Origin: an uncultured Chlorobiaceae bacterium
GTDB lineage: Bacteria; Bacteroidota; Chlorobiia; Chlorobiales; Chlorobiaceae
DNA length: 64,000 nt
Assembly (NCBI GenBank): GCA_903940125.1
Contig: CAJAJL010000124.1
Location: 1-64,000 of the forward strand
Reading direction: 5' to 3'
Shown: in pieces, positions 1 to 64,000 of the stretch
How the letters are laid out: every line of letters begins with the position of its first letter
How positions within the stretch are numbered: position 1 is the first letter of the stretch
The notes under the pieces: generated by a model
Database searches by the model: none
The model's input: the letters and a program-made list of their open reading frames with translations, nothing else
Told to the model about the DNA's origin: nothing
Translations under genes and position numbers: made by a program

Positions 1-137
1 CCTACAGTTTCCTGCGGGTACTTTTCCGACAGCTTCACACAAGGCAATTGCTTATCTTGCATGTGTCGGTGGGTTCCGCTGACTGAACAGCGAGTCCGTT
101 CTACCGGACAATTCCCATACGCGATTTCACGTCGCAC
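1..137 (-). mobile_element. Probable 5' end of a group II intron (partial, runs off the left edge)
   Basis: Read on the minus strand from 137, the sequence opens with GTGCG, the group II intron 5' consensus, and then folds into a series of tight hairpins. Stems GTCCG/CGGAC lie at 94-109, CGCTG/CAGCG at 77-92, CCGACA/TGTCGG closes 26-69 with inner CACA/TGTG and CAAG/CTTG pairs, and a hairpin with a GAAA loop occupies about 1-18. Such dense folding fits domain I of a group II intron. It begins 13 bases after the stop codon of the methyltransferase gene, directly after a small inverted repeat (CTGAA/TTCAG, about 137-149). The reverse transcriptase and 3' end would lie outside the window. It could instead be another structured RNA or an IS end; no protein match was recognised. 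Confidence 0.5.
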
Positions 138-150
138 TGAATAATTCAGG

Positions 151-831
151 TTATAACTTTGGTTTGCGCTGCCAGACAGCCAATCCAGGAGTATACCACG
201 ATACAAATTCCAAATTAATTAAATTACCACCATGCTTGAATAGTATTTCCTTTAATGCACCATTTACACGAGAGTCCTCACCCTCATTTGCTATAAGATA
301 GGTATTATCAAATATCACCAGCGCGTCATCAGCGAGCTTGGGTAAAACAATTTCAAATTCACGCATCACATCATTGTAGAGATGCGATGCGTCCAGGAAA
401 GCAAATCGAACTCCCCGTACTTGTTCCAGTGCCATGGATAACTCTATTCGGCTATCACCCAGATGTAGCTCAACACGGTCGGCTACTCGTGCAGCGATCA
501 GGTTATCAGTCGCTCTTGTTAAATTTTCAGGTTCCAGTTCGAACGTGATAACTCGACCAGTGCATCCAGCGTCTATCAATGCCTGCGCCAGTACAATAGT
601 GGTACAACCCCAATTGGTACCAGTTTCGACAATAACTTCACTACGATTTCTATCGAGATGGGAAAGCAGAAGATGATAGATTAGTCCCCACCCGGGATAA
701 CCAATGGTGGCTCCACTTTTTTTTCGTGCATCGTCTATATTGTTTACACCGTTTTCAAGCACAGCAAGCTGCGGATTGGGCAACAGGCTTAGATTATATG
801 AAAACATGCGGTGATAGATAGGTGGCTTCAT
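151..831 (-). CDS. Class I SAM-dependent methyltransferase, last gene of the capsule run
   Basis: A 226-residue protein with a Rossmann-type SAM fold: the segment IVETGTNWGCTTIVLA is the glycine-rich motif I, ITFELEP holds the acidic residue that follows strand 2, and FLDASHLYNDVMREF with LVIFDNT resembles the Methyltransf_24 type often found in glycan loci. The ATG at 831 lies 8 bases after the SDR stop; a GTG at 864 in the same frame is an alternative that would overlap the SDR by 26 bases. The substrate is unknown; position suggests O-methylation of a sugar of the capsule. It is the most distal gene before the putative intron. Confidence 0.8.
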   Translation of the reverse strand: MKPPIYHRMFSYNLSLLPNPQLAVLENGVNNIDDARKKSGATIGYPGWGLIYHLLLSHLDRNRSEVIVETGTNWGCTTIVLAQALIDAGCTGRVITFELEPENLTRATDNLIAARVADRVELHLGDSRIELSMALEQVRGVRFAFLDASHLYNDVMREFEIVLPKLADDALVIFDNTYLIANEGEDSRVNGALKEILFKHGGNLINLEFVSWYTPGLAVWQRKPKL

Positions 832-838
832 GTTTGTT

Positions 839-1597
839 CTAATCCGGGTCAAACAATTGCGCACTTATACCTCCATCAATACGAACACAAGCACCATTGA
901 GGAAATCGATGCCTCCGCCAACTATGGCAAGTGCCAAACGGGCTACCTCCTCAGGTTGCCCAATACGCTGAAGTGGGTGGCATTTTTCCAACCTATGATA
1001 AAGCTCAGGCTTCCCAGTAAAACCAGCCTTGAGCATGTCAGTTTCAATTGCTGCCGGCTCTATTGCGTTAATACGTATGTTCCTTTCACCAAGATCGACG
1101 GCCATTGAGCGTGTCAAGCCACTCAAAGCTGCCTTACTGGTCGCATAAGCAACAAAGTTTTTTTTGGTAAGTCGTGCATGAATACTGCTGATGTTAATAA
1201 CACAACCTTTAGTACGTTCAAGTGCATTCAGCATGGCCTGAGTAAATAAAAATGGCGCAATCACGTTTACGTCCAGCGTCCTACGCCAGTCGTTGCGGGT
1301 CAGGCAATCACTTCCACCAAGCACTTGAATTGCCGCGTTATTAATTAAGGCATTCAGACCAATACCATTCAAGCACTCATGAATATCATTGAAAATATCA
1401 GATGCGTAAACTTCATCGTCAACAACACGAGCAAGATCTGCTTGAATGTAGTGATCGCAAAGCAGACCCGCTGGTTGGATGGTAATATCGGTGGCAATTA
1501 CAGCATAACCAGCCGTATGAAAGGTGCGAACCAAAGCTTGGCCAATTCCCCCTGATGCACCCGTAATAAGGCATTGTAATGTTGCTTTATGTACCAT
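839..1597 (-). CDS. Short-chain dehydrogenase/reductase (SDR)
   Basis: A 252-residue classical SDR. The NAD(P)-binding motif TGASGGIG is near residue 13, the NNAA motif near 86, the catalytic Ser in ISSIH and the Tyr-x3-Lys pair in YATSK. A C-terminal ending IDGGIS is typical of the family. It overlaps the upstream 2-hydroxyacid dehydrogenase by 11 bases, so the two are probably translated together. With the CMP-sugar synthetase two genes upstream it likely takes part in making or modifying an unusual acidic sugar or a small acid decoration; the substrate cannot be read from sequence. Confidence 0.85.
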   Translation of the reverse strand: MVHKATLQCLITGASGGIGQALVRTFHTAGYAVIATDITIQPAGLLCDHYIQADLARVVDDEVYASDIFNDIHECLNGIGLNALINNAAIQVLGGSDCLTRNDWRRTLDVNVIAPFLFTQAMLNALERTKGCVINISSIHARLTKKNFVAYATSKAALSGLTRSMAVDLGERNIRINAIEPAAIETDMLKAGFTGKPELYHRLEKCHPLQRIGQPEEVARLALAIVGGGIDFLNGACVRIDGGISAQLFDPD

Positions 1598-2519
1598 GCA
1601 AAAAGTCCATTAGCTTACCAATAACAATTTCACTGGTACGCGTAACAGCATCAGCAGTGTTTGAAGCATTGTGTGAACCAAAAACACAGTGCGGATGAGA
1701 ACGCATGAAAGAGTCCGCCGGTAATGGCTCAATTTCGAATACATCCAGCGCAGCTGCGTACACTCTCCCTGATTTCAGTGCAGCAACAAGTGCTGGTTCA
1801 TCTATAACAGCTCCGCGTCCCACATTAACTACACGCACACCTTGTTTAGCCCTGTCAAGTACTTCAGCATTGATCATGTGGTAGCTTGTAGGAGTGAGCG
1901 CACATGTCACTACGATATAATCAGCCTCTTCAATTCGTTCTGGCCATATAGCGCAATCAACTACAGGTGAATTATCAGTGGGCTTAGCAAATGGATCATA
2001 AGCAATTACTTTCATATCCGCGGCCAGCAAACGTTTAGCAACACTCTGGCCGATGTCACCAAAACCAATCAAGGCGACATTTTTTCCTGATAAAGATATC
2101 CCGCGCGGCTTTGGCCAGTTACCAGTGCGCACTCCTCGGTCAATTTCAAATGTTTCACGTGCCAAGGCAATTACATACCCCACTGCGATATCGGCGACTT
2201 CGCCACCAAACATATTTGGAGTATTGATAATTGGTATACCAAGATCTTTGCAGGCATCGAAATCCACGTTATCAACACCAATACCCCACTTCACAGCAGC
2301 CTTGAGGCGCCCTGCTTTGCCAGCAGCGAACACTTCGCGCGTCGCAGGATCGTCGCCAATGATCCATCCATCATGTTGCGGCACAAGATGCTTAAGTTCT
2401 TCAATAGATAGAGTTTGAACCACCTTTGGGGCAGAAACTTCCACACCGAATTTTTCAAACATTGGCAGGAAATTGTTGATCATGCCCAGCATAGGCGGAC
2501 AAGTCACCAGTACTTTCAT
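1587..2519 (-). CDS. D-isomer-specific 2-hydroxyacid dehydrogenase (phosphoglycerate dehydrogenase-like)
   Basis: 310 residues, the usual length for single-module D-2-hydroxyacid dehydrogenases and lacking the ACT/ASB regulatory domains of SerA. The NAD-binding motif VALIGFGDIGQSVAKR lies near residue 150, followed by AYDPF; the substrate/catalytic segments GRGAVIDE, ALDVFEIEPL and FGSHNAS (catalytic His) are all present. It overlaps the stop of the nucleotidyltransferase gene by 4 bases (ATGA). In this setting it more likely oxidises or reduces a precursor of a glycan component than serves serine synthesis. Confidence 0.85.
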   Translation of the reverse strand: MKVLVTCPPMLGMINNFLPMFEKFGVEVSAPKVVQTLSIEELKHLVPQHDGWIIGDDPATREVFAAGKAGRLKAAVKWGIGVDNVDFDACKDLGIPIINTPNMFGGEVADIAVGYVIALARETFEIDRGVRTGNWPKPRGISLSGKNVALIGFGDIGQSVAKRLLAADMKVIAYDPFAKPTDNSPVVDCAIWPERIEEADYIVVTCALTPTSYHMINAEVLDRAKQGVRVVNVGRGAVIDEPALVAALKSGRVYAAALDVFEIEPLPADSFMRSHPHCVFGSHNASNTADAVTRTSEIVIGKLMDFLHGT

Positions 2520-3220
2520 TGTGCGTTTATTTTTTGTTCAAGCAGGTAACGAGCAGCAGCAACAGCAAAGTCCCAATCGCCAGGAGTATCAATGTCGATT
2601 GATTCAAAAAATGGGCTTTCGTACATCATGGGCTTTTTGCCAATGCGGGCGTGTGTTTTAGCAAAGCTATCTGCGGTGAAGATGTAAAGATTGGAGTTTT
2701 CTTCGAACCATGGCTCAAGATTCTGTGTCGGGATAAGGTTATCAGGATCATGGTTGACAGGACTGCAATCAGAGCGGTAAAAACGTGTTTGCACCTTATC
2801 AACACTAAAAAGCGAATCAGCCTTACCAACTGCCTGTTTTTCCATAAATGCAACAATGGCTTTCCGAATAGTCTCGGCACTCATAAGCGGATTTGTTGTA
2901 TGTGTCATAAGGTACAGATCTGCAGGCACATTATCAACGTCATCAGCCAACACCAGGTTCATTGACACATGGTCACCACAAATCTCAGGAGTACGATCGC
3001 GGATAATAATGCGGTTTGTTTCCAATAAACCATTTTCAGCAAGAATATTCCTCGCATCCGTATTAATAACTATCTGATTGATTTCCTCAACTTCCAATAA
3101 AGTATCGAGAATCCAGCGATAGAGAGGCCTACCGCAAAAATCGCGGAAGTTTTTGCCTTTAACTCGCTGACTATTGGCCTTCATTGGCAACAATGCTACG
3201 ATGCGTTGGAAGTTGTTCAT
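2516..3220 (-). CDS. Acylneuraminate cytidylyltransferase family protein (CMP-sugar synthetase)
   Basis: 234 residues from the ATG at 3220; an upstream in-frame TTG at 3235 is less likely. The start region IVALLPMKANSQRVKGKNF matches the CTP-binding signature of NeuA/KdsB-type enzymes (a PARxxSxRxxxKN-like pattern), followed by GRPLYRWILDTL and a conserved ADLYLMTHTTNPL. The family activates nonulosonates or Kdo with CTP. NeuB and NeuC homologues are not in the window, so the sugar acid must come from elsewhere or be of another type. The gene sits between a glycosyltransferase and two dehydrogenases, all co-oriented. Confidence 0.8.
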   Translation of the reverse strand: MNNFQRIVALLPMKANSQRVKGKNFRDFCGRPLYRWILDTLLEVEEINQIVINTDARNILAENGLLETNRIIIRDRTPEICGDHVSMNLVLADDVDNVPADLYLMTHTTNPLMSAETIRKAIVAFMEKQAVGKADSLFSVDKVQTRFYRSDCSPVNHDPDNLIPTQNLEPWFEENSNLYIFTADSFAKTHARIGKKPMMYESPFFESIDIDTPGDWDFAVAAARYLLEQKINAQ

Positions 3221-3247
3221 ATTTGAAATACTCAAGTTGATTTTCCG

Positions 3248-4912
3248 TTAATCAGGGAAAAAATATTTTTCTTTGTCAGCATGCGATAACTTACGATGGT
3301 TACGATTCCCTTGTAAAGTTCCAAAATATTGATTCCACCGATAACGTATGATTTCAATAGCATGAGCTTGCCAAAACAGTGCCTGTTTTGATGAGACAAA
3401 GTCTTTCCAAATACTGTTAAAAATGTAGCGTAGAGTATCAACTACGTTAACATGCACTTGTGGCATAATTTGCTGCAAAGCGATGGCTTCGCGCTCAAAA
3501 CGACGTCGCACCTGCGACAAGGTTTCATAATGAAAATGGAAAACCGCTGCTTCTGCCTCATAAGCAACTTTTCCGCCATCCGCTACAAGCTTTTTGGCCA
3601 ATGCCATATCTTCAAGACCTGTAAGGGTTTCATCAAACTGATATTTCTGCCATACACTGCGCTTAATTGCAGCATTAGCATTATTGCAAAAAAAACCTTC
3701 TTGAGGTATACGTGATTGCTCAGTATAGTATTTTGCAAAAATACGTGTTTCGCTGAAGTAGCTTTCCTTTCCCCCAAGTTGACGACCGTAAACATATTCT
3801 GCCTTCCCATCAATAATGGGCTGGCACAAGCATTGCAACCAGTGGTCATTGCTCGGCAAGCAATGACCACTGATCATTACGAAAATATCGCCATTGGCCG
3901 CATCACAGCCAATATTGAGTGAACGGCCAAACGAAAACTCCTCACGTGAAATATGTCGTATATGACAACCATAACGTTCAGCTATTGACAGCGTATTATC
4001 CGTTGACCCAGAGTTAACCAATACCAATTCATGTGCCAAGCCATTAGTTTTCTGATTTACAATGGTTTGAAGCAGGTTCGCAAGATGCTTTTCTTCATTC
4101 AGTGCTCTGATAATCACGCTGACTTGAGCATCAGCCAAGTTGATTGCTTCTGGCCGTATCAACAGGGAGAAGGGGGGGGTGAGCTTCTCATAAATAAACC
4201 GAATTTCATTGGGATTTACTCCATTTAGAGCGAACATGTCCCAATGAACTGGGACTACCTGTCTCACACCGATTGCCTCCGCAAATTGGAATGCCTCATG
4301 AACGGACATATTACCAATAATGCCTCTTTGCGCCCTAAAAAAATTGTGCTCGTTGACTGGAAGAAAAGCGGTATGAATAGGTGCATGTTCATTAAGAGAT
4401 TCTATGATCTCATGATGGGCGAAAGTATCACCGGCAAGATAAATATTTCTACCATAATAGCTTATAAGGTAACCAACACATTCAAGATTGCCCTGAGCAT
4501 CCCGCACAATGTTGGGATGTGCAGCTGGAACTGCACGTACTTGCAAATTTTTCGCCAACGAAGCCCATTGTTCCGTAGCCAACACACAACGCTTTTCACT
4601 AATGCCAAATTGTATAAGTCGATTAAGTACCGGTTGGGGGCCAATAAAACGGGCTTGAGGCGATGCTAAAGCTATTTTTGGTAAGGTATGTGGATCACAA
4701 TGGTCGATATGCTCATGGGTTATTAGTATCCAATCTGCATTTGTTACCATATTTGGCGGGAAAGGAATAGGAGTCATTCGCACCAGATCGGGCGAATCGA
4801 GTACTTGGGCTGAATTTGAGAGATAGGGATCAATAAACAGCGTAGTTTCGGGAAATGAGAACTTACAGCCCGATTGGCCCAGCATTGTAACAGGAATGCG
4901 CAACAGAGTCAT
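3248..4912 (-). CDS. Fusion of a UlaG-like metallo-beta-lactamase-fold hydrolase and a family 2 glycosyltransferase
   Basis: 554 residues in two parts. Residues 1 to about 265 are a metallo-beta-lactamase fold: THEHIDHCD is the metal-binding motif, with further ligands in AGDTFAHHE and VPVHWD; the pattern resembles UlaG/L-ascorbate-6-phosphate lactonase-like enzymes. Residues from about 270 onward are a GT-A glycosyltransferase: VSVIIRALNEEKHLANLL, LVNSGSTDNTL, and GLEDMALAKKL as the late acidic motif. Both halves keep their key residues, so this looks like a working bifunctional enzyme, not a chance read-through. It overlaps the upstream gene by 4 bases. The combination is unusual to me and could couple hydrolysis of a phosphorylated or lactone intermediate to sugar transfer. 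Confidence 0.8.
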   Translation of the reverse strand: MTLLRIPVTMLGQSGCKFSFPETTLFIDPYLSNSAQVLDSPDLVRMTPIPFPPNMVTNADWILITHEHIDHCDPHTLPKIALASPQARFIGPQPVLNRLIQFGISEKRCVLATEQWASLAKNLQVRAVPAAHPNIVRDAQGNLECVGYLISYYGRNIYLAGDTFAHHEIIESLNEHAPIHTAFLPVNEHNFFRAQRGIIGNMSVHEAFQFAEAIGVRQVVPVHWDMFALNGVNPNEIRFIYEKLTPPFSLLIRPEAINLADAQVSVIIRALNEEKHLANLLQTIVNQKTNGLAHELVLVNSGSTDNTLSIAERYGCHIRHISREEFSFGRSLNIGCDAANGDIFVMISGHCLPSNDHWLQCLCQPIIDGKAEYVYGRQLGGKESYFSETRIFAKYYTEQSRIPQEGFFCNNANAAIKRSVWQKYQFDETLTGLEDMALAKKLVADGGKVAYEAEAAVFHFHYETLSQVRRRFEREAIALQQIMPQVHVNVVDTLRYIFNSIWKDFVSSKQALFWQAHAIEIIRYRWNQYFGTLQGNRNHRKLSHADKEKYFFPD

Positions 4913-5604
4913 CCCTTCACTTCAAAAAGATTCTGGTAGAGTACTTTCTCAAAAACTGTGCAAGCTCCATCGAGGGTAGCGTCTATGATCCGTCGACCAG
5001 CTTGTTTAAATATTTCGCGGGCGATACGATAAGATTCTTCTGAATTTGCTAGATCAGGGTTATCCCAAGTCTTTCCGTATCCAAAGTAGTCTTTACTAAA
5101 ATGATTAAGATCCGGACCATCCATTCGACAAGCTTCATTAGGTAAACCACTGTACTCATAACGATGATCCATACCAATGAGAATCACTTCTGAGAAACCT
5201 AGATAAAACGCAATTTGCAGCGCTGCGTATGTTACCGTCCAACCCTCTCCCACACCTCTTGAAATATCATAACTAAAACGTTCGGAAATTGAAGTATTAA
5301 TATGATACGTGAGTGCGGTTTCAGGAATGAGCTGTGCATTACGGTCACTAATGAATTTGACACAGCTAAGTTGTTTGATTTGCTCAGCAGACTGCACAAT
5401 CACCTTGTCGTTAACAGCAACGTAATAACGGGGATAGAAGCAAAATGTATTAAATCCAAGATAAATTTTGTTAAGACCGATGGTGATTTCATCTTTCAGA
5501 AAACTCAGGTTCATTTTGTTAAGAGAAGGTCCGTTTGCAACAAGTACAACTCGTTGGCCCTGATGGCGATTTTTAAGAAATTGAAACCGTGAAGAGCCGT
5601 ACAT
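4909..5604 (-). CDS. DUF115/GT42-like protein with a glycine-proline-serine nucleotide-binding motif
   Basis: 231 residues from the ATG at 5604, which shares one base with the stop of the upstream methyltransferase (TAATG). The N-terminus carries VVLVANGPSLNKMNLSFL followed by ITIGLNKIYL, the Rossmann-like motif of DUF115/MptE-like proteins and also of GT42 sialyltransferases. Later segments SEVILIGMDHRY and the acidic tail region are shared with DUF115 proteins that act near glycosyltransferases. Because a CMP-sugar synthetase lies two genes downstream, a CMP-sugar-dependent transferase is a real possibility. Which family it belongs to cannot be settled without a profile search. Confidence 0.65.
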   Translation of the reverse strand: MYGSSRFQFLKNRHQGQRVVLVANGPSLNKMNLSFLKDEITIGLNKIYLGFNTFCFYPRYYVAVNDKVIVQSAEQIKQLSCVKFISDRNAQLIPETALTYHINTSISERFSYDISRGVGEGWTVTYAALQIAFYLGFSEVILIGMDHRYEYSGLPNEACRMDGPDLNHFSKDYFGYGKTWDNPDLANSEESYRIAREIFKQAGRRIIDATLDGACTVFEKVLYQNLFEVKG

Positions 5605-6938
5605 TAGGCAATATCCCGTTTTCGAGCTACTGCTGTTCGAGAAAATGCTCCAAGATATTCGATATCGGAAAAGCGCTGAAGATCTTCGTCGACAAACTTC
5701 TGCACCCCCGGCCATTCCTTTGCGTTATAATCGTCGAAAACCACATATCCACCAGACTTGATTAGTGGAAAATACTTTACAAAATCAAACTTGACACCTT
5801 CATAACTGTGATCGCCGTCAATTAGAAGATAATTAACATTCAACTTGCTCGCGATATCAAGGGCTTCTTTGTCGGTAGAGTACTTTTTAATAAGAGAATA
5901 ATCAGTTGTGGGTACGTTGGAGAGACTCATATTTCTCACGAAAGTGAGGTCGTTAATTGGGCTGTTAAGAACAGCATCAACTGGATGGCCATAAAAACCG
6001 TCAAATGGATCTAAACATATCACGTGAGACTTGCTAAAACGAGTAACTGCATGGTTGTATAGTATCGCAAGGCTAATGCCGTACAATGCACCGATTTCAA
6101 GAACACAAAATACATCACCAGAAACACATTCAGCTATCAGCTGACGTACAATTGCATCCTGCACTGTAGTTGCGAGACGCCCGACGCAGTTTTTCTCTAT
6201 TTGTATAGATTTTCCTGCGAGGTAATCTAAATAGTTTTTTTTTAATTCTCCGAGCTTGAGGTTATTTTGTGCAAAGTCTCTTAATGACTTGTTAAGCTCA
6301 GAGGTCAGTGTGCGATTATGAACGTATGGATTTGGTTTATTAGTTTTAATATCTTTACTAATATCTAAAATTATTTTTTGCTTCAACTCCCGCACAAAAG
6401 TAGAAAAATCCCCATTATATTTTGTATTGGTTCCATTGTACTCAAGTTGGAGTGATGAACCTTCGATATTCATACCCAACTGCCTGAGCTGTTCGTTAAG
6501 GCGCGCTTTGGTTAAACACAAGGTTTCATCGCCAGGCGAGCCAATGATAACAGAGTTTTCGAAATGTTTGAGCGATCGAGCTTGCTGACCGCTGACTACC
6601 GCAGCCCTTCCAAGACTATTATACACACCGGCAATCAATATCTGACTTATCAATTTTTTATTGCAACCCCACTCTTTGGCTAGCTTAATTAATTGCCTTG
6701 CCTCCAAAATGTTACCTATCTGTGAATGAGCAGAAGCTGCAAAGAGTGACACTTTTGCACGATCCGGATGGTGTTGTAAAGTCTCACTGTCCAGTTTTGC
6801 AAGGCTTTCCCAATCACCAAACTGCCATTGAGTGCGTGTTTGTTCCAGCAAGTTATCATTGTAAGAAACAGGGCTGGATATATCATTTTCCAAGCTCATC
6901 ACTTCAGGAGGGGATTCAATAGTATTTGATATTGACAT
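5604..6938 (-). CDS. SAM methyltransferase with N-terminal TPR-like region
   Basis: 444 residues. The first 150 or so residues contain helical repeat-like segments (LAKLDSETLQHHPDRAKVSL, SAHSQIGNILEARQLIKLA) suggestive of TPR. The C-terminal half from about residue 270 is a class I methyltransferase: VLEIGALYGISLAILY is motif I, ICLDPFDGFYG motif II, LLIDGDHSYEGVKFDF and GGYVVFDDYN the later motifs of the Methyltransf_24/CmcI-like group. It shares one base with the next gene. Likely a glycan methyltransferase; the specific acceptor is unknown. Confidence 0.75.
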   Translation of the reverse strand: MSISNTIESPPEVMSLENDISSPVSYNDNLLEQTRTQWQFGDWESLAKLDSETLQHHPDRAKVSLFAASAHSQIGNILEARQLIKLAKEWGCNKKLISQILIAGVYNSLGRAAVVSGQQARSLKHFENSVIIGSPGDETLCLTKARLNEQLRQLGMNIEGSSLQLEYNGTNTKYNGDFSTFVRELKQKIILDISKDIKTNKPNPYVHNRTLTSELNKSLRDFAQNNLKLGELKKNYLDYLAGKSIQIEKNCVGRLATTVQDAIVRQLIAECVSGDVFCVLEIGALYGISLAILYNHAVTRFSKSHVICLDPFDGFYGHPVDAVLNSPINDLTFVRNMSLSNVPTTDYSLIKKYSTDKEALDIASKLNVNYLLIDGDHSYEGVKFDFVKYFPLIKSGGYVVFDDYNAKEWPGVQKFVDEDLQRFSDIEYLGAFSRTAVARKRDIA

Positions 6939-7032
6939 TTAACTTTTGTTGTTGTGGCTTTGATCTCAAAGGTCAAATGATAAGTTCAATTAATACCACA
7001 ATCATATTTACTCCATTAAACCTCTCACATGA

Positions 7033-8169
7033 TCAAGGGCCCTGTTCACGAAGAAGAAGATCTTTTATGAGGTCAATCTGCGCCTCAGCTCTCAGAATTT
7101 CATCATTCATTAACTTCAGGCTTTGCTTTTGTTCCGTTATCTGTAACTCTGAACTGCTTATCCGATCACTGCCTTCTTGAACTTTTACCTTGAGCGCTGA
7201 AATTTCTGATTGTCTCTCAGCTGCCAGTTTTGCATACTGGTCTCGTGATTCCACAAGCTTTGCCTTTTCTCCACTGGCTGCTTCAAGCTGAACCCTAAGA
7301 TCTTCGGACTGCTTTACAGCTTCATCTTTGAGTTTTCCTAATACAATAAGTTGTTGTTGCAGCCCTTGATACTTTTTTGTCTCTTCTTCTTGCAAATGGG
7401 TGAGTTGCTCCATTTGCACCTGCCTCTCAGCTGCCAGTTTTGCATACTGGTCTCGTGATTCCACAAGCTTTGCCTTTTCTCCACTGGCTGCTTCAAGCTG
7501 AACATTACACCCCCTGTATTTGTTCTTCCAATCACGAATATAAAGCAGAGAAGCAATGGCTGGCTGCCGCTCCTCTTCTAATGCAATGCAATGGAAACCC
7601 TGCGCACCAAGAAAAACATCAAGCTCATTTTTTGTGGCCCCAATTTCTGTACATCTATCTTCTTTAAGAATCGCTCGAGTTATAATGACATCCAGACTTT
7701 CAATAAGTTTACCGGTTCCCTGAATGATCTGCAATGCGGGCAGACAGTCGATAACTCCCCAGTTAACCGAAACAGCAAGAGTATTCTGGGAATTTATAAC
7801 CGACTCAAGAGTTGTCGAATCAAGTTGCAGTTTTTCTTTTGTTTTGAGGTTTCTCCAAAGGTTTGAGAGATTTTCAGGGGGTATAACACCATTCTCATTT
7901 GGATTTGATGCAAGAAAAAATGTTTTGTCGCCCACCTGATCACTTATCAGCGCGTTATGCGCAATCCATCCTGGTTGCTTTTCAACTGCTGATGCGAGTT
8001 GTTTGTAAAGTGCTTCTTCGGCTTCAATAAGTAACGCACAAGATATTCCCCATTCAGCATAACTACTTACTATATAACCATTTCCTGCACCTACGTGCAC
8101 AAGTGCTTCAATAGGATATATAACGCGCAGATGGTCCATCCAACCATGCAACGATTTATTACTTAACAT
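7033..8169 (-). CDS. FkbM-like methyltransferase domain followed by a repeated coiled coil
   Basis: 378 residues. Residues 1-215 resemble FkbM-type methyltransferases (LVHVGAGNGYIVSSYAEWG, then ALLIEAEEALY in the acidic position, ending with a GFHCIALEEER-like strand). From about 220 to the end the protein is a long charged coiled coil. Within it a 27-residue block beginning QLEAASGEKAKL occurs twice, encoded by an 80-bp perfect DNA repeat 210 bp (70 codons) apart. The neighbouring sulfotransferase-like protein carries the same motif in variant form. A methyltransferase tethered to a long rod suggests a chain-length or scaffolding role at the membrane, which is inference. Confidence 0.65.
   Translation of the reverse strand: MLSNKSLHGWMDHLRVIYPIEALVHVGAGNGYIVSSYAEWGISCALLIEAEEALYKQLASAVEKQPGWIAHNALISDQVGDKTFFLASNPNENGVIPPENLSNLWRNLKTKEKLQLDSTTLESVINSQNTLAVSVNWGVIDCLPALQIIQGTGKLIESLDVIITRAILKEDRCTEIGATKNELDVFLGAQGFHCIALEEERQPAIASLLYIRDWKNKYRGCNVQLEAASGEKAKLVESRDQYAKLAAERQVQMEQLTHLQEEETKKYQGLQQQLIVLGKLKDEAVKQSEDLRVQLEAASGEKAKLVESRDQYAKLAAERQSEISALKVKVQEGSDRISSSELQITEQKQSLKLMNDEILRAEAQIDLIKDLLLREQGP
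7214..7503 (-). repeat. Two perfect 80-bp direct repeats inside the coiled-coil gene
   Basis: Copies at 7214-7293 and 7424-7503 are identical over 80 bases, 210 bases apart start to start, hence in frame (70 codons). They encode the QLEAASGEKAKLVESRDQ-type block of the coiled coil. Identity at all codon positions indicates a recent duplication or ongoing gene conversion. Confidence 0.95.
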
Positions 8170-8231
8170 CTTAAACCTGTTTTAAGTCGATTTTGATTGC
8201 TGATGAAACACTATACGGAGATAAGTTGACG

Positions 8232-10145
8232 CTATAGGAGGCTTAAGGATAATGATTTAAGCCGTATTGCTAAAAGTCTGTGATCGCCGGAATCTTGCTG
8301 TGTGAGAGACATAAGTTTTGGAAAATTGAACTGAATTTCCCAAATGCTGGCTTTCTTGATTTCTGAAGTCGAAAATTCAGCTTCAAAGAATTCAGGGCCA
8401 CCGTAATATTCCTGTAGTTTCAAAGGTACCTGCACTCCGTTCACCATAAGCTCCATGGCAGTCATAATACAGGGATCAATTGCATCGGCGATATCCAGAA
8501 TAATGTTGTAACGACCGTCACGCAGTGCAGGAACTTTGAGTGTGCTGATATTGGCGGGACCTGCCCATCGACCGTCATGTTCGGCATAGTACCAATTTTC
8601 ACCTGATATTTCGCGTCTCATGTCAATGTGAATTTCAGATGGGTGTTGTTCATGCCAGAACTGAGTAAGAAAAGCGAGATTACCCGATTCAAGCTGGACG
8701 ATCCCATTCAGCTCCTGATACTTTAAAAAGTAACGTTCCAGTTCATCTTGAACCTGACGCAACTGGAGCAATAACAGTTCGTTTTCCTGCTTTAATTCAT
8801 TTGCTTTACCTTGTTGAGTAGCGATTTCAGTTTGCTTTGTGTTTAATGCGGTGCGAACTTCATCGAATTTAGCAGTGAGCAGTTCGAGTTTTATTTTCCA
8901 ATCCGCAGCTAGTTTTGCCTGCTGGTCCAGAGATTCTATAAGCTTACCTTTTTCCCCTGTTGTAACTTCAAGGTGAGCCTTTAGATCTTGACACTTTAAA
9001 AAGTAATTTTCCAGTTCTTCTTGTACTTGATGCAACTTAAGCAATAACAGTTCGTTTTCCCGCTTTAATTCATTTGCTTTACCTTGCTGAGTTGCAATTT
9101 CAGATTGCTTTTTGTTTAATGAGGTACAAACTTCATCGAATTTAGCAGTTAGCTGTTCAAGTTTGTTCTGCCGATCCGCTGCCAGTTTAGCCTCCTTGTC
9201 ACGAGACTCTATAAGCTTAACCTTTTCCCCTGCTGTAACTTCAAGATGAGCCTTGAGCTCATGAGATTGTTTTGCAAGTTCTTTACTTGATCGAGTGAGC
9301 TGTTCAATGAATTTTTGGTTTTCTGTGAGTGCTTGTGATAGTTCACCTTTACTTGCATTGGTGCGTTCAAGTTCGGAAAGAAGGCTGTTATATTCATACC
9401 ATGCAAGATATTTCTCTGCTGACTCAATCACAGAGGAACTTGCAGAGGCAGAGATATTTGCGCTGCTTTCAAGTTCACGATAGAGAGCTATGACGCTTTG
9501 AAAGTCTTCAATAAGTGTTGATGACAAAATGGTTGAGAGGGCTGACACTTCCATTTGCTCTTTCGGAGCATCGGAAGGAATCCATTTAAGATGAATCTGA
9601 AAATACTTAGCAACCTCTTTAACGTACTGTTCCGGAGTATGCCTTATTGACAACAGATTTACAAGCATACACTGATCCATGTGCCTATGATAAAAACGAA
9701 GCATCTCTGTATTGCAGGCTTCCCAAGCAGCAATGATATTTTGGATGGTTTCTTGTGTTGGTGGTTGATTTTTCAAAGCTTGTGCAACCGCAAATTCTGG
9801 GGAGGAATAGATCAGCACAAAACCTATTTCATCTTCTATCTTATTCCAAAAATCAAGAAGCCTGACTGTCCTTACATCAGCCCAACCCCAATAGTTATAA
9901 TCAGAGTTACATGTCAAAAAATCAGCAGCAAGATCATTCCAAATTCTACCTGGAGAAAGTTGTGAACCAGAATAAAGTCCTCCGGAATCTTTATCGCAGG
10001 CGTTGAATATTTTTTTCTGTATTTCATACACTGTTAGGTTTTGTCGCCTTGATACCCCTGCTTCCTGAAGACCTGCGGTAAGCAATGCCAAATGAGCAAG
10101 ATCTAATCCTGGTTCAGAATATCCTGTTGTAACAATAATTTTCAC
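8232..10145 (-). CDS. Sulfotransferase-like protein with coiled-coil repeats and a C-terminal beta-rich domain
   Basis: 637 residues from a GTG start at 10145. Residues 1-210 look like a P-loop-related sulfotransferase variant (start KIIVTTGYSEPGLDLAHLAL; WNDLAADFLTCN; FVLIYSSPEFAVAQAL, like the PAPS 3'-phosphate region). Residues about 255-480 are coiled coil with an internal 91-residue duplication that contains GEKxKLxESxDxxAKLAA and ends QVQ(E/D)ELExYFLK. Residues about 490-637 form a separate domain (WYYAEHDGRWAGPANIST, LKVPALRDGRYNIILDIAD) with no transmembrane segment. The N-terminal canonical P-loop is degenerate (TTGYSEPG), so activity is uncertain. I do not recognise the C-terminal domain. 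Confidence 0.65.
   Translation of the reverse strand: MKIIVTTGYSEPGLDLAHLALLTAGLQEAGVSRRQNLTVYEIQKKIFNACDKDSGGLYSGSQLSPGRIWNDLAADFLTCNSDYNYWGWADVRTVRLLDFWNKIEDEIGFVLIYSSPEFAVAQALKNQPPTQETIQNIIAAWEACNTEMLRFYHRHMDQCMLVNLLSIRHTPEQYVKEVAKYFQIHLKWIPSDAPKEQMEVSALSTILSSTLIEDFQSVIALYRELESSANISASASSSVIESAEKYLAWYEYNSLLSELERTNASKGELSQALTENQKFIEQLTRSSKELAKQSHELKAHLEVTAGEKVKLIESRDKEAKLAADRQNKLEQLTAKFDEVCTSLNKKQSEIATQQGKANELKRENELLLLKLHQVQEELENYFLKCQDLKAHLEVTTGEKGKLIESLDQQAKLAADWKIKLELLTAKFDEVRTALNTKQTEIATQQGKANELKQENELLLLQLRQVQDELERYFLKYQELNGIVQLESGNLAFLTQFWHEQHPSEIHIDMRREISGENWYYAEHDGRWAGPANISTLKVPALRDGRYNIILDIADAIDPCIMTAMELMVNGVQVPLKLQEYYGGPEFFEAEFSTSEIKKASIWEIQFNFPKLMSLTQQDSGDHRLLAIRLKSLSLSLL
8720..9275 (-). 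repeat. 273-bp imperfect tandem repeat, about two copies
   Basis: The segment CAATAACAGTTCGTTTTCC at 8769 recurs at 9042 (one base different further on), a period of 273 bases or 91 codons. The copies encode GEKxKLIESxDxxAKLAA, then LTAKFDEV, then TQQGKANELK and a closing QVQxELExYFLK block. The DNA copies differ at scattered positions, so this duplication is older than the 80-bp one next door. Confidence 0.85.
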
Positions 10146-10172
10146 AGTTGTATTAATAATGAAAAGTTATAA

Positions 10173-11690
10173 CTAATTGTAACTCACTTTACCTCGTGAA
10201 GCTTTCAGGCCTTGAAAAAAATCATGCCATTTAGGCAAAATTTTATCTGGCGTGTAAAGATTAGCGGTTTTATGACCGTATTCCCGTAGTTGTTTTCTTA
10301 TTGCTTCCCCATCATTTGCAATGACCCGCTGAATAACCATTGCAGCGTCATCTGCTGAATGAGGGTTGAAATAGTCTGCTGCATTTTGAAATATTTCACG
10401 ATGAACCGGAATATCTGATGCTATTGTAATACCGCCGCTCAGCATAGCTTCAATACCCGAATAATCAAATCCTTCTGCTATACTTGGACATATTGTTGCA
10501 ACAGCATGCTTGTAGAGAGCTCGAAGTTCATGTAAAGGCACGTTGGTGAGATGAAATATATCTCCTCGCTTTGCCCAAGGACGAAAAGCATCAATAACAG
10601 GGCCTTGATCCCAACCATAATTCCCGACAACTACAAGCTTAAGATTAGGCATTGTTGTGTATTTCAATCGTTCCCACGCTGAAACTAACAAAAGATGATT
10701 TTTTCGAGGTTCAATGGTCGAAACCATCAGCAAATAGGTGAAATCACAACTTTGATTGCTATCAAAATCTGCGTTAAGACACTTTAAATTTGAAACCAAC
10801 TCTTTATCGCGGGAAATCCGATTACGAATAATTACACCAACAAGTCCCTTGCTTGTTGCCTCATCAAAATAATCTGTGGAAACCATGTTATGGATAACAC
10901 TTGTTCTTGGTTCGGCTTCCGGAAATATTTTCAGAAGATCATGACGGGTTGATTCTGAAATGCAGGAGAAATACGCACCCGCTCTCACATTTTCCTGCAA
11001 GGCGTAAAAATGACTAGACTCATGAAATACCTTATCATTAATGGTATGCGGCATAAACATGGGTACAGAATCATGATACCTGACAACCATGATAGTCTCC
11101 GATGAAACTTTGCCGGGAAAAGGTGTTTGCGCCAGAAAGAAATCGAACCCTTTTGTATTGATACTGACATACCATGGATTTGAAAAAAACTTCAGCCCAT
11201 CGAGTCCTGCTCGATGGAGTTGCTTTCGAGATTGCTTGATAATACGGTAACAGGCTTGACTTATCAGTTTTTTATCTTCTGGTTGAAGCGTCTTGCTAAA
11301 AAGTGTCTGCCAGATAAAATCATCAAAATAATCTGATTCGAAATGGCTGAGGGTTATCGGTATGCATGACACTTTACGTAATTCTATGAGCAGAGGTGCT
11401 AAATAGGTATGAATATTTTGCACCACTTTTTCTAAACTGTTTTCATCGGATTTTTCGAATAATGAAACGATCATCCGTGAGTGTTGATGAATTCGCCTGG
11501 ATGTAGATAGTAATTTTCCTTTTGCTGGAGATGCCGGGCGTAATACTTTACCTCCATGCTGAATGAGCCCTTCAATATCATAGTCTGCCAAAGCACGTAG
11601 TCCGCGAAACAAAAGTCTTGACTCCTGAGGAATACCGGCATAACCATCAAGCGCAGGCTTAAGATCAAGCAGGATTTTTGTTATGTGCAT
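10173..11690 (-). CDS. Family 4 (GT-B) glycosyltransferase
   Basis: 505 residues, longer than the usual 350-400 because of an extended N-terminal domain of about 280 residues. The C-terminal domain shows the retaining GT4 pattern: LMVSTIEPRKNHLLLVSAWERL, LVVVGNYGWDQGP, and CPSIAEGFDYSGIEAMLSGG with the E-x7-E donor-binding pair, then DIPVHREI. It starts 20 bases after the kpsT stop. Likely adds a hexose to the repeat unit or the lipid-linked primer at the cytoplasmic face. Confidence 0.85.
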   Translation of the reverse strand: MHITKILLDLKPALDGYAGIPQESRLLFRGLRALADYDIEGLIQHGGKVLRPASPAKGKLLSTSRRIHQHSRMIVSLFEKSDENSLEKVVQNIHTYLAPLLIELRKVSCIPITLSHFESDYFDDFIWQTLFSKTLQPEDKKLISQACYRIIKQSRKQLHRAGLDGLKFFSNPWYVSINTKGFDFFLAQTPFPGKVSSETIMVVRYHDSVPMFMPHTINDKVFHESSHFYALQENVRAGAYFSCISESTRHDLLKIFPEAEPRTSVIHNMVSTDYFDEATSKGLVGVIIRNRISRDKELVSNLKCLNADFDSNQSCDFTYLLMVSTIEPRKNHLLLVSAWERLKYTTMPNLKLVVVGNYGWDQGPVIDAFRPWAKRGDIFHLTNVPLHELRALYKHAVATICPSIAEGFDYSGIEAMLSGGITIASDIPVHREIFQNAADYFNPHSADDAAMVIQRVIANDGEAIRKQLREYGHKTANLYTPDKILPKWHDFFQGLKASRGKVSYN

Positions 11691-11709
11691 TATGTCTTTT
11701 GATTATAAT

Positions 11710-12369
11710 TCATGTACTTATCGAATGCTTATCATAAAATATCAAAGCATCGTCAACAGTGTCGAAGCTGTATAACACTCCTTTCTCCAATACAGCAGCT
11801 TTATCACAATGGCGTTTTATAAAATCCGGTTGGTGGGAGACGATTATCTTTGCTCGATCTTTACGCTTTTCAAATAATTCTAGCTGACACTTCTCATGAA
11901 ACCGGCTGTCTCCCACCGCAATAACCTCGTCAATCAGGAAGCAGTCAAACTCAATGGCCATTGAGATGGCGAATGCCAGTCGGGCCCTCATACCATTAGA
12001 GTATGTTTTAACAGGTTCCTTAAAGTATGCCCCTAGCTCCGCAAACTCCTGAACGAAGCCTATCCTACTTACAATATCCACCTCATAAATTCGGCAGATG
12101 AAGCGCAGATTGTCAAGCCCTGTAAGTGACCCCTGAAACGCTCCTCCAAAAGCTAAAGGCCAAGAGACGCTCATTAATCGCTTAATTGATCCCGAAGAGG
12201 GTTGCTCCGCACCGCTGATAAGGCGAATCAAGGTTGACTTCCCAGAACCATTGCATCCAAGAATACCGACATTCTCTTTAGGTTTAATCGTAAGATTAAT
12301 ATGGTTAAGCACGGTTACTTCTCCATGTCGTATATGGTATTTTTTCACAACGTCTTTAATATATATCAT
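11710..12369 (-). CDS. kpsT: Capsule polysaccharide ABC transporter ATPase, KpsT type
   Basis: 219 residues from the ATG at 12369, which overlaps the kpsM stop by 4 bases (ATGA); this gives the normal KpsT length, whereas an upstream in-frame start at 12435 would add 22 cysteine-rich residues read inside kpsM. Walker [10 protein letters not shown], signature [12 protein letters not shown] and Walker [12 protein letters not shown] are intact. There is no C-terminal carbohydrate-binding extension as in Wzt, which supports a group 2/3 capsule exporter. Partner of the KpsM permease in moving the finished chain across the inner membrane. Confidence 0.93.
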
Positions 12370-13157
12370 TCCAAAACAATCCTTTTGCTGACATATCTCT
12401 CCTGCGCAAGAGCAAAGACTGTCAAAGCAATACAAACATTAGTCAAATATTGAAGATCGTAATGAGCATGCACCATCGAGCCAAAGTAGCCTTCACGCAA
12501 TATCTCCACGCCATGAACCATTGGAATAATAAGAATGAATGGTCGGGCTGCCGGCGGTAAATAATCAACCATAAAAGCCGCCCCTGACAAAGGAAAGAAT
12601 ATATATGCTGTTGGATGCCATATTTTATGTACCAAGTCACTCCGATAACTAAGGCAACCAAGAAGCAACGCAAGTGATAAACCAAACCAACCCAACATAA
12701 ACCATCCAAATAAAACTTCTAAAATATTCTCTGGAGGCTTCATAAAACCAATCGAGGTCCATAATATGGCGAGAACAATAAACGAGGCAGTCGAACCCAT
12801 CGCCTCCAGTAAAAGACGAGCAAGAATTACATCAATAAGTTTAACATTGCGGTGATACATTAGTGAGAGGTTAGGTATCACCGCATCAACTGCTCGCGCT
12901 GGCATGTTTCGCCAAAGCATTACTGTAGAATAACCGGTAACAGCAAAGGCAACGATCGGAATAGTTGATCCGTGATGTGAACCGGTAAGGGTCCAAATCC
13001 CGGTCACTCCCAGTGTAAACATCATCGGCTCCGCTAATATCCACAAAAATCCGATATTGTGCCTTCCATGACGAGTAAGAATTTCGCGCATAAAAAGAGC
13101 ACCGATAACTTTTAATTGGATCTGGAGAGAACGAATTAATGAGGTTTCGTGAAGCAT
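12366..13157 (-). CDS. kpsM: Capsule polysaccharide ABC transporter permease, KpsM type
   Basis: 263 residues, typical for ABC-2 permeases of this class, with about six hydrophobic helices. The N-terminal segment [20 protein letters not shown] is the conserved ABC-2 cytoplasmic signature before the first membrane helix, and a [13 protein letters not shown] loop and [16 protein letters not shown] near the C-terminus are characteristic of KpsM/BexB/CtrC. It begins 13 bases after the kpsE stop and overlaps kpsT, consistent with stoichiometric coupled expression. Confidence 0.92.
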
Positions 13158-13170
13158 AGTGATTTTTTGA

Positions 13171-14301
13171 TCAGTCGTGATGTTCGCGGATACCTGTTAC
13201 CATCATGGATAATATAGCCCAAGTAATGATACCCAAAAGAAAAACGCTAAGGATATTCCTTACCCGAAATGGCTCAAGAGCCATATCAGGCTTGTTCGGT
13301 TGCTGGATACGATCGAGATAGATCTGTTTTTTCTGGGCGCTTCTTCGCGCTTCTTCCAGAGAGGCCATCGCTAATGCAAGTTGCTTATCGGCAACCGACA
13401 GATCAAGAACCAAAAGCTGATATTCCACAGCCTTGTTGGTAAAGGATGAGCCATTTCCTGAGACTTTTGCCATTTCGCTATTCAGCTCGGCCTGTATGCT
13501 CGCGACCAGGTTTTTAAGAGCCGGAATTTGAGGACTTTCAGGAGTTAATGCCTTAACCTGACTGAGTTGAGTTTTTGTTGAAATAAGCTGATCCTGAATT
13601 CTTGATATGTGCTGCAATTGTAGAGTTGACTGTTTGTCAGGATCAAATACTTCATTTTTACTGCGGAAAATTGCGAGTTTTTTTGCTGCTGCTTTTGATT
13701 TCTGATCTGCAATGTCTAATTCGTTTTTTGAAAAATCAATCAGGTCCTTTCTCCCTCGGTCATTGAGACGGTTGACAAACTGTTCGCCAATTTGCAGAAG
13801 CAGTTCATTAATCCTATAGGAGTCCTCCGCATTGGCGGTTCTGACTTTGAGAACTGAGATTGAGGTTGATGTGTTCAGGTTAATTTCTACCCGCTTTAAG
13901 TAGTAGCGATAGAGATTTTCAATACTGTTATCCACACCTAAGGTATTAAAATTATTAAAAATATCAATTCTATTTTTACCAAATACTTCCCGAAGGTTGA
14001 TATGATTGTTTATTTGGTTTAAAGCATCACGAGAAAGCATAAATTCATGAACATTATAGGTGTCGTCCTGTGAGCGTGAAAATCCTGTGCCTTGAATAAG
14101 TGCACCAAGACCAGTTTGTGTCTGATGCTCAGGGTTTCGCACGACGAAGCGAGACTCAGAGATGTAGACATCGCTAGCAATAAAAGCAAAATAGATGATT
14201 GATAAGCTTGTTGGAATTAGAACCGAAAAAAGAAAAAGTCGGTTGATGTTGATTAAACGGGTTTTGAGTGACCTAAGCAACGTCATAGGTTGATTGTTCA
14301 A
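13171..14301 (-). CDS. kpsE: Capsule export inner-membrane protein, KpsE/CtrB/BexC (PCP-3) family
   Basis: 376 residues with one membrane helix near residues 20-45 (LFLFSVLIPTSLSIIYFAFI), a large periplasmic region with coiled coil at about 190-340, and a second helix near the C-terminus (LSVFLLGIITWAILSMM). This is the polysaccharide co-polymerase architecture that links the ABC transporter to the outer-membrane channel. The TTG at 14301 overlaps the kpsS stop as TTGA, favouring coupled initiation there; an ATG at 14286 is the alternative start. Confidence 0.9.
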   Translation of the reverse strand: MNNQPMTLLRSLKTRLININRLFLFSVLIPTSLSIIYFAFIASDVYISESRFVVRNPEHQTQTGLGALIQGTGFSRSQDDTYNVHEFMLSRDALNQINNHINLREVFGKNRIDIFNNFNTLGVDNSIENLYRYYLKRVEINLNTSTSISVLKVRTANAEDSYRINELLLQIGEQFVNRLNDRGRKDLIDFSKNELDIADQKSKAAAKKLAIFRSKNEVFDPDKQSTLQLQHISRIQDQLISTKTQLSQVKALTPESPQIPALKNLVASIQAELNSEMAKVSGNGSSFTNKAVEYQLLVLDLSVADKQLALAMASLEEARRSAQKKQIYLDRIQQPNKPDMALEPFRVRNILSVFLLGIITWAILSMMVTGIREHHD

Positions 14302-15542
14302 TGGTGTTGTTTCTGAGTAATTATTAAGTTTATCTCTTTAAGTCCTGCGCATGAAACTCCTTTGTGGAGCTTTTTGTAATAGCTGCCGTTTAACTGGGTA
14401 TGTGTAATTAGGTAGTACCGAAAACGATTGAATAAATTCACGTCAAGCTGAAAAAATTCAGCTTGATTCCAAAACTCATCGAGGGAACCCTGAAAGGTCA
14501 TGCCCTCTATATTGTAGATGGCGGAACCAAGAACTTTTAAGGGAACACCCTCATCAAGCGCCGAAAGCCCTACGGTACTGTTGATAAGCGAAACCCCCCG
14601 TGAATGCTGGAGCAATGTTGGGAGATGCTGATCGTGAATATAGATTAGTCTTTGTTGAAGAGAATATTTTTTGGCGAGCTTATCGATAAGTTTGCTATAG
14701 TTGTAATAGCCCCGATCCATGGGATGGTGTTTAATCACCAAAAGGGTTTCTGCGGGGGCGTGATTATGAAACGAATCAACAACTTTTTCAATAAAAGCCA
14801 TAACAGAATCAAATTCAGAATGCATTGATAACTGGGAGTCGTTATGCACCTGCAAAGGTATTAAAAAGTAGTTGCCTGAAAAACTTTCTGTGAGTTTTGC
14901 TTGAATGTCTTTTTCTTTATGTCTAAAATATAGCTTGTACCAGGCACTTCGAATCCATGGAAATGCTTCTGAAAGCTTGAGCGGACGATGGTGTTGATAG
15001 TACGGAAATAATGGCTTTAAGAATGCACTGGATGTGTAGTACAACACTGCCCACATGGCCATATACCAGTAGGCAGACTTACCAGCATGTTGTATTGGTG
15101 TAATGTCACTTAGTGGCTGATTGAAAAAAAAATGCTGGTCTCGTGGAATGTGTGAATAGCCGTTTGCCCCGGAAAGTTCCAGGGTAATGTAATCGGGCCG
15201 GATATACCCCTCTTCAAACACTCCTATTTTATGTTTGCGTTGGTTTAAAATTGATTTGACCATTCTGTGTACCCGCCGGCAATCTCCAAATAACAAAACG
15301 ATATCAATATTATGCTTATCGAGTATCTTTTCAAAAAAAACCGGCCATTCATCAGGCGTTCCCCTGAATAATATGGCATTCCGAGGATAAAACAACCAGT
15401 CGCCGCCATTGAAATTGATTTTATAGACTTCTGCACCAAGATTCTCTAAGTCTTTTGACAGGCGTCGAAAAAAAGGACCTATCGGACCCTGCAGCATGAG
15501 CACTCGCTTGCCATTGAAAGCAATAAACCCTTCTTGAATCAT
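14298..15542 (-). CDS. kpsS: Capsule polysaccharide biosynthesis protein, KpsS/LipB family
   Basis: 414 residues, the length of KpsS. Recognisable segments are VLMLQGPIGPFFRRLSKDLE at the start, INFNGGDWLFYP, ILFRGTPDEWP, GVFEEGYIRPDYITLE and the late VIKHHPMDRGYYNY and INSTVGLSAL. The family transfers the first beta-Kdo to lysophosphatidylglycerol, starting the poly-Kdo linker that anchors group 2 capsules. It overlaps the kpsC stop by 4 bases, keeping the two linker enzymes together. Confidence 0.9.
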   Translation of the reverse strand: MIQEGFIAFNGKRVLMLQGPIGPFFRRLSKDLENLGAEVYKINFNGGDWLFYPRNAILFRGTPDEWPVFFEKILDKHNIDIVLLFGDCRRVHRMVKSILNQRKHKIGVFEEGYIRPDYITLELSGANGYSHIPRDQHFFFNQPLSDITPIQHAGKSAYWYMAMWAVLYYTSSAFLKPLFPYYQHHRPLKLSEAFPWIRSAWYKLYFRHKEKDIQAKLTESFSGNYFLIPLQVHNDSQLSMHSEFDSVMAFIEKVVDSFHNHAPAETLLVIKHHPMDRGYYNYSKLIDKLAKKYSLQQRLIYIHDQHLPTLLQHSRGVSLINSTVGLSALDEGVPLKVLGSAIYNIEGMTFQGSLDEFWNQAEFFQLDVNLFNRFRYYLITHTQLNGSYYKKLHKGVSCAGLKEINLIITQKQHH

Positions 15543-16627
15543 GGCAGGCTAAAAAACCGTTTAATGACAACTCGTGCAATCTTTCTGCTTGTTGATAAAT
15601 GGTCTTGATTCTTATCCCGCCACGCAAGCAGGTCATCCAAAGCGCATTCAGGGCTCGTTACCTTGCCTGTACTTTTGCTCAAATACATTGGATAAAGAAT
15701 AAGAGATCCGGCTACCAGCATATCGAGAGAAAGTGGTCTTGTACGACGGCTGAACGGTATAATATCCTTCGTCAACCCCCATCCTGAGTAAAACGGCTGA
15801 CCGTAACAGATAACTGGCTTACCTCGGAGCAAGGCCTCAAAACCTGTCAGAGAGGTCATTACGTGAACCTCATCGACTTCAGTCAGCAATTCGCCCATCG
15901 AAACATCAGGGAGAACTTCGTTGCACCAATGCTCTGCCTGGTTTTCTCCTTGTCCTACGGAACGAAGCCCGGCAACAACATCTGGGTGAGGCTTATAGAG
16001 GATATAGGCATCAGGGTTTGCCTGCCTCACCGCTTTCAGCAAACCGATATTCGTCCGTATTCCAGAAGCTCCATATCGTATGGATGCATCTGTTTCGACC
16101 TGACCTGCAACAAGAAGCACTCGACACCCTTTTGGCACTAAAGACGATGATCGGTGCCAGTTACCACTTCCAACGCTGTATTTTGTCAGTCTGTGTTCGA
16201 TAATTTTACAACGCAACTGCGATGCTCTTTCAATCAGCTCAATTGAAAACTCTGTATGCTGCAACAGGCGCTCAAGGTCTGATAGGCATGTGGCATCGTA
16301 GTAGATGCCATTTCTATCGGCAACCAAAGAGAGTGGCTGCACAAGATCAGCCCCAAGCCCCACTGAACGCAAAAAGCCATCTTCAATACGGATGATTTGC
16401 ACCCCTTTGGGGACTCCTGACGGTACCGGATGACTTCCCCATAACATCAGGAGGCTCTCTGCAGGCAAATGCTTTACATGGGTAATAAAATGAACAGGTG
16501 TGCAGTCTGCGAACCGCTTTATAATTGATTGCTTGCGTAAGGAAAACCTATAGCCATAGAGACATGATTGGTGGACACCTTTACTTGTTTTGAGCACCAT
16601 GCCTAAAGATGGCTGCAGAGGGGTCAT
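15539..16627 (-). CDS. kpsC: Capsule Kdo transferase, KpsC/LipA family, single-module form
   Basis: 362 residues, about half the length of E. coli KpsC (about 675), which carries two related transferase modules. Conserved motifs of one module are present: LMLWGSHPVPSGVP, RIEDGFLRSVGLGADL with DRNGIYYD, YGASGIRTNIGLLKAV, LYKPHPDVVAGLR, and SLTGFEALLRGKPVICYGQPF-like text with GWGLT. A single module may add only one linkage type, so the linker could be shorter or simpler than the alternating poly-Kdo of E. coli; that is inference. It overlaps the preceding glycosyltransferase by 4 bases. Confidence 0.88.
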   Translation of the reverse strand: MTPLQPSLGMVLKTSKGVHQSCLYGYRFSLRKQSIIKRFADCTPVHFITHVKHLPAESLLMLWGSHPVPSGVPKGVQIIRIEDGFLRSVGLGADLVQPLSLVADRNGIYYDATCLSDLERLLQHTEFSIELIERASQLRCKIIEHRLTKYSVGSGNWHRSSSLVPKGCRVLLVAGQVETDASIRYGASGIRTNIGLLKAVRQANPDAYILYKPHPDVVAGLRSVGQGENQAEHWCNEVLPDVSMGELLTEVDEVHVMTSLTGFEALLRGKPVICYGQPFYSGWGLTKDIIPFSRRTRPLSLDMLVAGSLILYPMYLSKSTGKVTSPECALDDLLAWRDKNQDHLSTSRKIARVVIKRFFSLP

Positions 16628-17778
16628 GATAAACGCTCCATCAACTCTTCAACCAACTGGAAATGCCTTGACCATGTAGGTGGTTCAAAATTGCTCCTCC
16701 GATCTGCCTGAGCAGTTCGATAAGGATGGGTCACTTGTGCATAGGCCTCTATACGCATCATCCAGCCAATACTGTCGAGGGGATCAAGATAATCAGGGAT
16801 GCTGCCTGCAATTTCGCGAAACACAGGCAATTCGCTGGCAATAACTGGCACACCAAAGGTTAGTGCTTCCATGAGTGGCATTCCATATCCTTCTGCAAAA
16901 GATGGGAACAATAATGCCTGGCAGTGATAAAGATATGTAGAAAGATCGGCATCGGAACAAGTTGATAACTCCATTACATAACCCCTGAGGGATTCACATC
17001 TATCCAAAAAGTCTACGACATTTTCACATTCCCACCCTCGTTGACCAATGATAACCAGACGCGGTGCCTTTTCTCCTAAACGAGCGATTAACTTCCTCCA
17101 TATATGCAGTAAAAGCAAATGATTCTTTCGAGGCTCTATGGTACCAAGCACTACAAAGTAAGGATGAAGAACCGGCCGGGTGGATGATGGCCTTGGAAGT
17201 TTGGCAGCAGCAAGAGGTGCCGCAACTGATGGGGGTATAGGTAAAGCGGTTTTTTGGGCAAATCCCCCCAGATCATCAAGAGTAATTTGAGAGTTTGTGA
17301 TCACACCGCTTGCAAAGCGTAAAACATTGTTCATCCGTGAAAGGTGCCTGTCCATTTCACCGGGACGGCAATATTCTGGATGACTTAGTGGAATAAGGTC
17401 GTGTACCAAAATCAACGGTCTCACACCAAGCTTTTTCAGCCTCGCTTGATAGGCATTTTGATCCAGTCCACTGTGACCCATGTTGAATAAAAAAGAACCT
17501 GCAAAGTTATGACCCCACAAAGCGCTGAAACAATCGCAATGATGCAATCGGCCTATCAAAGGAGCAATATCTATAGTGTTATTTAACAAACTGTCGAACA
17601 ATTTCAACGATCCTGACCGAGATACAACCATATTATAATTACCGATCTTAAAGACTGCCCGCGCGTGGTTTCCAAAGTGCTGCACGTATGCCTGACTGAC
17701 CCGGTCTACCCCGGTTGGAATGCGCTTATTCAAGAACCGGCCGCATAAGCGGGTGACATCAAGTAATACTTCACTCAT
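16624..17778 (-). CDS. Family 4 (GT-B) glycosyltransferase
   Basis: 384 residues. The N-terminal half contains LILVHDLIPLSHPEYCRPGE, common in GT4 enzymes of capsule loci; the C-terminal half has YFVVLGTIEPRKNHLLLL, LVIIGQRGWECENV, and LFPSFAEGYGMPLMEALTFG with the donor-binding E-x7-E pair, then SELPVFREIAG. It lies between the export gene kpsD and kpsC and overlaps kpsC, an unusual place for a serotype-specific enzyme, which could mean it acts early in the linker or primer. Confidence 0.88.
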   Translation of the reverse strand: MSEVLLDVTRLCGRFLNKRIPTGVDRVSQAYVQHFGNHARAVFKIGNYNMVVSRSGSLKLFDSLLNNTIDIAPLIGRLHHCDCFSALWGHNFAGSFLFNMGHSGLDQNAYQARLKKLGVRPLILVHDLIPLSHPEYCRPGEMDRHLSRMNNVLRFASGVITNSQITLDDLGGFAQKTALPIPPSVAAPLAAAKLPRPSSTRPVLHPYFVVLGTIEPRKNHLLLLHIWRKLIARLGEKAPRLVIIGQRGWECENVVDFLDRCESLRGYVMELSTCSDADLSTYLYHCQALLFPSFAEGYGMPLMEALTFGVPVIASELPVFREIAGSIPDYLDPLDSIGWMMRIEAYAQVTHPYRTAQADRRSNFEPPTWSRHFQLVEELMERLS

Positions 17779-17815
17779 GATAAGGCTGTGTCAAAAAAAA
17801 TAACATCAGGGAAGT

Positions 17816-19045
17816 TTAAAGTTTAGGAATCACATTAATAACGTTTACGACTGGATAGACAATAGATACAACCATATTGAGGAACTTTTGGAAATCAGCT
17901 GTGGGCGCATTAGATATATACAAAATGTCCTTGTTATGCATTTTGAAGTTCTGTGCGATAAAAAACGATGCGGGGTCTTTAATGTTGACTCGGTAAATCA
18001 CTGGAACCATTCCGTCCGGTGTTGGCGAAAACTGTTGGCCTGTTAACTCAAGGGCATGAGATGTTTCATAACGGAATATAAATACTCCGCGAGCATCGGC
18101 ACGGGAGTCAATCAGTCCACCACTCCGAGCTAAAGCTTGGGCAAGAGAAATGTTCGGCGCTTCGAAATTGACCTCTTCATTTTTACCTGTAGCTCCTAAA
18201 GCAGTAAAGCTTAGTGGCTGAAATGAAAAAGTTATAATATCATCAGGAAGTAGTGTGATATTTTGTTTTGGATCACGAATGATCATATCAAGCGGCATTG
18301 ACTGAACCTTACTTCCCCTGGTAAGCTGCAACGTTGTTTTATTGACTGGTTGTCGTACTCCTCCAGCAGCGGCAAGGGCATCAAGCAAACGCTCTCGCTT
18401 CGCTGTTAGCGGCATCCGGACACTTTTAGCAACATCGCCAACAACGGTAACATTGGTGCTATTATTGCTCACTGTTCGAACCAATACTTGAGGCTGATTT
18501 GCCTTGCCTTTCAGGCGAAATACAATCTCAGATTCTATTTGCTTGAGAGTACGTCCGGCAACATGTATCTCCCCGGCAAAAGGGATATTGATAGTCCCTT
18601 CGTAATTTACCACCTGTACGGGAAACGTTGTTACATGGGACGCTCCACTCACTATACCAGGACCAAGCGAAAGTCCGCTGAACAATGCAGGAGGAACCTC
18701 CCATATTGATACCTCTATGACATCGCCAGCACCGATAACGTTACCTGATTGAGCGATAGAGCGGAAAGTATTGGAAAAAAGGGTTTGTGCTTGAGCAAGC
18801 GACAACTGACTTACAATGCTATCATTAAGGTCTATAACCTTAATATTTTTTAGCCGCAGAGAGTTTGGTGCATTAGTAATTTCTCCTGCAGTGGGTCCTG
18901 CGGATGGTGATAATGCAGTGCATCCAGCCAGCGTTGTTAGCGTTAACGCCGCCAGTAAAGAACGCGAAGTGATCCGTCGGCATTGTCTGGAAAGATTCTC
19001 TTTCAATCCGCTGTAACGAGGTTTATCAAGCTGGAGATAGTGCAT
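17816..19045 (-). CDS. Outer-membrane polysaccharide export lipoprotein (KpsD/Wza/CtrA type)
   Basis: 409 residues from the ATG at 19045; a TTG at 19054 is a weaker alternative. The lipobox LAGC follows a hydrophobic stretch at about residues 30-42, later than usual. Next come the polysaccharide export domain (GNVIGAGDVIEVSIWEVPP, INIPFAGEIHVAGRTLKQIE, RMPLTAKRERLLDALAAAGG) and a SLBB-like repeat ending with QNFKMHNKDILYISNAP. A final hydrophobic stretch (FLNMVVSIVYPVVNVINVI) could be the outer-membrane-spanning helix. It is the first gene of the run, so the capsule promoter should lie just upstream in 19046-19300. Confidence 0.88.
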   Translation of the reverse strand: MHYLQLDKPRYSGLKENLSRQCRRITSRSLLAALTLTTLAGCTALSPSAGPTAGEITNAPNSLRLKNIKVIDLNDSIVSQLSLAQAQTLFSNTFRSIAQSGNVIGAGDVIEVSIWEVPPALFSGLSLGPGIVSGASHVTTFPVQVVNYEGTINIPFAGEIHVAGRTLKQIESEIVFRLKGKANQPQVLVRTVSNNSTNVTVVGDVAKSVRMPLTAKRERLLDALAAAGGVRQPVNKTTLQLTRGSKVQSMPLDMIIRDPKQNITLLPDDIITFSFQPLSFTALGATGKNEEVNFEAPNISLAQALARSGGLIDSRADARGVFIFRYETSHALELTGQQFSPTPDGMVPVIYRVNIKDPASFFIAQNFKMHNKDILYISNAPTADFQKFLNMVVSIVYPVVNVINVIPKL

Positions 19046-19883
19046 TTGTAGCAATACTTAAAAAAGTGTCTGAGTAATATTTAAGTGGTATGGTCTTCGT
19101 CGGACAGATAAATAATAAATATATTTAAAGCTCCGCACTCTCAGTCACAACTGAAAAAGGTTTTATCATAATTTATTATAAATAAAATAATCAGATAGAC
19201 ATAAACTAACGTCTCTATCTCATAAAGACTGTTAATTAACGAAATATAAGCGTAATTCATTGATTTTTCTCTGGCAACGCAACAGAGTCTTGCAATTTTG
19301 GTACCAATAGATCGACTAATAAATGGAAACTTATGACTCTGAATAATTGTTAAAAAGAAATATTTTCAACAAAATTTATACTGAAATTACAGCGAGCATA
19401 AATTCTTAATATATAATCGTCGAAATATAGCTTATAAAAATACATCCCATTAAGATTAATAAATGATTAAAGAATGATGAGGATTGAATCCGTTGTTATC
19501 TTATTATATATCTTAAGATACATTTTTGATATAATCACTATTTGAAATAAAAAAAATTTATATAACTAAAATTATTTGTGTATTTTATTGACAAAAAAAC
19601 GTAATTTTTTCAGCTTTGTGTTCATTCAATTGGATATATTCTCAAGAGTATTGTTTTGCCGTTGATACAAAACATCTGAACGGTAAACACAGTCAACATT
19701 TATATGTCTTATAGACAGGTACGGGTAACCCACAAATATTAGTAATGAAGTAATTACATACACAATATGAAGGCAGAGAAACTTCTGATTAACCCTTGGA
19801 AGTTGAATATCCAGTATTTTAATTTTTTTATAGTAACTTACTGTCATTTTTATTGTTAGAACTTCAAGTTAGGGCCGACATTA
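19046..19883. other. AT-rich upstream region of the capsule operon without a convincing gene
   Basis: About 840 bases between the divergent capsule operon and the doxX-like gene. It is very rich in A and T, with runs such as those around 19155-19190 and 19540-19600. I found no ops/JUMPstart-like GGCGGTAG element and no tRNA. A 73-codon minus-strand frame at 19626-19847 (beginning MTVSYYKKIKILDIQLP, with one hydrophobic stretch) has no ribosome binding site and is not recognisable. The region must hold promoters for both directions, but I cannot place them. Confidence 0.6.
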
Positions 19884-20387
19884 ATGCAGCACACCGTCAA
19901 CAACAAGAACAGGTCGATGAAACACAATCCATTAAAGAAAGCCGGGATTATTGTTTTCCTTGCTGGACGTTACTTTTTTGCCTTGTTTTTTCTCTACGGC
20001 TTCTGGCGCAAGCTGACCAAAGGGTGGCTTTGGAGCGATCTGATGCTGAGTTTTTTTTCGAAACGTTTTGCGGAACTTCCTGCAGGCTCCTTTCAGGCCA
20101 GCTATCTTGAGCACTTTGCCATACCGCTGGCATTCCCGATTGCGTGGATTGTTACGATCGGAGAACTTATCATCGGCCTTTCGCTTATGGCAGGTTTTGC
20201 TGTCAGGGCCAACGCTGCACTTGCGTTATTTCTCGTGCTCAACTTTGCAGCAGGCGGCTATTACAACCTCACCCTTCCGCCCTTTATGATCTTTTCTGTA
20301 TTGATGATGCTGTTCCCGTCCGGGCAGTGGCTCGGGTTGGACAAGCGACTTCACGAGCGATACCCCGATTCCATCTGGTTCAAGTAA
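19884..20387 (+). CDS. DoxX family membrane protein
   Basis: 167 residues with four hydrophobic helices: GIIVFLAGRYFFALFFLYGF, AIPLAFPIAWIVTIGELIIG, a second pair around ANAALALFLVLNFAAGGYY and FMIFSVLMMLFPSG. The ARYFFALFFLYGFWRKLTKG-like start and the GELIIGLSLMAGFAVR centre are typical of DoxX/DUF4870-like membrane proteins. An ATG at 19917 preceded by AGGTCG is an alternative start. The exact role is unknown; relatives are linked to redox and sulfur compound handling. It abuts the next gene (ATG immediately after the TAA). Confidence 0.8.
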   Translation: MQHTVNNKNRSMKHNPLKKAGIIVFLAGRYFFALFFLYGFWRKLTKGWLWSDLMLSFFSKRFAELPAGSFQASYLEHFAIPLAFPIAWIVTIGELIIGLSLMAGFAVRANAALALFLVLNFAAGGYYNLTLPPFMIFSVLMMLFPSGQWLGLDKRLHERYPDSIWFK

Positions 20388-21224
20388 ATGAAAATACCTG
20401 CCTCCAGACATCGCTGCTTCCTCCACTGCTGCTGCTGGGTGTTTCTGCTTCTTCTCTTTTCACTGACCGCACTTTTTCCTGCAATTGCTGCTAAAAAAGC
20501 TAAAACCGCTAAAATCCAACCAACTGTAACTCCAATCGAAATAGCCGATGAAGCTGTATGGCAGATGAACTACGCAAAGGCCGATTCCATATACTCGTCA
20601 GAACTTCACCATAACCCCTGCAATGCAGATCTCCACTGGAAAATGGCCCGACTGCAGGTCAGCCTTGGAGAATCGTTACCTAAGGGAAACACCGATGCCC
20701 GTATGCTCCACTACCGCCAGGCCGCGGAACATGCACGCACCAGCATCACTCTTGACAGCACCAATGCCAAAGGGCACACCTGGCTTGCAGCTTCCCTTGG
20801 CATGATGGCTGACAAAATCGGCACCAAGGAAAAATTAAGGCGGGCACAGGAGATAAAACGAGAACTTGATACTGCGCTTCGATTAAACCCGAACGATGCA
20901 ACCGCGCTCTCCATGCTCGGCTCGTATTATCGCGAAGCCGCCAATATCGGATGGTTCAAAAGAATGGTAGGCAACGCCTTTCTTGGTGAGGTGCCCAAAG
21001 GCGATTATACCCTCGCAGAAAAAGCTTTTCGAAAGGCGATCAGCATTGATCCGAAAATCATCAGAAATTACCATGAACTGGCGTTAATCTGTATTAAATC
21101 CGGTAACAAAGAGGAAGCAATCACGCTCATCAAAACCGCCCTTGACAAACCAATCCTGATAGAAAGTGACAAGAGGCGCATTGAGGAGATGCACGCACTC
21201 TTGAAAAAACTTACGAAAGAGTAG
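20388..21224 (+). CDS. Periplasmic TPR-repeat protein
   Basis: 278 residues with a signal sequence (hydrophobic stretch CCWVFLLLLFSLTALFPAIA, cleavage likely at AIA-AK). The mature part is a chain of tetratricopeptide-like helices (ADLHWKMARLQVSLGESL, ARTSITLDSTNAKGHTWLAA, LDTALRLNPNDATALSMLGS, FRKAISIDPKIIRNYHELAL). The pattern resembles the RMD1-like TPR group. It starts directly after the DoxX-like gene and probably shares its promoter. Function unknown. Confidence 0.75.
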   Translation: MKIPASRHRCFLHCCCWVFLLLLFSLTALFPAIAAKKAKTAKIQPTVTPIEIADEAVWQMNYAKADSIYSSELHHNPCNADLHWKMARLQVSLGESLPKGNTDARMLHYRQAAEHARTSITLDSTNAKGHTWLAASLGMMADKIGTKEKLRRAQEIKRELDTALRLNPNDATALSMLGSYYREAANIGWFKRMVGNAFLGEVPKGDYTLAEKAFRKAISIDPKIIRNYHELALICIKSGNKEEAITLIKTALDKPILIESDKRRIEEMHALLKKLTKE

Positions 21225-21263
21225 GTTTATCCATTGCTTGCATAAAAATGTTTTTCCTTGTAA

Positions 21264-21273
21264 TGTATATACA
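21264..21273. promoter_or_regulatory. Palindrome TGTATATACA upstream of the BrnTA pair
   Basis: A perfect 10-base palindrome sits 20 bases before the brnT start, within a TTGTAATGTATATACAA stretch and just before an AT-rich possible -10 (GATTATAA). BrnA-type antitoxins repress their own operon, so this is a reasonable operator candidate. No experimental support. Confidence 0.4.
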
Positions 21274-21293
21274 AATCGTGTAGATTATAAAAA

Positions 21294-21560
21294 ATGTTTG
21301 AGTGGGACGAAGGCAAGCGCTTACTGAACCTTGGGAAGCACAACCTGGACTTTATAGATGCTCGGCTGCTTTTTGACGGACGGAAGGCCTTCACTGCTTT
21401 ATCGGATTATACCGTTGAAGCACGATATCTAACAATTGCCATATTCGACGGGAAGTTTCATACCGTCATCTGGACATGGCGAGAAAAGAAACGCAGAATT
21501 ATATCATTCAGGAGAGCACGACATGGAGAAGAAAGGGAATATCGTCTCGTATACGGATAA
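21294..21560 (+). CDS. brnT: BrnT family ribonuclease toxin
   Basis: 88 residues, normal BrnT length. The N-terminus MFEWDEGKRLLNLGKHNLDF is the family signature, followed by ARLLFDGRKAF, YLTIAIFDGKFHTVIWTW and a basic RRIISFRRARHGEEREY end, which in BrnT contributes the RelE-like RNase site. It overlaps the antitoxin gene by 38 bases, with the toxin first, which is the usual BrnTA order. Confidence 0.88.
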   Translation: MFEWDEGKRLLNLGKHNLDFIDARLLFDGRKAFTALSDYTVEARYLTIAIFDGKFHTVIWTWREKKRRIISFRRARHGEEREYRLVYG

Positions 21561-21855
21561 CGAATTACGCGAAATGCAGGAGCGGGGCGAGAGCAAAAGT
21601 GACTGGGCAAAAGCTTTTGCCATGACGGATGAGGAGATTGAAGCGGCTATTGCTTCCGATCCGGACGAGGCGGGCATGGTAGTTGACTGGTCGACAGGAA
21701 CGACAGAAATACCACAGCCCAAGGCAGTCCTCAACATGCGCGTTGATTATGATGTCATGAAATATTTCCGAAATCAGGGAAAAGGCTATCAGACCAAAAT
21801 CAACGCCGTCCTGCGCTCGTATGTCGATCAGCAAATGCAGCACGACAGAGGCTAA
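21523..21855 (+). CDS. brnA: BrnA family antitoxin
   Basis: 110 residues from the ATG at 21523, preceded by an AGGAG at 21510-21514 region inside brnT. The N-terminal part MEKKGNIVSYTDNELREMQ with SKSDWAKAFAMTDEEIEAAI binds the toxin in relatives; the C-terminal ribbon-helix-helix-like part VLNMRVDYDVMKYFRNQGKG is the DNA-binding and dimerisation module. The pair is complete and probably active. It ends 23 bases from the convergent aroQ gene. Confidence 0.88.
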   Translation: MEKKGNIVSYTDNELREMQERGESKSDWAKAFAMTDEEIEAAIASDPDEAGMVVDWSTGTTEIPQPKAVLNMRVDYDVMKYFRNQGKGYQTKINAVLRSYVDQQMQHDRG

Positions 21856-21878
21856 CAAGAGAACAGGAGCTTGACAGG

Positions 21879-22316
21879 TTACTCTTTACCGGACATCCCC
21901 AAGAGAGCCCTGACACCGAGATGATAGCTGTTCGCTCCGAACCCGCTGATCACGCCTGCACATACTTCAGAAATGACTGAAGTGCGGCGGAACTCCTCAC
22001 GGGCATAAATATTGGAAAGATGAACCTCCACGACAGGAATGGTCACGCCGCTGATCGCATCACGAAGAGCTATCGAGTAATGCGTAAGCGCTCCGGCATT
22101 AAGCAGAACCCCGCTGAATCCCCCCTTATCCTCAATATGAAACAGCTTCTCCAGTAAAGCACCTTCATCCTCCGACTGAAAAAACTCAAACGTCAGTTCC
22201 GGAAAACTCGCAGTCAGTCCGCGATTGATATCATTAAGAGTCTGATAGCCATAAACTTCCGGTTCGCGTTTTCCAAGCCGCGAAAGGTTCGGGCCGTTAA
22301 GAACAAGTATTGACAT
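21879..22316 (-). CDS. aroQ: Type II 3-dehydroquinate dehydratase
   Basis: 145 residues starting MSILVLNGPNLSRLGKREP; this start has an AGGTG in front and gives the typical family length, while an ATG at 22328 would add four residues. The active-site loop with Arg (LGKREPEVYG), the LNAGALTHYSIAL segment and VEVHLSNIYAREEFRRTS with the catalytic His are present. Catalyses the third step of the shikimate pathway. The usual NLNLLG is NLSRLG here, a minor variant. It follows hslU closely and may be cotranscribed with it. Confidence 0.93.
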   Translation of the reverse strand: MSILVLNGPNLSRLGKREPEVYGYQTLNDINRGLTASFPELTFEFFQSEDEGALLEKLFHIEDKGGFSGVLLNAGALTHYSIALRDAISGVTIPVVEVHLSNIYAREEFRRTSVISEVCAGVISGFGANSYHLGVRALLGMSGKE

Positions 22317-22336
22317 AGCACCTGCCATAATTGTTA

Positions 22337-23824
22337 TTAAAGGATATACTGACTGAGATCTCTGTCGGCAACCACATGGTTCAGCTTTTCCTTCACCATA
22401 GCCTCATCAATCTCGACATGATTATCTGAAAAATTCTCAGGAATATTGAACATCAGCTCCTCAAGCAGATTGGTCATAATCGTATGCAGCCTCCTTGCCC
22501 CGATATTCTCAACGCTTTCATTGACTCGTGCAGCTATTCTGGCAATCTCGCGAATAGATCCGTCGCTGAAAGTCAGGTTAACCCCTTCCGTTGCCAGCAG
22601 TGCTGAATACTGCTTGATAAGGGCATTGTCAGGCTGCGTCAGAATCAGATAAAAATCCTCCTCCGTCAGACTTTTCAGTTCAACCCTTATAGGAAACCGG
22701 CCCTGCAGCTCAGGAATCAAATCAGAAGGCTTTGCAACATGGAAGGCGCCGGAAGCGATAAAAAGCACATGATCAGTCTTCACCATACCATGTTTAGTAG
22801 CAACATTCGAACCTTCGACAATCGGCAGAAGATCACGCTGCACACCCTCCCGGCTGACATCCGGCCCCTTGCCGCCGGAACCGGACGATGGAGCGGCAAT
22901 TTTATCAATCTCATCTATAAAAACAATACCCGACTGCTCGACCTTGTTGATAGCCTCTTTAACGACACTATCCATATCGATAAGCTTCTGAACCTCCTCC
23001 TGCTCAAGAAGCTTGCGAGCTTCAGCAATAGAAACCCTTCTCTTCTTGCGTTTACGAGGCAGCCCGCTGATAAGATCCTGCATAATCCCGCCGATCTCCT
23101 CCATCTGTCCGAGAGGGCCGAAAATCTGCATCATCCCGCCGGGATTATCACCAGTAGTATCCATTTCAATCAGACGATCATCAAGCTTTCCGTTGCGAAG
23201 ACGTTCAAGCATCTTCTTCCTGCTTCGCCGATTAACCTCAGCGGACTTATCATGCTCATCAGTCGAAACCTGAGCAGAAGCATCATCCTCGTTCTGATTA
23301 TCACTATCACGGGAGCCACGCGGTGAGCCGAGTGGAGGAAGCAGAATATCAAGCAGACGCTCTTCAACAAGCGACGCAGCTTTTTCACGAACATCCTCGG
23401 ACCTTTCGCTTCTAACCATAGCCACGGACTGATCAACAAGATCACGAATCATCGACTCCACATCCCGGCCGACATAGCCAACCTCAGTAAATTTCGAAGC
23501 CTCAACCTTGACAAACGGAGCTTTTGCCAGCTTGGCAAGCCTCCGGGCAATTTCAGTTTTTCCCACACCGGTCGGCCCGATCATAATAATATTGTTGGGC
23601 ATGATCTCATCACGAAGCTCATCACTCACATGCTGGCGGCGAAGCCTGTTGCGCAAAGCTATGGCAACAGATTTTTTCGCATCCTTCTGGCCGATTATAT
23701 ATTTATCGAGCTGCGAAACAATCTGGTTGGGAGTCAGATTACTCGACGCTATTGAACTTTGAACACCGCTTTTGGCTTCGGGCAGTACGAGGGCGCTGCC
23801 CTCGCTGTTTATAGTCATATCCAT
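22337..23824 (-). CDS. hslU: ATP-dependent protease ATPase subunit HslU (ClpY)
   Basis: 495 residues. Walker [10 protein letters not shown], the pore motif [19 protein letters not shown], Walker [12 protein letters not shown], sensor region [17 protein letters not shown] and the C-terminal SQYIL that docks into HslV are all present. The N-terminus is about 30 residues longer than in E. coli before [17 protein letters not shown], and the I domain contains a charged low-complexity stretch ([20 protein letters not shown]). It unfolds substrates for HslV. The gene follows hslV by 82 bases. Confidence 0.96.
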
Positions 23825-23906
23825 GCTGAAAATTGTGAATTACAAAAAAACCTCACTCCGGCAACCCGGACGGACAAACGACAATCAAACTCAAATGCAA
23901 TGCTGC

Positions 23907-24455
23907 TCAGACCTCTTCGATAACAATATGATCATTGGTATAAATACAGATATCAGCCGCTATCTTCAAACTCTCATGAACAATATCCTTGGCCGGAAGA
24001 GCCGAATGTTTCATAAGCGAACGTGCCGCCGCAAGAGCATACATACTGCCGCTGCCGATGGCGACAATACCATCCTCAGGCTCAATCACATCACCGGTAC
24101 CCGAAATAATAAGCGCCTTATCCTTGCTGACAATGGCAAGCATAGCCTCAAGCCGTCTGAGATACTTGTCAGTCCGCCAGTCTCTGGCAAGTTCAACCGC
24201 CGCACGATCAAGCTTCCCGTTAAACGCCTCAAGTTTTTCTTCAAACCGGTCGAGCAGAGTCACCGCATCAGCCGTTGCCCCGGCAAAACCGGCAACAAGT
24301 CTGCCCTGATACAACCTTCTGATTTTCCGTGTGGATTGTTTAAGAATGGTATTGCCCAAAGTCATCTGGCCATCACTGCCGAGAGCTGCCTTACCGTCCC
24401 TTATAACCCCGATAACCGTTGTTGAACGGATAAGTGGCCTCTGATTATTCTTCAT
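23907..24455 (-). CDS. hslV: ATP-dependent protease proteolytic subunit HslV (ClpQ)
   Basis: 182 residues from the ATG at 24455. The catalytic N-terminal threonine lies inside [20 protein letters not shown], so the protein must lose a propeptide of about 11 residues ([11 protein letters not shown]), unlike E. coli where only Met is removed. Downstream motifs [22 protein letters not shown] and the [19 protein letters not shown] region are typical. Forms the peptidase double ring capped by HslU. It begins 3 bases after the rpoN stop. Confidence 0.95.
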
Positions 24456-24458
24456 CAA

Positions 24459-25910
24459 TTAAAATATTTTTTTTCTTAATCTTGCAACTGGAATTTGCAA
24501 TTGTTCACGATATTTTGCAACCGTTCTTCTCGCAATATGCACTCCCCTGTCCATCAGCATCTCCGCCATGCTGTCATCACTCAAAGGATGTGCTGAATCT
24601 TCCTCCTTAATCATTTCAGTAATATACTGCCGTATAATCTTGCTCGACAAATCATCGCCATCTTCTGTCGACAAACCCCCGCTGAAAAAATACTTCAACT
24701 CAAAAACTCCGAACCGGGTCTGAACATACTTGCCGTTAACGGCCCGGCTGATTGTCGAAATATCAAGCCCCGTCTCAGCGGCAACGGTTTTCATACCAAG
24801 GGGAACCACCCGCTCAGGGCCGAAAACAAAAAAACTGTACTGCTGCTTCATCAGCGCTTCAATCACCTTCAAAAGGGTCTGGCGCCGGGTCTCAATCGCA
24901 CTGGTGAACTCTTTTGCCCGCTGAAGATTCTTGCGGATAAACTGCTTTTCCTCTTTTGGACCTTTCCTGTTTTTCAGCCGATCCAGATAAACATCACTGA
25001 CCTTCACCGAAAGCGCGCTCCTGTCATTCAGAACCGCAGTCAACGCACCATTCTCATAACTCACCACAAAATCAGGAGTAATATAGTGGCCGCCTTCATC
25101 CTGAAAAATACCGGGATGAGGATCAAGGTCAGTTATAAGAGCTATCGCCGATTCAACCCTTACGCTCAGCACCGAAAGCTTTTTGACCAGCAGCTCATAG
25201 CGTCTGTGTATAAATTCATCAAAATGATCGCGCAGAATCCTGGTAGCAACGTCATACGTTGTAGGGTCATACCGGGCGGCAGAAAACTCAAGCTGAACAA
25301 GCAGCCTCTCACGCAGCCCCTTTACGCCAACCCCTGGAGGATCAAGAAACCAGATCTTGCGCAGCACCTTCTCAAACTCCCTGTTACTGACATCAAGACC
25401 CTCAAGCTGAAGACTGTCAGCAATAACGCTGTACTCCTCAGTAAAATAACCATCACCGTCAAGGTTACCGAGAATCTCAATGGCTATCATCACCTCACGT
25501 CTTCCTATCCCCTCCTGCAGACTCAACTGTTTAAGCAGTATTTCATGAAAACTGTCATGCTGAACAGCCTGAAAAAATCTCTCCTTCGGCCCGCTTTCAT
25601 AGGTAAAACTCATCCTTCCTTCAGTCGCTTCACCAGGGTGAGGGGTGTCATAACGCTCCTTAAGAGAACTTTTACTGAAACGCTCAACCGAACCGAACAT
25701 ATCGTCACTCTCATCACCATCGCCGTCATCAGCCGCATCGCCGGCAGTGTCCTTTCGTTCTTCAACAAGCTCCAGCAGCGGATTTTCCTGCAGCTCCTCA
25801 TAAATCCGCTGTTCAAGGTTCACCATCGGAAGTTGAAGAAGCTGGCTGCTCAAAATCTGCTGAGTGGAAAGCAGCTGCTTTTGTTTTTGCTGAAGCCTGA
25901 TATCTGGCAT
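24459..25910 (-). CDS. rpoN: RNA polymerase sigma-54 factor
   Basis: 483 residues. Region I is glutamine-rich (QQKQKQLLSTQQILSSQLLQ), region II acidic (DAADDGDGDESDDMFGS), and the C-terminal part carries the HTH (VAAETGLDISTISRAVNGKYV) and the RpoN box ARRTVAKYREQLQIP. Complete by length. It directs transcription from -24/-12 promoters with enhancer-binding activators; none of these is in the window. Its ATG shares one base with the stop of the DUF3109 gene (TAATG). Confidence 0.96.
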   Translation of the reverse strand: MPDIRLQQKQKQLLSTQQILSSQLLQLPMVNLEQRIYEELQENPLLELVEERKDTAGDAADDGDGDESDDMFGSVERFSKSSLKERYDTPHPGEATEGRMSFTYESGPKERFFQAVQHDSFHEILLKQLSLQEGIGRREVMIAIEILGNLDGDGYFTEEYSVIADSLQLEGLDVSNREFEKVLRKIWFLDPPGVGVKGLRERLLVQLEFSAARYDPTTYDVATRILRDHFDEFIHRRYELLVKKLSVLSVRVESAIALITDLDPHPGIFQDEGGHYITPDFVVSYENGALTAVLNDRSALSVKVSDVYLDRLKNRKGPKEEKQFIRKNLQRAKEFTSAIETRRQTLLKVIEALMKQQYSFFVFGPERVVPLGMKTVAAETGLDISTISRAVNGKYVQTRFGVFELKYFFSGGLSTEDGDDLSSKIIRQYITEMIKEEDSAHPLSDDSMAEMLMDRGVHIARRTVAKYREQLQIPVARLRKKIF

Positions 25911-26482
25911 TACTTCAAAGAAGAAGAATCGACAAATGCTTTCAAACTCTCAATCCAGTCATAACCATACAAAGCACCAAGAGCCTGACGAACATAATCA
26001 ATAAGTTTAACCTGCCGCTCCCCCCCCGCTTTCCTTGCAGAGCGACACATAGAGTGCTGTTCATAAACAAGATAATCCAAACCGAACTTTTTTCTTACCC
26101 TTATCGGAAACAATCGGCACGATATTGGCTTATCAAAACCGAGCAGGCCATCCCGAAAAGCAATTTCGATTGCACAAACCGTTATTCCATCGCGAACACA
26201 GGTAAAAAGACACTCACGATTATCGATCGTTCTGGTATACGCTCTTCCCTGATAGACCTCCACACAGCCATGCCGGTGAAGATACGTTACACTCTTTTCA
26301 GGAAGCATCCTCAGCAGCTCAACCGGCAGATCATGAAGCTGCAAAACTTCACCCTCAGATAACGGAGCACCAAGCTCACCCTCAACACAGCACCTTCCTT
26401 GACATTCATGCAAATCACATGCAAAAAAAGCCTGAAATACATCCTTCTCAACAAGAACATCACCTATAGAGACCAGCGACAT
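25910..26482 (-). CDS. DUF3109 family cysteine-rich protein
   Basis: 190 residues from the ATG at 26482; an upstream TTG at 26488 would add two. Conserved cysteines occur in FFACDLHECQGRCCVEGELG, RECLFTCVRDGITVCAIE, ISCRLFPIRV and HSMCRSARK, which resembles the YkgJ-like zinc/iron cluster pattern. The family is common in Bacteroidetes and Chlorobi and has no established function. It is translationally coupled to rpoN. Confidence 0.85.
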   Translation of the reverse strand: MSLVSIGDVLVEKDVFQAFFACDLHECQGRCCVEGELGAPLSEGEVLQLHDLPVELLRMLPEKSVTYLHRHGCVEVYQGRAYTRTIDNRECLFTCVRDGITVCAIEIAFRDGLLGFDKPISCRLFPIRVRKKFGLDYLVYEQHSMCRSARKAGGERQVKLIDYVRQALGALYGYDWIESLKAFVDSSSLK

Positions 26483-26590
26483 AACCAACTATCTTTGTTT
26501 GAATAAAACCAGAGGTGCAGCGTTATATTACGAACAGGAAAAAGACGGAACACTCCCTGAAAATAGCACACACAACCAGTAACAATCGCC

Positions 26591-27499
26591 ATGCTCATCA
26601 TCGACGGAAAAAAAGTCTCTCTCGACCTGAAAAACGAAATGAAAGCCAGCGTTGAACACTATAAAAACCTCACGGGCAAAGTGCCGGCCCTGACCATCAT
26701 CATTGTCGGTCAGGATCCCGCCTCGCAGGTGTATGTACGCAATAAAGCTAAAACATGCAAAGAGATCGGCATGATTTCCACAGTCATTGCAATGCCTGCC
26801 GAAACAACGCAAAAACAACTTCTCGATACCATCGAAGACTTGAACAATGACCCGGCCGTTCACGGCATTCTTGTCCAGGAGCCCCTTCCGGAGCACATTG
26901 ATGGGTTTACCGTCACCCTCTCCATCGACCCGTCAAAAGATGTTGACGGATTTCATCCCCAAAACCTCGGATGCCTTGTCATGGGACATCTCGACAAATG
27001 CTTTATCAGCTGTACGCCTTACGGAATACTTGAACTCCTTACACGCTGCAGCATTGAAACAAAAGGCAAACACTGTGTAGTCCTCGGACGCAGTGACATT
27101 GTCGGCAAACCCATGGCAAACCTCATGCTCCAGAAGCTTGATGCTGCAAACTGCACGGTCACCATCTGCCACTCCGCCACTCCGGATATTTCTTTTTACA
27201 CAAAACAGGCCGATATTCTCATCGCAGCCATTGGCCAGGCCGGATATATAACTGCAGATATGGTAAAACCAGGAGTGGTAGTGTTTGATGTCGGCAATAA
27301 CCGTATTGAAGATCCCGCAGCAAAGAGCGGCTTTCGCGTAGTCGGCGATGTGGATTACGAGAACGTATCTGCTGTCGCCTCCGCCATGACCCCAGTTCCC
27401 GGAGGCGTCGGACCGATGACCATTGCCATGCTCATGAAAAACACGCTGCTGTCGTTCCAGCGGATCAACGGCCTCTTACAGCCTCGATCAGTAAAATAA
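26591..27499 (+). CDS. folD: Bifunctional methylenetetrahydrofolate dehydrogenase/cyclohydrolase
   Basis: 302 residues. The catalytic Lys/Tyr region (SQVYVRNKAKTCKEIGM), the VQEPLPEHID loop, the Rossmann segment CVVLGRSDIVGKPMANLML and the closing PVPGGVGPMTIAML are the signatures of FolD. It converts 5,10-methylene-THF to 10-formyl-THF. No clear Shine-Dalgarno is seen. The stop overlaps the radA start (TAATG). Divergent from the rpoN operon, so 26483-26590 holds two promoters. Confidence 0.96.
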   Translation: MLIIDGKKVSLDLKNEMKASVEHYKNLTGKVPALTIIIVGQDPASQVYVRNKAKTCKEIGMISTVIAMPAETTQKQLLDTIEDLNNDPAVHGILVQEPLPEHIDGFTVTLSIDPSKDVDGFHPQNLGCLVMGHLDKCFISCTPYGILELLTRCSIETKGKHCVVLGRSDIVGKPMANLMLQKLDAANCTVTICHSATPDISFYTKQADILIAAIGQAGYITADMVKPGVVVFDVGNNRIEDPAAKSGFRVVGDVDYENVSAVASAMTPVPGGVGPMTIAMLMKNTLLSFQRINGLLQPRSVK

Positions 27500-28866
27500 T
27501 GGCTAAAACAACTACCAGATATATCTGCACAAACTGCGGTGCCGTATCCCTCAAATATCAGGGGAAATGTTTCGAATGCCAGAGTTGGGGCACACTGCAG
27601 GAAACCCGCGTCGAACCCGAACAGAAACACCGACAGACCGGCACCCCCGAAGGTGCTGTTGTTGTTCAGAACCTGCACGACTGCGTTCCATCCGAATTCC
27701 AGCGCATCATGACCGGCATCGGAGAGCTCGACCGGGTGCTCGGAGGAGGACTCATGCAGGCCTCAGCGGTACTGGTGGGAGGGGAACCCGGTATCGGCAA
27801 ATCAACCCTCATGCTGCAGCTTGCGCCCCGCCTGGCACCCGCCAAAGTGCTCTATATTTCCGGTGAAGAGTCGCCAAACCAGATCCGCGAACGCGCCCGA
27901 AGGCTCTCCATCAAGGCCGACAACCTCTGGCTGATCCCCGAAGTCAACCTTGAGCGCATTCTTGCAGTCATTGAACATGAAAAACCTGCACTCGTCATTA
28001 TCGATTCCATTCAAACCATCCATTCCGCCGAATACCAGAGTTCCGCAGGCACCATTACCCAGATCCGGGAGTGTGCGGCCACCCTCATCCGAGCAGCCAA
28101 GCAGCAGAACGTCATCCTCATGATCATCGGCCATATCACCAAAGAGGGAGCACTTGCCGGCCCCAAAGCCCTTGAACACATGGTCGACACCGTCCTGCAA
28201 TTCGAAGGAGAAGGATACCAGCGCTACCGTATTATCCGCTCCGTAAAAAACCGATTCGGCTCCACCAACGAAATCGGCGTCTTCCGCATGGATGAAACCG
28301 GCCTTGAAGAGGTCAGCAACCCGTCTGAATTTTTTATTTCCGGCCGCAGGACAGATGTTCCCGGAAACTCCATACTCGCCGCAATCGAGGGCACCAGAGC
28401 ACTTCTCGTTGAGGTTCAGGCGCTGGTATCAAAAACCAACTACTCCATGCCCCAACGCATCACTACCGGCTTCGACTTGAAACGCATGTCGATTATCCTC
28501 GCCGTACTCGAAAACAGACTCAAAATTGAAACCTGGGGACAGGATGTCTTTGTAAAAATAGCCGGCGGCCTTAAACTGGCAGAACCCGCCGCCGACCTCG
28601 CCATAGCAGCCGCCATTGCCTCTGGACTCATGAACCGCCCTGTTGATCCGGCAACAGTCTGCTGCGGAGAAATCGGACTTGCCGGCGAACTCCGGGCCAT
28701 CAGCGACAGCGAACGGCGAATCAGGGAAGCTGCCCATCTCGGCTTCAAACGCATCGTCCTCCCCGAAGCCAACACCCGAGAACTCAAACCCTCACTCCTC
28801 AAACTCCCTGTCACCATCGCAGGCTGCACAACACTGCACGACGCCCTCGAAGAGCTCAATATCTGA
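27499..28866 (+). CDS. radA: DNA repair protein RadA
   Basis: 455 residues. The N-terminal zinc finger CTNCGAVSLKYQGKCFEC, the RecA-like Walker A GGEPGIGKST, Walker B LVIIDSIQTI, the RadA-specific KNRFGSTNEIG motif and the C-terminal Lon-like domain (AEPAADLAIAAAIASG, GEIGLAGELRAI) are in order. It promotes branch migration in recombination. The region is conspicuously GC-rich (42 of 60 bases in the line starting 28561), in sharp contrast to the AT-rich operon that begins near 29.9 kb. Confidence 0.96.
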   Translation: MAKTTTRYICTNCGAVSLKYQGKCFECQSWGTLQETRVEPEQKHRQTGTPEGAVVVQNLHDCVPSEFQRIMTGIGELDRVLGGGLMQASAVLVGGEPGIGKSTLMLQLAPRLAPAKVLYISGEESPNQIRERARRLSIKADNLWLIPEVNLERILAVIEHEKPALVIIDSIQTIHSAEYQSSAGTITQIRECAATLIRAAKQQNVILMIIGHITKEGALAGPKALEHMVDTVLQFEGEGYQRYRIIRSVKNRFGSTNEIGVFRMDETGLEEVSNPSEFFISGRRTDVPGNSILAAIEGTRALLVEVQALVSKTNYSMPQRITTGFDLKRMSIILAVLENRLKIETWGQDVFVKIAGGLKLAEPAADLAIAAAIASGLMNRPVDPATVCCGEIGLAGELRAISDSERRIREAAHLGFKRIVLPEANTRELKPSLLKLPVTIAGCTTLHDALEELNI

Positions 28867-28873
28867 CCGACCT

Positions 28874-28924
28874 AAGGGCATCTCTAATGATATATCATTC
28901 AGCAATAAAACAGATGTGCCCTTA
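28874..28924. terminator. Hairpin with an internal 14-base palindrome (copy 1 of a repeat)
   Basis: Arms AAGGGCATCT (28874-28883) and AGATGTGCCCTT (28912-28923) pair with a two-base bulge; inside lies the perfect palindrome AATGATATATCATT at 28886-28899. It sits between the convergent radA and RelE-type genes and could terminate both. A second copy of the palindrome and its right flank occurs at 29878-29917, so it may equally be a miniature mobile repeat. Confidence 0.6.
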
Positions 28925-28930
28925 ATATTG

Positions 28931-29200
28931 TTACCGTTGAAATAACAATTTGTCGTAGTTCGCATGTGAGCCAATCCAAAACCAAACGACTCCATTTTCA
29001 TCACGTTTGCCCACTGCACGATAACCTTTGCCGATTCGAACAGAGTAAATCGGAAGGCTGTCATGAATTCGCTTGAAGCGTAAACCTGGATGCCATGGAT
29101 CACGCATAAACTGTCTGTACACCCCCCTCGCTTGGTCTTGGACAATTTGCGGCAACTCGTCAAATAACTTGCGGAATTTTGATGTGATGCGTGATTTCAA
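28931..29200 (-). CDS. RelE/ParE-type toxin
   Basis: 89 residues from a TTG at 29200 that overlaps the antitoxin stop (TTGA); no in-frame ATG exists until residue 32. The sequence (RITSKFRKLFDELPQIVQDQ, then LPIYSVRIGKGYRAVGKR and VVWFWIGSHANYDKLL) matches the RelE/ParE fold group found in cyanobacteria and Chlorobi, with the GSHxxYD ending common to it. Probably an mRNA interferase or gyrase poison; which of the two cannot be told. Confidence 0.8.
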   Translation of the reverse strand: MKSRITSKFRKLFDELPQIVQDQARGVYRQFMRDPWHPGLRFKRIHDSLPIYSVRIGKGYRAVGKRDENGVVWFWIGSHANYDKLLFQR

Positions 29201-29415
29201 AGTTTATCTGGATCAAGTACTTCACTCTTTCCTGTGTTGATTTCTTCCGCAGCCTCTTCGGCAAGCATTGCCAATACATCCTGACTTGACGCAAAACTTT
29301 TGTCCCAACGTAAATCATCATCAATTTCCTCAAGAATCAATGCTGCAATTGCGTTCTGCTCATTATCGGACAATATTTTGACTCTATTAACGGCCTGTTC
29401 AAGCAGTGTAGTCAT
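29197..29415 (-). CDS. Cognate antitoxin of the RelE/ParE-type toxin
   Basis: 72 residues, acidic. The layout (LLEQAVNRVKILSDNEQNAI, then a helix with DVLAMLAEEAAEEINTGKS and DPDKL at the end) is typical of small antitoxins paired with this toxin group. It precedes the toxin and overlaps it by 4 bases. The C-terminal GKSEVLDPDKL probably forms the toxin-wrapping arm. Confidence 0.78.
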   Translation of the reverse strand: MTTLLEQAVNRVKILSDNEQNAIAALILEEIDDDLRWDKSFASSQDVLAMLAEEAAEEINTGKSEVLDPDKL

Positions 29416-29514
29416 GATAATTTCTTCATTGTTAATGACTTGAATTCAACCTCACTAAATCTGAGGAATATTTTAAAATGTACCGTTTTTTCATAAAACA
29501 GCATAATATGCTCT

Positions 29515-29755
29515 TTGGGCGCGTTGGAAAACAGTCCTGACGGTTCCAGTATCTCAAGCCTGTTCAAGCTGCTTTCAGCCCTTGGTCTTGAACTGGTTCT
29601 GACATCAGGTTACGGTCAAAATGCGGTCTTCCAACATTCGAAAGCTTTGGTTTGTCAAACACAGCATCAAGGATTGGAGAAAATATATGCCAATCGATAT
29701 GCTTATCAAGCTATACAAGCGGATCGTGAAGATTGGTGAGTTTTTCAAGCAGTAA
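29515..29755 (+). pseudogene. Scars of a hipB-like antitoxin and an acetyltransferase-like start
   Basis: From 29515 a frame reads LENSPDGSSISSLFKLLSAL and LGLELVLTS, the recognisable C-terminal end of HipB-type XRE antitoxins, with the helix-turn-helix part missing. Shortly after, a 44-codon frame at 29621-29755 contains MPIDMLIKLY, which resembles the start of GNAT acetyltransferases, and then stops. No intact hipA or GNAT gene follows. The stretch is best read as leftovers of deleted TA or acetyltransferase genes. Confidence 0.5.
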
Positions 29756-29877
29756 AATGCTCGTCAAACACGCGTGGAGGAATAATCTTATTCATGGCAG
29801 CGATCAATGTGGGGTTATTTCCCCGGAATACACAAAATATCAACCTCGAAAGTTAAAGCTAACTTATTAAATATTAA

Positions 29878-29917
29878 AATGATATATCATTCAGTAATAA
29901 ATAGAGGTACCCCTAAT
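29878..29917. repeat. Copy 2 of the AATGATATATCATT palindromic repeat
   Basis: AATGATATATCATT at 29878-29891 is followed by CAGTAATAAATAGAGGTACC, closely matching the right flank of copy 1 at 28886-28923 (CAGCAATAAAACAGATGTGC). The left hairpin arm is not conserved. The two copies bracket the RelE-type TA pair and the hipB/GNAT scars, about 990 bases apart. Confidence 0.8.
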
Positions 29918-29985
29918 TGGTTGCTATTAACCAAATAATAATGTTAGTATTATATATTATGACAAATATCTTGGCGTGTATTGTA

Positions 29986-30240
29986 TTATAATGTAGAACC
30001 AGTTTTTTCTGGCTCATCCATTATTTCATCTTTTTTATACTGTGGTGTTGTTATTTTTGAATTAGATTCTTTTTTGGTCGCTGTTGTCTTTTTATGATGA
30101 GTATGAACTTTTTTATTTGTTCCTAAATTTGAACACCCATTGAACATCATCAATAAAGTCGTTATAAAAAAACCTATAAATATTTTTTTTGTTTTCAAAT
30201 CTGTATTTTTAGTATAGAATATTTTTAAATAATCATTCAT
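29986..30240 (-). CDS. Small basic lipoprotein at the end of the kinase operon
   Basis: 84 residues. A hydrophobic stretch FIGFFITTLLMMFNGC ends in a lipobox-like cysteine at about residue 36; the mature part is lysine- and threonine-rich (VHTHHKKTTATKKESNSK) and ends acidic. There are about 20 residues before the hydrophobic region, long for a signal peptide, so an internal start is possible. Not recognised. Same strand, 94 bases after the phosphatase gene and equally AT-rich, so it belongs to the module. Confidence 0.55.
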   Translation of the reverse strand: MNDYLKIFYTKNTDLKTKKIFIGFFITTLLMMFNGCSNLGTNKKVHTHHKKTTATKKESNSKITTPQYKKDEIMDEPEKTGSTL

Positions 30241-30334
30241 AATATTATTTTAAATTATAATTTTGCTTATTATAAAATCTTTTTTTATCAACAATATAAT
30301 AGTTTTTATTCATTCATTATTAACTATCAATGAT

Positions 30335-31255
30335 TTATGTTTTTTTTAAATGAATTATCACTGACTGCCAATTGATATGTACTATACTGTTATAATTAAA
30401 ATAAAATCCAATTACCATACTAATAAATATAAATACTAAAACTATTATTATATAAATTTTTTTAGAGAAAAAGTGCCAAATATTTGAATTGATGGTTTCT
30501 TGATTATGACAAACTTTAACTATTTGAAGTGTAATATTATCAAAACCACCGGCATTATTAGCCAATAGAACCAGTTCATCTGCTTGTTCAGTAAGTGTTT
30601 TATTACTATAAAGTACTTTTTTCATTAAATCCTCACTAACCATACCATAAAGGCCATCAGTGCATAATATTAAACAATCTCCATTGTTAGGTTGCAGAGG
30701 AATTTTGCAGACTGTAGGAAGCTTCATATTTTCTATACCCAAAGCGTTGGTAATCTCATTTTTTCTGGGATGATTTGCAGCATTTTTTTCAGATAATGAG
30801 CCCATATCAATTAAAGACTGTACAAAAGAATGATCCTTTGTTAGACGAATAATTTCATTGCCAGAATAATAATATAAGCGACTATCGCCTACATGAGCAT
30901 AATAATATTTTGAATCCTTTTGTAAAAGAATAATACAAGTTGTCCCCATACCTTTAAATTCTGGATAATGAAGAGTATAATTAATAATTTCTTCATTTGC
31001 ATAATAAATTGAATTTATCAATAAATGGGATGGGTCATGTGATATATTATCAATTAAATATTTTTTAATCGCTTTAACTGCTATTCTTGATGCTTTTTCT
31101 CCACCTGCATGACCACCCATGCCATCACACACTACAAATACATAACCATTTTTTGTATCAAAATTAGCAAAATAATCTTCATTAACTTTTCTTTTTCTAC
31201 CTACATCAGTAGCATTACCAAATTGAAAATTATATTTCTTTATTTCAGGGTTCAT
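30335..31255 (-). CDS. PP2C-family Ser/Thr protein phosphatase with a C-terminal membrane anchor
   Basis: 306 residues. PP2C motifs are complete: RKRKVNEDYF (about 20-29), VVCDGMGGHAGGEKAS (Asp44), GMGTTCIIL, AHVGDSRLYYY, CLILCTDGLYGMV, and the closing AGGFDNITL that holds the last metal-binding Asp. A single hydrophobic helix (IYIIIVLVFIFISMVIGFYF, about 270-290) ties it to the inner membrane with the catalytic domain in the cytoplasm. It would reverse the phosphorylation made by the two kinases upstream. AT-rich like the whole operon. Confidence 0.92.
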   Translation of the reverse strand: MNPEIKKYNFQFGNATDVGRKRKVNEDYFANFDTKNGYVFVVCDGMGGHAGGEKASRIAVKAIKKYLIDNISHDPSHLLINSIYYANEEIINYTLHYPEFKGMGTTCIILLQKDSKYYYAHVGDSRLYYYSGNEIIRLTKDHSFVQSLIDMGSLSEKNAANHPRKNEITNALGIENMKLPTVCKIPLQPNNGDCLILCTDGLYGMVSEDLMKKVLYSNKTLTEQADELVLLANNAGGFDNITLQIVKVCHNQETINSNIWHFFSKKIYIIIVLVFIFISMVIGFYFNYNSIVHINWQSVIIHLKKT

Positions 31256-31304
31256 TATTTGCTAATTTACAATGGTTATTGTAAGTAAATAAGAAATATT
31301 ATAC

Positions 31305-31892
31305 TTATTTACTTAGATTAAAGGGTACCATAATAAAATATAAGTTTACATTACCGACACGTATTATACATTGTTTATCGAGAACTCCTTCATTAACCAT
31401 TTGTCCATCTATAAATGTACCATTATTTGAAAATTCATCTCTGAACATAAATATATTATTTCTAAATAAAATAGTAAGATGTATTCCTGACACTCCAGGA
31501 TCATTGGGAATCATAATATCCGAATCAATATTTGATCCAATAATATTTTTACCTTCAAAAAGAATGTATGCTTTTCCTTGTTGGTTAATATCATATGTAA
31601 CAAGAAACCCAACAATTTTACGTTCTTCAACTTTTGGTTTTTCAGGACTCATTATTTTTGTTCTTTGCTGAAAAAAAGTATTATTTTCAGAACCATCGCT
31701 TGAATTAACAATTACTGTTTTTTTTGATGAATCCGAAATATTACTTTTAATAAAAGTTTTTGTTGCTTCAGATCCACTACTAAAATTCCCAATGGTTTGA
31801 TTAGCACCTTGAGATTGAGGGCAATAAGGACAATTAACATACTTATTAGGATCGTAATTATGCCCATTTGAACAAGTTTTAATGTGTGTCAT
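31305..31892 (-). CDS. Small FHA-domain protein with an N-terminal zinc-ribbon-like motif
   Basis: 195 residues. The start CSNGHNYDPNKYVNCPYC offers Cys7, His11, Cys21 and Cys24 as metal ligands. A polar linker of about 75 residues, rich in Ser and Thr, follows, and the C-terminal FHA domain spans about 105-190 (IIGSNIDSDIMIPNDPGVSG, IHLTIL, FSNNGTFIDGQ). The usual arginine of the FHA GR motif is replaced (IGSN), so phosphothreonine binding may be weakened or altered. No membrane segment: it would be the soluble adaptor of the module. The linker is a plausible kinase substrate. Confidence 0.8.
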   Translation of the reverse strand: MTHIKTCSNGHNYDPNKYVNCPYCPQSQGANQTIGNFSSGSEATKTFIKSNISDSSKKTVIVNSSDGSENNTFFQQRTKIMSPEKPKVEERKIVGFLVTYDINQQGKAYILFEGKNIIGSNIDSDIMIPNDPGVSGIHLTILFRNNIFMFRDEFSNNGTFIDGQMVNEGVLDKQCIIRVGNVNLYFIMVPFNLSK

Positions 31893-31968
31893 ATATTTAT
31901 TATTTAAAATATTAAAGAAGCTCCCCGCCGCAAGCGATAAGGAATATAACCCTGAATGATTAAATAAA

Positions 31969-33552
31969 TTACAAAATTGATTTATATAGATTTACTACAT
32001 GTTTTGCAAGAATAGCAAAATTAAAAGTTGAGGCCATACCTGCATTCATAACACCAACGAGTTGCCCTTTTTCATTAAATATAGGTGATCCACTAGACCC
32101 ATGTGTTGCAGAAAGATTATGACCAAAATTAAGATCATCAGGTTCTCTAGTTAGTATTCCTTCCTGATAATGAGATTTTGTTCCCTCATGGGTATCACCA
32201 AGAATTGTGCCTTCTGGGTAACCTATCATAAACAGCTTCATTCCTGGTGTAAGTTTATTTTTATCTATAATGGCATCGTCAAGATTTATGACATTTACAA
32301 CTTCATTTGGAAGTCTTTTGTTGTTAAGTTGAATAATAGCTACATCAATATCTCTGTTAATGGTTGTTGGAATAACGTAGCAATTTAAATAATCAGACTT
32401 TTGATTATTTTTAATATATGTATTATTCATAGCAGCACCCATGAATAATATTTTTCCTGATACTTTAACATCAGCTTTATTTAAGTTTCTAATTTCTTTA
32501 ATCGTATTTAGAATCCATCTATCTGAATTATAACCAATTTTTTTAAGGACTTTTAAAGTGTCTTTTTTATTTTCTTGTTGGCTTATTAGATAAGCAATTA
32601 TATTTTCAAACTTATTCTTGATTTTATTTTTATCAGCTTTTTCATATTCCCATGGAGTAACAACATGTTGATTTGTAATAATTTTTCCATCATTGGAAAC
32701 AAAGAATCCTGTAGCGGAGGCTGCCATTGCATTATTCTTTGCCTCATCAAATAGTTCAATATTATCTCCATGAACAACAACGAGCGGATTTTTGTCTCCG
32801 GATCCCAAGTCAACAATATAAACATATTCAAAATAAAGATAAACTACAGAGTTTTCATATTTTTTCATTATATCCGGTGGATTTAATTTGCCTCTAAGGA
32901 AATAAGCTCCTGTTATTAATATAATAACAGCTATTCCAATTAATGCTTGTAATAAATATTTCTTTTTATGTATTCTTCTACTTGGTTTTGATTCATTTTT
33001 TTTGGGCTCTTGACTTGCACTTGTGTACAAGTATTGTTCCCATTCAAGTTTATGCCCATCTGCAATAAATACCTGATCACCTTTATTGATTTTTTTTGAT
33101 TCGATTTTTGTGCCATTAACTTGCGTACCATTTGATGAACGTTTATCTATAATAATAATATCTCCATTCTGCATTTGTAAAATCTCTGCATGTAAAGATG
33201 ACACATCATCAAATGGTAAAACAATATTGTTTGACAAAGAACGACCTATTGTAAATTTTCTTTTAATATCAAGCTTTGAATAATTTTCATTGTTATGATT
33301 TCCTGATGAATCTTGATCCAAAGAAGATTCCCAATTATACCGATAATTTCCTAATTTAACCTCATCATTCTTATTAATTATTTCTTCTTTGATTTTAACT
33401 CCATTTACAAAGGTACCATTTGAGGAATTTAAATCACGAATAGTAACAATACCATTATTATCGACAAGTAATAATGCATGTTCTCTCGACACTGAATTGT
33501 CGTTAATGACAACATCATTAACATTTGCACGTCCAATTTTTATTGTTTTCAT
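31969..33552 (-). CDS. Tandem FHA domains, membrane helix and trypsin-like protease
   Basis: 527 residues. FHA-1 (about 1-70) has IGRANVND, SREHALLL and SSNGTFVNG; FHA-2 (about 97-165) has IGRSLSNN, SSLHAEIL and SSNGTQVNG; both keep the phosphate-binding Arg and Ser. A basic patch RRIHKKK precedes one membrane helix (about 199-219), so the FHA pair should be cytoplasmic and the rest periplasmic. The C-terminal part is an S1-type serine protease: ITNQHVV (His296), DIDVAIIQL (Asp403) and HGSSGSP (Ser487). The stretch between His and Asp is about 100 residues, longer than in DegP-like enzymes, and there is no PDZ domain. Confidence 0.9.
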   Translation of the reverse strand: MKTIKIGRANVNDVVINDNSVSREHALLLVDNNGIVTIRDLNSSNGTFVNGVKIKEEIINKNDEVKLGNYRYNWESSLDQDSSGNHNNENYSKLDIKRKFTIGRSLSNNIVLPFDDVSSLHAEILQMQNGDIIIIDKRSSNGTQVNGTKIESKKINKGDQVFIADGHKLEWEQYLYTSASQEPKKNESKPSRRIHKKKYLLQALIGIAVIILITGAYFLRGKLNPPDIMKKYENSVVYLYFEYVYIVDLGSGDKNPLVVVHGDNIELFDEAKNNAMAASATGFFVSNDGKIITNQHVVTPWEYEKADKNKIKNKFENIIAYLISQQENKKDTLKVLKKIGYNSDRWILNTIKEIRNLNKADVKVSGKILFMGAAMNNTYIKNNQKSDYLNCYVIPTTINRDIDVAIIQLNNKRLPNEVVNVINLDDAIIDKNKLTPGMKLFMIGYPEGTILGDTHEGTKSHYQEGILTREPDDLNFGHNLSATHGSSGSPIFNEKGQLVGVMNAGMASTFNFAILAKHVVNLYKSIL

Positions 33553-33607
33553 AAAAGTAATTTAATGTTTATTTAAAAATAATATAAATATTAAACAATC
33601 TACTCTT

Positions 33608-35227
33608 TTAATATCCAATTTCATGTATATGTTGAGCCGCTTTTTTATGACCTTGCATTTGTGCCTTTAAAAACCAATAATAAGCCTTTTTATAATCCAT
33701 GCGTATACCATCACCATGTTGATATTTTAATCCAAGATTATATTGGGAACTTACGTTACCTTGAGTAGCTCCCTTTAGATACCACTTAACAGCTTCAACA
33801 ACATTTTTGTTTACTCCTGTTCCTTTATCATACATAGAACCAAGATTATTTTGGGCTTGGGCATTACCTTGTGCTGATGCTTTTTTATACCATTTGACAG
33901 CCTCTGCATAATCTACCTTCACTCCTTTTCCCTGATCATACATGGAGCCAAGATTATTTTGCGCTTTTGCATAACCTTTTTCCGCAGATTTTTTATACCA
34001 CATTACAGCCTCTTCATCATTTTTTATCACTCCAATTCCATTTTCCAATATATACCCAAGTTTATTTTGTGCTATTGCATTACCTTTATTGGCTTCGATT
34101 CTATAACGCATAAGAATATTGGCATTCTTATCATTATCAGTACTTGCTTTAATATCTGTATTATCTAAAATATTATTATCTTTGACATCTTTATAATGAT
34201 ATTTGTTATCAATATAATTATTTTGCTTTAATGGATAATTTTTTAGATCAGAATTATTTTTTGATATACCAAAAACAATATATATAATTAACGAAAATAT
34301 GAGAATGGATCCTGCGATAATTTGTGTATGTTGTTTTGAAAAATATAATTTTGGTATATCAATTTTTGAATAGTTAGATGGGTAAGAACTTGAAATAACT
34401 GTATTAATTCCATTAGTTAAATCTTTTTTGTACTCTTTACAACTTCTATATCGATTATCGGCTTTTTTGGATGTTGCCTTGTCCACTATTATTTGCATAT
34501 TGTCTGATACATAAGGATAAATATCTTTCATTCTTGGCAAGAAATCCATTACTATTTTTTTTTGTATTTCGTATTCTGATTCTTTCATAGAATCATAGGG
34601 CGCGCGTCCTGTTAACATTTGAAATAAAAGAACTCCTAAAGAATATATATCAGTCAAATGGCTTATCTCTTCTGCTTTTACTTGCTCTGGGCTCATATAG
34701 ATTAATGTGCCTATTTTAATTCCAGTTTTTGTATGGAGATTTGTATATCCAGAATCAAGGATTTTTGCAATACCAAAATCAAGGATTTTTATATTTTGAT
34801 TATTTTCAATAATTATATTTGAAGGCTTAATATCACGATGAATAATTCCTTTTGAATGAGCATAAGTAAATGCATCAAGAATAGTAATTAAAAGTTTTAC
34901 TGCTTCATTTTCAGGAATACTGCCTTTATGATTATTGATATACAAATCAAGATTTACCCCATCAACATACTCTTGTACTAAAAATAATCGATTATTTAGT
35001 TCCTCATATCTTATTAAACGTACAATATTAGGATGATTTAATATTGCCATTACCTGAGCTTCGCGACGAAAACGTTCACGAATATCTTCAAACTGTGCTA
35101 AATGTGGTAAAAGCTCCTTAATAGCAACTTTCTGATATGTAACATTATCAATACCAAGATATACTCGGCTCATCCCTCCCTCTCCGAGGATTTTTTCTAT
35201 TTTATAGTTTAAAATTATTTCATCCAT
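33608..35227 (-). CDS. Membrane Ser/Thr protein kinase with C-terminal Sel1 repeats
   Basis: 539 residues. An N-terminal Hanks-type kinase (about 8-270) has the G-loop GEGGMSRVY, Lys37, IIHRDIKPSN (130-139), ILDFGIAKI and the MSPEQV variant of APE. One membrane helix follows (IIAGSILIFSLIIYIVFG, about 308-325), then a polar spacer and four to five Sel1-like repeats (about 375-530, for example AQNNLGSMYDQGKGVKVDYA and AVKWYKKASAQGNAQ). Topology puts the kinase in the cytoplasm and the Sel1 repeats in the periplasm, a good arrangement for sensing a periplasmic protein or glycan. Confidence 0.92.
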   Translation of the reverse strand: MDEIILNYKIEKILGEGGMSRVYLGIDNVTYQKVAIKELLPHLAQFEDIRERFRREAQVMAILNHPNIVRLIRYEELNNRLFLVQEYVDGVNLDLYINNHKGSIPENEAVKLLITILDAFTYAHSKGIIHRDIKPSNIIIENNQNIKILDFGIAKILDSGYTNLHTKTGIKIGTLIYMSPEQVKAEEISHLTDIYSLGVLLFQMLTGRAPYDSMKESEYEIQKKIVMDFLPRMKDIYPYVSDNMQIIVDKATSKKADNRYRSCKEYKKDLTNGINTVISSSYPSNYSKIDIPKLYFSKQHTQIIAGSILIFSLIIYIVFGISKNNSDLKNYPLKQNNYIDNKYHYKDVKDNNILDNTDIKASTDNDKNANILMRYRIEANKGNAIAQNKLGYILENGIGVIKNDEEAVMWYKKSAEKGYAKAQNNLGSMYDQGKGVKVDYAEAVKWYKKASAQGNAQAQNNLGSMYDKGTGVNKNVVEAVKWYLKGATQGNVSSQYNLGLKYQHGDGIRMDYKKAYYWFLKAQMQGHKKAAQHIHEIGY

Positions 35228-35275
35228 TATTTGGAAATAAATAAAGTATTCAAAAGTGTATATATAATATTTTTA

Positions 35276-36499
35276 TTATATCTTTATAAACACTATCAAA
35301 ACAAGAATCATGATGACAATAAATGATAGCAAGATTATTTCAAGTAATTTAATATTTAAATATTCTTTTTTTCCATTATCTTTAATGTTTAATGTTTTTT
35401 TTACTTGGTCCCATGGCAGTAAAACCGATTCACCAAGAATAATTTCATCACCAAACGCCACAATAACTTCTTCGTTTTTTATTATTTTACCATTGACTAT
35501 GCTGCCATTTTTACTTTTATCTTTGAAAATATATTGCGATTCAAACACTTTCAATTCTGCATGAACGCGACTAACTTTACTTTCATTATTGTTTATTGTA
35601 ATATCACATCCAACATCTCTCCCTACAGTCAGAAATAATTGTGTTGGACGAGTTGTATATGAATAATTATTATCAATATTTCCTTTCAGTGCCAGTATAA
35701 ATTCATCGCAATTATTGTAACGTAACTCTTTTTTTTTATTGGTAGCTCGATCAATAACCTTTTGAATTTCATCAGACGCAAATTCATAACTATTTTTTAT
35801 TCTTGGGAGTGGCTCTTGAATAATTTTTTGATAAATTTCATATTCTGATTGATATAATGAGTTATATGGCGGTTTGCCTGAAACTAACTGATATAAAAGG
35901 ACGCCAAGTGAATAAATATCACTTCTAATATCAATAGCATCACCTATAACTTGTTCTGGACTCATATATAAACCTGTTCCAATTTTAGTACCGTATACCG
36001 TATGCAATAGACTATTTCCAGAAAGGATTTTTGCTACTCCAAAATCAAGAATTTTTATATTTTGATCAGTCGTAATAAGAATATTCTGTGGTTTAATATC
36101 TCTATGTACTATACCTAATTTGTGGGCATAAGAAAAAGCACTGAGAATTTGAAGCATGTATTTCTTAGCTTTTTCTTCTGGAATCGGACCTGTCATCCTT
36201 GCAATGTAAACATCAAATGTTTTACCATCAACATACTCTAAAACAAGATATAATGATTTGTCATGTTCGAATGATTCTTTAAACCCTACAATATTATTAT
36301 GTTTTAATGACGACATTGTTCGCGCTTCCTGCTGAAATCGCAACTGCAATTCATCATCACCAGATATTGTTTTTTTTAATTCTTTTATTGCAACTTCAAC
36401 ACCACTCCTTTGATCAATAGCTGAATAAACTATACCCATTCCCCCTTCTCCCAAAACACGTTGTATCTTATAATGGGATACTATTGAACCAATTTGCAT
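35276..36499 (-). CDS. Ser/Thr protein kinase with FHA domain and C-terminal membrane anchor
   Basis: 407 residues. The kinase domain (about 8-275) has GEGGMGIVY, Lys39, VHRDIKPQN (132-140), ILDFGVAKI and MSPEQV. An FHA domain follows at about 290-365 (TVGRDVGCDITINN, SRVHAEL, SKNGSIVNG) with the key Arg and Ser present. A very hydrophobic C-terminus (LLEIILLSFIVIMILVLIVF) forms a tail anchor. First gene of the operon; the FHA domain could bind its own or the partner kinase's phosphorylated activation loop. A TATAAT at 36523-36528 on the minus strand is a possible -10 element. Confidence 0.92.
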   Translation of the reverse strand: MQIGSIVSHYKIQRVLGEGGMGIVYSAIDQRSGVEVAIKELKKTISGDDELQLRFQQEARTMSSLKHNNIVGFKESFEHDKSLYLVLEYVDGKTFDVYIARMTGPIPEEKAKKYMLQILSAFSYAHKLGIVHRDIKPQNILITTDQNIKILDFGVAKILSGNSLLHTVYGTKIGTGLYMSPEQVIGDAIDIRSDIYSLGVLLYQLVSGKPPYNSLYQSEYEIYQKIIQEPLPRIKNSYEFASDEIQKVIDRATNKKKELRYNNCDEFILALKGNIDNNYSYTTRPTQLFLTVGRDVGCDITINNNESKVSRVHAELKVFESQYIFKDKSKNGSIVNGKIIKNEEVIVAFGDEIILGESVLLPWDQVKKTLNIKDNGKKEYLNIKLLEIILLSFIVIMILVLIVFIKI

Positions 36500-36540
36500 T
36501 ATTTACAATTTTGATTTGATACATTATAAATCTCTATAAA

Positions 36541-36575
36541 ATGAATACCCCGCATCACTGAGGCGGGGTATTCAT
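36541..36575 (-). terminator. Strong 13-bp hairpin followed by TTTTAT on the minus strand
   Basis: ATGAATACCCCGC (36541-36553) pairs perfectly with GCGGGGTATTCAT (36563-36575) around a 9-base loop; on the minus strand the stem is followed by TTTTATAG. It would stop transcripts coming from the right just before the kinase operon, insulating it. Such a GC-rich stem stands out in the AT-rich surroundings. Confidence 0.75.
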
Positions 36576-37477
36576 AGTGCAATAAGTATGAATGCAATAT
36601 TGAAGGTATAAGTATTTCATAAATTGAGCACAGCAAAAAAGGCGAAGTGCAGGATGCAAAATATATATCCAATAAAATATACTCAACACGACGAATGATC
36701 GTTTTGATTATTTTAGTTTTTAATCTATGAACTTTTCTGTTTTTATAATATCTATTACACGTTACATGAATTCAATGGATTTTAAAGAGACAAACAGTGC
36801 TTTCTTCCTGAACGATACATAGTGACTCTTAGAAAATGCTACCCAGCATCATAGCAATTAATTAATTCCGCTTATATAAAAAACATAGGGAAATAAATAC
36901 TTCAGAAATTAAAGATTATTTTTCTACTTATAATTCAGGCTATTAAATGGATACCATACATGACTTATAGATTTGCATGTCAAATATTTTAACAGAGAAA
37001 TGACCTTCAAAACGCTAACAGAATCTATGATTGAAATGAAAAATAACTGTATTACTTTTATATTAACTTAACATTAAAAAATACATATTTTCTGCCAATA
37101 ATACAATTATGGTGTAAAATAATCTTTAGATTACAGAGTAATTATTTTTATATAAATATTAGCTTAAAACGTATATTCTGAATTATTATTTCCGCTAAGT
37201 ACTTATTATAGTTATTGTTGACGAGATATGTTACGCACCTTACGGTCACGATTAATCTTAACCCGGCAAGGCCACTATCAACGGAAAATAACGACCACAG
37301 AGACCTTCCACCCAAAAACTAACGTGTAAACGGCAAGAAAAAAACTCGATATTACAGCGATATCACACCGATACTTTATGGGCTTAAAATTATACCTCAA
37401 ATTTTTTCCCTTAAACATATTTATTTGTTGAGTCTATAGAGTATTAAGGCTGTTAAGGTTTATGAAGTGGTTAGGGG
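36576..37477. other. AT-rich stretch without genes
   Basis: About 900 bases with no reading frame that looks coding on either strand. Most is very AT-rich; a less AT-rich patch lies at about 37225-37380 and includes TAAACGGCAAGAAAAAAA (about 37326-37343), a string that also occurs upstream of sod at about 42830. No tRNA fold or integrase fragment was seen. It marks the right edge of the kinase island. Confidence 0.6.
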
Positions 37478-37597
37478 ATGGATCGCACTGTAAAATTTCT
37501 TGAGAGTCTTGGTATCAACAAGGAGCTTGTTAATACGACTGAACGAGATGGTGTTTACATTGTGCCTGGGATTTTTGGGGTATATCTGGAGAAATGA
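37478..37597 (+). CDS. Possible 39-residue protein
   Basis: ATG at 37478, stop TGA at 37595-37597, encoding a peptide that begins MDRTVKFLESLGINKELV and continues with RDGVYIVPGIFGVYLEK. AGGGG lies immediately before the ATG, too close for a good ribosome binding site, and an in-frame TAG precedes it. The composition is protein-like, unlike the noise around it. It could be a genuine small protein or the end of a lost gene. Not recognised. Confidence 0.35.
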   Translation: MDRTVKFLESLGINKELVNTTERDGVYIVPGIFGVYLEK

Positions 37598-37636
37598 AAT
37601 AGTATTTTATCTCAATTCCGCTGATCAGCGATTATG

Positions 37637-38056
37637 TTATTCCGTATCGCTCAGTCGTGCCACGGCTTTGGCATACTCTTCAAAATCCTTAAGGTGTGCC
37701 GTGGCAATAGAAAAAACGATTGCCCAATTGATAGCCTCATAGTTATGGACGGCGAGGTTACGAAATCCAACCGCCTTTTTCATCCGATAAGCCAAATCTG
37801 CGCTGATTATTCCGGCTTCACATAAAATATCGAACGTTTTTCCCATCGTACAAGGTGGAGGAAACTCACTACCTGCAACAAGGTGTGTTCCAATGTCCAC
37901 ACACAGTTGAACAGCACGAGTGAGGTTGTGGGAAAGAATATCCTGAGCATCATAATCGCTGACAAGTGCATCAGCGTTTCTGGGGCATTTTTCTTTAACC
38001 CTCAGGATGGAGCGATGCAAAGACTCAAGTTTCTGATCAATTAAAGACCAATCCAC
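37637..38056 (-). CDS. hepT: HepT-like HEPN ribonuclease toxin (DUF86)
   Basis: 139 residues from a GTG at 38056. The HEPN catalytic motif R-x4-H-x-Y is present as RNLAVHNY (Arg99, His104, Tyr106); Tyr106 corresponds to the residue that MntA-type partners AMPylate. All-helical character and length fit HepT. It overlaps the antitoxin gene by 16 bases. The pair is complete and probably functional. Confidence 0.88.
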   Translation of the reverse strand: MDWSLIDQKLESLHRSILRVKEKCPRNADALVSDYDAQDILSHNLTRAVQLCVDIGTHLVAGSEFPPPCTMGKTFDILCEAGIISADLAYRMKKAVGFRNLAVHNYEAINWAIVFSIATAHLKDFEEYAKAVARLSDTE

Positions 38057-38439
38057 GCCTTCCTCCTTTCCTTCAGAATTCTTCTCTGATAAGGCACAAA
38101 ATCCTCAATGTTATAAAGATGTTTGAGCACCAGCTCAGCAAAAAGCGTATTGCTGCCAACTATTCGCCTTCCTCCGGCGATGATCTGGCCCAGCAGGGGT
38201 TCTCCAACAGTTGACAGATCAATCAAATCAACAGGGCGTCCTGTTACCTCTGCCAGGTCTGAAATCAGGTTGATTGTTTCATGAACGTCAAGCGGATGAT
38301 CGGCACCGACCGCCAGATCAACATCACTTTCATAATGAGCAGTGCCTTTGGCCAGTGAACCAAACAACAGCGCAAGACGAATGGCATTGTGCCGTTCAAG
38401 TACTTCCCTGATCTGCTTGTCGATACTCTCTGTTACCAT
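38041..38439 (-). CDS. mntA: MntA-like minimal nucleotidyltransferase antitoxin
   Basis: 132 residues from the ATG at 38439; an in-frame TTG at 38472 has a GGGGAGG nearby but would add an unusual leader. The nucleotidyltransferase motif is GSLAKGTAHYESDVDLAV, with the G-S-x10-D-x-D pattern intact, followed by VDLIDLS with the third acidic position. In characterised pairs MntA neutralises HepT by adding AMP groups to the HEPN tyrosine. Antitoxin first, then toxin. Confidence 0.88.
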   Translation of the reverse strand: MVTESIDKQIREVLERHNAIRLALLFGSLAKGTAHYESDVDLAVGADHPLDVHETINLISDLAEVTGRPVDLIDLSTVGEPLLGQIIAGGRRIVGSNTLFAELVLKHLYNIEDFVPYQRRILKERRKAWIGL

Positions 38440-38550
38440 GATGCAATATATTGATTTTGCCTCCCCTGCCAAGAGATGATGGGACTTCAGCCATTCTTCC
38501 CCCGGCTTATTCCAGAGTATTCAGATGTATATTCTCCCTCATTACCCGCT

Positions 38551-39801
38551 TCAGTTGGTCTTCTGATCAAGTGAGCTGCTCGTTGCAATCATGGCCGCCT
38601 TGCGTGCAGGATAAAGGCTTACTGCAAGGCAGAGCACAACCCCTGTTATTCCGACAAGAATAAAATCATCGAGGTGCATGCTGACAGGATAGGCTGGAAT
38701 GATGAATGCGCTTTTTGAAGGCAGCTGCACAATACCGTAAAGCTCCTGCAATCTGCAGACGCTCCATGCAATGACTATCCCTGCAGTTGTTCCAACAACC
38801 CCCGTCATTCCGCCCTGAATGATGAATATGGCCATGAACTGCGGCTTTTCCATCCCCATGCATCGCAGATAAAACAACTCGCGCTGTTTATCGATTGCTG
38901 TCATGGCAAGTGCTCCCGTAAGGCTGAGCGCAGCCACAAGAATAATAAGCATCAGGATGCTGAAACTCGCCCATTTCTCAAGCTGCATTACCGTAAAAAT
39001 GTTGCTGTATTTCTCTTCGAGAGTCCTGACTTTCCACTCAGCTTTCATAGGGCTTGCAGCCAGCCATTGCCTGAGGTTGGCTATAAAGGCATCCCGCGGG
39101 TACCCATCCTTCTGGCGGATGTCAATCCCCGAAAATGTTCCACTCCCGAGCAGCAGAATTTTATGGGCAAACAGATCAGACGTAAGAACATACCGGTCGT
39201 CAAAAATCTTCTGCAGAGAAAATACGGAATAAACACTTGTTTCAGGGATACCGAGCATCGGTATCAGGTACGGCTGCGAAAGCGATTCAAGACCCAGAGA
39301 AATCAGCTCAGGACTGAATATTTTAACCTGTTTAAATACATGGAGGTTTGTCCTGTAGGCCAGCATCTCCCCTGCAGCAATGGTTTCGCCTGTAAAATAA
39401 GCCCGCTTCGCATGGGTCTGCAGCATCAGACGGCGGTGAGCCCCTTCGCTGAGTCCTTTAACAACAACCAGTTCGCTTTTCTCCCCGCTGCCCATAATAG
39501 CCTCACCCTCAGCATAGGGTTCAACCCCTCCGACCCCCTCAAGAGCTCTTATAGCATGCAGAAGAGTGTCCGATACCGCTCTTGCCCTGCCGTTCACGGG
39601 CACAAACTGAGCAGGGCTGTCAATGGTGATGAACAGATCGCGGGCCAGTTTTTGAAAACCGTTCAAAACGCTCATAACCACAAGAAGGGTGCTGACGCCG
39701 ATAATGATTCCCGCAAGACTTATAGCCGAAATGACATTGATAACCCTGAACCGTTTTCGGGCAAAACTGAAACGTTGAGCAATCCACAACCCTGTTTTCA
39801 T
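38551..39801 (-). CDS. Lipoprotein-releasing ABC transporter permease, LolC/LolE type
   Basis: 416 residues. An N-terminal helix (FRVINVISAISLAGIIIGVSTLLVVMS) carries the Lol permease signature, then a periplasmic MacB-like domain of about 200 residues, then three C-terminal helices of the FtsX fold (SILMLIILVAALSLTGALAM, GMTGVVGTTAGIVIAWS, ILVGITGVVLCLAVSLYPA). It moves lipoproteins from the inner membrane to LolA together with a LolD ATPase that is not in the window. Confidence 0.9.
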   Translation of the reverse strand: MKTGLWIAQRFSFARKRFRVINVISAISLAGIIIGVSTLLVVMSVLNGFQKLARDLFITIDSPAQFVPVNGRARAVSDTLLHAIRALEGVGGVEPYAEGEAIMGSGEKSELVVVKGLSEGAHRRLMLQTHAKRAYFTGETIAAGEMLAYRTNLHVFKQVKIFSPELISLGLESLSQPYLIPMLGIPETSVYSVFSLQKIFDDRYVLTSDLFAHKILLLGSGTFSGIDIRQKDGYPRDAFIANLRQWLAASPMKAEWKVRTLEEKYSNIFTVMQLEKWASFSILMLIILVAALSLTGALAMTAIDKQRELFYLRCMGMEKPQFMAIFIIQGGMTGVVGTTAGIVIAWSVCRLQELYGIVQLPSKSAFIIPAYPVSMHLDDFILVGITGVVLCLAVSLYPARKAAMIATSSSLDQKTN

Positions 39802-39955
39802 AAAAGCGGAAATAACATTGCAATGACAATGGACGACAAAGATACTGAAAGCATAAAGATAGCTAAGCTAAAACAATTTTTGGCGGCAAGCATCTTTGTT
39901 GCTATGTTTTGTACTTATTATCAGCATCCTGTTATTTTCAGTTTACCAAAGAGTA

Positions 39956-40804
39956 ATGAGCGAAGAAAAAGAATCCCTGCCGTCACCGGAACTTCCTGAA
40001 GGCCGCCCGAATCGCAGCGCTGACGAAATCATGGCCCCCTATGCCCCTGTCGAAACCACAGAGTCCGAGCCCGAACACGGGATGAACTTCATGGGACATC
40101 TCGAGGAGATCCGCTCACGACTGATCAAGTCCGCCGTCGCCCTCGTGCTCGTTACAGGCGTCTGTACAGCCTACTCCGATTTTCTTGTCAACGACGTGCT
40201 TATTGCGCCGCTCACACGGAGCAGTAAAACCCTGGTACTGCAGAACCTTGTCCCATACGGGCAGCTCTCCCTCTACCTGCAGGTCGTTATCTTTTCAGGA
40301 TTCATTATCTCCTTTCCTTTTCTTGCCTGGCAGATCTGGCAGTTTGTCGCCCCGGGCCTGCATGAGAATGAACGCAAGGCAGGGCGATTTTCAATACTCT
40401 TCATCTCCCTCTCCTTTTTTACCGGTATAGGATTCGGCTATTTTGTATTTCTGCCGGTCACCCTCCAGTTCTTCGCCGCATTCGGCACCCCGCTCATCAA
40501 AAACAACATCTCAGTCCAGGACTATGTCAGCTTTTTTATCGGAGCGCTCCTGACCGCAGGACTGGTGTTCGAACTTCCCTTCATCGCCTATATCCTGTCA
40601 AAAATCGGGCTTCTGACACCAGCCTTCATGAGGTTTTACCGCAAACATGCCATTGTTTTTCTCCTTGTCGTGGCCGCAATTGTTACTCCCTCAACCGACG
40701 TGGTCACACAACTCGTCATAGGCCTCCCGATGATCCTGCTCTATGAAATCAGCATCCTCATATCAGCTCATGTCAACCGCAAAAACAACGCACTCAAGCT
40801 ATGA
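39956..40804 (+). CDS. tatC: Sec-independent protein translocase subunit TatC
   Basis: 282 residues from the ATG at 39956 (a TTG at 39896 would add a spurious hydrophobic leader). After a proline- and glutamate-rich extension of about 40 residues the protein enters the TatC fold at MNFMGHLEEIRSRLIKS, the conserved twin-arginine signal binding start, and has six membrane helices; LVFELPFIAYILSKIGLLTP is the characteristic loop between later helices. Translocates folded proteins with TatA, absent here. The stop overlaps the esterase start by 4 bases (ATGA). Confidence 0.94.
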   Translation: MSEEKESLPSPELPEGRPNRSADEIMAPYAPVETTESEPEHGMNFMGHLEEIRSRLIKSAVALVLVTGVCTAYSDFLVNDVLIAPLTRSSKTLVLQNLVPYGQLSLYLQVVIFSGFIISFPFLAWQIWQFVAPGLHENERKAGRFSILFISLSFFTGIGFGYFVFLPVTLQFFAAFGTPLIKNNISVQDYVSFFIGALLTAGLVFELPFIAYILSKIGLLTPAFMRFYRKHAIVFLLVVAAIVTPSTDVVTQLVIGLPMILLYEISILISAHVNRKNNALKL

Positions 40805-41829
40805 GGGAAGAGCACCTGAATAAATACCCTCGCATTACAGAGGTTGTCGTGCCCGGTGTCACCCTCGCAGGAAACCCTCTCGGCGACCCTGCCCGTCGAC
40901 GGGTGCCTGTCTATCTCCCTCCATCCTACGACGATACAAAGCGGTTTCCGGTTATCTACCTCCTTGCAGGATTTGCCTCCACAGGACAAAGCTTTCTGAA
41001 TTACAGCTTCGGGCGTCAAAGCGTCCCTGAAATGGCCGACTCCCTCATAGCAGAAGGCAGAATGCAGGAATCCATCATTGTCCTGCCCGACTGCATGACC
41101 CGCTATGGAGGCTCGCAATATGTCGATTCACCGGCGACCGGCAACTACGAAACCTACCTGGTTGACGAACTGATCCCCTTCATCGACCGGACGCTCTCGA
41201 CCCTTCCACATAAAAAACACAGGGCAATAGCCGGAAAATCATCCGGAGGATTCGGCGCACTCCGCCTGGCAATGAAGCACCCGCATCTGTTTGCGGCGGC
41301 TGCCTGCCATAGCGGCGACATGGGATTCGAGCTCTGCTACAAACCGAATTTTCCGGCGGCGGCCAGAGTTCTGGAACAATACGGAGGAAGCCTTGCCGCA
41401 TTTCTCACCTCATATGAACAGGCGCTGAAAAAACCGGCAAAAGAGTTTGCACTGCTCGACCTCATCGGCATGGCCGCAGCATACTCCCCGCCCCTGGCAG
41501 CAGGCACCCCCGATGCCCTTCTCCTGCCGTTTAATCCCCATACCTGTGAACCCGTTGATGAGGTGTGGCAGCACTGGTTGAGCTTTGACCCTGTAGAGAT
41601 GATCAGGCACAAGGAGTACCGCGAAGCCCTGCGTTCGCTCGATCTTCTTTTCCTGGACTGTGGAACCCTTGACGAGTACAACCTTCAGTTCGGCCACCGG
41701 ATTTTTTCAGCCAGAGCAGCCCGTTACGCCATCGCTCACCGTTACGAAGAGTTCATGGACTCGCACAGCAACACCTCGTATCGCTATGCTCAATCCCTGC
41801 CGGCCCTCTCAGAAGCCATCGCAGGCTGA
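40801..41829 (+). CDS. Putative esterase, S-formylglutathione hydrolase-like alpha/beta hydrolase
   Basis: 342 residues. The nucleophile elbow AGKSSGGFGAL (Ser147) follows a conserved VDELIPFIDRTL helix; RRVPVYLPPSYDD, FPVIYLLAGFAS and IIVLPDCMTRYGG are typical of the esterase D/antigen 85 group, with LFLDCGTLDEYNL supplying the acidic residue. No signal peptide, so cytoplasmic. Coupled to tatC. The 3' end overlaps the convergent coaE gene by 21 bases. Confidence 0.82.
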   Translation: MREEHLNKYPRITEVVVPGVTLAGNPLGDPARRRVPVYLPPSYDDTKRFPVIYLLAGFASTGQSFLNYSFGRQSVPEMADSLIAEGRMQESIIVLPDCMTRYGGSQYVDSPATGNYETYLVDELIPFIDRTLSTLPHKKHRAIAGKSSGGFGALRLAMKHPHLFAAAACHSGDMGFELCYKPNFPAAARVLEQYGGSLAAFLTSYEQALKKPAKEFALLDLIGMAAAYSPPLAAGTPDALLLPFNPHTCEPVDEVWQHWLSFDPVEMIRHKEYREALRSLDLLFLDCGTLDEYNLQFGHRIFSARAARYAIAHRYEEFMDSHSNTSYRYAQSLPALSEAIAG

Positions 41830-42456
41830 AGAAGCTGCAGCAAGCAGCCTCGAATAGAGCGCTTCCGTCGCTATTTTCAGCTCATCCGGAGAGCCGTTGT
41901 TGACAAGCACAAAATCCGCTTTTGCAATCAGCTTTTCCTGAGGCCACTGCCGGGCAAGACGCTGCATAATCTCTTCACGGCTGCCCAGCCCTTTCCGTAC
42001 AGCCCTTTCTATCCGCAGCTCTTCATCAGCCGTCACAACCACCACAACATCAAGCTGCCTGTTGCTGCCCGATTCAAACATTATGGCCGCTTCCTTCACC
42101 ACAATCTTTGAGCCACGCAGTGCAGCATCCTCTGCCGCTTTGGTAAACTCCCTGAATACCTTCGGATGAATAAGCCTGTTCAGCGCTTCAAGTTTTTCAG
42201 GCGACGAAAAAACCACAGAGGCTATTTTTTTTCTGTCCAGTACAATATCTCCATCCCTGTCAAACGAATAGACCGCATCACCGAACAGCGCTCTGATACC
42301 CGCAATCACCTCGGCATCATGAACCTGCAGCTCCTTGGCGACAATGTCTGCCTCAAAAAGAGAGCACCCCATGTCCGCAAGAAAACGGCATACCGTCGAT
42401 TTTCCGCTGCCGAGCCCGCCGGTAACACCCACAAGGAAAGGATAGTGCCTGCTCAT
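41809..42456 (-). CDS. coaE: Dephospho-CoA kinase
   Basis: 215 residues from the ATG at 42456, chosen because it overlaps the upstream lipoprotein stop as ATGA and gives the family length. P-loop GVTGGLGSGKSTV, DMGCSLFEADIVAKE, LNRLIHPKVFREF and the lid region RAVRKGLGSREEIMQRLARQ are conserved. It catalyses the last step of CoA synthesis. The C-terminus overlaps the convergent esterase gene. Confidence 0.93.
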   Translation of the reverse strand: MSRHYPFLVGVTGGLGSGKSTVCRFLADMGCSLFEADIVAKELQVHDAEVIAGIRALFGDAVYSFDRDGDIVLDRKKIASVVFSSPEKLEALNRLIHPKVFREFTKAAEDAALRGSKIVVKEAAIMFESGSNRQLDVVVVVTADEELRIERAVRKGLGSREEIMQRLARQWPQEKLIAKADFVLVNNGSPDELKIATEALYSRLLAAASSACDGF

Positions 42457-42800
42457 TTTACTGAGGCTGATTTTTTGTGCATATTCTCCCTCACCTGCAA
42501 AAGCACTTTTTTCCACAGTTCAGGATTCTCCCTGTACGCCTCACTCTTGCGATGCAGACTCTCACGGGTAAAAGCATAACGCACAAGAAGCTCGTTCAGC
42601 TCCTCGGCATTCACCGGGTTACGCACAACGTTCTCTTTTTCGCCCGGCACACCTGCAAGCAAAAGATAATCACTATAGAATCCCGCAAAACGGATATCAT
42701 CGTTGTCAAGGGTAAACGATTTTTTTTCGCTGCACCCGAAGAGTACAAAACCGAAAACAAGAGAGAAAAATAACGACCGGAAAGAAACTCGCAATGTCAT
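42453..42800 (-). CDS. Small lipoprotein, function unknown
   Basis: 115 residues. Signal sequence with lipobox: SLFFSLVFGFVLFGCSEKKS, Cys near residue 23. The mature region (FTLDNDDIRFAGFYSDYLLL, ELNELLVRYAFTRESLHRKS) is helical and polar, and resembles Chlorobi proteins of unknown role. It overlaps coaE by 4 bases, so both share a promoter in 42801-42960, which is also the divergent promoter of sod. Confidence 0.7.
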   Translation of the reverse strand: MTLRVSFRSLFFSLVFGFVLFGCSEKKSFTLDNDDIRFAGFYSDYLLLAGVPGEKENVVRNPVNAEELNELLVRYAFTRESLHRKSEAYRENPELWKKVLLQVRENMHKKSASVK

Positions 42801-42960
42801 GTACCCGTAAGCTCCTTTATTGATTGTTGATAAACGGCAAGAAAAAAAACTTAATACTCAAATTGTGAACTTAATCGCCAAATTACAAGTTAAAGCAATT
42901 TGAATCATACGTTCGACTCTTTTTCAACTCTCTTTTTCTAACTTTAAACCATTACCCTTT

Positions 42961-43560
42961 ATGACCTACCAGCAGCCAACGCTTTCATATGCAGAAAACG
43001 CACTGGAACCTTTTATTTCCGCTAAAACCATCGGGTTTCACTACGGCAAGCACCATGTTGCCTACATCACCAATTACAACAACCTTATAGCAGGCACTCC
43101 TCTCGAAAACCTGACGATCGAAGAGGTGATTGTCCAGACTGCGGCAGACCCTCAGAAAGTCGGTATTTTTAATAATGGTGCCCAGGCCTGGAACCACTCC
43201 TTTTACTGGAACAGCCTTTCACCGAATGGCGGCGGCGAACCTTCCGGGGAACTTGCAGCAAAAATCACTCAGGATTTCGGAAGTTTCGACAAATTCAAGG
43301 AAGAGCTCAAAAGTGCTGCAGCGACTCAGTTCGGCAGCGGATGGGCATGGCTTGTGCTCGATGGCGGAACGCTGAAAGTTGTAAAAACCGGTAATGCGCA
43401 AACCCCCGCAACCAGCGGCCAGAAACCGATACTGACCATTGACGTCTGGGAACACGCCTACTATCTCGACTACCAGAATCGTCGACCCGATTATGTGGCC
43501 ACAGTCATCGACAACCTCCTGAACTGGGAGTTCGCCGCAAAAAATTTCCATTCTGCATAA
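42961..43560 (+). CDS. sod: Superoxide dismutase, Fe/Mn family
   Basis: 199 residues. Metal ligands appear in TIGFHYGKHHVAYITNYN (first His), AWNHSFYWNSL (second His) and DVWEHAYYLDYQNRRPDYV (Asp and third His). The Fe or Mn choice is not decidable by eye; the GAQAWNHSFYW pattern is frequent in Fe-type enzymes. It would remove superoxide in an anaerobe exposed to oxygen. Own transcription unit ending in the terminator at 43593. Confidence 0.95.
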   Translation: MTYQQPTLSYAENALEPFISAKTIGFHYGKHHVAYITNYNNLIAGTPLENLTIEEVIVQTAADPQKVGIFNNGAQAWNHSFYWNSLSPNGGGEPSGELAAKITQDFGSFDKFKEELKSAAATQFGSGWAWLVLDGGTLKVVKTGNAQTPATSGQKPILTIDVWEHAYYLDYQNRRPDYVATVIDNLLNWEFAAKNFHSA

Positions 43561-43592
43561 CAACCCCGAATCATTGTGTTCTGTTTCTTACA

Positions 43593-43617
43593 AAAGGGCA
43601 TCACAACGGTGCCCTTT
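43593..43617. terminator. Bidirectional terminator between sod and the DUF4292 gene
   Basis: AAAGGGCA (43593-43600) pairs with TGCCCTTT (43610-43617) across a 9-base loop, with A and T runs on either side. The convergent genes end at 43560 and 43617. Confidence 0.75.
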
Positions 43618-44480
43618 CACATCCAGGGCAGAATTGCCGCATCATCAAGATTAACCACCCTGGCTTTTTGAGGCAGCTCAAACTTCAGGGAACCTGAACT
43701 TTTGTTGAATACCCTCTCATCGTAGGCTATCACCAGCTGATGCTCACCGGCTCCGTCCGCACCGCTGCTGTTATACAGCACCATCTCAATATCTTTCGGA
43801 ACAGGCGCATTGCGGCCGTCAACTGTAATTGTCTGATAATGCTTGAAATGAATTTCAGTGGTTGTCTTTCCCTGCCGGTTCCTGAGAAAAAGCGCACTCA
43901 GCGTCCTGCTCGATGGATCAATAACCACCTCTTTACTCCCCTCTGGTGTTGCCAGCGTAAATATCAATGCTCCGGAACCCTGTTTAACCGACGTTATGGC
44001 ACGTAAAGGCTCTGTAAAAGTCACCAGCCCCAGCAGAGACTCCGAAAGTAGCCGGAAGCCAGAACTCACCCCTATAATTTTTTCAAGATTCAACTCGCTG
44101 CTGCTGCCGAGAAATAGCCGGTTATTGAGCATATCGTGCACATAGAGCGAATCAGTGCTGAAAAACATATCAGCCACCGGCCATCCAAGCAGCCCTGCGC
44201 TGACAATCAGCCGAGCTTCACGCCCCCTGTTTATCCGTATGTTGCAAAAAACGCGATGCTTCCTTTTCGGCGTCTTTATCCACACATCCGCATACCCATC
44301 CATCGACTCAATCATCGGAGATGCCTGAGCAACTTCACGGAACAGCGCCGCCTGTTCCGCACTCAGCGCAACCTGTTCCCCCGTAAGCTCCTGACGGCCG
44401 ACAGTCCTGAAATCAGCACACCCGCCCCCCAGCACAAGCATGAAAACCGCCCATACAAGCACAACCTTTCCTTTCATCAT
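43617..44480 (-). CDS. DUF4292/LolB-like outer-membrane lipoprotein
   Basis: 287 residues with a lipobox MLVLGGGCADF. The mature protein has the features of a LolB-like barrel: ESMDGYADVWIKTPKRKHRV, ARLIVSAGLLGWPVADMFF, DSLYVHDMLNNRLFLGSSS and FRLLSESLLGLVTF. Proteins of this type are found in Bacteroidetes and Chlorobi, and may take the role of LolB in inserting lipoproteins into the outer membrane; this pairs well with the LolC/E-type permease at 38.6 kb. Divergent from the RlmI-like gene. Confidence 0.75.
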   Translation of the reverse strand: MMKGKVVLVWAVFMLVLGGGCADFRTVGRQELTGEQVALSAEQAALFREVAQASPMIESMDGYADVWIKTPKRKHRVFCNIRINRGREARLIVSAGLLGWPVADMFFSTDSLYVHDMLNNRLFLGSSSELNLEKIIGVSSGFRLLSESLLGLVTFTEPLRAITSVKQGSGALIFTLATPEGSKEVVIDPSSRTLSALFLRNRQGKTTTEIHFKHYQTITVDGRNAPVPKDIEMVLYNSSGADGAGEHQLVIAYDERVFNKSSGSLKFELPQKARVVNLDDAAILPWM

Positions 44481-44623
44481 CGCATCAATTTATTTCCTTT
44501 GAGAATCATCACATTTGCTGCACATTGCATCATGTTCACCATGCACCACGTTCGATAGGACAGGCTGCATTCATGTTACAGTAAAATACAACGCTATCAA
44601 AACTACAAGCCATTTTTCAAACC

Positions 44624-45805
44624 ATGCACTCCCTCTATCTTAAACCTAAAGAACACCACAGAATCCAGAAAGGCCATCTATGGGTGTTCAGCAATGAACT
44701 CGCCAACGTTCCGCACGATATCGCTTCCGGCGAAACCGTAAAACTTTTCACCCACGACCAGAAGTTCATGGGAACCGGTTTTTACAACCCTCACTCCCTC
44801 ATCTCCGTAAGGCTTCTTTCCCGCAAAGATGAACAGCCCGACCACGATTTTTTCCTTAAAAAATTTCTTGAAGCCCTCAAACTCCGCGAAATAATCTATA
44901 AAAATGACGAAACCAACGCCTGGCGTCTTATCCATGGCGAATCGGACGGGCTCCCCGGACTGATTGTCGACCGTTTCAATCAGGCAATCGTGGTACAGGC
45001 TTTTTCAGCCGGTATGGACATTCACCTGCAGCTGATCTGCGATGTCCTGCAGGAACTCCTCAATCCCTGCATTATTATCGTCCGTAACGAATCCCCCCTG
45101 AGGGAGTTGGAAGGACTGACCCTTTACAAAGACATTATACGTGGTGAACGTTCAGAATCGGTACAGACCATTCACGACGCTGGAATAACCTATGAGGTGA
45201 ATCTCTTCGAGGGCCAGAAAACCGGATTTTTCCTTGACCAGCGTGAAAACCGCAGAATTATCCGAAAATTTTCCGAAAACGCTGAAGTCCTCGACGTTTT
45301 TACCAACGACGGAGGCTTTGCCCTCAATGCGCTCTATGGAGGTGCCCGTTCAGCTATTCTTGTCGATGCATCAAAAGAAGCACTCGAAAGAGCCGATCGC
45401 AATGCACAGCTGAACAGCTTCCGGGAGTACAGTCTCGTTGCGGCAGACGCATTCGATACCCTCGATCAGATGGTTGAGTCAAAGGAATCATTCAACCTCG
45501 TTGTGCTCGATCCGCCAAGCTTCACCAAAAGCCGCAAAAACCTGCCCGGAGCCCTCAAGGCATACAAAAGGCTCAATAAACTCGGCCTGCAGTTAGTGAA
45601 AAACGGAGGATTTCTTGCTACAGCCTCCTGCAGTCATCATGTCTCAGAAGAGGACTTTCTGCAATCCGTACACCAGGCGGCACTCGCTGCCGGTTGCCAG
45701 CTCAGGCTGATTCACAAAAACTCACAGCCCTTCGATCATCCGGTATTGCTCGCCATGCCGGAGACAGGCTACCTTAAATTTGCCTGTTTTTATGTGACAC
45801 GCTGA
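44624..45805 (+). CDS. RlmI-like 23S rRNA (cytosine-C5) methyltransferase
   Basis: 393 residues. The N-terminal PUA domain ([26 protein letters not shown]-like) is followed by the class I methyltransferase: [47 protein letters not shown] (motif I) and [14 protein letters not shown] (motif IV). The architecture matches YccW/RlmI, which modifies C1962 in E. coli; the exact position in this organism is inferred. Ends at a hairpin (45810-45842). Confidence 0.87.
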
Positions 45806-45809
45806 CCCT

Positions 45810-45842
45810 TTCCCGTCGCAGCCCTCAGGCTGCGAATGGGAA
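45810..45842. terminator. Hairpin after the RlmI-like gene
   Basis: TTCCCGTCGCAGCC (45810-45823) pairs with GGCTGCGAATGGGAA (45828-45842) around a 4-base loop with one small internal mismatch. No T-run follows, so it may work as a convergent terminator or mRNA-end stabiliser between the flanking genes. Confidence 0.6.
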
Positions 45843-45851
45843 GAATAACAG

Positions 45852-46025
45852 CTACTTCCTCAGTTCTGCCGAAGCCCCGTGAATGTAGGCAAGAGCATCT
45901 TCAAGAATTTTTAAAGCCTGGCGTATCTCATAATCGTCATCACTGTCATCCTTTGCCCTGTTGAGACGTTTTTTTGCATCCTCAATTGCATCCGCAGCAA
46001 GCTGCAGTTTTGAAACTACCCCCAT
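45852..46025 (-). CDS. Small helical protein of 57 residues, unknown function
   Basis: The ATG at 46025 has a strong ribosome binding site (GAGGAGAG, six bases before), which decides the start over a longer frame to 46079. The product (VSKLQLAADAIEDAKKRLNR, ILEDALAYIHGASAELRK) is a charged helix with heptad character. Not recognised as a known family. Monocistronic between two hairpins. Confidence 0.7.
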   Translation of the reverse strand: MGVVSKLQLAADAIEDAKKRLNRAKDDSDDDYEIRQALKILEDALAYIHGASAELRK

Positions 46026-46144
46026 TGCACTCTCCTCTTGTTGACATATCATTTCCGTTTTCTTACCGTATGGTAACAACTGTAAGCAAACGCAACAGAA
46101 ATATAGTCACATTAACCATATAATTGACGACACCAAATAGAAAA

Positions 46145-46167
46145 GCCCCGCGGTTAGCGAGGCGGGC
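46145..46167 (-). terminator. GC-rich hairpin after the DUF4156-type lipoprotein gene
   Basis: GCCCCGC at 46145-46151 and GGCGGGC at 46161-46167 form a mainly G-C stem; on the minus strand it is followed by TTTTCTATTT. A second GC-rich inverted stretch (GCCCCTGCGGGC, about 46169-46180) lies just upstream in the transcript. Confidence 0.6.
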
Positions 46168-46200
46168 GGCCCCTGCGGGCACCCTCCGTGTTCTTATTAC

Positions 46201-46515
46201 CTATTGCGTTGTGCAATAAACATCCGCACATAAAGTGGTCGCCAAACTGGGACTCGTCGTCATACTCCTTACACACAGAATATTTCCACCAAGTTCAGCC
46301 GCTTTATTTTTAGCTAAATTTGTAGCACTCAACCGGCTTTCACTGACTCCTCCAACAGCAAAATGTCCAATAGTCGTAATAGATTGAATATACCTGCATC
46401 CACTCACCTCTTCAGGATTATGAGTTACCTTGATTCCACTTCCTGCAATGGTCAACGGCGTTGCACACCCGGCAAGCGCCATGACCAGCCCGATTAAGAC
46501 TGCCTTGAGTTTCAT
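46201..46515 (-). CDS. DUF4156-like lipoprotein
   Basis: 104 residues from the ATG at 46515 (MKLKAVLIGLVMALAGCATP), with lipobox LAGC; a longer frame to 46614 would precede the signal peptide with polar residues and is rejected. The mature part (GIKVTHNPEEVSGCRYIQS, NLAKNKAAELGGNILCVR) matches the small cysteine-containing lipoproteins of the DUF4156 group. Ends with the hairpin at 46145-46167. Confidence 0.75.
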   Translation of the reverse strand: MKLKAVLIGLVMALAGCATPLTIAGSGIKVTHNPEEVSGCRYIQSITTIGHFAVGGVSESRLSATNLAKNKAAELGGNILCVRSMTTSPSLATTLCADVYCTTQ

Positions 46516-46555
46516 GAATACAGATTTTGGAGGTTGGATATCTTCCTCATTATAC

Positions 46556-46591
46556 AAAAAAAAAAGGGAACTGAAAATCGCTTCAGCTCCC
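46556..46591 (-). terminator. Rho-independent terminator of the DDRR-repeat gene
   Basis: Stem arms 46566-46575 and 46582-46591 (GGGAACTGAA with TTCAGCTCCC, one G-T pair) enclose a 6-base loop, and a run of ten A residues on the plus strand at 46556-46565 reads as ten U residues on the minus-strand transcript. A textbook terminator. Confidence 0.85.
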
Positions 46592-46625
46592 TCTTCATAT
46601 CTCGCATCAACCATCCCTTCGATTG

Positions 46626-47150
46626 TTACCGACCCCTTCCATCCGGTCGAATGCCATCTCTCCTATCATCCCTGCGATCATCACGACGATCATCCCTGCG
46701 GTCATCACGGCGATCATCCCTGTCATAACGCTCTCTGTCATGGCGGTCTCTATCCTCCCAGTAGGTGCGGTCATGCCTGCGATACTCGATGTCACGATAC
46801 CTCCGGAGATCATCCCAGCGATGTCTTCTTATCCTGTAGGGGATATTCCGCTCCCGCACATAATCCCAGGGGCCGCGGTAGTGTGCGGAACGGTACCAGC
46901 TGCCATCCCGATAAAGATAATAGAGGTCACCATAATAGACGATATCATAAGGGCTCCCCACAGATACAGCAAATCCCTGATCCTGCAGATAGACAAAACT
47001 CGGACGACTGTCAATGACAAAATGCGGTCTGTCCCCGACCCCTACGCGAACATCGCCGATACGGATACCGACCTCCGCACGGGCATCTGTAACAGGATTT
47101 CCTAAAAACATTCCTGCAATTCCTGCAGCAATCCAGACTGTTTTTCTCAT
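46626..47150 (-). CDS. Secreted protein with a charged DDRR tandem-repeat tail
   Basis: 174 residues. A signal peptide (MRKTVWIAAGIAGMFLGNP, cleavage near ARA-EV) precedes a glycine/valine-rich segment (VGIRIGDVRVGVGDR), a tyrosine-rich middle (YDIVYYGDLYYLYRDGSWYR, YRGPWDYVRERNIPY) and a tail made of five to six DDRR units encoded by a 12-bp repeat. The tyrosine-rich middle resembles YXWGXW-type periplasmic proteins of unknown function. The tail is a polyampholyte, possibly binding polyanions or the cell wall. Confidence 0.75.
   Translation of the reverse strand: MRKTVWIAAGIAGMFLGNPVTDARAEVGIRIGDVRVGVGDRPHFVIDSRPSFVYLQDQGFAVSVGSPYDIVYYGDLYYLYRDGSWYRSAHYRGPWDYVRERNIPYRIRRHRWDDLRRYRDIEYRRHDRTYWEDRDRHDRERYDRDDRRDDRRDDRRDDRRDDRRDGIRPDGRGR
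46660..46725 (-). repeat. 12-bp tandem repeat encoding DDRR units
   Basis: On the plus strand, units of the form CGATCATCCCTG and CGATCATCACGA alternate across about 60 bases within the gene at 46626-47150. The copies differ mainly at third positions, so the amino acid repeat is maintained. The number of units could vary between strains by slippage. Confidence 0.85.
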
Positions 47151-47284
47151 AGTTTTCCTATTTAAAAAGGTTATTCGGCCGGCTGAATCTCTCTGAGCAA
47201 AAAAACATAAACTTCACTCCCCTCCATTAAGTTTCCATAAAGTTCATCAGGAGAAAGGTAAGTAACTGCAGAATAATATTTGAA

Positions 47285-50200
47285 TTAAAAACTTACCGCA
47301 ACTCCCTTCGAAACCTGATGTCGCATAACCTCCTTCCATCCGTCGCCGGAGAGTTTTTCAGCCAGAGCCACAACAATATGCCGCGGTTCAACCCCGAGAT
47401 CCGGATTCCTTCCGAGTCCCTGCACGCACGACGGGCAATTGGTCAGAATCACCGCGCTCTTTTTTCCATGCATGACCCCTATGCCCCCCATTACCTCCAT
47501 AATGGCCTCTCTTTTACGGTGAAGCATCGAATCAGTAATATCAGGGCGTGAGAGAGCCAGAGTCCCGGCCTCTGAACAGCAGTGCGGCACCGGCGTCACG
47601 CTGCCGAAACCTCCCAGACGGCGAAGCGTCTGATCCGCTTTACCGGCAAGCGAATCATGGCACGGTGCATGATAGAGGTAATCCTCCTTCCCCTCAAGCT
47701 TCAGCCCTTTATCAAGCGCATAAGCTGCAGCATCAGTAATTTTTCCGCCGAAAAGCTTCCCGGTTTCAATGGCATCAAGCCCCTCCATACAGGTGCCGCA
47801 CGTCACCACGCAGGCGTCGAAATCAAGGTAGGAGAACATCTCCCTGATCTGGCTGAACATCACGGTATTGCGAAGCACAATGCTCGAATACTGGTCACGC
47901 TTGGCATTGACATGAGCCGGAAAACCGCAGCAGAGAAACGGCGGCGGAAGCACAACCCTCACGCCAAGCTCAAGCAGCACATGCAGAGCCGCCATTGAAA
48001 TAGAGGAGTTCATGCGTTCCGATCCGCAGCCGGGAAAATAAAAAACGTTACCCGTAACCTCCCCGGAAGGTTCAAATACAAGCACCTGGTCAGGGCCGCA
48101 TTCAGGCAGCAGGTCGCGCAGCGTCTCATCGGGCACAGGCGGTACCGGCGAACGCAGAAGCCTCAGGGGATATAGCTCCGGCGAATCAGGTTCCGGCTGC
48201 AGCGGTGCGGAAATTTTATTGCTTACCCGCTGAACGGCTCCGCCTATCCTCAGCACCGCCCGGCGGAAAACCGCATTGAAAACCGGCGACCGGCTGTCAA
48301 GATAGCGCAGCGTCAATTCCGTAAGCGGCGACGTGTGCTTGTAACCCCATTCCGAAAGAATTTCACGCTCCAGCACCGACACCTCTCCGCTGTCGATGTC
48401 CACGGGGCATGGCTTCAGACATTTATGGCATATCGTACAATGGTCGGCAACCTCTTCCAGCCACTTCAGCAGCGCAAAATCCGTGGAACGCTCACGCTGT
48501 GCATCAAAAAGAAGCGCCTCCATCAGAGAGCCGATGGCAAGATTCTTGTTCCGGGGATGATAAAACATGCCCCGCGACGGATAGTAAACACAGCAGTCAG
48601 TCTTGCACTTGCCGCAACGGATGCAATAGTCAACCTTTTTTGAAAGCTCCTCAATCTGAGCACGACGGAGAATATGCGCCTCAAGCTCAAGCAGATTGAA
48701 CGAAGGCGTAAAAATATGCTCGAGCGCTTCATAATCCTCAAGCTTTCCGGGATTCATAATCCCCTTCGGGTCAACCTTGCGCCGATACTGGCTCAGTTTT
48801 TCCACAATCGCCGGATCAAGGTACTTCAGCTTGGTCACCCCTATACCGTGCTCCCCCGACACCACCCCGCCGAGCGAAACCACTTTATCCATGACATTGT
48901 CAATCACCTTGTCAGCCCTGTCGAGCATCGGCCGATCATTCGAAAGGACCGGCACGTTGACATGGACATTGCCGTCACCGGCATGCATATGCGTCGCCAG
49001 CACAATGCGCCTGTCGCGGACATAAGAAAATGCGTTTTTCAAGGCCGCCTCCATCTCGGGATACCCCTGCACCAGCTCACCAAGCTCACGGCTCAGCTCC
49101 TGCACAATTTCAAGTGAACGGAGTCTCTCCTCCGGCGCCAGGAGAATCCTCTCATCAAACACACGGCAAAGCTCCATCCCTGCAGGAATCTTTGAGGCAA
49201 ACCGCCCCCCGTCACCGGTAACCTTCGTCGTAGCGAAAATAGTGCGCGCCCGCTCCACAAAGCAATGCTGCGCGTATCGCTCCTCCGTTATGTTGAGGTC
49301 ATCGATAAATCGCGCAAAAACGGCAAGCGCCTCAAGAGGAATCACAATATCCTCATTCAGCTTAAAAGCATTGGTTCGCCGGGCAATCGCCCCGAGCTTT
49401 TTTCGATCGGCCCAGAAGCGAACCGCATCCGCACTGTCTCTGGCAAGAAACATCATGGTATTGGGATGGTGCTTCAGCAGTTGTTCCAGCCGTTCAATCC
49501 CGCTCTGCACCTCGGAAGGGGTGTTGCCGGCGATATCAATCAGCAGGACGGCTTTAGGTGTCTGAGCGCGGGGCGCCTTCACCTTATAGTCAATAGCCCT
49601 GATATACTCATCATCAAAGTGCTCAAGCGCCAGCAGTGCCTCCCTGTTGTCCGAATACAGGGGAAAAAGTTTCGAAAGCTCCAGAATCACCCGGCTTGCC
49701 TCATCCATATCAGGCCCGAAAAACTCCAGGCAGAGTGTTCTCTTTTCATGATACTTTGGATAAAGCACAAAAACAGCCGAAGTAATCACCCCGTCAGTCC
49801 CCTCCTTCTGAAGTCCCGGGACACCGCCCAGCGCCTTGTTGGTGATATCCTTCCACAACCCCTTTTTGCGGATATCGGTACCATGCAGCTCAATGCGCTC
49901 GACTCTCTTCCCCGACGGATTCCACACCTCAAAAATAACGGTATCCTCATGCAGAATTTTCCGGAGCCGGTGATCGACCCGTTTTACCGTCCAGTTTTCA
50001 CCGCTGGGCATGGCCATCCGCCACTCAAGCAGATTATCGATGCAGGTACCCCATCGAACAGCCATCTTTCCGCCGGCATTTTCAGCAATATTCCCCCCTA
50101 CAGTGCACGACCACTCACTGGTAGGGTCGGTGGCAAAAACCAGACCATGCTCGTCCGCCGCCTCCATAGCCTTCTCAGTAACAACTCCGGCTTCCACCTC

Positions 50201-50962
50201 AATCACCGAGGCCTGCGATATCTGACCGTTCTCAAGCTGAAAATCCCTGACGGAAATCCCCCTGATGCGGTTCAGTTTTTCCATATTGATAATAACGCAC
50301 CTCGACCTCAGCGGCACAGCCCCGCCGGTCAGTCCGGTACCGGCTCCGCGGGGAATGATGTTGAGGCCAAGTCCGGCAATCGCCGTAATCAGCGGAGCAA
50401 CCTGCTGCTCATCATCCGGAGTCACAACCGCAACCGGGAGATGAAGCCTCCAGTCAGTGGCATCAGTTGCGTGAGCTGCCAGCGAAAAAGGATCAAACAG
50501 AACATTTTTCACCCCGACAACCGCACCGAGCTCCCGCTTCATGCGCCGCCGCAAGTCAGGTGTATTTTCAACAGCAGCACGGAATCGCTCAAGCTGCTCA
50601 CGCACCGCCTCAACAATGGCCGAAACACGGGTTTCCCCGTTTGCCGTCTCCGAAATGGTATCAAGTTCGTGCAATGCCCGTTCAAAAAGGCGCCGCCGCC
50701 GGGGAGCGGAATCGACCAGCTCCTGAAAGAGATATGGATTACGTCGATGAATGAGAATCTCCCCGATAATCCCCATCAAGAGACGAGCCGACCTGCCGGT
50801 CACCCGCAGATCACGCAGTTCATCAAGGATGTGCACGACAGCAGGCCCCAGCAGAAACGATATCGCCTGCCGGTCGGCTGCAGAGGTATAATTAAAAGGA
50901 ATTTCGCGTGGAAGCGTTGTTACCGGTTTCTCTCTCTCGGCACCTGTTCGTATCGTCATCAT
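47285..50962 (-). CDS. Giant FAD-linked oxidase fused to an iron-sulfur/CCG-domain protein
   Basis: 1225 residues. An N-terminal helical domain of about 160 residues (DUF3683-like) comes first. It is followed by a PCMH-type FAD-binding domain (about 185-400: LNIIPRGAGTGLTGGAVPL, TSEWSCTVGGNIAENAGG) and a FAD-oxidase C domain (MHAGDGNVHVNVPV, SGEHGIGVTKLKYL, GIMNPGKL). Then two 4Fe-4S motifs (CIRCGKCKTDC, CTICHKCLKPCPVD) and two CCG domains (FPGCGSERMN, FLCCGFPAHVNAK, HAPCHDSLAGK, VPHCCSEAGT). This is GlcD and GlcF/LldE functions in one chain, probably oxidising a D-2-hydroxyacid such as lactate or glycolate and passing electrons to the quinone pool. Overlaps the SDR stop by 4 bases. Confidence 0.9.
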   Translation of the reverse strand: MMTIRTGAEREKPVTTLPREIPFNYTSAADRQAISFLLGPAVVHILDELRDLRVTGRSARLLMGIIGEILIHRRNPYLFQELVDSAPRRRRLFERALHELDTISETANGETRVSAIVEAVREQLERFRAAVENTPDLRRRMKRELGAVVGVKNVLFDPFSLAAHATDATDWRLHLPVAVVTPDDEQQVAPLITAIAGLGLNIIPRGAGTGLTGGAVPLRSRCVIINMEKLNRIRGISVRDFQLENGQISQASVIEVEAGVVTEKAMEAADEHGLVFATDPTSEWSCTVGGNIAENAGGKMAVRWGTCIDNLLEWRMAMPSGENWTVKRVDHRLRKILHEDTVIFEVWNPSGKRVERIELHGTDIRKKGLWKDITNKALGGVPGLQKEGTDGVITSAVFVLYPKYHEKRTLCLEFFGPDMDEASRVILELSKLFPLYSDNREALLALEHFDDEYIRAIDYKVKAPRAQTPKAVLLIDIAGNTPSEVQSGIERLEQLLKHHPNTMMFLARDSADAVRFWADRKKLGAIARRTNAFKLNEDIVIPLEALAVFARFIDDLNITEERYAQHCFVERARTIFATTKVTGDGGRFASKIPAGMELCRVFDERILLAPEERLRSLEIVQELSRELGELVQGYPEMEAALKNAFSYVRDRRIVLATHMHAGDGNVHVNVPVLSNDRPMLDRADKVIDNVMDKVVSLGGVVSGEHGIGVTKLKYLDPAIVEKLSQYRRKVDPKGIMNPGKLEDYEALEHIFTPSFNLLELEAHILRRAQIEELSKKVDYCIRCGKCKTDCCVYYPSRGMFYHPRNKNLAIGSLMEALLFDAQRERSTDFALLKWLEEVADHCTICHKCLKPCPVDIDSGEVSVLEREILSEWGYKHTSPLTELTLRYLDSRSPVFNAVFRRAVLRIGGAVQRVSNKISAPLQPEPDSPELYPLRLLRSPVPPVPDETLRDLLPECGPDQVLVFEPSGEVTGNVFYFPGCGSERMNSSISMAALHVLLELGVRVVLPPPFLCCGFPAHVNAKRDQYSSIVLRNTVMFSQIREMFSYLDFDACVVTCGTCMEGLDAIETGKLFGGKITDAAAYALDKGLKLEGKEDYLYHAPCHDSLAGKADQTLRRLGGFGSVTPVPHCCSEAGTLALSRPDITDSMLHRKREAIMEVMGGIGVMHGKKSAVILTNCPSCVQGLGRNPDLGVEPRHIVVALAEKLSGDGWKEVMRHQVSKGVAVSF

Positions 50963-51723
50963 AGCCTTGCCCCGCCCGAAATTTCAATAATCTGCCCGGT
51001 AATGAACGCCGCATCATCCGAAGCCAGAAAAAGCGCACATCGCGCAACATCGTCCGGTGTCGCAACCCGTCCAAGCGGATACCGCCCGGCACAATCTTTC
51101 CGAAGCATCTCCCACCGCTCAGCACCCAGAGCCTTCACAAAAGCAGGAACCTCCACAAGAGCCGGAGCAAGCGCATTGACCGTTATGCCATAGCGGCCAA
51201 GCGACATGGCAAGTGAACGGGTAAACGCATATATGCCGCCTTTCGCCGCAGCATACGAAAACTGATTCGGACTCCCCCTGTAGACAAGCGAACTCATATT
51301 CACAATCCTGCCGAAACCCTGCCGCTTCATCACCCTGGCCGCCTCCTTGCACGAAAGAATGCAGGACTTGAGGTTAAGATCAAGATTGGCACTCATCCTC
51401 GCGTAATCAATATCCTCAACATCAGCCGCCGGCTCGCAGTCGCCTCCGGCAATATTCACCACACAGTCAATTTTTCCGAGCCGGTCCGCAATCTGCCGGT
51501 AAAGCAGCTCTATCTCCTCTTCATGCATTACATCGGCCTGCAGCGCGCAGCCCTTCCCCCCTGCTCTTTCAAGAAGATCAAGTGTTTCAGAACATCCCGA
51601 ATCATTGATATCACTGCAAATCACCACAGCCCCCTCCGCTGCAAAACAGAGAGCCACAGCCCTGCCGATTCCCCCCGCAGCTCCTGTAACGAGCGCGACC
51701 CTGTCAGATAGTCTCATAAGCAT
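50959..51723 (-). CDS. Short-chain dehydrogenase/reductase upstream of the FAD oxidase
   Basis: 254 residues (a start at the ATG 51717 would give 252). Motifs VTGAAGGIGRAV, CVVNIAGGD, SSLVYRG with the Ser, and YAAAK with the catalytic pair are all present; the C-terminus FITGQIIEISGGARL is typical. Translationally coupled on both sides (TGATG with DUF3127, ATGA with the oxidase), suggesting it works on a related hydroxy/keto substrate. Substrate unknown. Confidence 0.87.
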   Translation of the reverse strand: MLMRLSDRVALVTGAAGGIGRAVALCFAAEGAVVICSDINDSGCSETLDLLERAGGKGCALQADVMHEEEIELLYRQIADRLGKIDCVVNIAGGDCEPAADVEDIDYARMSANLDLNLKSCILSCKEAARVMKRQGFGRIVNMSSLVYRGSPNQFSYAAAKGGIYAFTRSLAMSLGRYGITVNALAPALVEVPAFVKALGAERWEMLRKDCAGRYPLGRVATPDDVARCALFLASDDAAFITGQIIEISGGARL

Positions 51724-52088
51724 CAGAATGGACAGTCATCATCAGCAATGGCACTGCCGCCTTCATGTTCATATACTGGCGGTGCAGTTGCGCCTGCAGA
51801 CTGCGCCTGTGATGAAAAGCCCTCATTGGCAGACTCAACTTTCCACGCCTTGACATCAGTATACCATTTCCCGTTGAACTCCCTGCTTTCAATATCACAT
51901 GAAATCGTCAGCCGGTTTCCCACCCTCAGTATGGCTCGATCTACCTTATCGCCCCACAGAGAGATGCAGATCTTCTTCGGATACTGACCATCCGTTTCAA
52001 CAATAATATCCTGTTTTTTCCATGGCCCGTTCTTTCCTGCACCTGTCTGTTCAGGAAGAATTGCTGTTAGTTTCGCTGTAAGCTGCAT
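51723..52088 (-). CDS. DUF3127 protein with an SSB-like acidic C-terminal tip
   Basis: 121 residues. The body is a small OB-fold-like domain (MQLTAKLTAILPEQTGAGKN, KKICISLWGDKVDRAILRVG, LTISCDIESREFNGKWYTDV), followed by a flexible Gly/Ala-rich linker and the tip DDDCPF. That tip closely resembles the DDDIPF of bacterial SSB, which binds RecQ, PriA and other repair proteins. recQ is the neighbouring upstream gene. The body resembles SSB but is not classical SSB. Probably a single-strand or nucleic-acid binding accessory factor. Confidence 0.75.
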   Translation of the reverse strand: MQLTAKLTAILPEQTGAGKNGPWKKQDIIVETDGQYPKKICISLWGDKVDRAILRVGNRLTISCDIESREFNGKWYTDVKAWKVESANEGFSSQAQSAGATAPPVYEHEGGSAIADDDCPF

Positions 52089-52126
52089 AACATTATAATC
52101 TGTTCTTTCATAAAAAAACTAAAAAA

Positions 52127-52157
52127 CCCCGTTCCAACAAAAACAATCAGAACGGGG
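52127..52157 (-). terminator. Terminator downstream of recQ
   Basis: CCCCGTTC (52127-52134) pairs with GAACGGGG (52150-52157) over a 15-base loop; on the minus strand the stem is followed by TTTTTTAG. It separates recQ from the DUF3127 gene, so the latter is likely to have its own promoter. Confidence 0.85.
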
Positions 52158-52267
52158 CACAATGATTTTACAAGAAATCCTTTTTACTCGAAAGCCTTGT
52201 AATTTACGATATGCAGAGTGATTTTTTTACAGGCAAATAACATTCATTGCTGTGCATTCCCATACCA

Positions 52268-54079
52268 TCACGCTGCGCGCTCGGGGTGGTCGCTGCAGTA
52301 TCGGTCGATAAGGCGGAGAAACTGACGGCCGTAGCGTGCAAGTTTGGCCTCTCCAACCCCCAAAACCGACAGCATGGTTTCCGCACTCCGGGGAAAAATT
52401 GATGCCATGTCGTGCAGTGAACGATCCGAAAAAACCACATACGGCGGAATCCCCTGCTCCTGTGCAATCTGCTTGCGCAGTATCCTGAGCAGTTCAAACA
52501 GCTCCTGATCATAGGGCAGGGCCGAAGCATTATTCACAACATTATCCACAACCCGCACCATGGTAACGCACGCTTCATGTTTCAGAATCTGCAAACCCTT
52601 CGGCAGCAGATAGAGTGTCGGGTAAAGCCCTTCCGACTTATCAATAACTTTTTGAGCCAGCAATTCATCAACAAGCTGTCTCCAGTACCTTTTACTGCGT
52701 CCTTTGCCGACTCCATACGTTTTCAGCCGGTCATGTCCGAAATCACGGATTTTCCGGTTATTGCTTCCAAGCACAATATCGACAATATGCATCGCTCCGA
52801 ACCGCTCTTCAGTGCGTACAATGGCCGAAAGCAGCATCTGAGCGTCACGGGTGCAGTCCACGACCTCCCTTGTCCCGAGGCAGATGTCGCAGGAACTGCA
52901 GTTCTCAAGGGGGTAGTGTTCTCCAAAATAATCAAGCAGGCTCCTGCGCCGGCAGACAGAGGTCGAAGCAAACGAAATGACCTTCGAAAGAGCTGCAAGC
53001 GCCCTCTTCCGTTCAGTTTCGTCATCCATCGCATCTATAAAATAACGCAGCTTGCTGATATCGCCCTGTGCAAAAAGAAGCGTGCACTGCGCAGCCTCAC
53101 CGTCGCGACCAGCCCTGCCAGTCTCCTGATAGTAATTCTCTATGCTTTTAGGAAGGTCGGCATGAATCACATAGCGGACATTGGACTTGTCAATGCCCAT
53201 GCCGAACGCAATGGTCGCCACAATCACCTCGACCTCATCGCGAATGAACGCTTCCTGATGTCGTTTACGGGTGTCATCACTCAGGCCTGCATGGTAAGGG
53301 AGGGCACGAAATCCTTTTGCCTGAAGCATGGCCGCCGTCTCGTCAACACTTTTTCGGCTGGCACGATAAATAATGCCGGCCTTCCCCGTATTTTTTTTTA
53401 TCAGCGAAACAAGCTGTGCATCAGCATGTTCTTTGAACCGGACATCGTAAAAAAGGTTTGGCCGGTCAAACGAGGCCCTGACGACAAGGGGGGTGCGCAG
53501 TGCAAGTTTATCCAGAATATCCTGCTGCACATGGTGCGTTGCCGTTGCAGTAAACGCAGCGACAGGCTGGTCGGGAAAGAGTGTCACAAGATCGGAGAGC
53601 GACAGATAGTCCGGCCGGAAATCGTGCCCCCACTCCGATATGCAGTGAGCTTCATCAATCACCGCCATGCTGATCTTCACCCTGCCGAGCATCTGTCTGA
53701 AGTGGTCAAGCACAAACCGTTCAGGCGCGACATAAATCAGGTCGAGGGAGTTTGAAAGCAGCTCCTGCATCACTCTGTCACGCTCATCAGGCAGAAGAGA
53801 GCTGTTTAGAAATGCCGCACGAATTCCGTTAACCCGTGCCCCGTCAACCTGGTCTTTCATCAGTGAAATAAGCGGGCTTATCACCATACAGGTACCCGGC
53901 AGCAATACAGCAGGAAGCTGGTAGCAGAGCGATTTTCCGCCGCCGGTCGGCATAACGGCAAAAACATCCCTCTTCTCTAAGATTGCCCGTACTATCTGTT
54001 CCTGGTTAGGCCGAAACTCGCGAAACCCGAACACCTTGCGAAGCACAGCAGATACATCCTCATCACTCGGGGTCATCAT
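52268..54079 (-). CDS. recQ: ATP-dependent DNA helicase RecQ
   Basis: 603 residues from the ATG at 54079, which overlaps the ftsA stop by 4 bases. Motif I MPTGGGKSLCYQLPAV, DEAH box VIDEAHCISEWGHDFRPDY, motif VI ETGRAGRDGE, the zinc-binding cysteines of the RQC region (CRRRSLLDYFGE, CSSCDICLG) and a C-terminal HRDC domain (ELLRILRKQIAQEQGIPPYV) are complete. Acts in RecF-type recombination and fork repair. Confidence 0.95.
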   Translation of the reverse strand: MMTPSDEDVSAVLRKVFGFREFRPNQEQIVRAILEKRDVFAVMPTGGGKSLCYQLPAVLLPGTCMVISPLISLMKDQVDGARVNGIRAAFLNSSLLPDERDRVMQELLSNSLDLIYVAPERFVLDHFRQMLGRVKISMAVIDEAHCISEWGHDFRPDYLSLSDLVTLFPDQPVAAFTATATHHVQQDILDKLALRTPLVVRASFDRPNLFYDVRFKEHADAQLVSLIKKNTGKAGIIYRASRKSVDETAAMLQAKGFRALPYHAGLSDDTRKRHQEAFIRDEVEVIVATIAFGMGIDKSNVRYVIHADLPKSIENYYQETGRAGRDGEAAQCTLLFAQGDISKLRYFIDAMDDETERKRALAALSKVISFASTSVCRRRSLLDYFGEHYPLENCSSCDICLGTREVVDCTRDAQMLLSAIVRTEERFGAMHIVDIVLGSNNRKIRDFGHDRLKTYGVGKGRSKRYWRQLVDELLAQKVIDKSEGLYPTLYLLPKGLQILKHEACVTMVRVVDNVVNNASALPYDQELFELLRILRKQIAQEQGIPPYVVFSDRSLHDMASIFPRSAETMLSVLGVGEAKLARYGRQFLRLIDRYCSDHPERAA

Positions 54080-55410
54080 AGCTTTTCCCACCACTCCTGA
54101 AGCCCGTCAACAACTTTTTTCCACGCAACACTCTTCTCCTGCCCCACAGAAACATCCTCACTTTTTTGAGGGGCGGCAGGCTTTGACGCGGAAATCCCTG
54201 GGACAGCAGCCGCTGTCGCAAAACTCTGATTCACGGACAGGTTGTTCCTATAGACATACGTCACAAGACCGAGCGCAGTAGCATCCATAGGGCTGTTAAC
54301 GGCACCCCGCCGGTTCACTCCTCCCGATACCCCTTCAGCATACCCTTTGCGGACGTCAAGAGCAAGCACTTGCTGGGCAAGCTCAACCGCTCCCTGCAAT
54401 AACGAGCCTCCGCCTGTAAGTATTGCACCCGCATTGATAGCCTCATAGTAACCCGACAGCATCAGTGCATCACGCACAAGCTCCAGAATCTCCATCATCC
54501 TCGCCTCAATAACCAGGTTCAGAAAGCTCCTCTGAACTGTTTTCCGCGGATATCCCTCACTCGCCTCAATCACAATTTCCTCCGCCTCACTGCTTATCCG
54601 GCCGTCAGCACACCCATGCTGTTTTTTCAGACGCTCGGCCACCTCTTCGTCGATCTGAAGTGCATGAGCAATATCAAGGGTGATATCATTGGCTCCGACG
54701 GTAATGACCTCGGAATAATGAATCGCCGCGCCAAGGTAGAGGGTAACCTCAGTGGTTCCTCCCCCGATATCAACCACCGCAACGCCGCCCCTCATCTCCC
54801 GTTCTTTGATGACCGCCATCCCGAGAGCAACCGGCTTGAACGTCAGGCCGATAATCTTCATGCCTGCCCTCTCGATGCACTGCCTGATGTTGCGGATCTT
54901 TGTTTTCAACCCCACAACAATATAGACGCTCCCCCGCATGGTCATCCCGGCCATCCCTATCGGATCAAGCAGCTTGTCCTGATCGTCGACTATAAACTCC
55001 TGTGGAATGACATGGATAATCTCATGATTGATATCCAGATTCTGGATATTGGCCCGTGCCTTCTCCAGAAACCGGTGCACATCGGACTCATTGACAATGC
55101 CCGACTGGTTGATGCTGATTTCCGAGCTGCTCTGTATGCAATGCACATGCGCGCCCGAAAGCGCGACATTGACCCCGTGAATCACAATCGACGACTCACG
55201 TTCAACCTCAGCGGCAGCGGCCTTTATAGCTGCCACGGTCTTATTGATGTTCACAACCGCAGCGCGCCTGATACCATCCGAATAACAAAACCCTTCAGCC
55301 AGCACATTCAGTTTGCCGAATTCATCCTTTTCTGCAACCGCAATGCACACCTTCGAGGTACCTATATCAAGACCAACAGCAATATTGGCTTCCCGCATTA
55401 ATTCCCGCAT
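54076..55410 (-). CDS. ftsA: Cell division protein FtsA
   Basis: 444 residues from the first ATG; a second ATG at 55398 has a better GGGA in front. Actin-fold motifs are VGLDIGTSKVCIAV (phosphate 1), VAVVDIGGGTTEVTLYLG (phosphate 2) and AILTGGGSLLQGAVELA (adenosine). The C-terminal amphipathic helix WKKVVDGLQEWWEKL provides membrane anchoring of Z-ring proteins. There is no ftsZ or ftsQ next to it, unlike the usual dcw order; instead recQ follows in an overlapping arrangement. Confidence 0.9.
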   Translation of the reverse strand: MRELMREANIAVGLDIGTSKVCIAVAEKDEFGKLNVLAEGFCYSDGIRRAAVVNINKTVAAIKAAAAEVERESSIVIHGVNVALSGAHVHCIQSSSEISINQSGIVNESDVHRFLEKARANIQNLDINHEIIHVIPQEFIVDDQDKLLDPIGMAGMTMRGSVYIVVGLKTKIRNIRQCIERAGMKIIGLTFKPVALGMAVIKEREMRGGVAVVDIGGGTTEVTLYLGAAIHYSEVITVGANDITLDIAHALQIDEEVAERLKKQHGCADGRISSEAEEIVIEASEGYPRKTVQRSFLNLVIEARMMEILELVRDALMLSGYYEAINAGAILTGGGSLLQGAVELAQQVLALDVRKGYAEGVSGGVNRRGAVNSPMDATALGLVTYVYRNNLSVNQSFATAAAVPGISASKPAAPQKSEDVSVGQEKSVAWKKVVDGLQEWWEKL

Positions 55411-55430
55411 AATTTAATAAAGATGTCCCC

Positions 55431-55907
55431 TCAAGGCTTGGCCGGAACTGCCTCAACCCTCTCCTTCACAACATTCGGCACCCCAACAGCCCCTGTGTAA
55501 AACACCACCAGACTTGCCGGTTCACTCCCCACATTATAACCATTATGCAACGTATCCATAACCTCAAGAATGACATCACCTTTTTTGAACACATAGGTTC
55601 CTTTGCCGGTTCTACTCCCTTTTATCTCCACATGCAGCTCACCCTCAAGCATATACGCATAAACCGGCACAGGATGTTCGTGCCACCCGGTTGAACCCCC
55701 CGGAGGAACACGCACAATAACAGCCGTCACCTCAGGCTGCCCCGTTTGAAGATACCGCAAAAGCTGACCATTACTCGCCTTTGTAGAAGTAACCAGCCTC
55801 TGCACCTCAACGCTCTTATACTCCTCCGCCCACCCGACACAACTGAAAATTGCCGACAAAAACACCAGAACCACACCCCGTACCCAAGGCATAACCCACT
55901 CACCCAT
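55431..55907 (-). CDS. Secreted cupin-domain protein
   Basis: 158 residues from the ATG at 55907 (or 153 from 55892, which begins directly at the signal peptide PWVRGVVLVFLSAIFSCVGWA). The cupin core has GGSTGWHEHPVPVYAYMLEG with a HxH metal pair, GTYVFKKGDVI, and LHNGYNVGSEPASLVVFY. Longer upstream reading frames come from an intergenic repeat-like stretch and are rejected. Small periplasmic cupins of this kind have no settled function. Confidence 0.75.
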   Translation of the reverse strand: MGEWVMPWVRGVVLVFLSAIFSCVGWAEEYKSVEVQRLVTSTKASNGQLLRYLQTGQPEVTAVIVRVPPGGSTGWHEHPVPVYAYMLEGELHVEIKGSRTGKGTYVFKKGDVILEVMDTLHNGYNVGSEPASLVVFYTGAVGVPNVVKERVEAVPAKP

Positions 55908-55940
55908 GTCATCCCGACAACGGAGGGATCTCTCTTTCCT
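55905..55940. repeat. Possible intergenic repeat of the GTCATCCCGAC...GGAGGGATCT type
   Basis: The stretch TGTCATCCCGACAACGGAGG followed by GATCTCT resembles intergenic repeats that are widespread in bacterial genomes. Only one copy is seen here, so this is recognition by appearance. It lies between the YdcF and cupin genes and creates spurious upstream starts for the latter. Confidence 0.35.
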
Positions 55941-55942
55941 CC

Positions 55943-56689
55943 TCACCTCACCAACCCCCGACACCAATAATAAACCCACCCTATCATCTCCCGCAAAGCC
56001 GTCTCCGACTCCGCAAGCGCCGCCCCGTTTGGCAGATAGCTTAAAACCGTCAATTGATCCATATCATCAGTTTGATAATCCACCCTGAAAGGAACAACCC
56101 TGAACCCTTCCTTTTCAAAAAGCAAAAGAGCCCTTGGCATATGACAGGCGCTGGTCACAAGAATAATGTTTTTTCTTCCACCCAATAATGTCCCCGCAGC
56201 CACCGCTTCCTCAGCAGTATTGCCCACCCTCTCAGTCAACCTGATCGACTTTTGCGGAACACCAAGCAAAACGGCCCTCTTTGCAAGCAGCTCTCCTTCA
56301 GGAACCCTGTAGGGATGCCACGGAGTCTGCCCGCGTGTAAACACAAGCACCGGCGCCTTCCCAGCTTTAAAAAGGTCGACGCCCCCCTCAAACCGGTCAA
56401 CGGCATCACCCCACTCTCCTAAGGGAGCCCCGTCGATCTGATGAAGCATCCCGCTCAGCACCACAATGGCATCGGCTTTTTCAAGCTCATGAACCGGCAT
56501 TCTTCTTGGCGCCCCCTCAACAAAGCGCATCAACGCATTGCTGATAACCGGCATACTGAACATCCACAGCACCAGAACCCCATACCAGAACAACAGCCTT
56601 TTACGCAAAACAACTCCAACCATCAGGCATAAAAGGCTGAATCCCAAAGGAAGCAGAAACAAAGGAAGAATTTTATTGACAAACAGCAT
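55943..56689 (-). CDS. YdcF/ElyC-like DUF218 membrane protein
   Basis: 248 residues. Two N-terminal membrane helices (LPLFLLPLGFSLLCLMVGVV, LLFWYGVLVLWMFSMPVISN) are followed by the DUF218 domain: KADAIVVLSGML, DRFEGGVDLFKAGKAPVLVF, KSIRLTERVGNTAEEAVAAG, NIILVTSACHMPRALLLFEK and FRVDYQTDD. This is the layout of ElyC, linked in E. coli to peptidoglycan and lipid carrier homeostasis. Ends shortly before the cupin gene. Confidence 0.85.
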   Translation of the reverse strand: MLFVNKILPLFLLPLGFSLLCLMVGVVLRKRLLFWYGVLVLWMFSMPVISNALMRFVEGAPRRMPVHELEKADAIVVLSGMLHQIDGAPLGEWGDAVDRFEGGVDLFKAGKAPVLVFTRGQTPWHPYRVPEGELLAKRAVLLGVPQKSIRLTERVGNTAEEAVAAGTLLGGRKNIILVTSACHMPRALLLFEKEGFRVVPFRVDYQTDDMDQLTVLSYLPNGAALAESETALREMIGWVYYWCRGLVR

Positions 56690-56736
56690 ATACCCAGGTT
56701 TTTCCTGTAAATATAGTCATACAGCAAAATACAAGC

Positions 56737-57013
56737 CATTGGTTTTGTCTTCCCTGCCCTATGTTCGGCCAATGCTTCAACTGCCATCGTTTCCAGCAAA
56801 GCCTGCGATTTGTCTGTTGCAAGAAGTGCGTCCCATTGCTCATTATCAGCTTCTATCTCAGAAGTACCTTCTTCCTTTATTATATCCTCACTGTAAAATC
56901 TGAGCCTCCAGAAAACGAGCAAAATCTATGAGTTGCTCCACCCTGTCGGATGACAAAACGCGTACAATCTTAATCAACGTTTGTTCATTTTCTTTGTTCA
57001 TGACCGTATTCAT
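56737..57013 (-). pseudogene. Frameshifted antitoxin gene
   Basis: From ATG 57013 a 41-residue frame (NKENEQTLIKIVRVLSSDRV, EQLIDFARFLEAQILQ) stops at 56888. The protein continues in another frame from about 56900: SEDIIKEEGTSEIEADNEQW, ALLATDKSQALLETMAVEAL and AEHRAGKTKPM. Together they make one antitoxin of a recognisable type, broken by an apparent one-base insertion near the TTTTACAGTGAGG at about 56888-56900. The C-terminal end beyond KPM is also abnormal. No toxin gene is adjacent. Sequencing error is the alternative explanation. Confidence 0.65.
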
Positions 57014-57083
57014 AATCTTTCCCCGATGCCTATATCTGATGTAAATACCAAACAAGAATACAAAACAATACTCAATAGCACAA

Positions 57084-57122
57084 GTAGGGGCGACACTTGT
57101 GGTCGCCCTCCATAGTCTTACC
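57084..57122. repeat. Palindromic mobile-type repeat, copy A
   Basis: GTAGGGGCGACACTTGTGGT continues as CGCCCTCCATAGTCT; inside it GGGCGAC (57088-57094) pairs with GTCGCCC (57102-57108). A shortened copy at 58161-58188 lacks the 13 bases ACACTTGTGGTCG and lies inside a gene. This resembles REP/MITE-like intergenic palindromes common in bacteria. Confidence 0.8.
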
Positions 57123-57136
57123 CCCTGTCGCCAATA

Positions 57137-57337
57137 TCACGCTAACTGAAATTGCATATTCGAAAGCTCTTCTTGAGTTGCCCTGGACGACACATTGAGA
57201 AACTCAACTCCAACGACACTATCCTTGTCATCAAAATCAAGAATTACTCCGGGCCTGACCTCTTCCGATTCAACTATTTTGGATTCATCAAACCTGAAAT
57301 AAAGTGTGTCGGTCTCTTTATCTATTGTAATTTTCAT
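57137..57337 (-). CDS. DUF2283 domain protein
   Basis: 66 residues; the ATG at 57337 is preceded by AGGAGG at a good distance. The sequence MKITIDKETDTLYFRFDESK with VRPGVILDFDDKDSVVGVEF is the DUF2283 signature. Members are small and often stand next to toxin-antitoxin genes, without a known function. The gene is between copy A of the repeat and the higB-like gene. A second DUF2283 domain is fused to the antitoxin at 57649-58239. Confidence 0.85.
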   Translation of the reverse strand: MKITIDKETDTLYFRFDESKIVESEEVRPGVILDFDDKDSVVGVEFLNVSSRATQEELSNMQFQLA

Positions 57338-57416
57338 ATTTTCCTCCTTAATCTACGGGTATAAAACTGCGAAATAATTTTTTTTGATTTGTTACCATAA
57401 ATGCTAACTTAAAAAT

Positions 57417-57656
57417 ATGACCTATGAACTTGAATATTTCAATCTTCGAACGAAAGAGGAAATTATATCATGGCCAAAATCCATAAAGATGGATTACGCG
57501 CGTTTAGTGGAATTACTGATTGAGTTTGGGCCGGATTTAAGGATGCCAAACTCCAGAGCACTGGGTGAAGGCCTTTTTGAACTCAGCCCCCCCTCTCCCC
57601 CTCAAAAAGATCTAAAGAGAGCATATAAACGAATGAACGAGGTGAATAATGGATGA
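57417..57656 (+). pseudogene. HigB-like toxin with an internal deletion
   Basis: The 79-residue frame starts like a full HigB/Gp49 toxin (ELEYFNLRTKEEIISWPKSI, LVELLIEFGPDLRMPNSRAL, GEGLFEL) and ends like one (QKDLKRAYKRMNEVNNG), but the central segment that normally carries the strands and basic residues of the RelE-like active site is missing. About 30 residues are replaced by SPPSPP. The frame is preserved, so a protein may still be made, but it is unlikely to cleave RNA. It overlaps the antitoxin gene by 8 bases. Confidence 0.7.
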
Positions 57657-58239
57657 CCTGACCTTTAAACCCATCAAGCATAACCACGAAGAATTTCTTC
57701 GTGAGGAAATGAAAGATGAAGAGTTTCGTAAGGGTTATGAGGCATTAGGGCCGAAGTACGCCCTTATCCGGCAACTGCTTTTAGCTCGTCAGAACTCGGG
57801 TTTGACTCAGGAAGCTATTGCTCATAAAATAGGTACTACGAAAAGTGCCATTTCACGGTTGGAGTCAGGAGGAAAACATGTTCCTTCCATTACCACCCTA
57901 AGAAAGTATGCTGATGCAGTTGGCTGCGAATTGGAAATTAAGCTGATTAAAAAAAACAGAACACCCTATGAGGCAAAACCAATTTCAGTTCAATTATCGA
58001 TAAACATGAAAATTAATTATTACCCGGATACCGACTCTTTATATATCGAATTCTCAGAAAAAGAGAGTTCCGACAGCATCGAAATATCTGAAGGCATTGT
58101 CCTCGACTACGACCAGGAAGGAACGCTTGTCGGAATGGATATTGATAATGCCAAGAAAAAAGTAGGGGCGCCCTCCGTAGTCTCAACCCGCAGTCCTTGC
58201 CTACTGCTTACCGGGGATGTCCCCTTTTTTAATGAGTGA
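57649..58239 (+). CDS. HigA-like antitoxin fused to a DUF2283 domain, 3' end disrupted by a repeat
   Basis: 196 residues with GAGGTG before the ATG. Residues about 40-98 are an XRE helix-turn-helix of the HigA type (LLARQNSGLTQEAIAHKIGT, TKSAISRLESGGKHVPSITT). From Met120 a DUF2283 domain begins (MKINYYPDTDSLYIEFSEKE, GIVLDYDQEGTLVGMDID). After residue 171 the reading frame enters repeat copy B and continues with unrelated residues to the stop, so the natural C-terminus has been lost. The join could be the result of a deletion between two genes. The HTH is intact and may still regulate. Confidence 0.75.
   Translation: MDDLTFKPIKHNHEEFLREEMKDEEFRKGYEALGPKYALIRQLLLARQNSGLTQEAIAHKIGTTKSAISRLESGGKHVPSITTLRKYADAVGCELEIKLIKKNRTPYEAKPISVQLSINMKINYYPDTDSLYIEFSEKESSDSIEISEGIVLDYDQEGTLVGMDIDNAKKKVGAPSVVSTRSPCLLLTGDVPFFNE
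58161..58188. repeat. Palindromic mobile-type repeat, copy B (shortened)
   Basis: AGTAGGGGCGCCCTCCGTAG continues as TCTCAACC. It equals copy A at 57083-57115 with the loop portion ACACTTGTGGTCG removed and one base changed. It lies inside the 3' part of the HigA-DUF2283 gene and supplies its final codons. Confidence 0.75.
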
Positions 58240-58789
58240 TGCCGTCGCCGGTGATGGCTTTTTGAATTGTTTGGATTATTATTTTTAAATCGTAGAGGAA
58301 GGATCGGTTTTCGAGGTAGTATGTGTCGAATTCTACTTTCACTGGGATCGGGAGTTCATCACGGCCATTAATTTGTGCCGGGCCTGTCAGGCCTGGGGTT
58401 AGGACATGTACTCCTTTTGTGGTGCGGAGGGTGATTAAATCAGCCTGGTTGAAAAGGGCGGGGCGTGGTCCGACAATACTCATATCCCCTTTCAGGATAC
58501 TCCATAGTTGGGGAAGTTCGTCAATGCTTGTTTTGCGAAGCAATTTGCCTACAGGAGTGAGAAAGCAGTCTGGATTGGACATGAGGTGTGTTGCTACGGC
58601 AGGAGTATTCGTCAACATGGTACGGAACTTGGGCATGTTGAAAATCTGGTTGTTTTTTCCAATCCTGTCAGACCAATAAAGTACAGGGCCTTTCGAAGTA
58701 ATTTTTACCAAAATGGCCACCATCAACATGGGCACACTGAACACTATGAGTGCAAGTAGCGACATCGTAATATCAAAAAGTCGCTTCAT
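58229..58789 (-). CDS. Initiating sugar-1-phosphate transferase (bacterial sugar transferase family)
   Basis: 186 residues from the ATG at 58789 (MKRLFDITMSLLALIVFSVP), the usual start of short PglC-like enzymes; a frame to 58858 would run back into the epimerase gene. One N-terminal hydrophobic helix anchors it. Conserved are GPVLYWSDRIGKNNQIF, MPKFRTM, LRKTSIDELPQLWSILKGDM, SIVGPRP and PGLTGPAQINGRDELP. It transfers a sugar phosphate to undecaprenyl phosphate to start a repeat unit. The 3' end overlaps the convergent HigA-DUF2283 gene by 11 bases. Confidence 0.92.
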   Translation of the reverse strand: MKRLFDITMSLLALIVFSVPMLMVAILVKITSKGPVLYWSDRIGKNNQIFNMPKFRTMLTNTPAVATHLMSNPDCFLTPVGKLLRKTSIDELPQLWSILKGDMSIVGPRPALFNQADLITLRTTKGVHVLTPGLTGPAQINGRDELPIPVKVEFDTYYLENRSFLYDLKIIIQTIQKAITGDGITH

Positions 58790-58800
58790 AAATATATATT

Positions 58801-59781
58801 CTATTTTTTTGAAAACATTGCCATCAAGCCCTCTTCTATAGAAAAAGGTGGAATCCAATTCAAATTATTTCTGATTAATGACGAATCAATCGTAAAGGAT
58901 GATATTAATTTTTCAATAGAATAAGTATCAACACCTAAAGAAACATGTATTGCTTTATTCAAATAATCGCCAATAATCCCCATTATTTTTAATAATACTA
59001 TTGGCAATGAAAATAACACAACTTTTCTCCCTATTACTGATCCAATTTTTGTTACAAGATCTTTTGTCGAAAGATCAAAACCATCACTTACAAGATATAT
59101 CTCTCTACTAGCTGACGGATGAAATACACATTTTGAAATAGCATCAACAAGATTTCCGACAAAAATAAAACTGCGTTTATTATCAATTCTAGCAAAAGGC
59201 AATGGCAATCGTCGCAAAATTAAGCACTGTAATCGCTCCATATTCCCAGGATTACCAGCCCCATAAACTAAGGATGGCCTTATAATACACCAATCAGTAT
59301 TGGTACTTTTAAGTATATCTTGAATTACTTTTTCAGCCTCATATTTACTGTGTCCATAATCTGAAACAGGATTACATAATGTTAATTCATTAATCGTTTC
59401 ATTATTTTTGTGATCATATACCGAAAGAGAACTAATAAAAACGAATCTTCGTATTGTATAATGTTTGCTTATTTGTTTGACAAGATTTTCTGTGCCTTTA
59501 GTATTAATTTTCAGGAATTCATTTAATATACCATTTCCTTTAGTCCCAATCTGATGTGCAAGACCTGCTAAATGAATAACATAATGAACACCCTCTAATG
59601 CTTGATCCCAAGAAGTATCAGGCCCTATCTCTCCTATATTAACCCATAAAATATCAGAAGGATAATCTGATGGAGGAGCATTTCCTCTGAATGTACCACG
59701 AATCTTATATCCAATTTGATTAAGATATAAGCACATTTGTCGTCCGATAAAACCAGTTGCTCCAGTAACAAGTATCATCAT
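58801..59781 (-). CDS. NAD-dependent epimerase/dehydratase (nucleotide-sugar)
   Basis: 326 residues of the extended SDR type: MILVTGATGFIGRQMCLYL, VIHLAGLAHQIG, FVFISSLSVYDHKN, and the catalytic YGHSKYEAEK. GAGNPGNMERLQCLILRRLP and NLVDAISKCVFHP are typical of the UDP-hexosamine branch. Position directly before an initiating sugar transferase is typical of enzymes that make the first sugar, for example UDP-QuiNAc-type 4-reductases; substrate not determined. ATG at 59781. Confidence 0.87.
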   Translation of the reverse strand: MMILVTGATGFIGRQMCLYLNQIGYKIRGTFRGNAPPSDYPSDILWVNIGEIGPDTSWDQALEGVHYVIHLAGLAHQIGTKGNGILNEFLKINTKGTENLVKQISKHYTIRRFVFISSLSVYDHKNNETINELTLCNPVSDYGHSKYEAEKVIQDILKSTNTDWCIIRPSLVYGAGNPGNMERLQCLILRRLPLPFARIDNKRSFIFVGNLVDAISKCVFHPSASREIYLVSDGFDLSTKDLVTKIGSVIGRKVVLFSLPIVLLKIMGIIGDYLNKAIHVSLGVDTYSIEKLISSFTIDSSLIRNNLNWIPPFSIEEGLMAMFSKK

Positions 59782-59798
59782 TTTACCTTACAGTACGG

Positions 59799-60671
59799 TT
59801 ATTTCAATTTCTCTCTAAGATCAGAAAAAGTAGTAAAATAAAAACCTTCACGTTTTAAGAGACTTATAACTTTACGTAATTTAATTTGAGTTGTTGAACG
59901 TCCAAGCCCAAAACGCATGCGTGTTGAAAAAGAAACTGTATTATCTAAATAGGGAACTGCACGTTGCGAAAGTTCAAAAGGATGGATAAAAAGGACATAA
60001 AATGAAGCGCTTTTAATATAACGGTTAATCAGATTACTTGTTAACCACCAAGGAAAGATACGAAGGTACCCCCCTCCTGAAATAGGAATATTTGTATTAG
60101 CTATTTTTACAGTACTTACCTCAAACTCAAAAAAATTACCAAGTCTATAAATATTCGGAACTACTGTATCGAATCCACTGATATCAATATCACCATATAA
60201 CGGATGATCACTAAATGCATTTTTACTGGAATCATATAAAAAATTAGCTTTTCTGATTATATCAAGACGTTCACGATCGAGACTAAATGATGAAGCTCGA
60301 TATCCGGTTACTGGTATTCCTATTAAATCTTCTAATTTGTTCTTAGCAGCAACAGTTCGAATATAAAATTCTTTACTTGGAATAAGAAGTGGGCGTGTAT
60401 GGTCATCTCCATGGCATGCTAAATCAAATCCAAAAGATGACAATTCGAGCATCTTTTGTTGCAGAGTTTTTGCAAGATCTGATAAAATAAAAAATGAAGA
60501 TGGTATTTGAAAATCATGAAGCAATTCTACATATCGATCAAGTCCGTCCAGCAGCGAATAAGAACGATCAAAATTTTTATTTATAAAATAATCTAAGTGA
60601 TACCAGTCCTCAACATCCATTGATAAGATAGCATATTTTTTATAGACAGATTCAGTTGATAATTGAGTCAT
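59799..60671 (-). CDS. Polysaccharide deacetylase of the XrtA-associated type
   Basis: 290 residues. SMDVEDWYH is the conserved metal/aspartate motif of the group, CHGDDHTRP carries the next histidines, and GYRASSFSLDRERL with FLYDSSKNAFSDHP the arginine and following segments. The C-terminal part PISGGGYLRIFPWWLTSNLI with FYVLFIHPFELSQ resembles DUF3473. Relatives are found in exosortase/EPS loci. It would remove acetyl groups from an amino sugar in the polymer. No signal peptide. Confidence 0.85.
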   Translation of the reverse strand: MTQLSTESVYKKYAILSMDVEDWYHLDYFINKNFDRSYSLLDGLDRYVELLHDFQIPSSFFILSDLAKTLQQKMLELSSFGFDLACHGDDHTRPLLIPSKEFYIRTVAAKNKLEDLIGIPVTGYRASSFSLDRERLDIIRKANFLYDSSKNAFSDHPLYGDIDISGFDTVVPNIYRLGNFFEFEVSTVKIANTNIPISGGGYLRIFPWWLTSNLINRYIKSASFYVLFIHPFELSQRAVPYLDNTVSFSTRMRFGLGRSTTQIKLRKVISLLKREGFYFTTFSDLREKLK

Positions 60672-60696
60672 GGAATGTTGTTAAGTTATGGACATA

Positions 60697-61899
60697 CTAT
60701 CTTCCTTTAAAATAATTAATCACTTGTTTAACTGTCAAGAAAGGAGCAATCAATGTTGCGAAAGGATCTTGCATGTCTAAAATTGCATCAGTCGACAAAT
60801 ACTTATATGAAGTCAACCAATCAATAATTGATAGACCTGTTCTTTTTTTTAATTCCAAGGTAGTCGTAATATCCCTGAGAAAATAAGACCAAGATTTCCC
60901 GTTTTTTTGCTCTGGCACTGAAACATCAGGAAGACCAACTAAGTCAGCATAGGCATACCATAAAACATCTCTTAATGATACTCTAGTCAAATCTTCCCAT
61001 AATTGTGGTCTTATATTGACCTCAATCATTTTGTACTTTCCATCCCGATTATCATATTTAAATTCTGACCCGCATAATCCACGAAAATTACAAGATTTGA
61101 GAAATGCTTTACTAATTTCTCTAACCTCTTCATTTATAATTGATTTTACAAAGCTTCCAGAACCAAAATTTATTGGGACCTGACGAATTTTCTGACCAGT
61201 GAAATCGGCTATACACTCTCCTGTTGCCTCAGAAAAATAACCCTTAAAAAGAAAAATATTACTTTCTGGACCTGGAATAACCTCTTGTATCGTTGACTGA
61301 GAAAGAATACCATCATATTTATCAACAACTTGTTTAAAGTCTTCGGCTGTACTGACAAGAAGCACTTTATTTCCATGAAGTTTTTTTTTCCAACGATGTA
61401 TCAGATCAGGTTTTATAATAAAGGGAAAGCGTATTTCAGCAAGAATATTATTAAGCATTTCATGCCCAGAAAGATATAACGATTTTGGAACAGCAACACC
61501 ATGTTCTTCACAAAGTCTATAAAATTTTTTTTTATTGAGAAACTTTTCACTTGTCTCTTTTTCATATGATGAATTAAATAGATAATGCCCTTTAAGTTCT
61601 TTTGCATTCCTACTGATAAATTCAATAAACTCGTCATCTGAAGGAATAAGAATTGGCTTGACAGCTAAATTTTTTGAAAATTCAATAAGATCGTCAAGAA
61701 GAGAATTTTCTTTGGCTATATAACCAAATGGCGGCTTAATAATATGTTTTGAATAGCGTCCTATTTGTCCATTTTTCCTATCTGTACCGAAAACCTGAAC
61801 ACCTCGGGCTGAAAATATTCTTCCAACTGAAAGACCTGTAGCGCTGAGACCAAGAACAAAAACTGGTGGTTTGGAAGATTTAATCTTTGTGGCCATCAT
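60697..61899 (-). CDS. ATP-grasp (carboxylate-amine ligase-like) enzyme
   Basis: 400 residues. The N-terminal Rossmann-like part begins PPVFVLGLSATGLSVGRIFS and FGTDRKNGQIGRYSKHIIKP; the ATP-grasp core includes FPFIIKPDLIHRWKKKLHGN, IQEVIPGPESNIFLFKGYF, LCGSEFKYDNRDGKYKMIEV and EVNIRPQLWEDLT with the Mg-binding Asn and Glu. These enzymes in EPS clusters probably attach amino acids or other small carboxylates to the sugar. ATG 61899 is followed by a second ATG at 61896. Confidence 0.8.
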   Translation of the reverse strand: MMATKIKSSKPPVFVLGLSATGLSVGRIFSARGVQVFGTDRKNGQIGRYSKHIIKPPFGYIAKENSLLDDLIEFSKNLAVKPILIPSDDEFIEFISRNAKELKGHYLFNSSYEKETSEKFLNKKKFYRLCEEHGVAVPKSLYLSGHEMLNNILAEIRFPFIIKPDLIHRWKKKLHGNKVLLVSTAEDFKQVVDKYDGILSQSTIQEVIPGPESNIFLFKGYFSEATGECIADFTGQKIRQVPINFGSGSFVKSIINEEVREISKAFLKSCNFRGLCGSEFKYDNRDGKYKMIEVNIRPQLWEDLTRVSLRDVLWYAYADLVGLPDVSVPEQKNGKSWSYFLRDITTTLELKKRTGLSIIDWLTSYKYLSTDAILDMQDPFATLIAPFLTVKQVINYFKGR

Positions 61900-61942
61900 T
61901 ACAACCTTATACTTATTTCAATTATAATAAAAAATATATTGT

Positions 61943-62995
61943 TTATGCACCATACTCAAGCTTCCCACTGTACCAAGTCTCAGCAGACCGCCGTAACGCA
62001 AGCCCGGTATAATGGATGACATCGCTTGTCTCTGTCCCTGGAGGTACCCTCATAACACCAAACTGAACAATATATGGCCATCTCTTTTTTGTATGGGCAT
62101 AAACTTCACACCAATCTTCACCGTCTCTGCTTGCCCAAAGATGTGCTGAAACATCAACTTCATTATCCCCTCCCTCAACACCGGTACTTATAAAAAGTGT
62201 TCCGTCTCGCAAAGACCCTGACCCATGGCAAGGCCCTTGAATTAGTTGAACCACAGAAATAGCAGAGCTAACTCTATCAAAACGAATAATATGATTAGGA
62301 GTAAGGCCTGCATCAGATCCTGCATCGGTACCCCAAAACAACGATTCAGCTGTAAATATAACGCTCACCGCCCGCCAATCCTGTGATCCTCCTCCGATTC
62401 GAATCCAACTTTTGCCGACATCAACACTTTTGAAAAGAGAGCATTCTGAATTTGCATCTCCAGTACCCATCCATAAGCATGCTTCAAAGGGATCCCACTG
62501 TATAAAATGAATGTGACGAACCTCACCTGCCTTAAATTCAAAAATTTTTTTGAACCCATAAGCAGGGTTTTCGCTACAATAAAGTGCAACCGGTATCTTG
62601 CGATCAATGTTCAGCAAGTATTCACCATAAAAAATAGACCCATCAGGAACCCGACAAATTGCTCTGGATGCAGGCTTGTTCCCGCGATGCACTTGATCAA
62701 CCACTCGGGTTGATCCGTCTTTTTCGACAAGAACAAAACGCCGTTTAAGCACAACAAGAATCCGCCCATCCCCAAGAGGTTGGGCTGCGTGAATACCCAT
62801 ACGCAAACCGAGACGGAAAAAAGTAAAAAAAGAAAGGATTTTTTCAGTGAACGACCCTGGCAGAGAAGCGATAAGTCTTTCACGTTTGCCATTTTCATAA
62901 AAAAAAAGCCTATGGCCTTGTGCTACGATGGTACGGTTTTCTTCAACAAATAGTATGCGAGCGCACCGTAAATGATGAGTAATAAAAAACTTCAC
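61943..62995 (-). CDS. BNR/Asp-box beta-propeller protein of a polysaccharide locus
   Basis: 350 residues from a GTG at 62995 that overlaps the preceding stop (GTGA). Repeated beta-strand blades carry Asp-box-like motifs, such as SVDVGKSW (about 190-197) and SRDGEDW near residue 290; other blades show AICRVPDGSIFYGEYLLN and LWMGTGDANSECSLF. The catalytic Arg triad of sialidases is not evident to me. No signal peptide. A sialidase-fold protein without the usual export signal may be a glycan-binding factor. Role unknown. Confidence 0.7.
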   Translation of the reverse strand: MKFFITHHLRCARILFVEENRTIVAQGHRLFFYENGKRERLIASLPGSFTEKILSFFTFFRLGLRMGIHAAQPLGDGRILVVLKRRFVLVEKDGSTRVVDQVHRGNKPASRAICRVPDGSIFYGEYLLNIDRKIPVALYCSENPAYGFKKIFEFKAGEVRHIHFIQWDPFEACLWMGTGDANSECSLFKSVDVGKSWIRIGGGSQDWRAVSVIFTAESLFWGTDAGSDAGLTPNHIIRFDRVSSAISVVQLIQGPCHGSGSLRDGTLFISTGVEGGDNEVDVSAHLWASRDGEDWCEVYAHTKKRWPYIVQFGVMRVPPGTETSDVIHYTGLALRRSAETWYSGKLEYGA

Positions 62996-64000
62996 TTTCT
63001 TTTACTCCTACTATCCTCTATACACAACTCATGGATCAACTGATCATATTTTGCGCTTATTGCCTCCTTTGAATAATTCTTGACAACATAGTCACGCGCC
63101 TTTAGTCCCTCAGCAATAAGCACTTCACGTTCATAAAAAGCTCTTCGAATTTCGTTGACAAATGCATCTCGATCGCCTACCGGTACCACCCTTCCACTCC
63201 CTGATTCCTGCACCACCCTTATAAGGTCTGATCCTTCATCAGCGGTAATAAATGCTGTACGACCGCTTGCCATGATAGAAAAAATTTTGGAAGGGAAACT
63301 GCAGCCTTGTATATGTTGACTCAATAACACCAGACAAATATCGCTGCTTGCATTTACCCATGGGGTATCATCTCGAGGTATATACCCTAAGACACTGATA
63401 TTTTGTAGATTATGCTCAAGAATTTGCTGTTCAAGGCTTTGCCGTAAAATACCATCACCTACAAACACAAATTTAATAGGCAAATTTTTTAACTCTTTTG
63501 CTGCGTGTATAACTGGTCGAAAATCTTGAGCATTTCCAATATTTCCCACATACGAAACAACAAAACAATCATCAAGCCCATGTTTAAGAGAAAAATCATT
63601 ATGCCTTTGGAGCAATCGATAGAAATCGATATCAACAAAGTTTTCGATAAGGCGAAGGCTCTCGAGTTTATTGATACGGGATCGTAATGTTGTCATAAAT
63701 GATTGCGCAATGACAACAACAAGATCGTTACTGTTATAGACAATTTTTTCAAGTTTGCGCAAAAACGCGATTAGCACTTTAGATCGTATTATACCTTGTC
63801 GTATCAAGCCGTCAGGAAATACATCCTGAACGATATAAGCAGAAGGAACACCCCAAATCCAAGCAAGTACACGCCCCACCATACCATTAGATAAAGGAGG
63901 TGATGATGCAAAAACGATATCTTGCCGACCTGACACAATAACTCCGATCAAAAGAGCACCAAGATTAAACCAGAGAGCTGAAATAATGCGTACTAAATGT
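62992..64000 (-). CDS. Glycosyltransferase family 4, WbuB-like (5' end outside the window)
   Basis: The reading frame is open to position 64000, so the N-terminus is missing; the TTG at 63951 is not a true start. Visible residues include ISALWFNLGALLIGVIVSGR, IVFASSPPLSNGMVGRVLAW, GVPSAYIVQDVFPDGLIRQG, FVVSYVGNIGNAQDFRPVIH and a donor-site region FPSKIFSIMASGRTAFITAD. This matches WbuB-type GT4 enzymes of O-antigen and EPS loci. It overlaps the propeller gene by 4 bases. Confidence 0.88.
   Translation of the reverse strand, partial: HLVRIISALWFNLGALLIGVIVSGRQDIVFASSPPLSNGMVGRVLAWIWGVPSAYIVQDVFPDGLIRQGIIRSKVLIAFLRKLEKIVYNSNDLVVVIAQSFMTTLRSRINKLESLRLIENFVDIDFYRLLQRHNDFSLKHGLDDCFVVSYVGNIGNAQDFRPVIHAAKELKNLPIKFVFVGDGILRQSLEQQILEHNLQNISVLGYIPRDDTPWVNASSDICLVLLSQHIQGCSFPSKIFSIMASGRTAFITADEGSDLIRVVQESGSGRVVPVGDRDAFVNEIRRAFYEREVLIAEGLKARDYVVKNYSKEAISAKYDQLIHELCIEDSRSKRK

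Follow-up and report, generated by a model that had tools for sequence, protein, structure and literature searches.

On balance, and with some caution, it was proposed that an operon of an uncultured Chlorobiaceae bacterium encodes a phospho-signalling circuit across the inner membrane, in which a protease carrying two FHA domains is the output enzyme. Two membrane-anchored kinases would place phosphates on threonines, the probable targets being the kinases' own cytoplasmic portions and an adaptor linker rich in Thr motifs, and a PP2C phosphatase would remove them again. The FHA pair of the protease would read the phospho-threonines in the cytoplasm, the binding would cluster or position the FHA-protease, and a single helix would pass the bound state to an HtrA-like protease outside. 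The latter may cut envelope proteins, perhaps including kinase segments exposed outside. Control of the protease from inside was proposed with moderate confidence.

The window was the whole analysed stretch of 64,000 nucleotides (contig CAJAJL010000124.1). The FHA-protease was encoded on its minus strand by the open reading frame 33552-31969, a strand that the sequence-only reading had left unmentioned. A Pfam search of the 527-aa protein gave the domain order FHA-FHA, one membrane helix and a trypsin-like protease. The features of the gene were as follows:

31969..33552, minus strand: FHA-FHA-TM-trypsin protein of 527 aa (ORF from ATG to stop)
33349..33543, minus strand: FHA domain 1, residues 4-68 (74.9 bits)
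33070..33252, minus strand: FHA domain 2 (59.8 bits)
32896..32964, minus strand: single membrane helix, residues 197-219, with RRIHKKK just before it (AlphaFold helix; Kyte-Doolittle mean 2.31)
31972..32880, minus strand: predicted exported trypsin-like protease domain with an HtrA-like fold, residues 225-527 (Pfam, AlphaFold, Foldseek)
32665..32667, minus strand: predicted catalytic His296 codon (TNQHV; sequence, alignments)
32497..32640, minus strand: helical insert after the predicted catalytic His, residues 305-352, of varying length in the family (AlphaFold, alignment)
32344..32346, minus strand: predicted catalytic Asp403 codon (DVAIIQ; sequence, alignments)
32092..32094, minus strand: predicted catalytic Ser487 codon (GSSGSP; sequence, alignments)

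The FHA profile PF00498 matched two stretches of the protein (E=2.5e-35). The protease part was recognised by PF13365 Trypsin_2 at residues 280-501 (E=4.5e-15; 57.1 bits against a curated cut-off of 27.6) and by PF00089 Trypsin (E=5.2e-11). The order of two FHA domains, a basic stretch, a membrane helix and a protease with His296, Asp403 and Ser487, which had been read from the letters, was confirmed, as the residues stood at these numbers and both Pfam and the helix agreed. Every row of alignment A4 (22 in total) kept the His-Asp-Ser triad, as did all 17 FHA-bearing proteins that were aligned, so it is under constraint and is no chance reading. A lone cysteine, Cys391 (window 32380-32382), was likewise unchanged in the 22 FHA and stand-alone proteases of A4; no partner cysteine was conserved with it.

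The phospho-threonine-binding core was complete in both FHA domain 1 (G7-R8, S22, H25, N45-G46) and FHA domain 2 (G103-R104, S118, H121, N141-G142), which strongly suggests that the window pair binds phospho-threonine. Such binding may not be universal in the family, because the FHA Arg was lost from one or both domains (GS, GT) in some Bacteroidota forms. This loss, together with a match over its cut-off to PF16697, the YscD cytoplasmic domain, would suit an FHA pair that serves as a structural anchor or scaffold as in YscD/PrgH-like proteins, with a constitutive protease free of phosphorylation control. We considered this very unlikely, given the intact cores of the window domains and the fact that FHA forms were without exception accompanied by kinases, as described below. 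The protein also differed from the T3SS YscD/PrgH group in that its periplasmic part was a protease and its operon held no T3SS gene.

The structure was predicted by AlphaFold from 22 aligned sequences with a mean pLDDT of 85.5. Both FHA domains were mostly above 90 and the protease part was confident, the helical insert 305-352 being less so (pLDDT ~50-70 in part). The pTM of the model was 0.57, and the position of the FHA domains relative to the protease was not fixed by it. The top PDB matches found by Foldseek were the protease domains of HtrA1, Deg1, DegP and DegS, with TM-scores of ~0.6-0.75 to the isolated protease domains of HtrA1, DegS and DegP when normalised by target. Thus, the ordered S1 fold, on which the sequence-only reading had staked its case, was predicted with confidence; sequence and predicted fold together placed an intact triad in it, and Foldseek on the predicted structure identified the fold as HtrA-like (S1C family). 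DegS/HtrA was the closest fold, and an N-in single helix with a periplasmic HtrA-like S1 protease is common to both. However, the window protein had no Pfam match to the C-terminal PDZ domain of HtrA/DegP/DegS (S1C), ended with the protease domain and carried an added cytoplasmic FHA pair. It did not belong to the MarP family either, since NCBIfam MarP scored 18.8 bits against a cut-off of 250.

The stretch between the catalytic His and Asp comprised 107 residues in the window protein. The corresponding stretch of DegP has ~30 residues. Hence, the unusual length that had been pointed out earlier was real in comparison with DegP, but it was not special to this protein, as the stretch varied from 75 to 145 residues across the whole family. 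It spanned 75-120 residues in FHA forms and 117-145 residues in FHA-less stand-alone forms. The regulatory insert that had been suggested for this region was therefore rejected as a kinase-linked feature: FHA-less relatives had the longest stretches, and the shortest ones belonged to FHA forms. The entire protease family carries this partly helical insertion, which varies in length independently of kinase linkage.

A cytoplasmic FHA pair and an exported protease had also been proposed, and the relatives of the protease spoke for this arrangement. Among the 13 FHA-less stand-alone relatives in A4, a lipobox-type signal peptide was found in nine and an N-in anchor in four, as judged by eye. In addition, the C-terminal domain of one stand-alone lipoprotein protease was also present in the C-terminal region of a kinase that a related operon encodes (45% over 58 aa, E=3e-17). 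The protease was placed outside because of these starts and this common domain, and the FHA reader was placed in the cytoplasm because the partner kinases and PP2C require it there. Very probably, the FHA pair lies inside and the protease outside the inner membrane. The positive-inside signal was clear in the window protein, with 7 K/R before the helix and 4 after it, but weak or absent across the family. The positive-inside rule was rejected as topology proof, being too weak family-wide, and the lipoprotein relatives were used instead.

The FHA-protease gene was the third of five co-directional genes in the order FHA-kinase, Sel1-kinase, FHA-protease, zinc-ribbon-like FHA adaptor and PP2C phosphatase. 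The intergenic gaps were ~48-76 bp, and from this spacing we infer co-transcription. Operon promoters and terminators did not rise above the shuffled expectation. The neighbours were the following:

35276..36499, minus strand: Ser/Thr kinase with an FHA domain and a C-terminal membrane helix (AIK, HRDIKPQN and DFG intact)
33608..35227, minus strand: Ser/Thr kinase with a membrane helix and Sel1 repeats, the repeats probably outside (AIK, HRDIKPSN and DFG intact)
31305..31892, minus strand: adaptor with an N-terminal CxNGHxYD...CPxCP zinc-ribbon-like knuckle, a Thr-motif-rich linker and a C-terminal FHA domain (Pfam, homologs)
31623..31814, minus strand: linker of the adaptor, in which T-x-[VIL] motifs recur as candidate phospho-threonine sites (motif count)
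30335..31255, minus strand: PP2C-type phosphatase with a C-terminal membrane helix (metal-binding motifs intact)
29986..30240, minus strand: candidate sixth gene, immediately downstream of PP2C and inside the low-GC island, a lipoprotein-like ORF of 84 aa with an FNGC lipobox (weak evidence)

The PP2C protein passed NCBIfam NF033484 Stp1/IreP PP2C (250.8 bits against 230). The 84-aa ORF had no NCBIfam match; it is a possible sixth operon member that might act as an exported partner or a substrate of the protease.

A profile search of the whole genome, 98.6% complete, gave two Pkinase matches, one PP2C_2 match and four FHA matches, all of them in this operon. By these profiles the operon is a closed circuit, and beyond the FHA-kinase and the adaptor the FHA-protease is the sole reader for both kinases.

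Relatives were sought in a genome collection, where a single-sequence query gave no matches and an alignment-based query recovered them. Besides the window, at least 16 loci shared the FHA-protease architecture. Full-length FHA forms were present in five genomes of the window's own genus (uncultured Chlorobiaceae), in Phocaeicola and other Bacteroidales and in one Clostridia MAG. One FHA form was on a record of Phocaeicola massiliensis labelled as a plasmid, and another was on a spirochaete contig, where the protein was cut near the contig end. Within one Bacteroidales family, the gut Bacteroidaceae, 9 of 201 sampled genomes carried full-length FHA forms. The Clostridia case was isolated, since among 200 genomes of its order only the query genome was positive, and it could reflect transfer or a binning error.

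In the DISCRIMINATING test, the neighbour genes of FHA forms were compared with those of FHA-less stand-alone relatives of one protease family (17 and 19 loci, respectively), the neighbours being annotated by profiles built in this analysis. A kinase neighbour was found in 17 of 17 FHA-form loci, whereas none of the 19 stand-alone loci had a kinase, PP2C or FHA neighbour. PP2C and a further FHA protein occurred in 16 of the 17 FHA-form loci, the exception stopping at a contig edge, and a membrane helix separated FHA from protease in all 17. These loci are not independent, as they have a common ancestry and include a few near-duplicates (L089/L110); the FHA pair nevertheless travels with kinases, and the contrast is clean. 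The phospho-threonine input assumed in the sequence-only reading was thus supported, because all recognisable kinase, PP2C and FHA domains of the genome lay in the operon and the FHA pair was found solely in kinase-adjacent members of the family.

Operons related to that of the window were seen in more than one phylum: in Bacteroidota, in the Clostridia genome and, truncated by the contig end, in the spirochaete. Two types of related operons were observed. The order was well kept in the first one (FHA-protease, adaptor, PP2C, FHA-kinase, FHA protein, giant kinase), and in the second one, from Bacteroidaceae, the kinases, PP2C and FHA protein were upstream of the protease. The giant Ser/Thr kinases had ~1270-1290 aa (L072:13662-17477, L073:4124-7993, L074:5421-9242 and L075:13430-17305), each with one helix and a YD/RHS-like repeat region of ~900-1000 residues that probably lies outside. 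In genomes of Phocaeicola, Clostridia and a further member of the Bacteroidales, the giant kinase was followed by related small secreted proteins of 26-50% identity (L072:17486-17959, L074:9244-9954, L108:672-1136); two of them were tested and had no Pfam match, and they are candidates for an exported partner. In one Chlorobiaceae genome (L032:1-17874) the cluster around the FHA-protease was expanded, as kinase ORFs or fragments numbered seven or more and were accompanied by two PP2C and by several membrane proteins with FHA domains.

The same data would also fit if the protease were recruited to its kinases or if the signal ran in the reverse direction. In that scheme, the FHA pair would do no more than hold the protease at autophosphorylated kinases, and the state of the protease would set kinase activity, either by trimming of the kinase outer domains (Sel1, DUF1566-like, YD-repeat-like) or by sensing of the envelope. 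Docking is an established role of FHA domains, exported parts reach up to ~1000 residues in kinases from related operons, and one of these kinases has an outer domain in common with a protease relative, as noted above. Proteases of the DegS type are also known to signal inward, DegS itself sensing periplasmic peptides. However, the window FHA-kinase has a tail anchor only and no outer domain, neither a cleavage site nor processing of a kinase is known, and the fusion of reader and protease suggests that the protease is the receiver of the signal. We gave this outside-in or feedback scheme a modest probability, well short of even, and retained the proposal of an inside-out circuit.

The inside-out direction had been contrasted with DegP-type sensors, which normally work from the periplasm inward, but it has a precedent in LapD-LapG, where periplasmic proteolysis is controlled from inside by c-di-GMP (PMC3032553, PMC3032545). 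In both cases a cytoplasmic signal acts through an inner-membrane protein, but LapD-LapG responds to c-di-GMP rather than phospho-threonine, keeps receptor and protease separate and has no kinase operon (PMC3032553, PMC3032545). An FHA-phospho-threonine interaction is also known to drive an inner-membrane machine in T6SS, where the kinase PpkA and an FHA reader act together (PMC3953482); the window operon differs in that it contains no T6SS genes and its output is a protease.

The FHA-FHA-Tryp architecture was listed once, for NP_811686.1 of Bacteroides thetaiotaomicron, with no functional data in the part of the 2008 survey available (PMC2605481). Compared by listed architecture, that protein has the same order of two FHA domains followed by trypsin, and the listing, as far as it was accessible, does not mention a membrane helix, a kinase/phosphatase operon, topology or a genome-wide circuit (PMC2605481). 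In the literature searched, with most subscription journals outside its scope, no description of the operon beyond this listing was found.

Tentatively, and at somewhat below even confidence, we propose a widespread system in which cytoplasmic Ser/Thr kinase signalling switches an outside protease via FHA domains and one helix within a single polypeptide. If so, one polypeptide would link cytoplasmic Ser/Thr phosphorylation directly to envelope proteolysis. Many bacterial Ser/Thr kinases have no known output; in this case, the reader forms one protein with the output enzyme. The five-gene circuit, which takes in every kinase, PP2C and FHA reader recognised in the genome, would be small enough for transfer as a whole to a laboratory strain. 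Since related modules are found in gut Bacteroidaceae, the question extends past green sulfur bacteria.

The adaptor resembled FHA regulators of the GarA/OdhI type in its N-terminal Thr motifs, C-terminal FHA domain and HMM similarity, but it had several motifs and a zinc-ribbon-like knuckle, and it scored below the NCBIfam cut-offs. By analogy, the resemblance of the motifs offers a lead. The three Cys and the His of the knuckle were unchanged in 8 homologs. T-x-[VIL] occurred 39 times in the linkers of 10 related adaptors, against 14.0+/-3.2 in shuffles, and S-x-[VIL] was not enriched. Single-sequence tests were modest (p=0.02 for the window adaptor; 2 of 6 non-significant), and the motifs are moderately supported as phosphorylation sites. 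An AlphaFold model of the adaptor was uninformative (pLDDT 40). A second adaptor type was seen in Bacteroidaceae, FHA proteins of 229-234 aa with T-x-[VI]-P-G-M-like motifs flanking the FHA domain on both ends (L105-L107, L089, L110, L111).

The operon stretch had a GC content of 29%, against ~49-50% in the flanks and ~49% in the Chlorobiaceae genome, and was therefore probably acquired laterally. When the flanking genes radA and LolC-like were used to look for an empty site, they were found on different contigs in the relatives. A HepT-like and nucleotidyltransferase (MntA-like) toxin-antitoxin pair adjoined the island (window 37637-38472, minus strand). A phage origin was rejected, as there was no match in phage records and none in viral contigs, the latter covered by a pattern scan only.

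The operon could alternatively be a phosphorylation-based defence or toxin-antitoxin module like KKP (kinase-kinase-phosphatase), with the protease as the toxic output. Both have two kinases, one with FHA, and PP2C in one operon (PMC11341870), the island adjoins the HepT pair, and one relative is on the plasmid-labelled Phocaeicola record. Nevertheless, this appeared quite improbable. The cold-shock domain PF00313, the mark of KKP PfkA (PMC11341870), was absent from both window kinases by Pfam, and the lack of phage and viral matches also weighed against it. Instead of the adjacent PP2C-kinase-kinase triplet of KKP, the order was kinase-kinase-FHA protease-adaptor-PP2C, with an extra FHA-protease and adaptor and with membrane-anchored parts. 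PADLOC matched generic kinase or protease domains only, and a defence-system assignment by this program was rejected.

On the radA side of the island, a 24-nt direct repeat, 96% identical, was located at window 28886-28909 and 29878-29901; it could be the mark of a past insertion or arise by chance.
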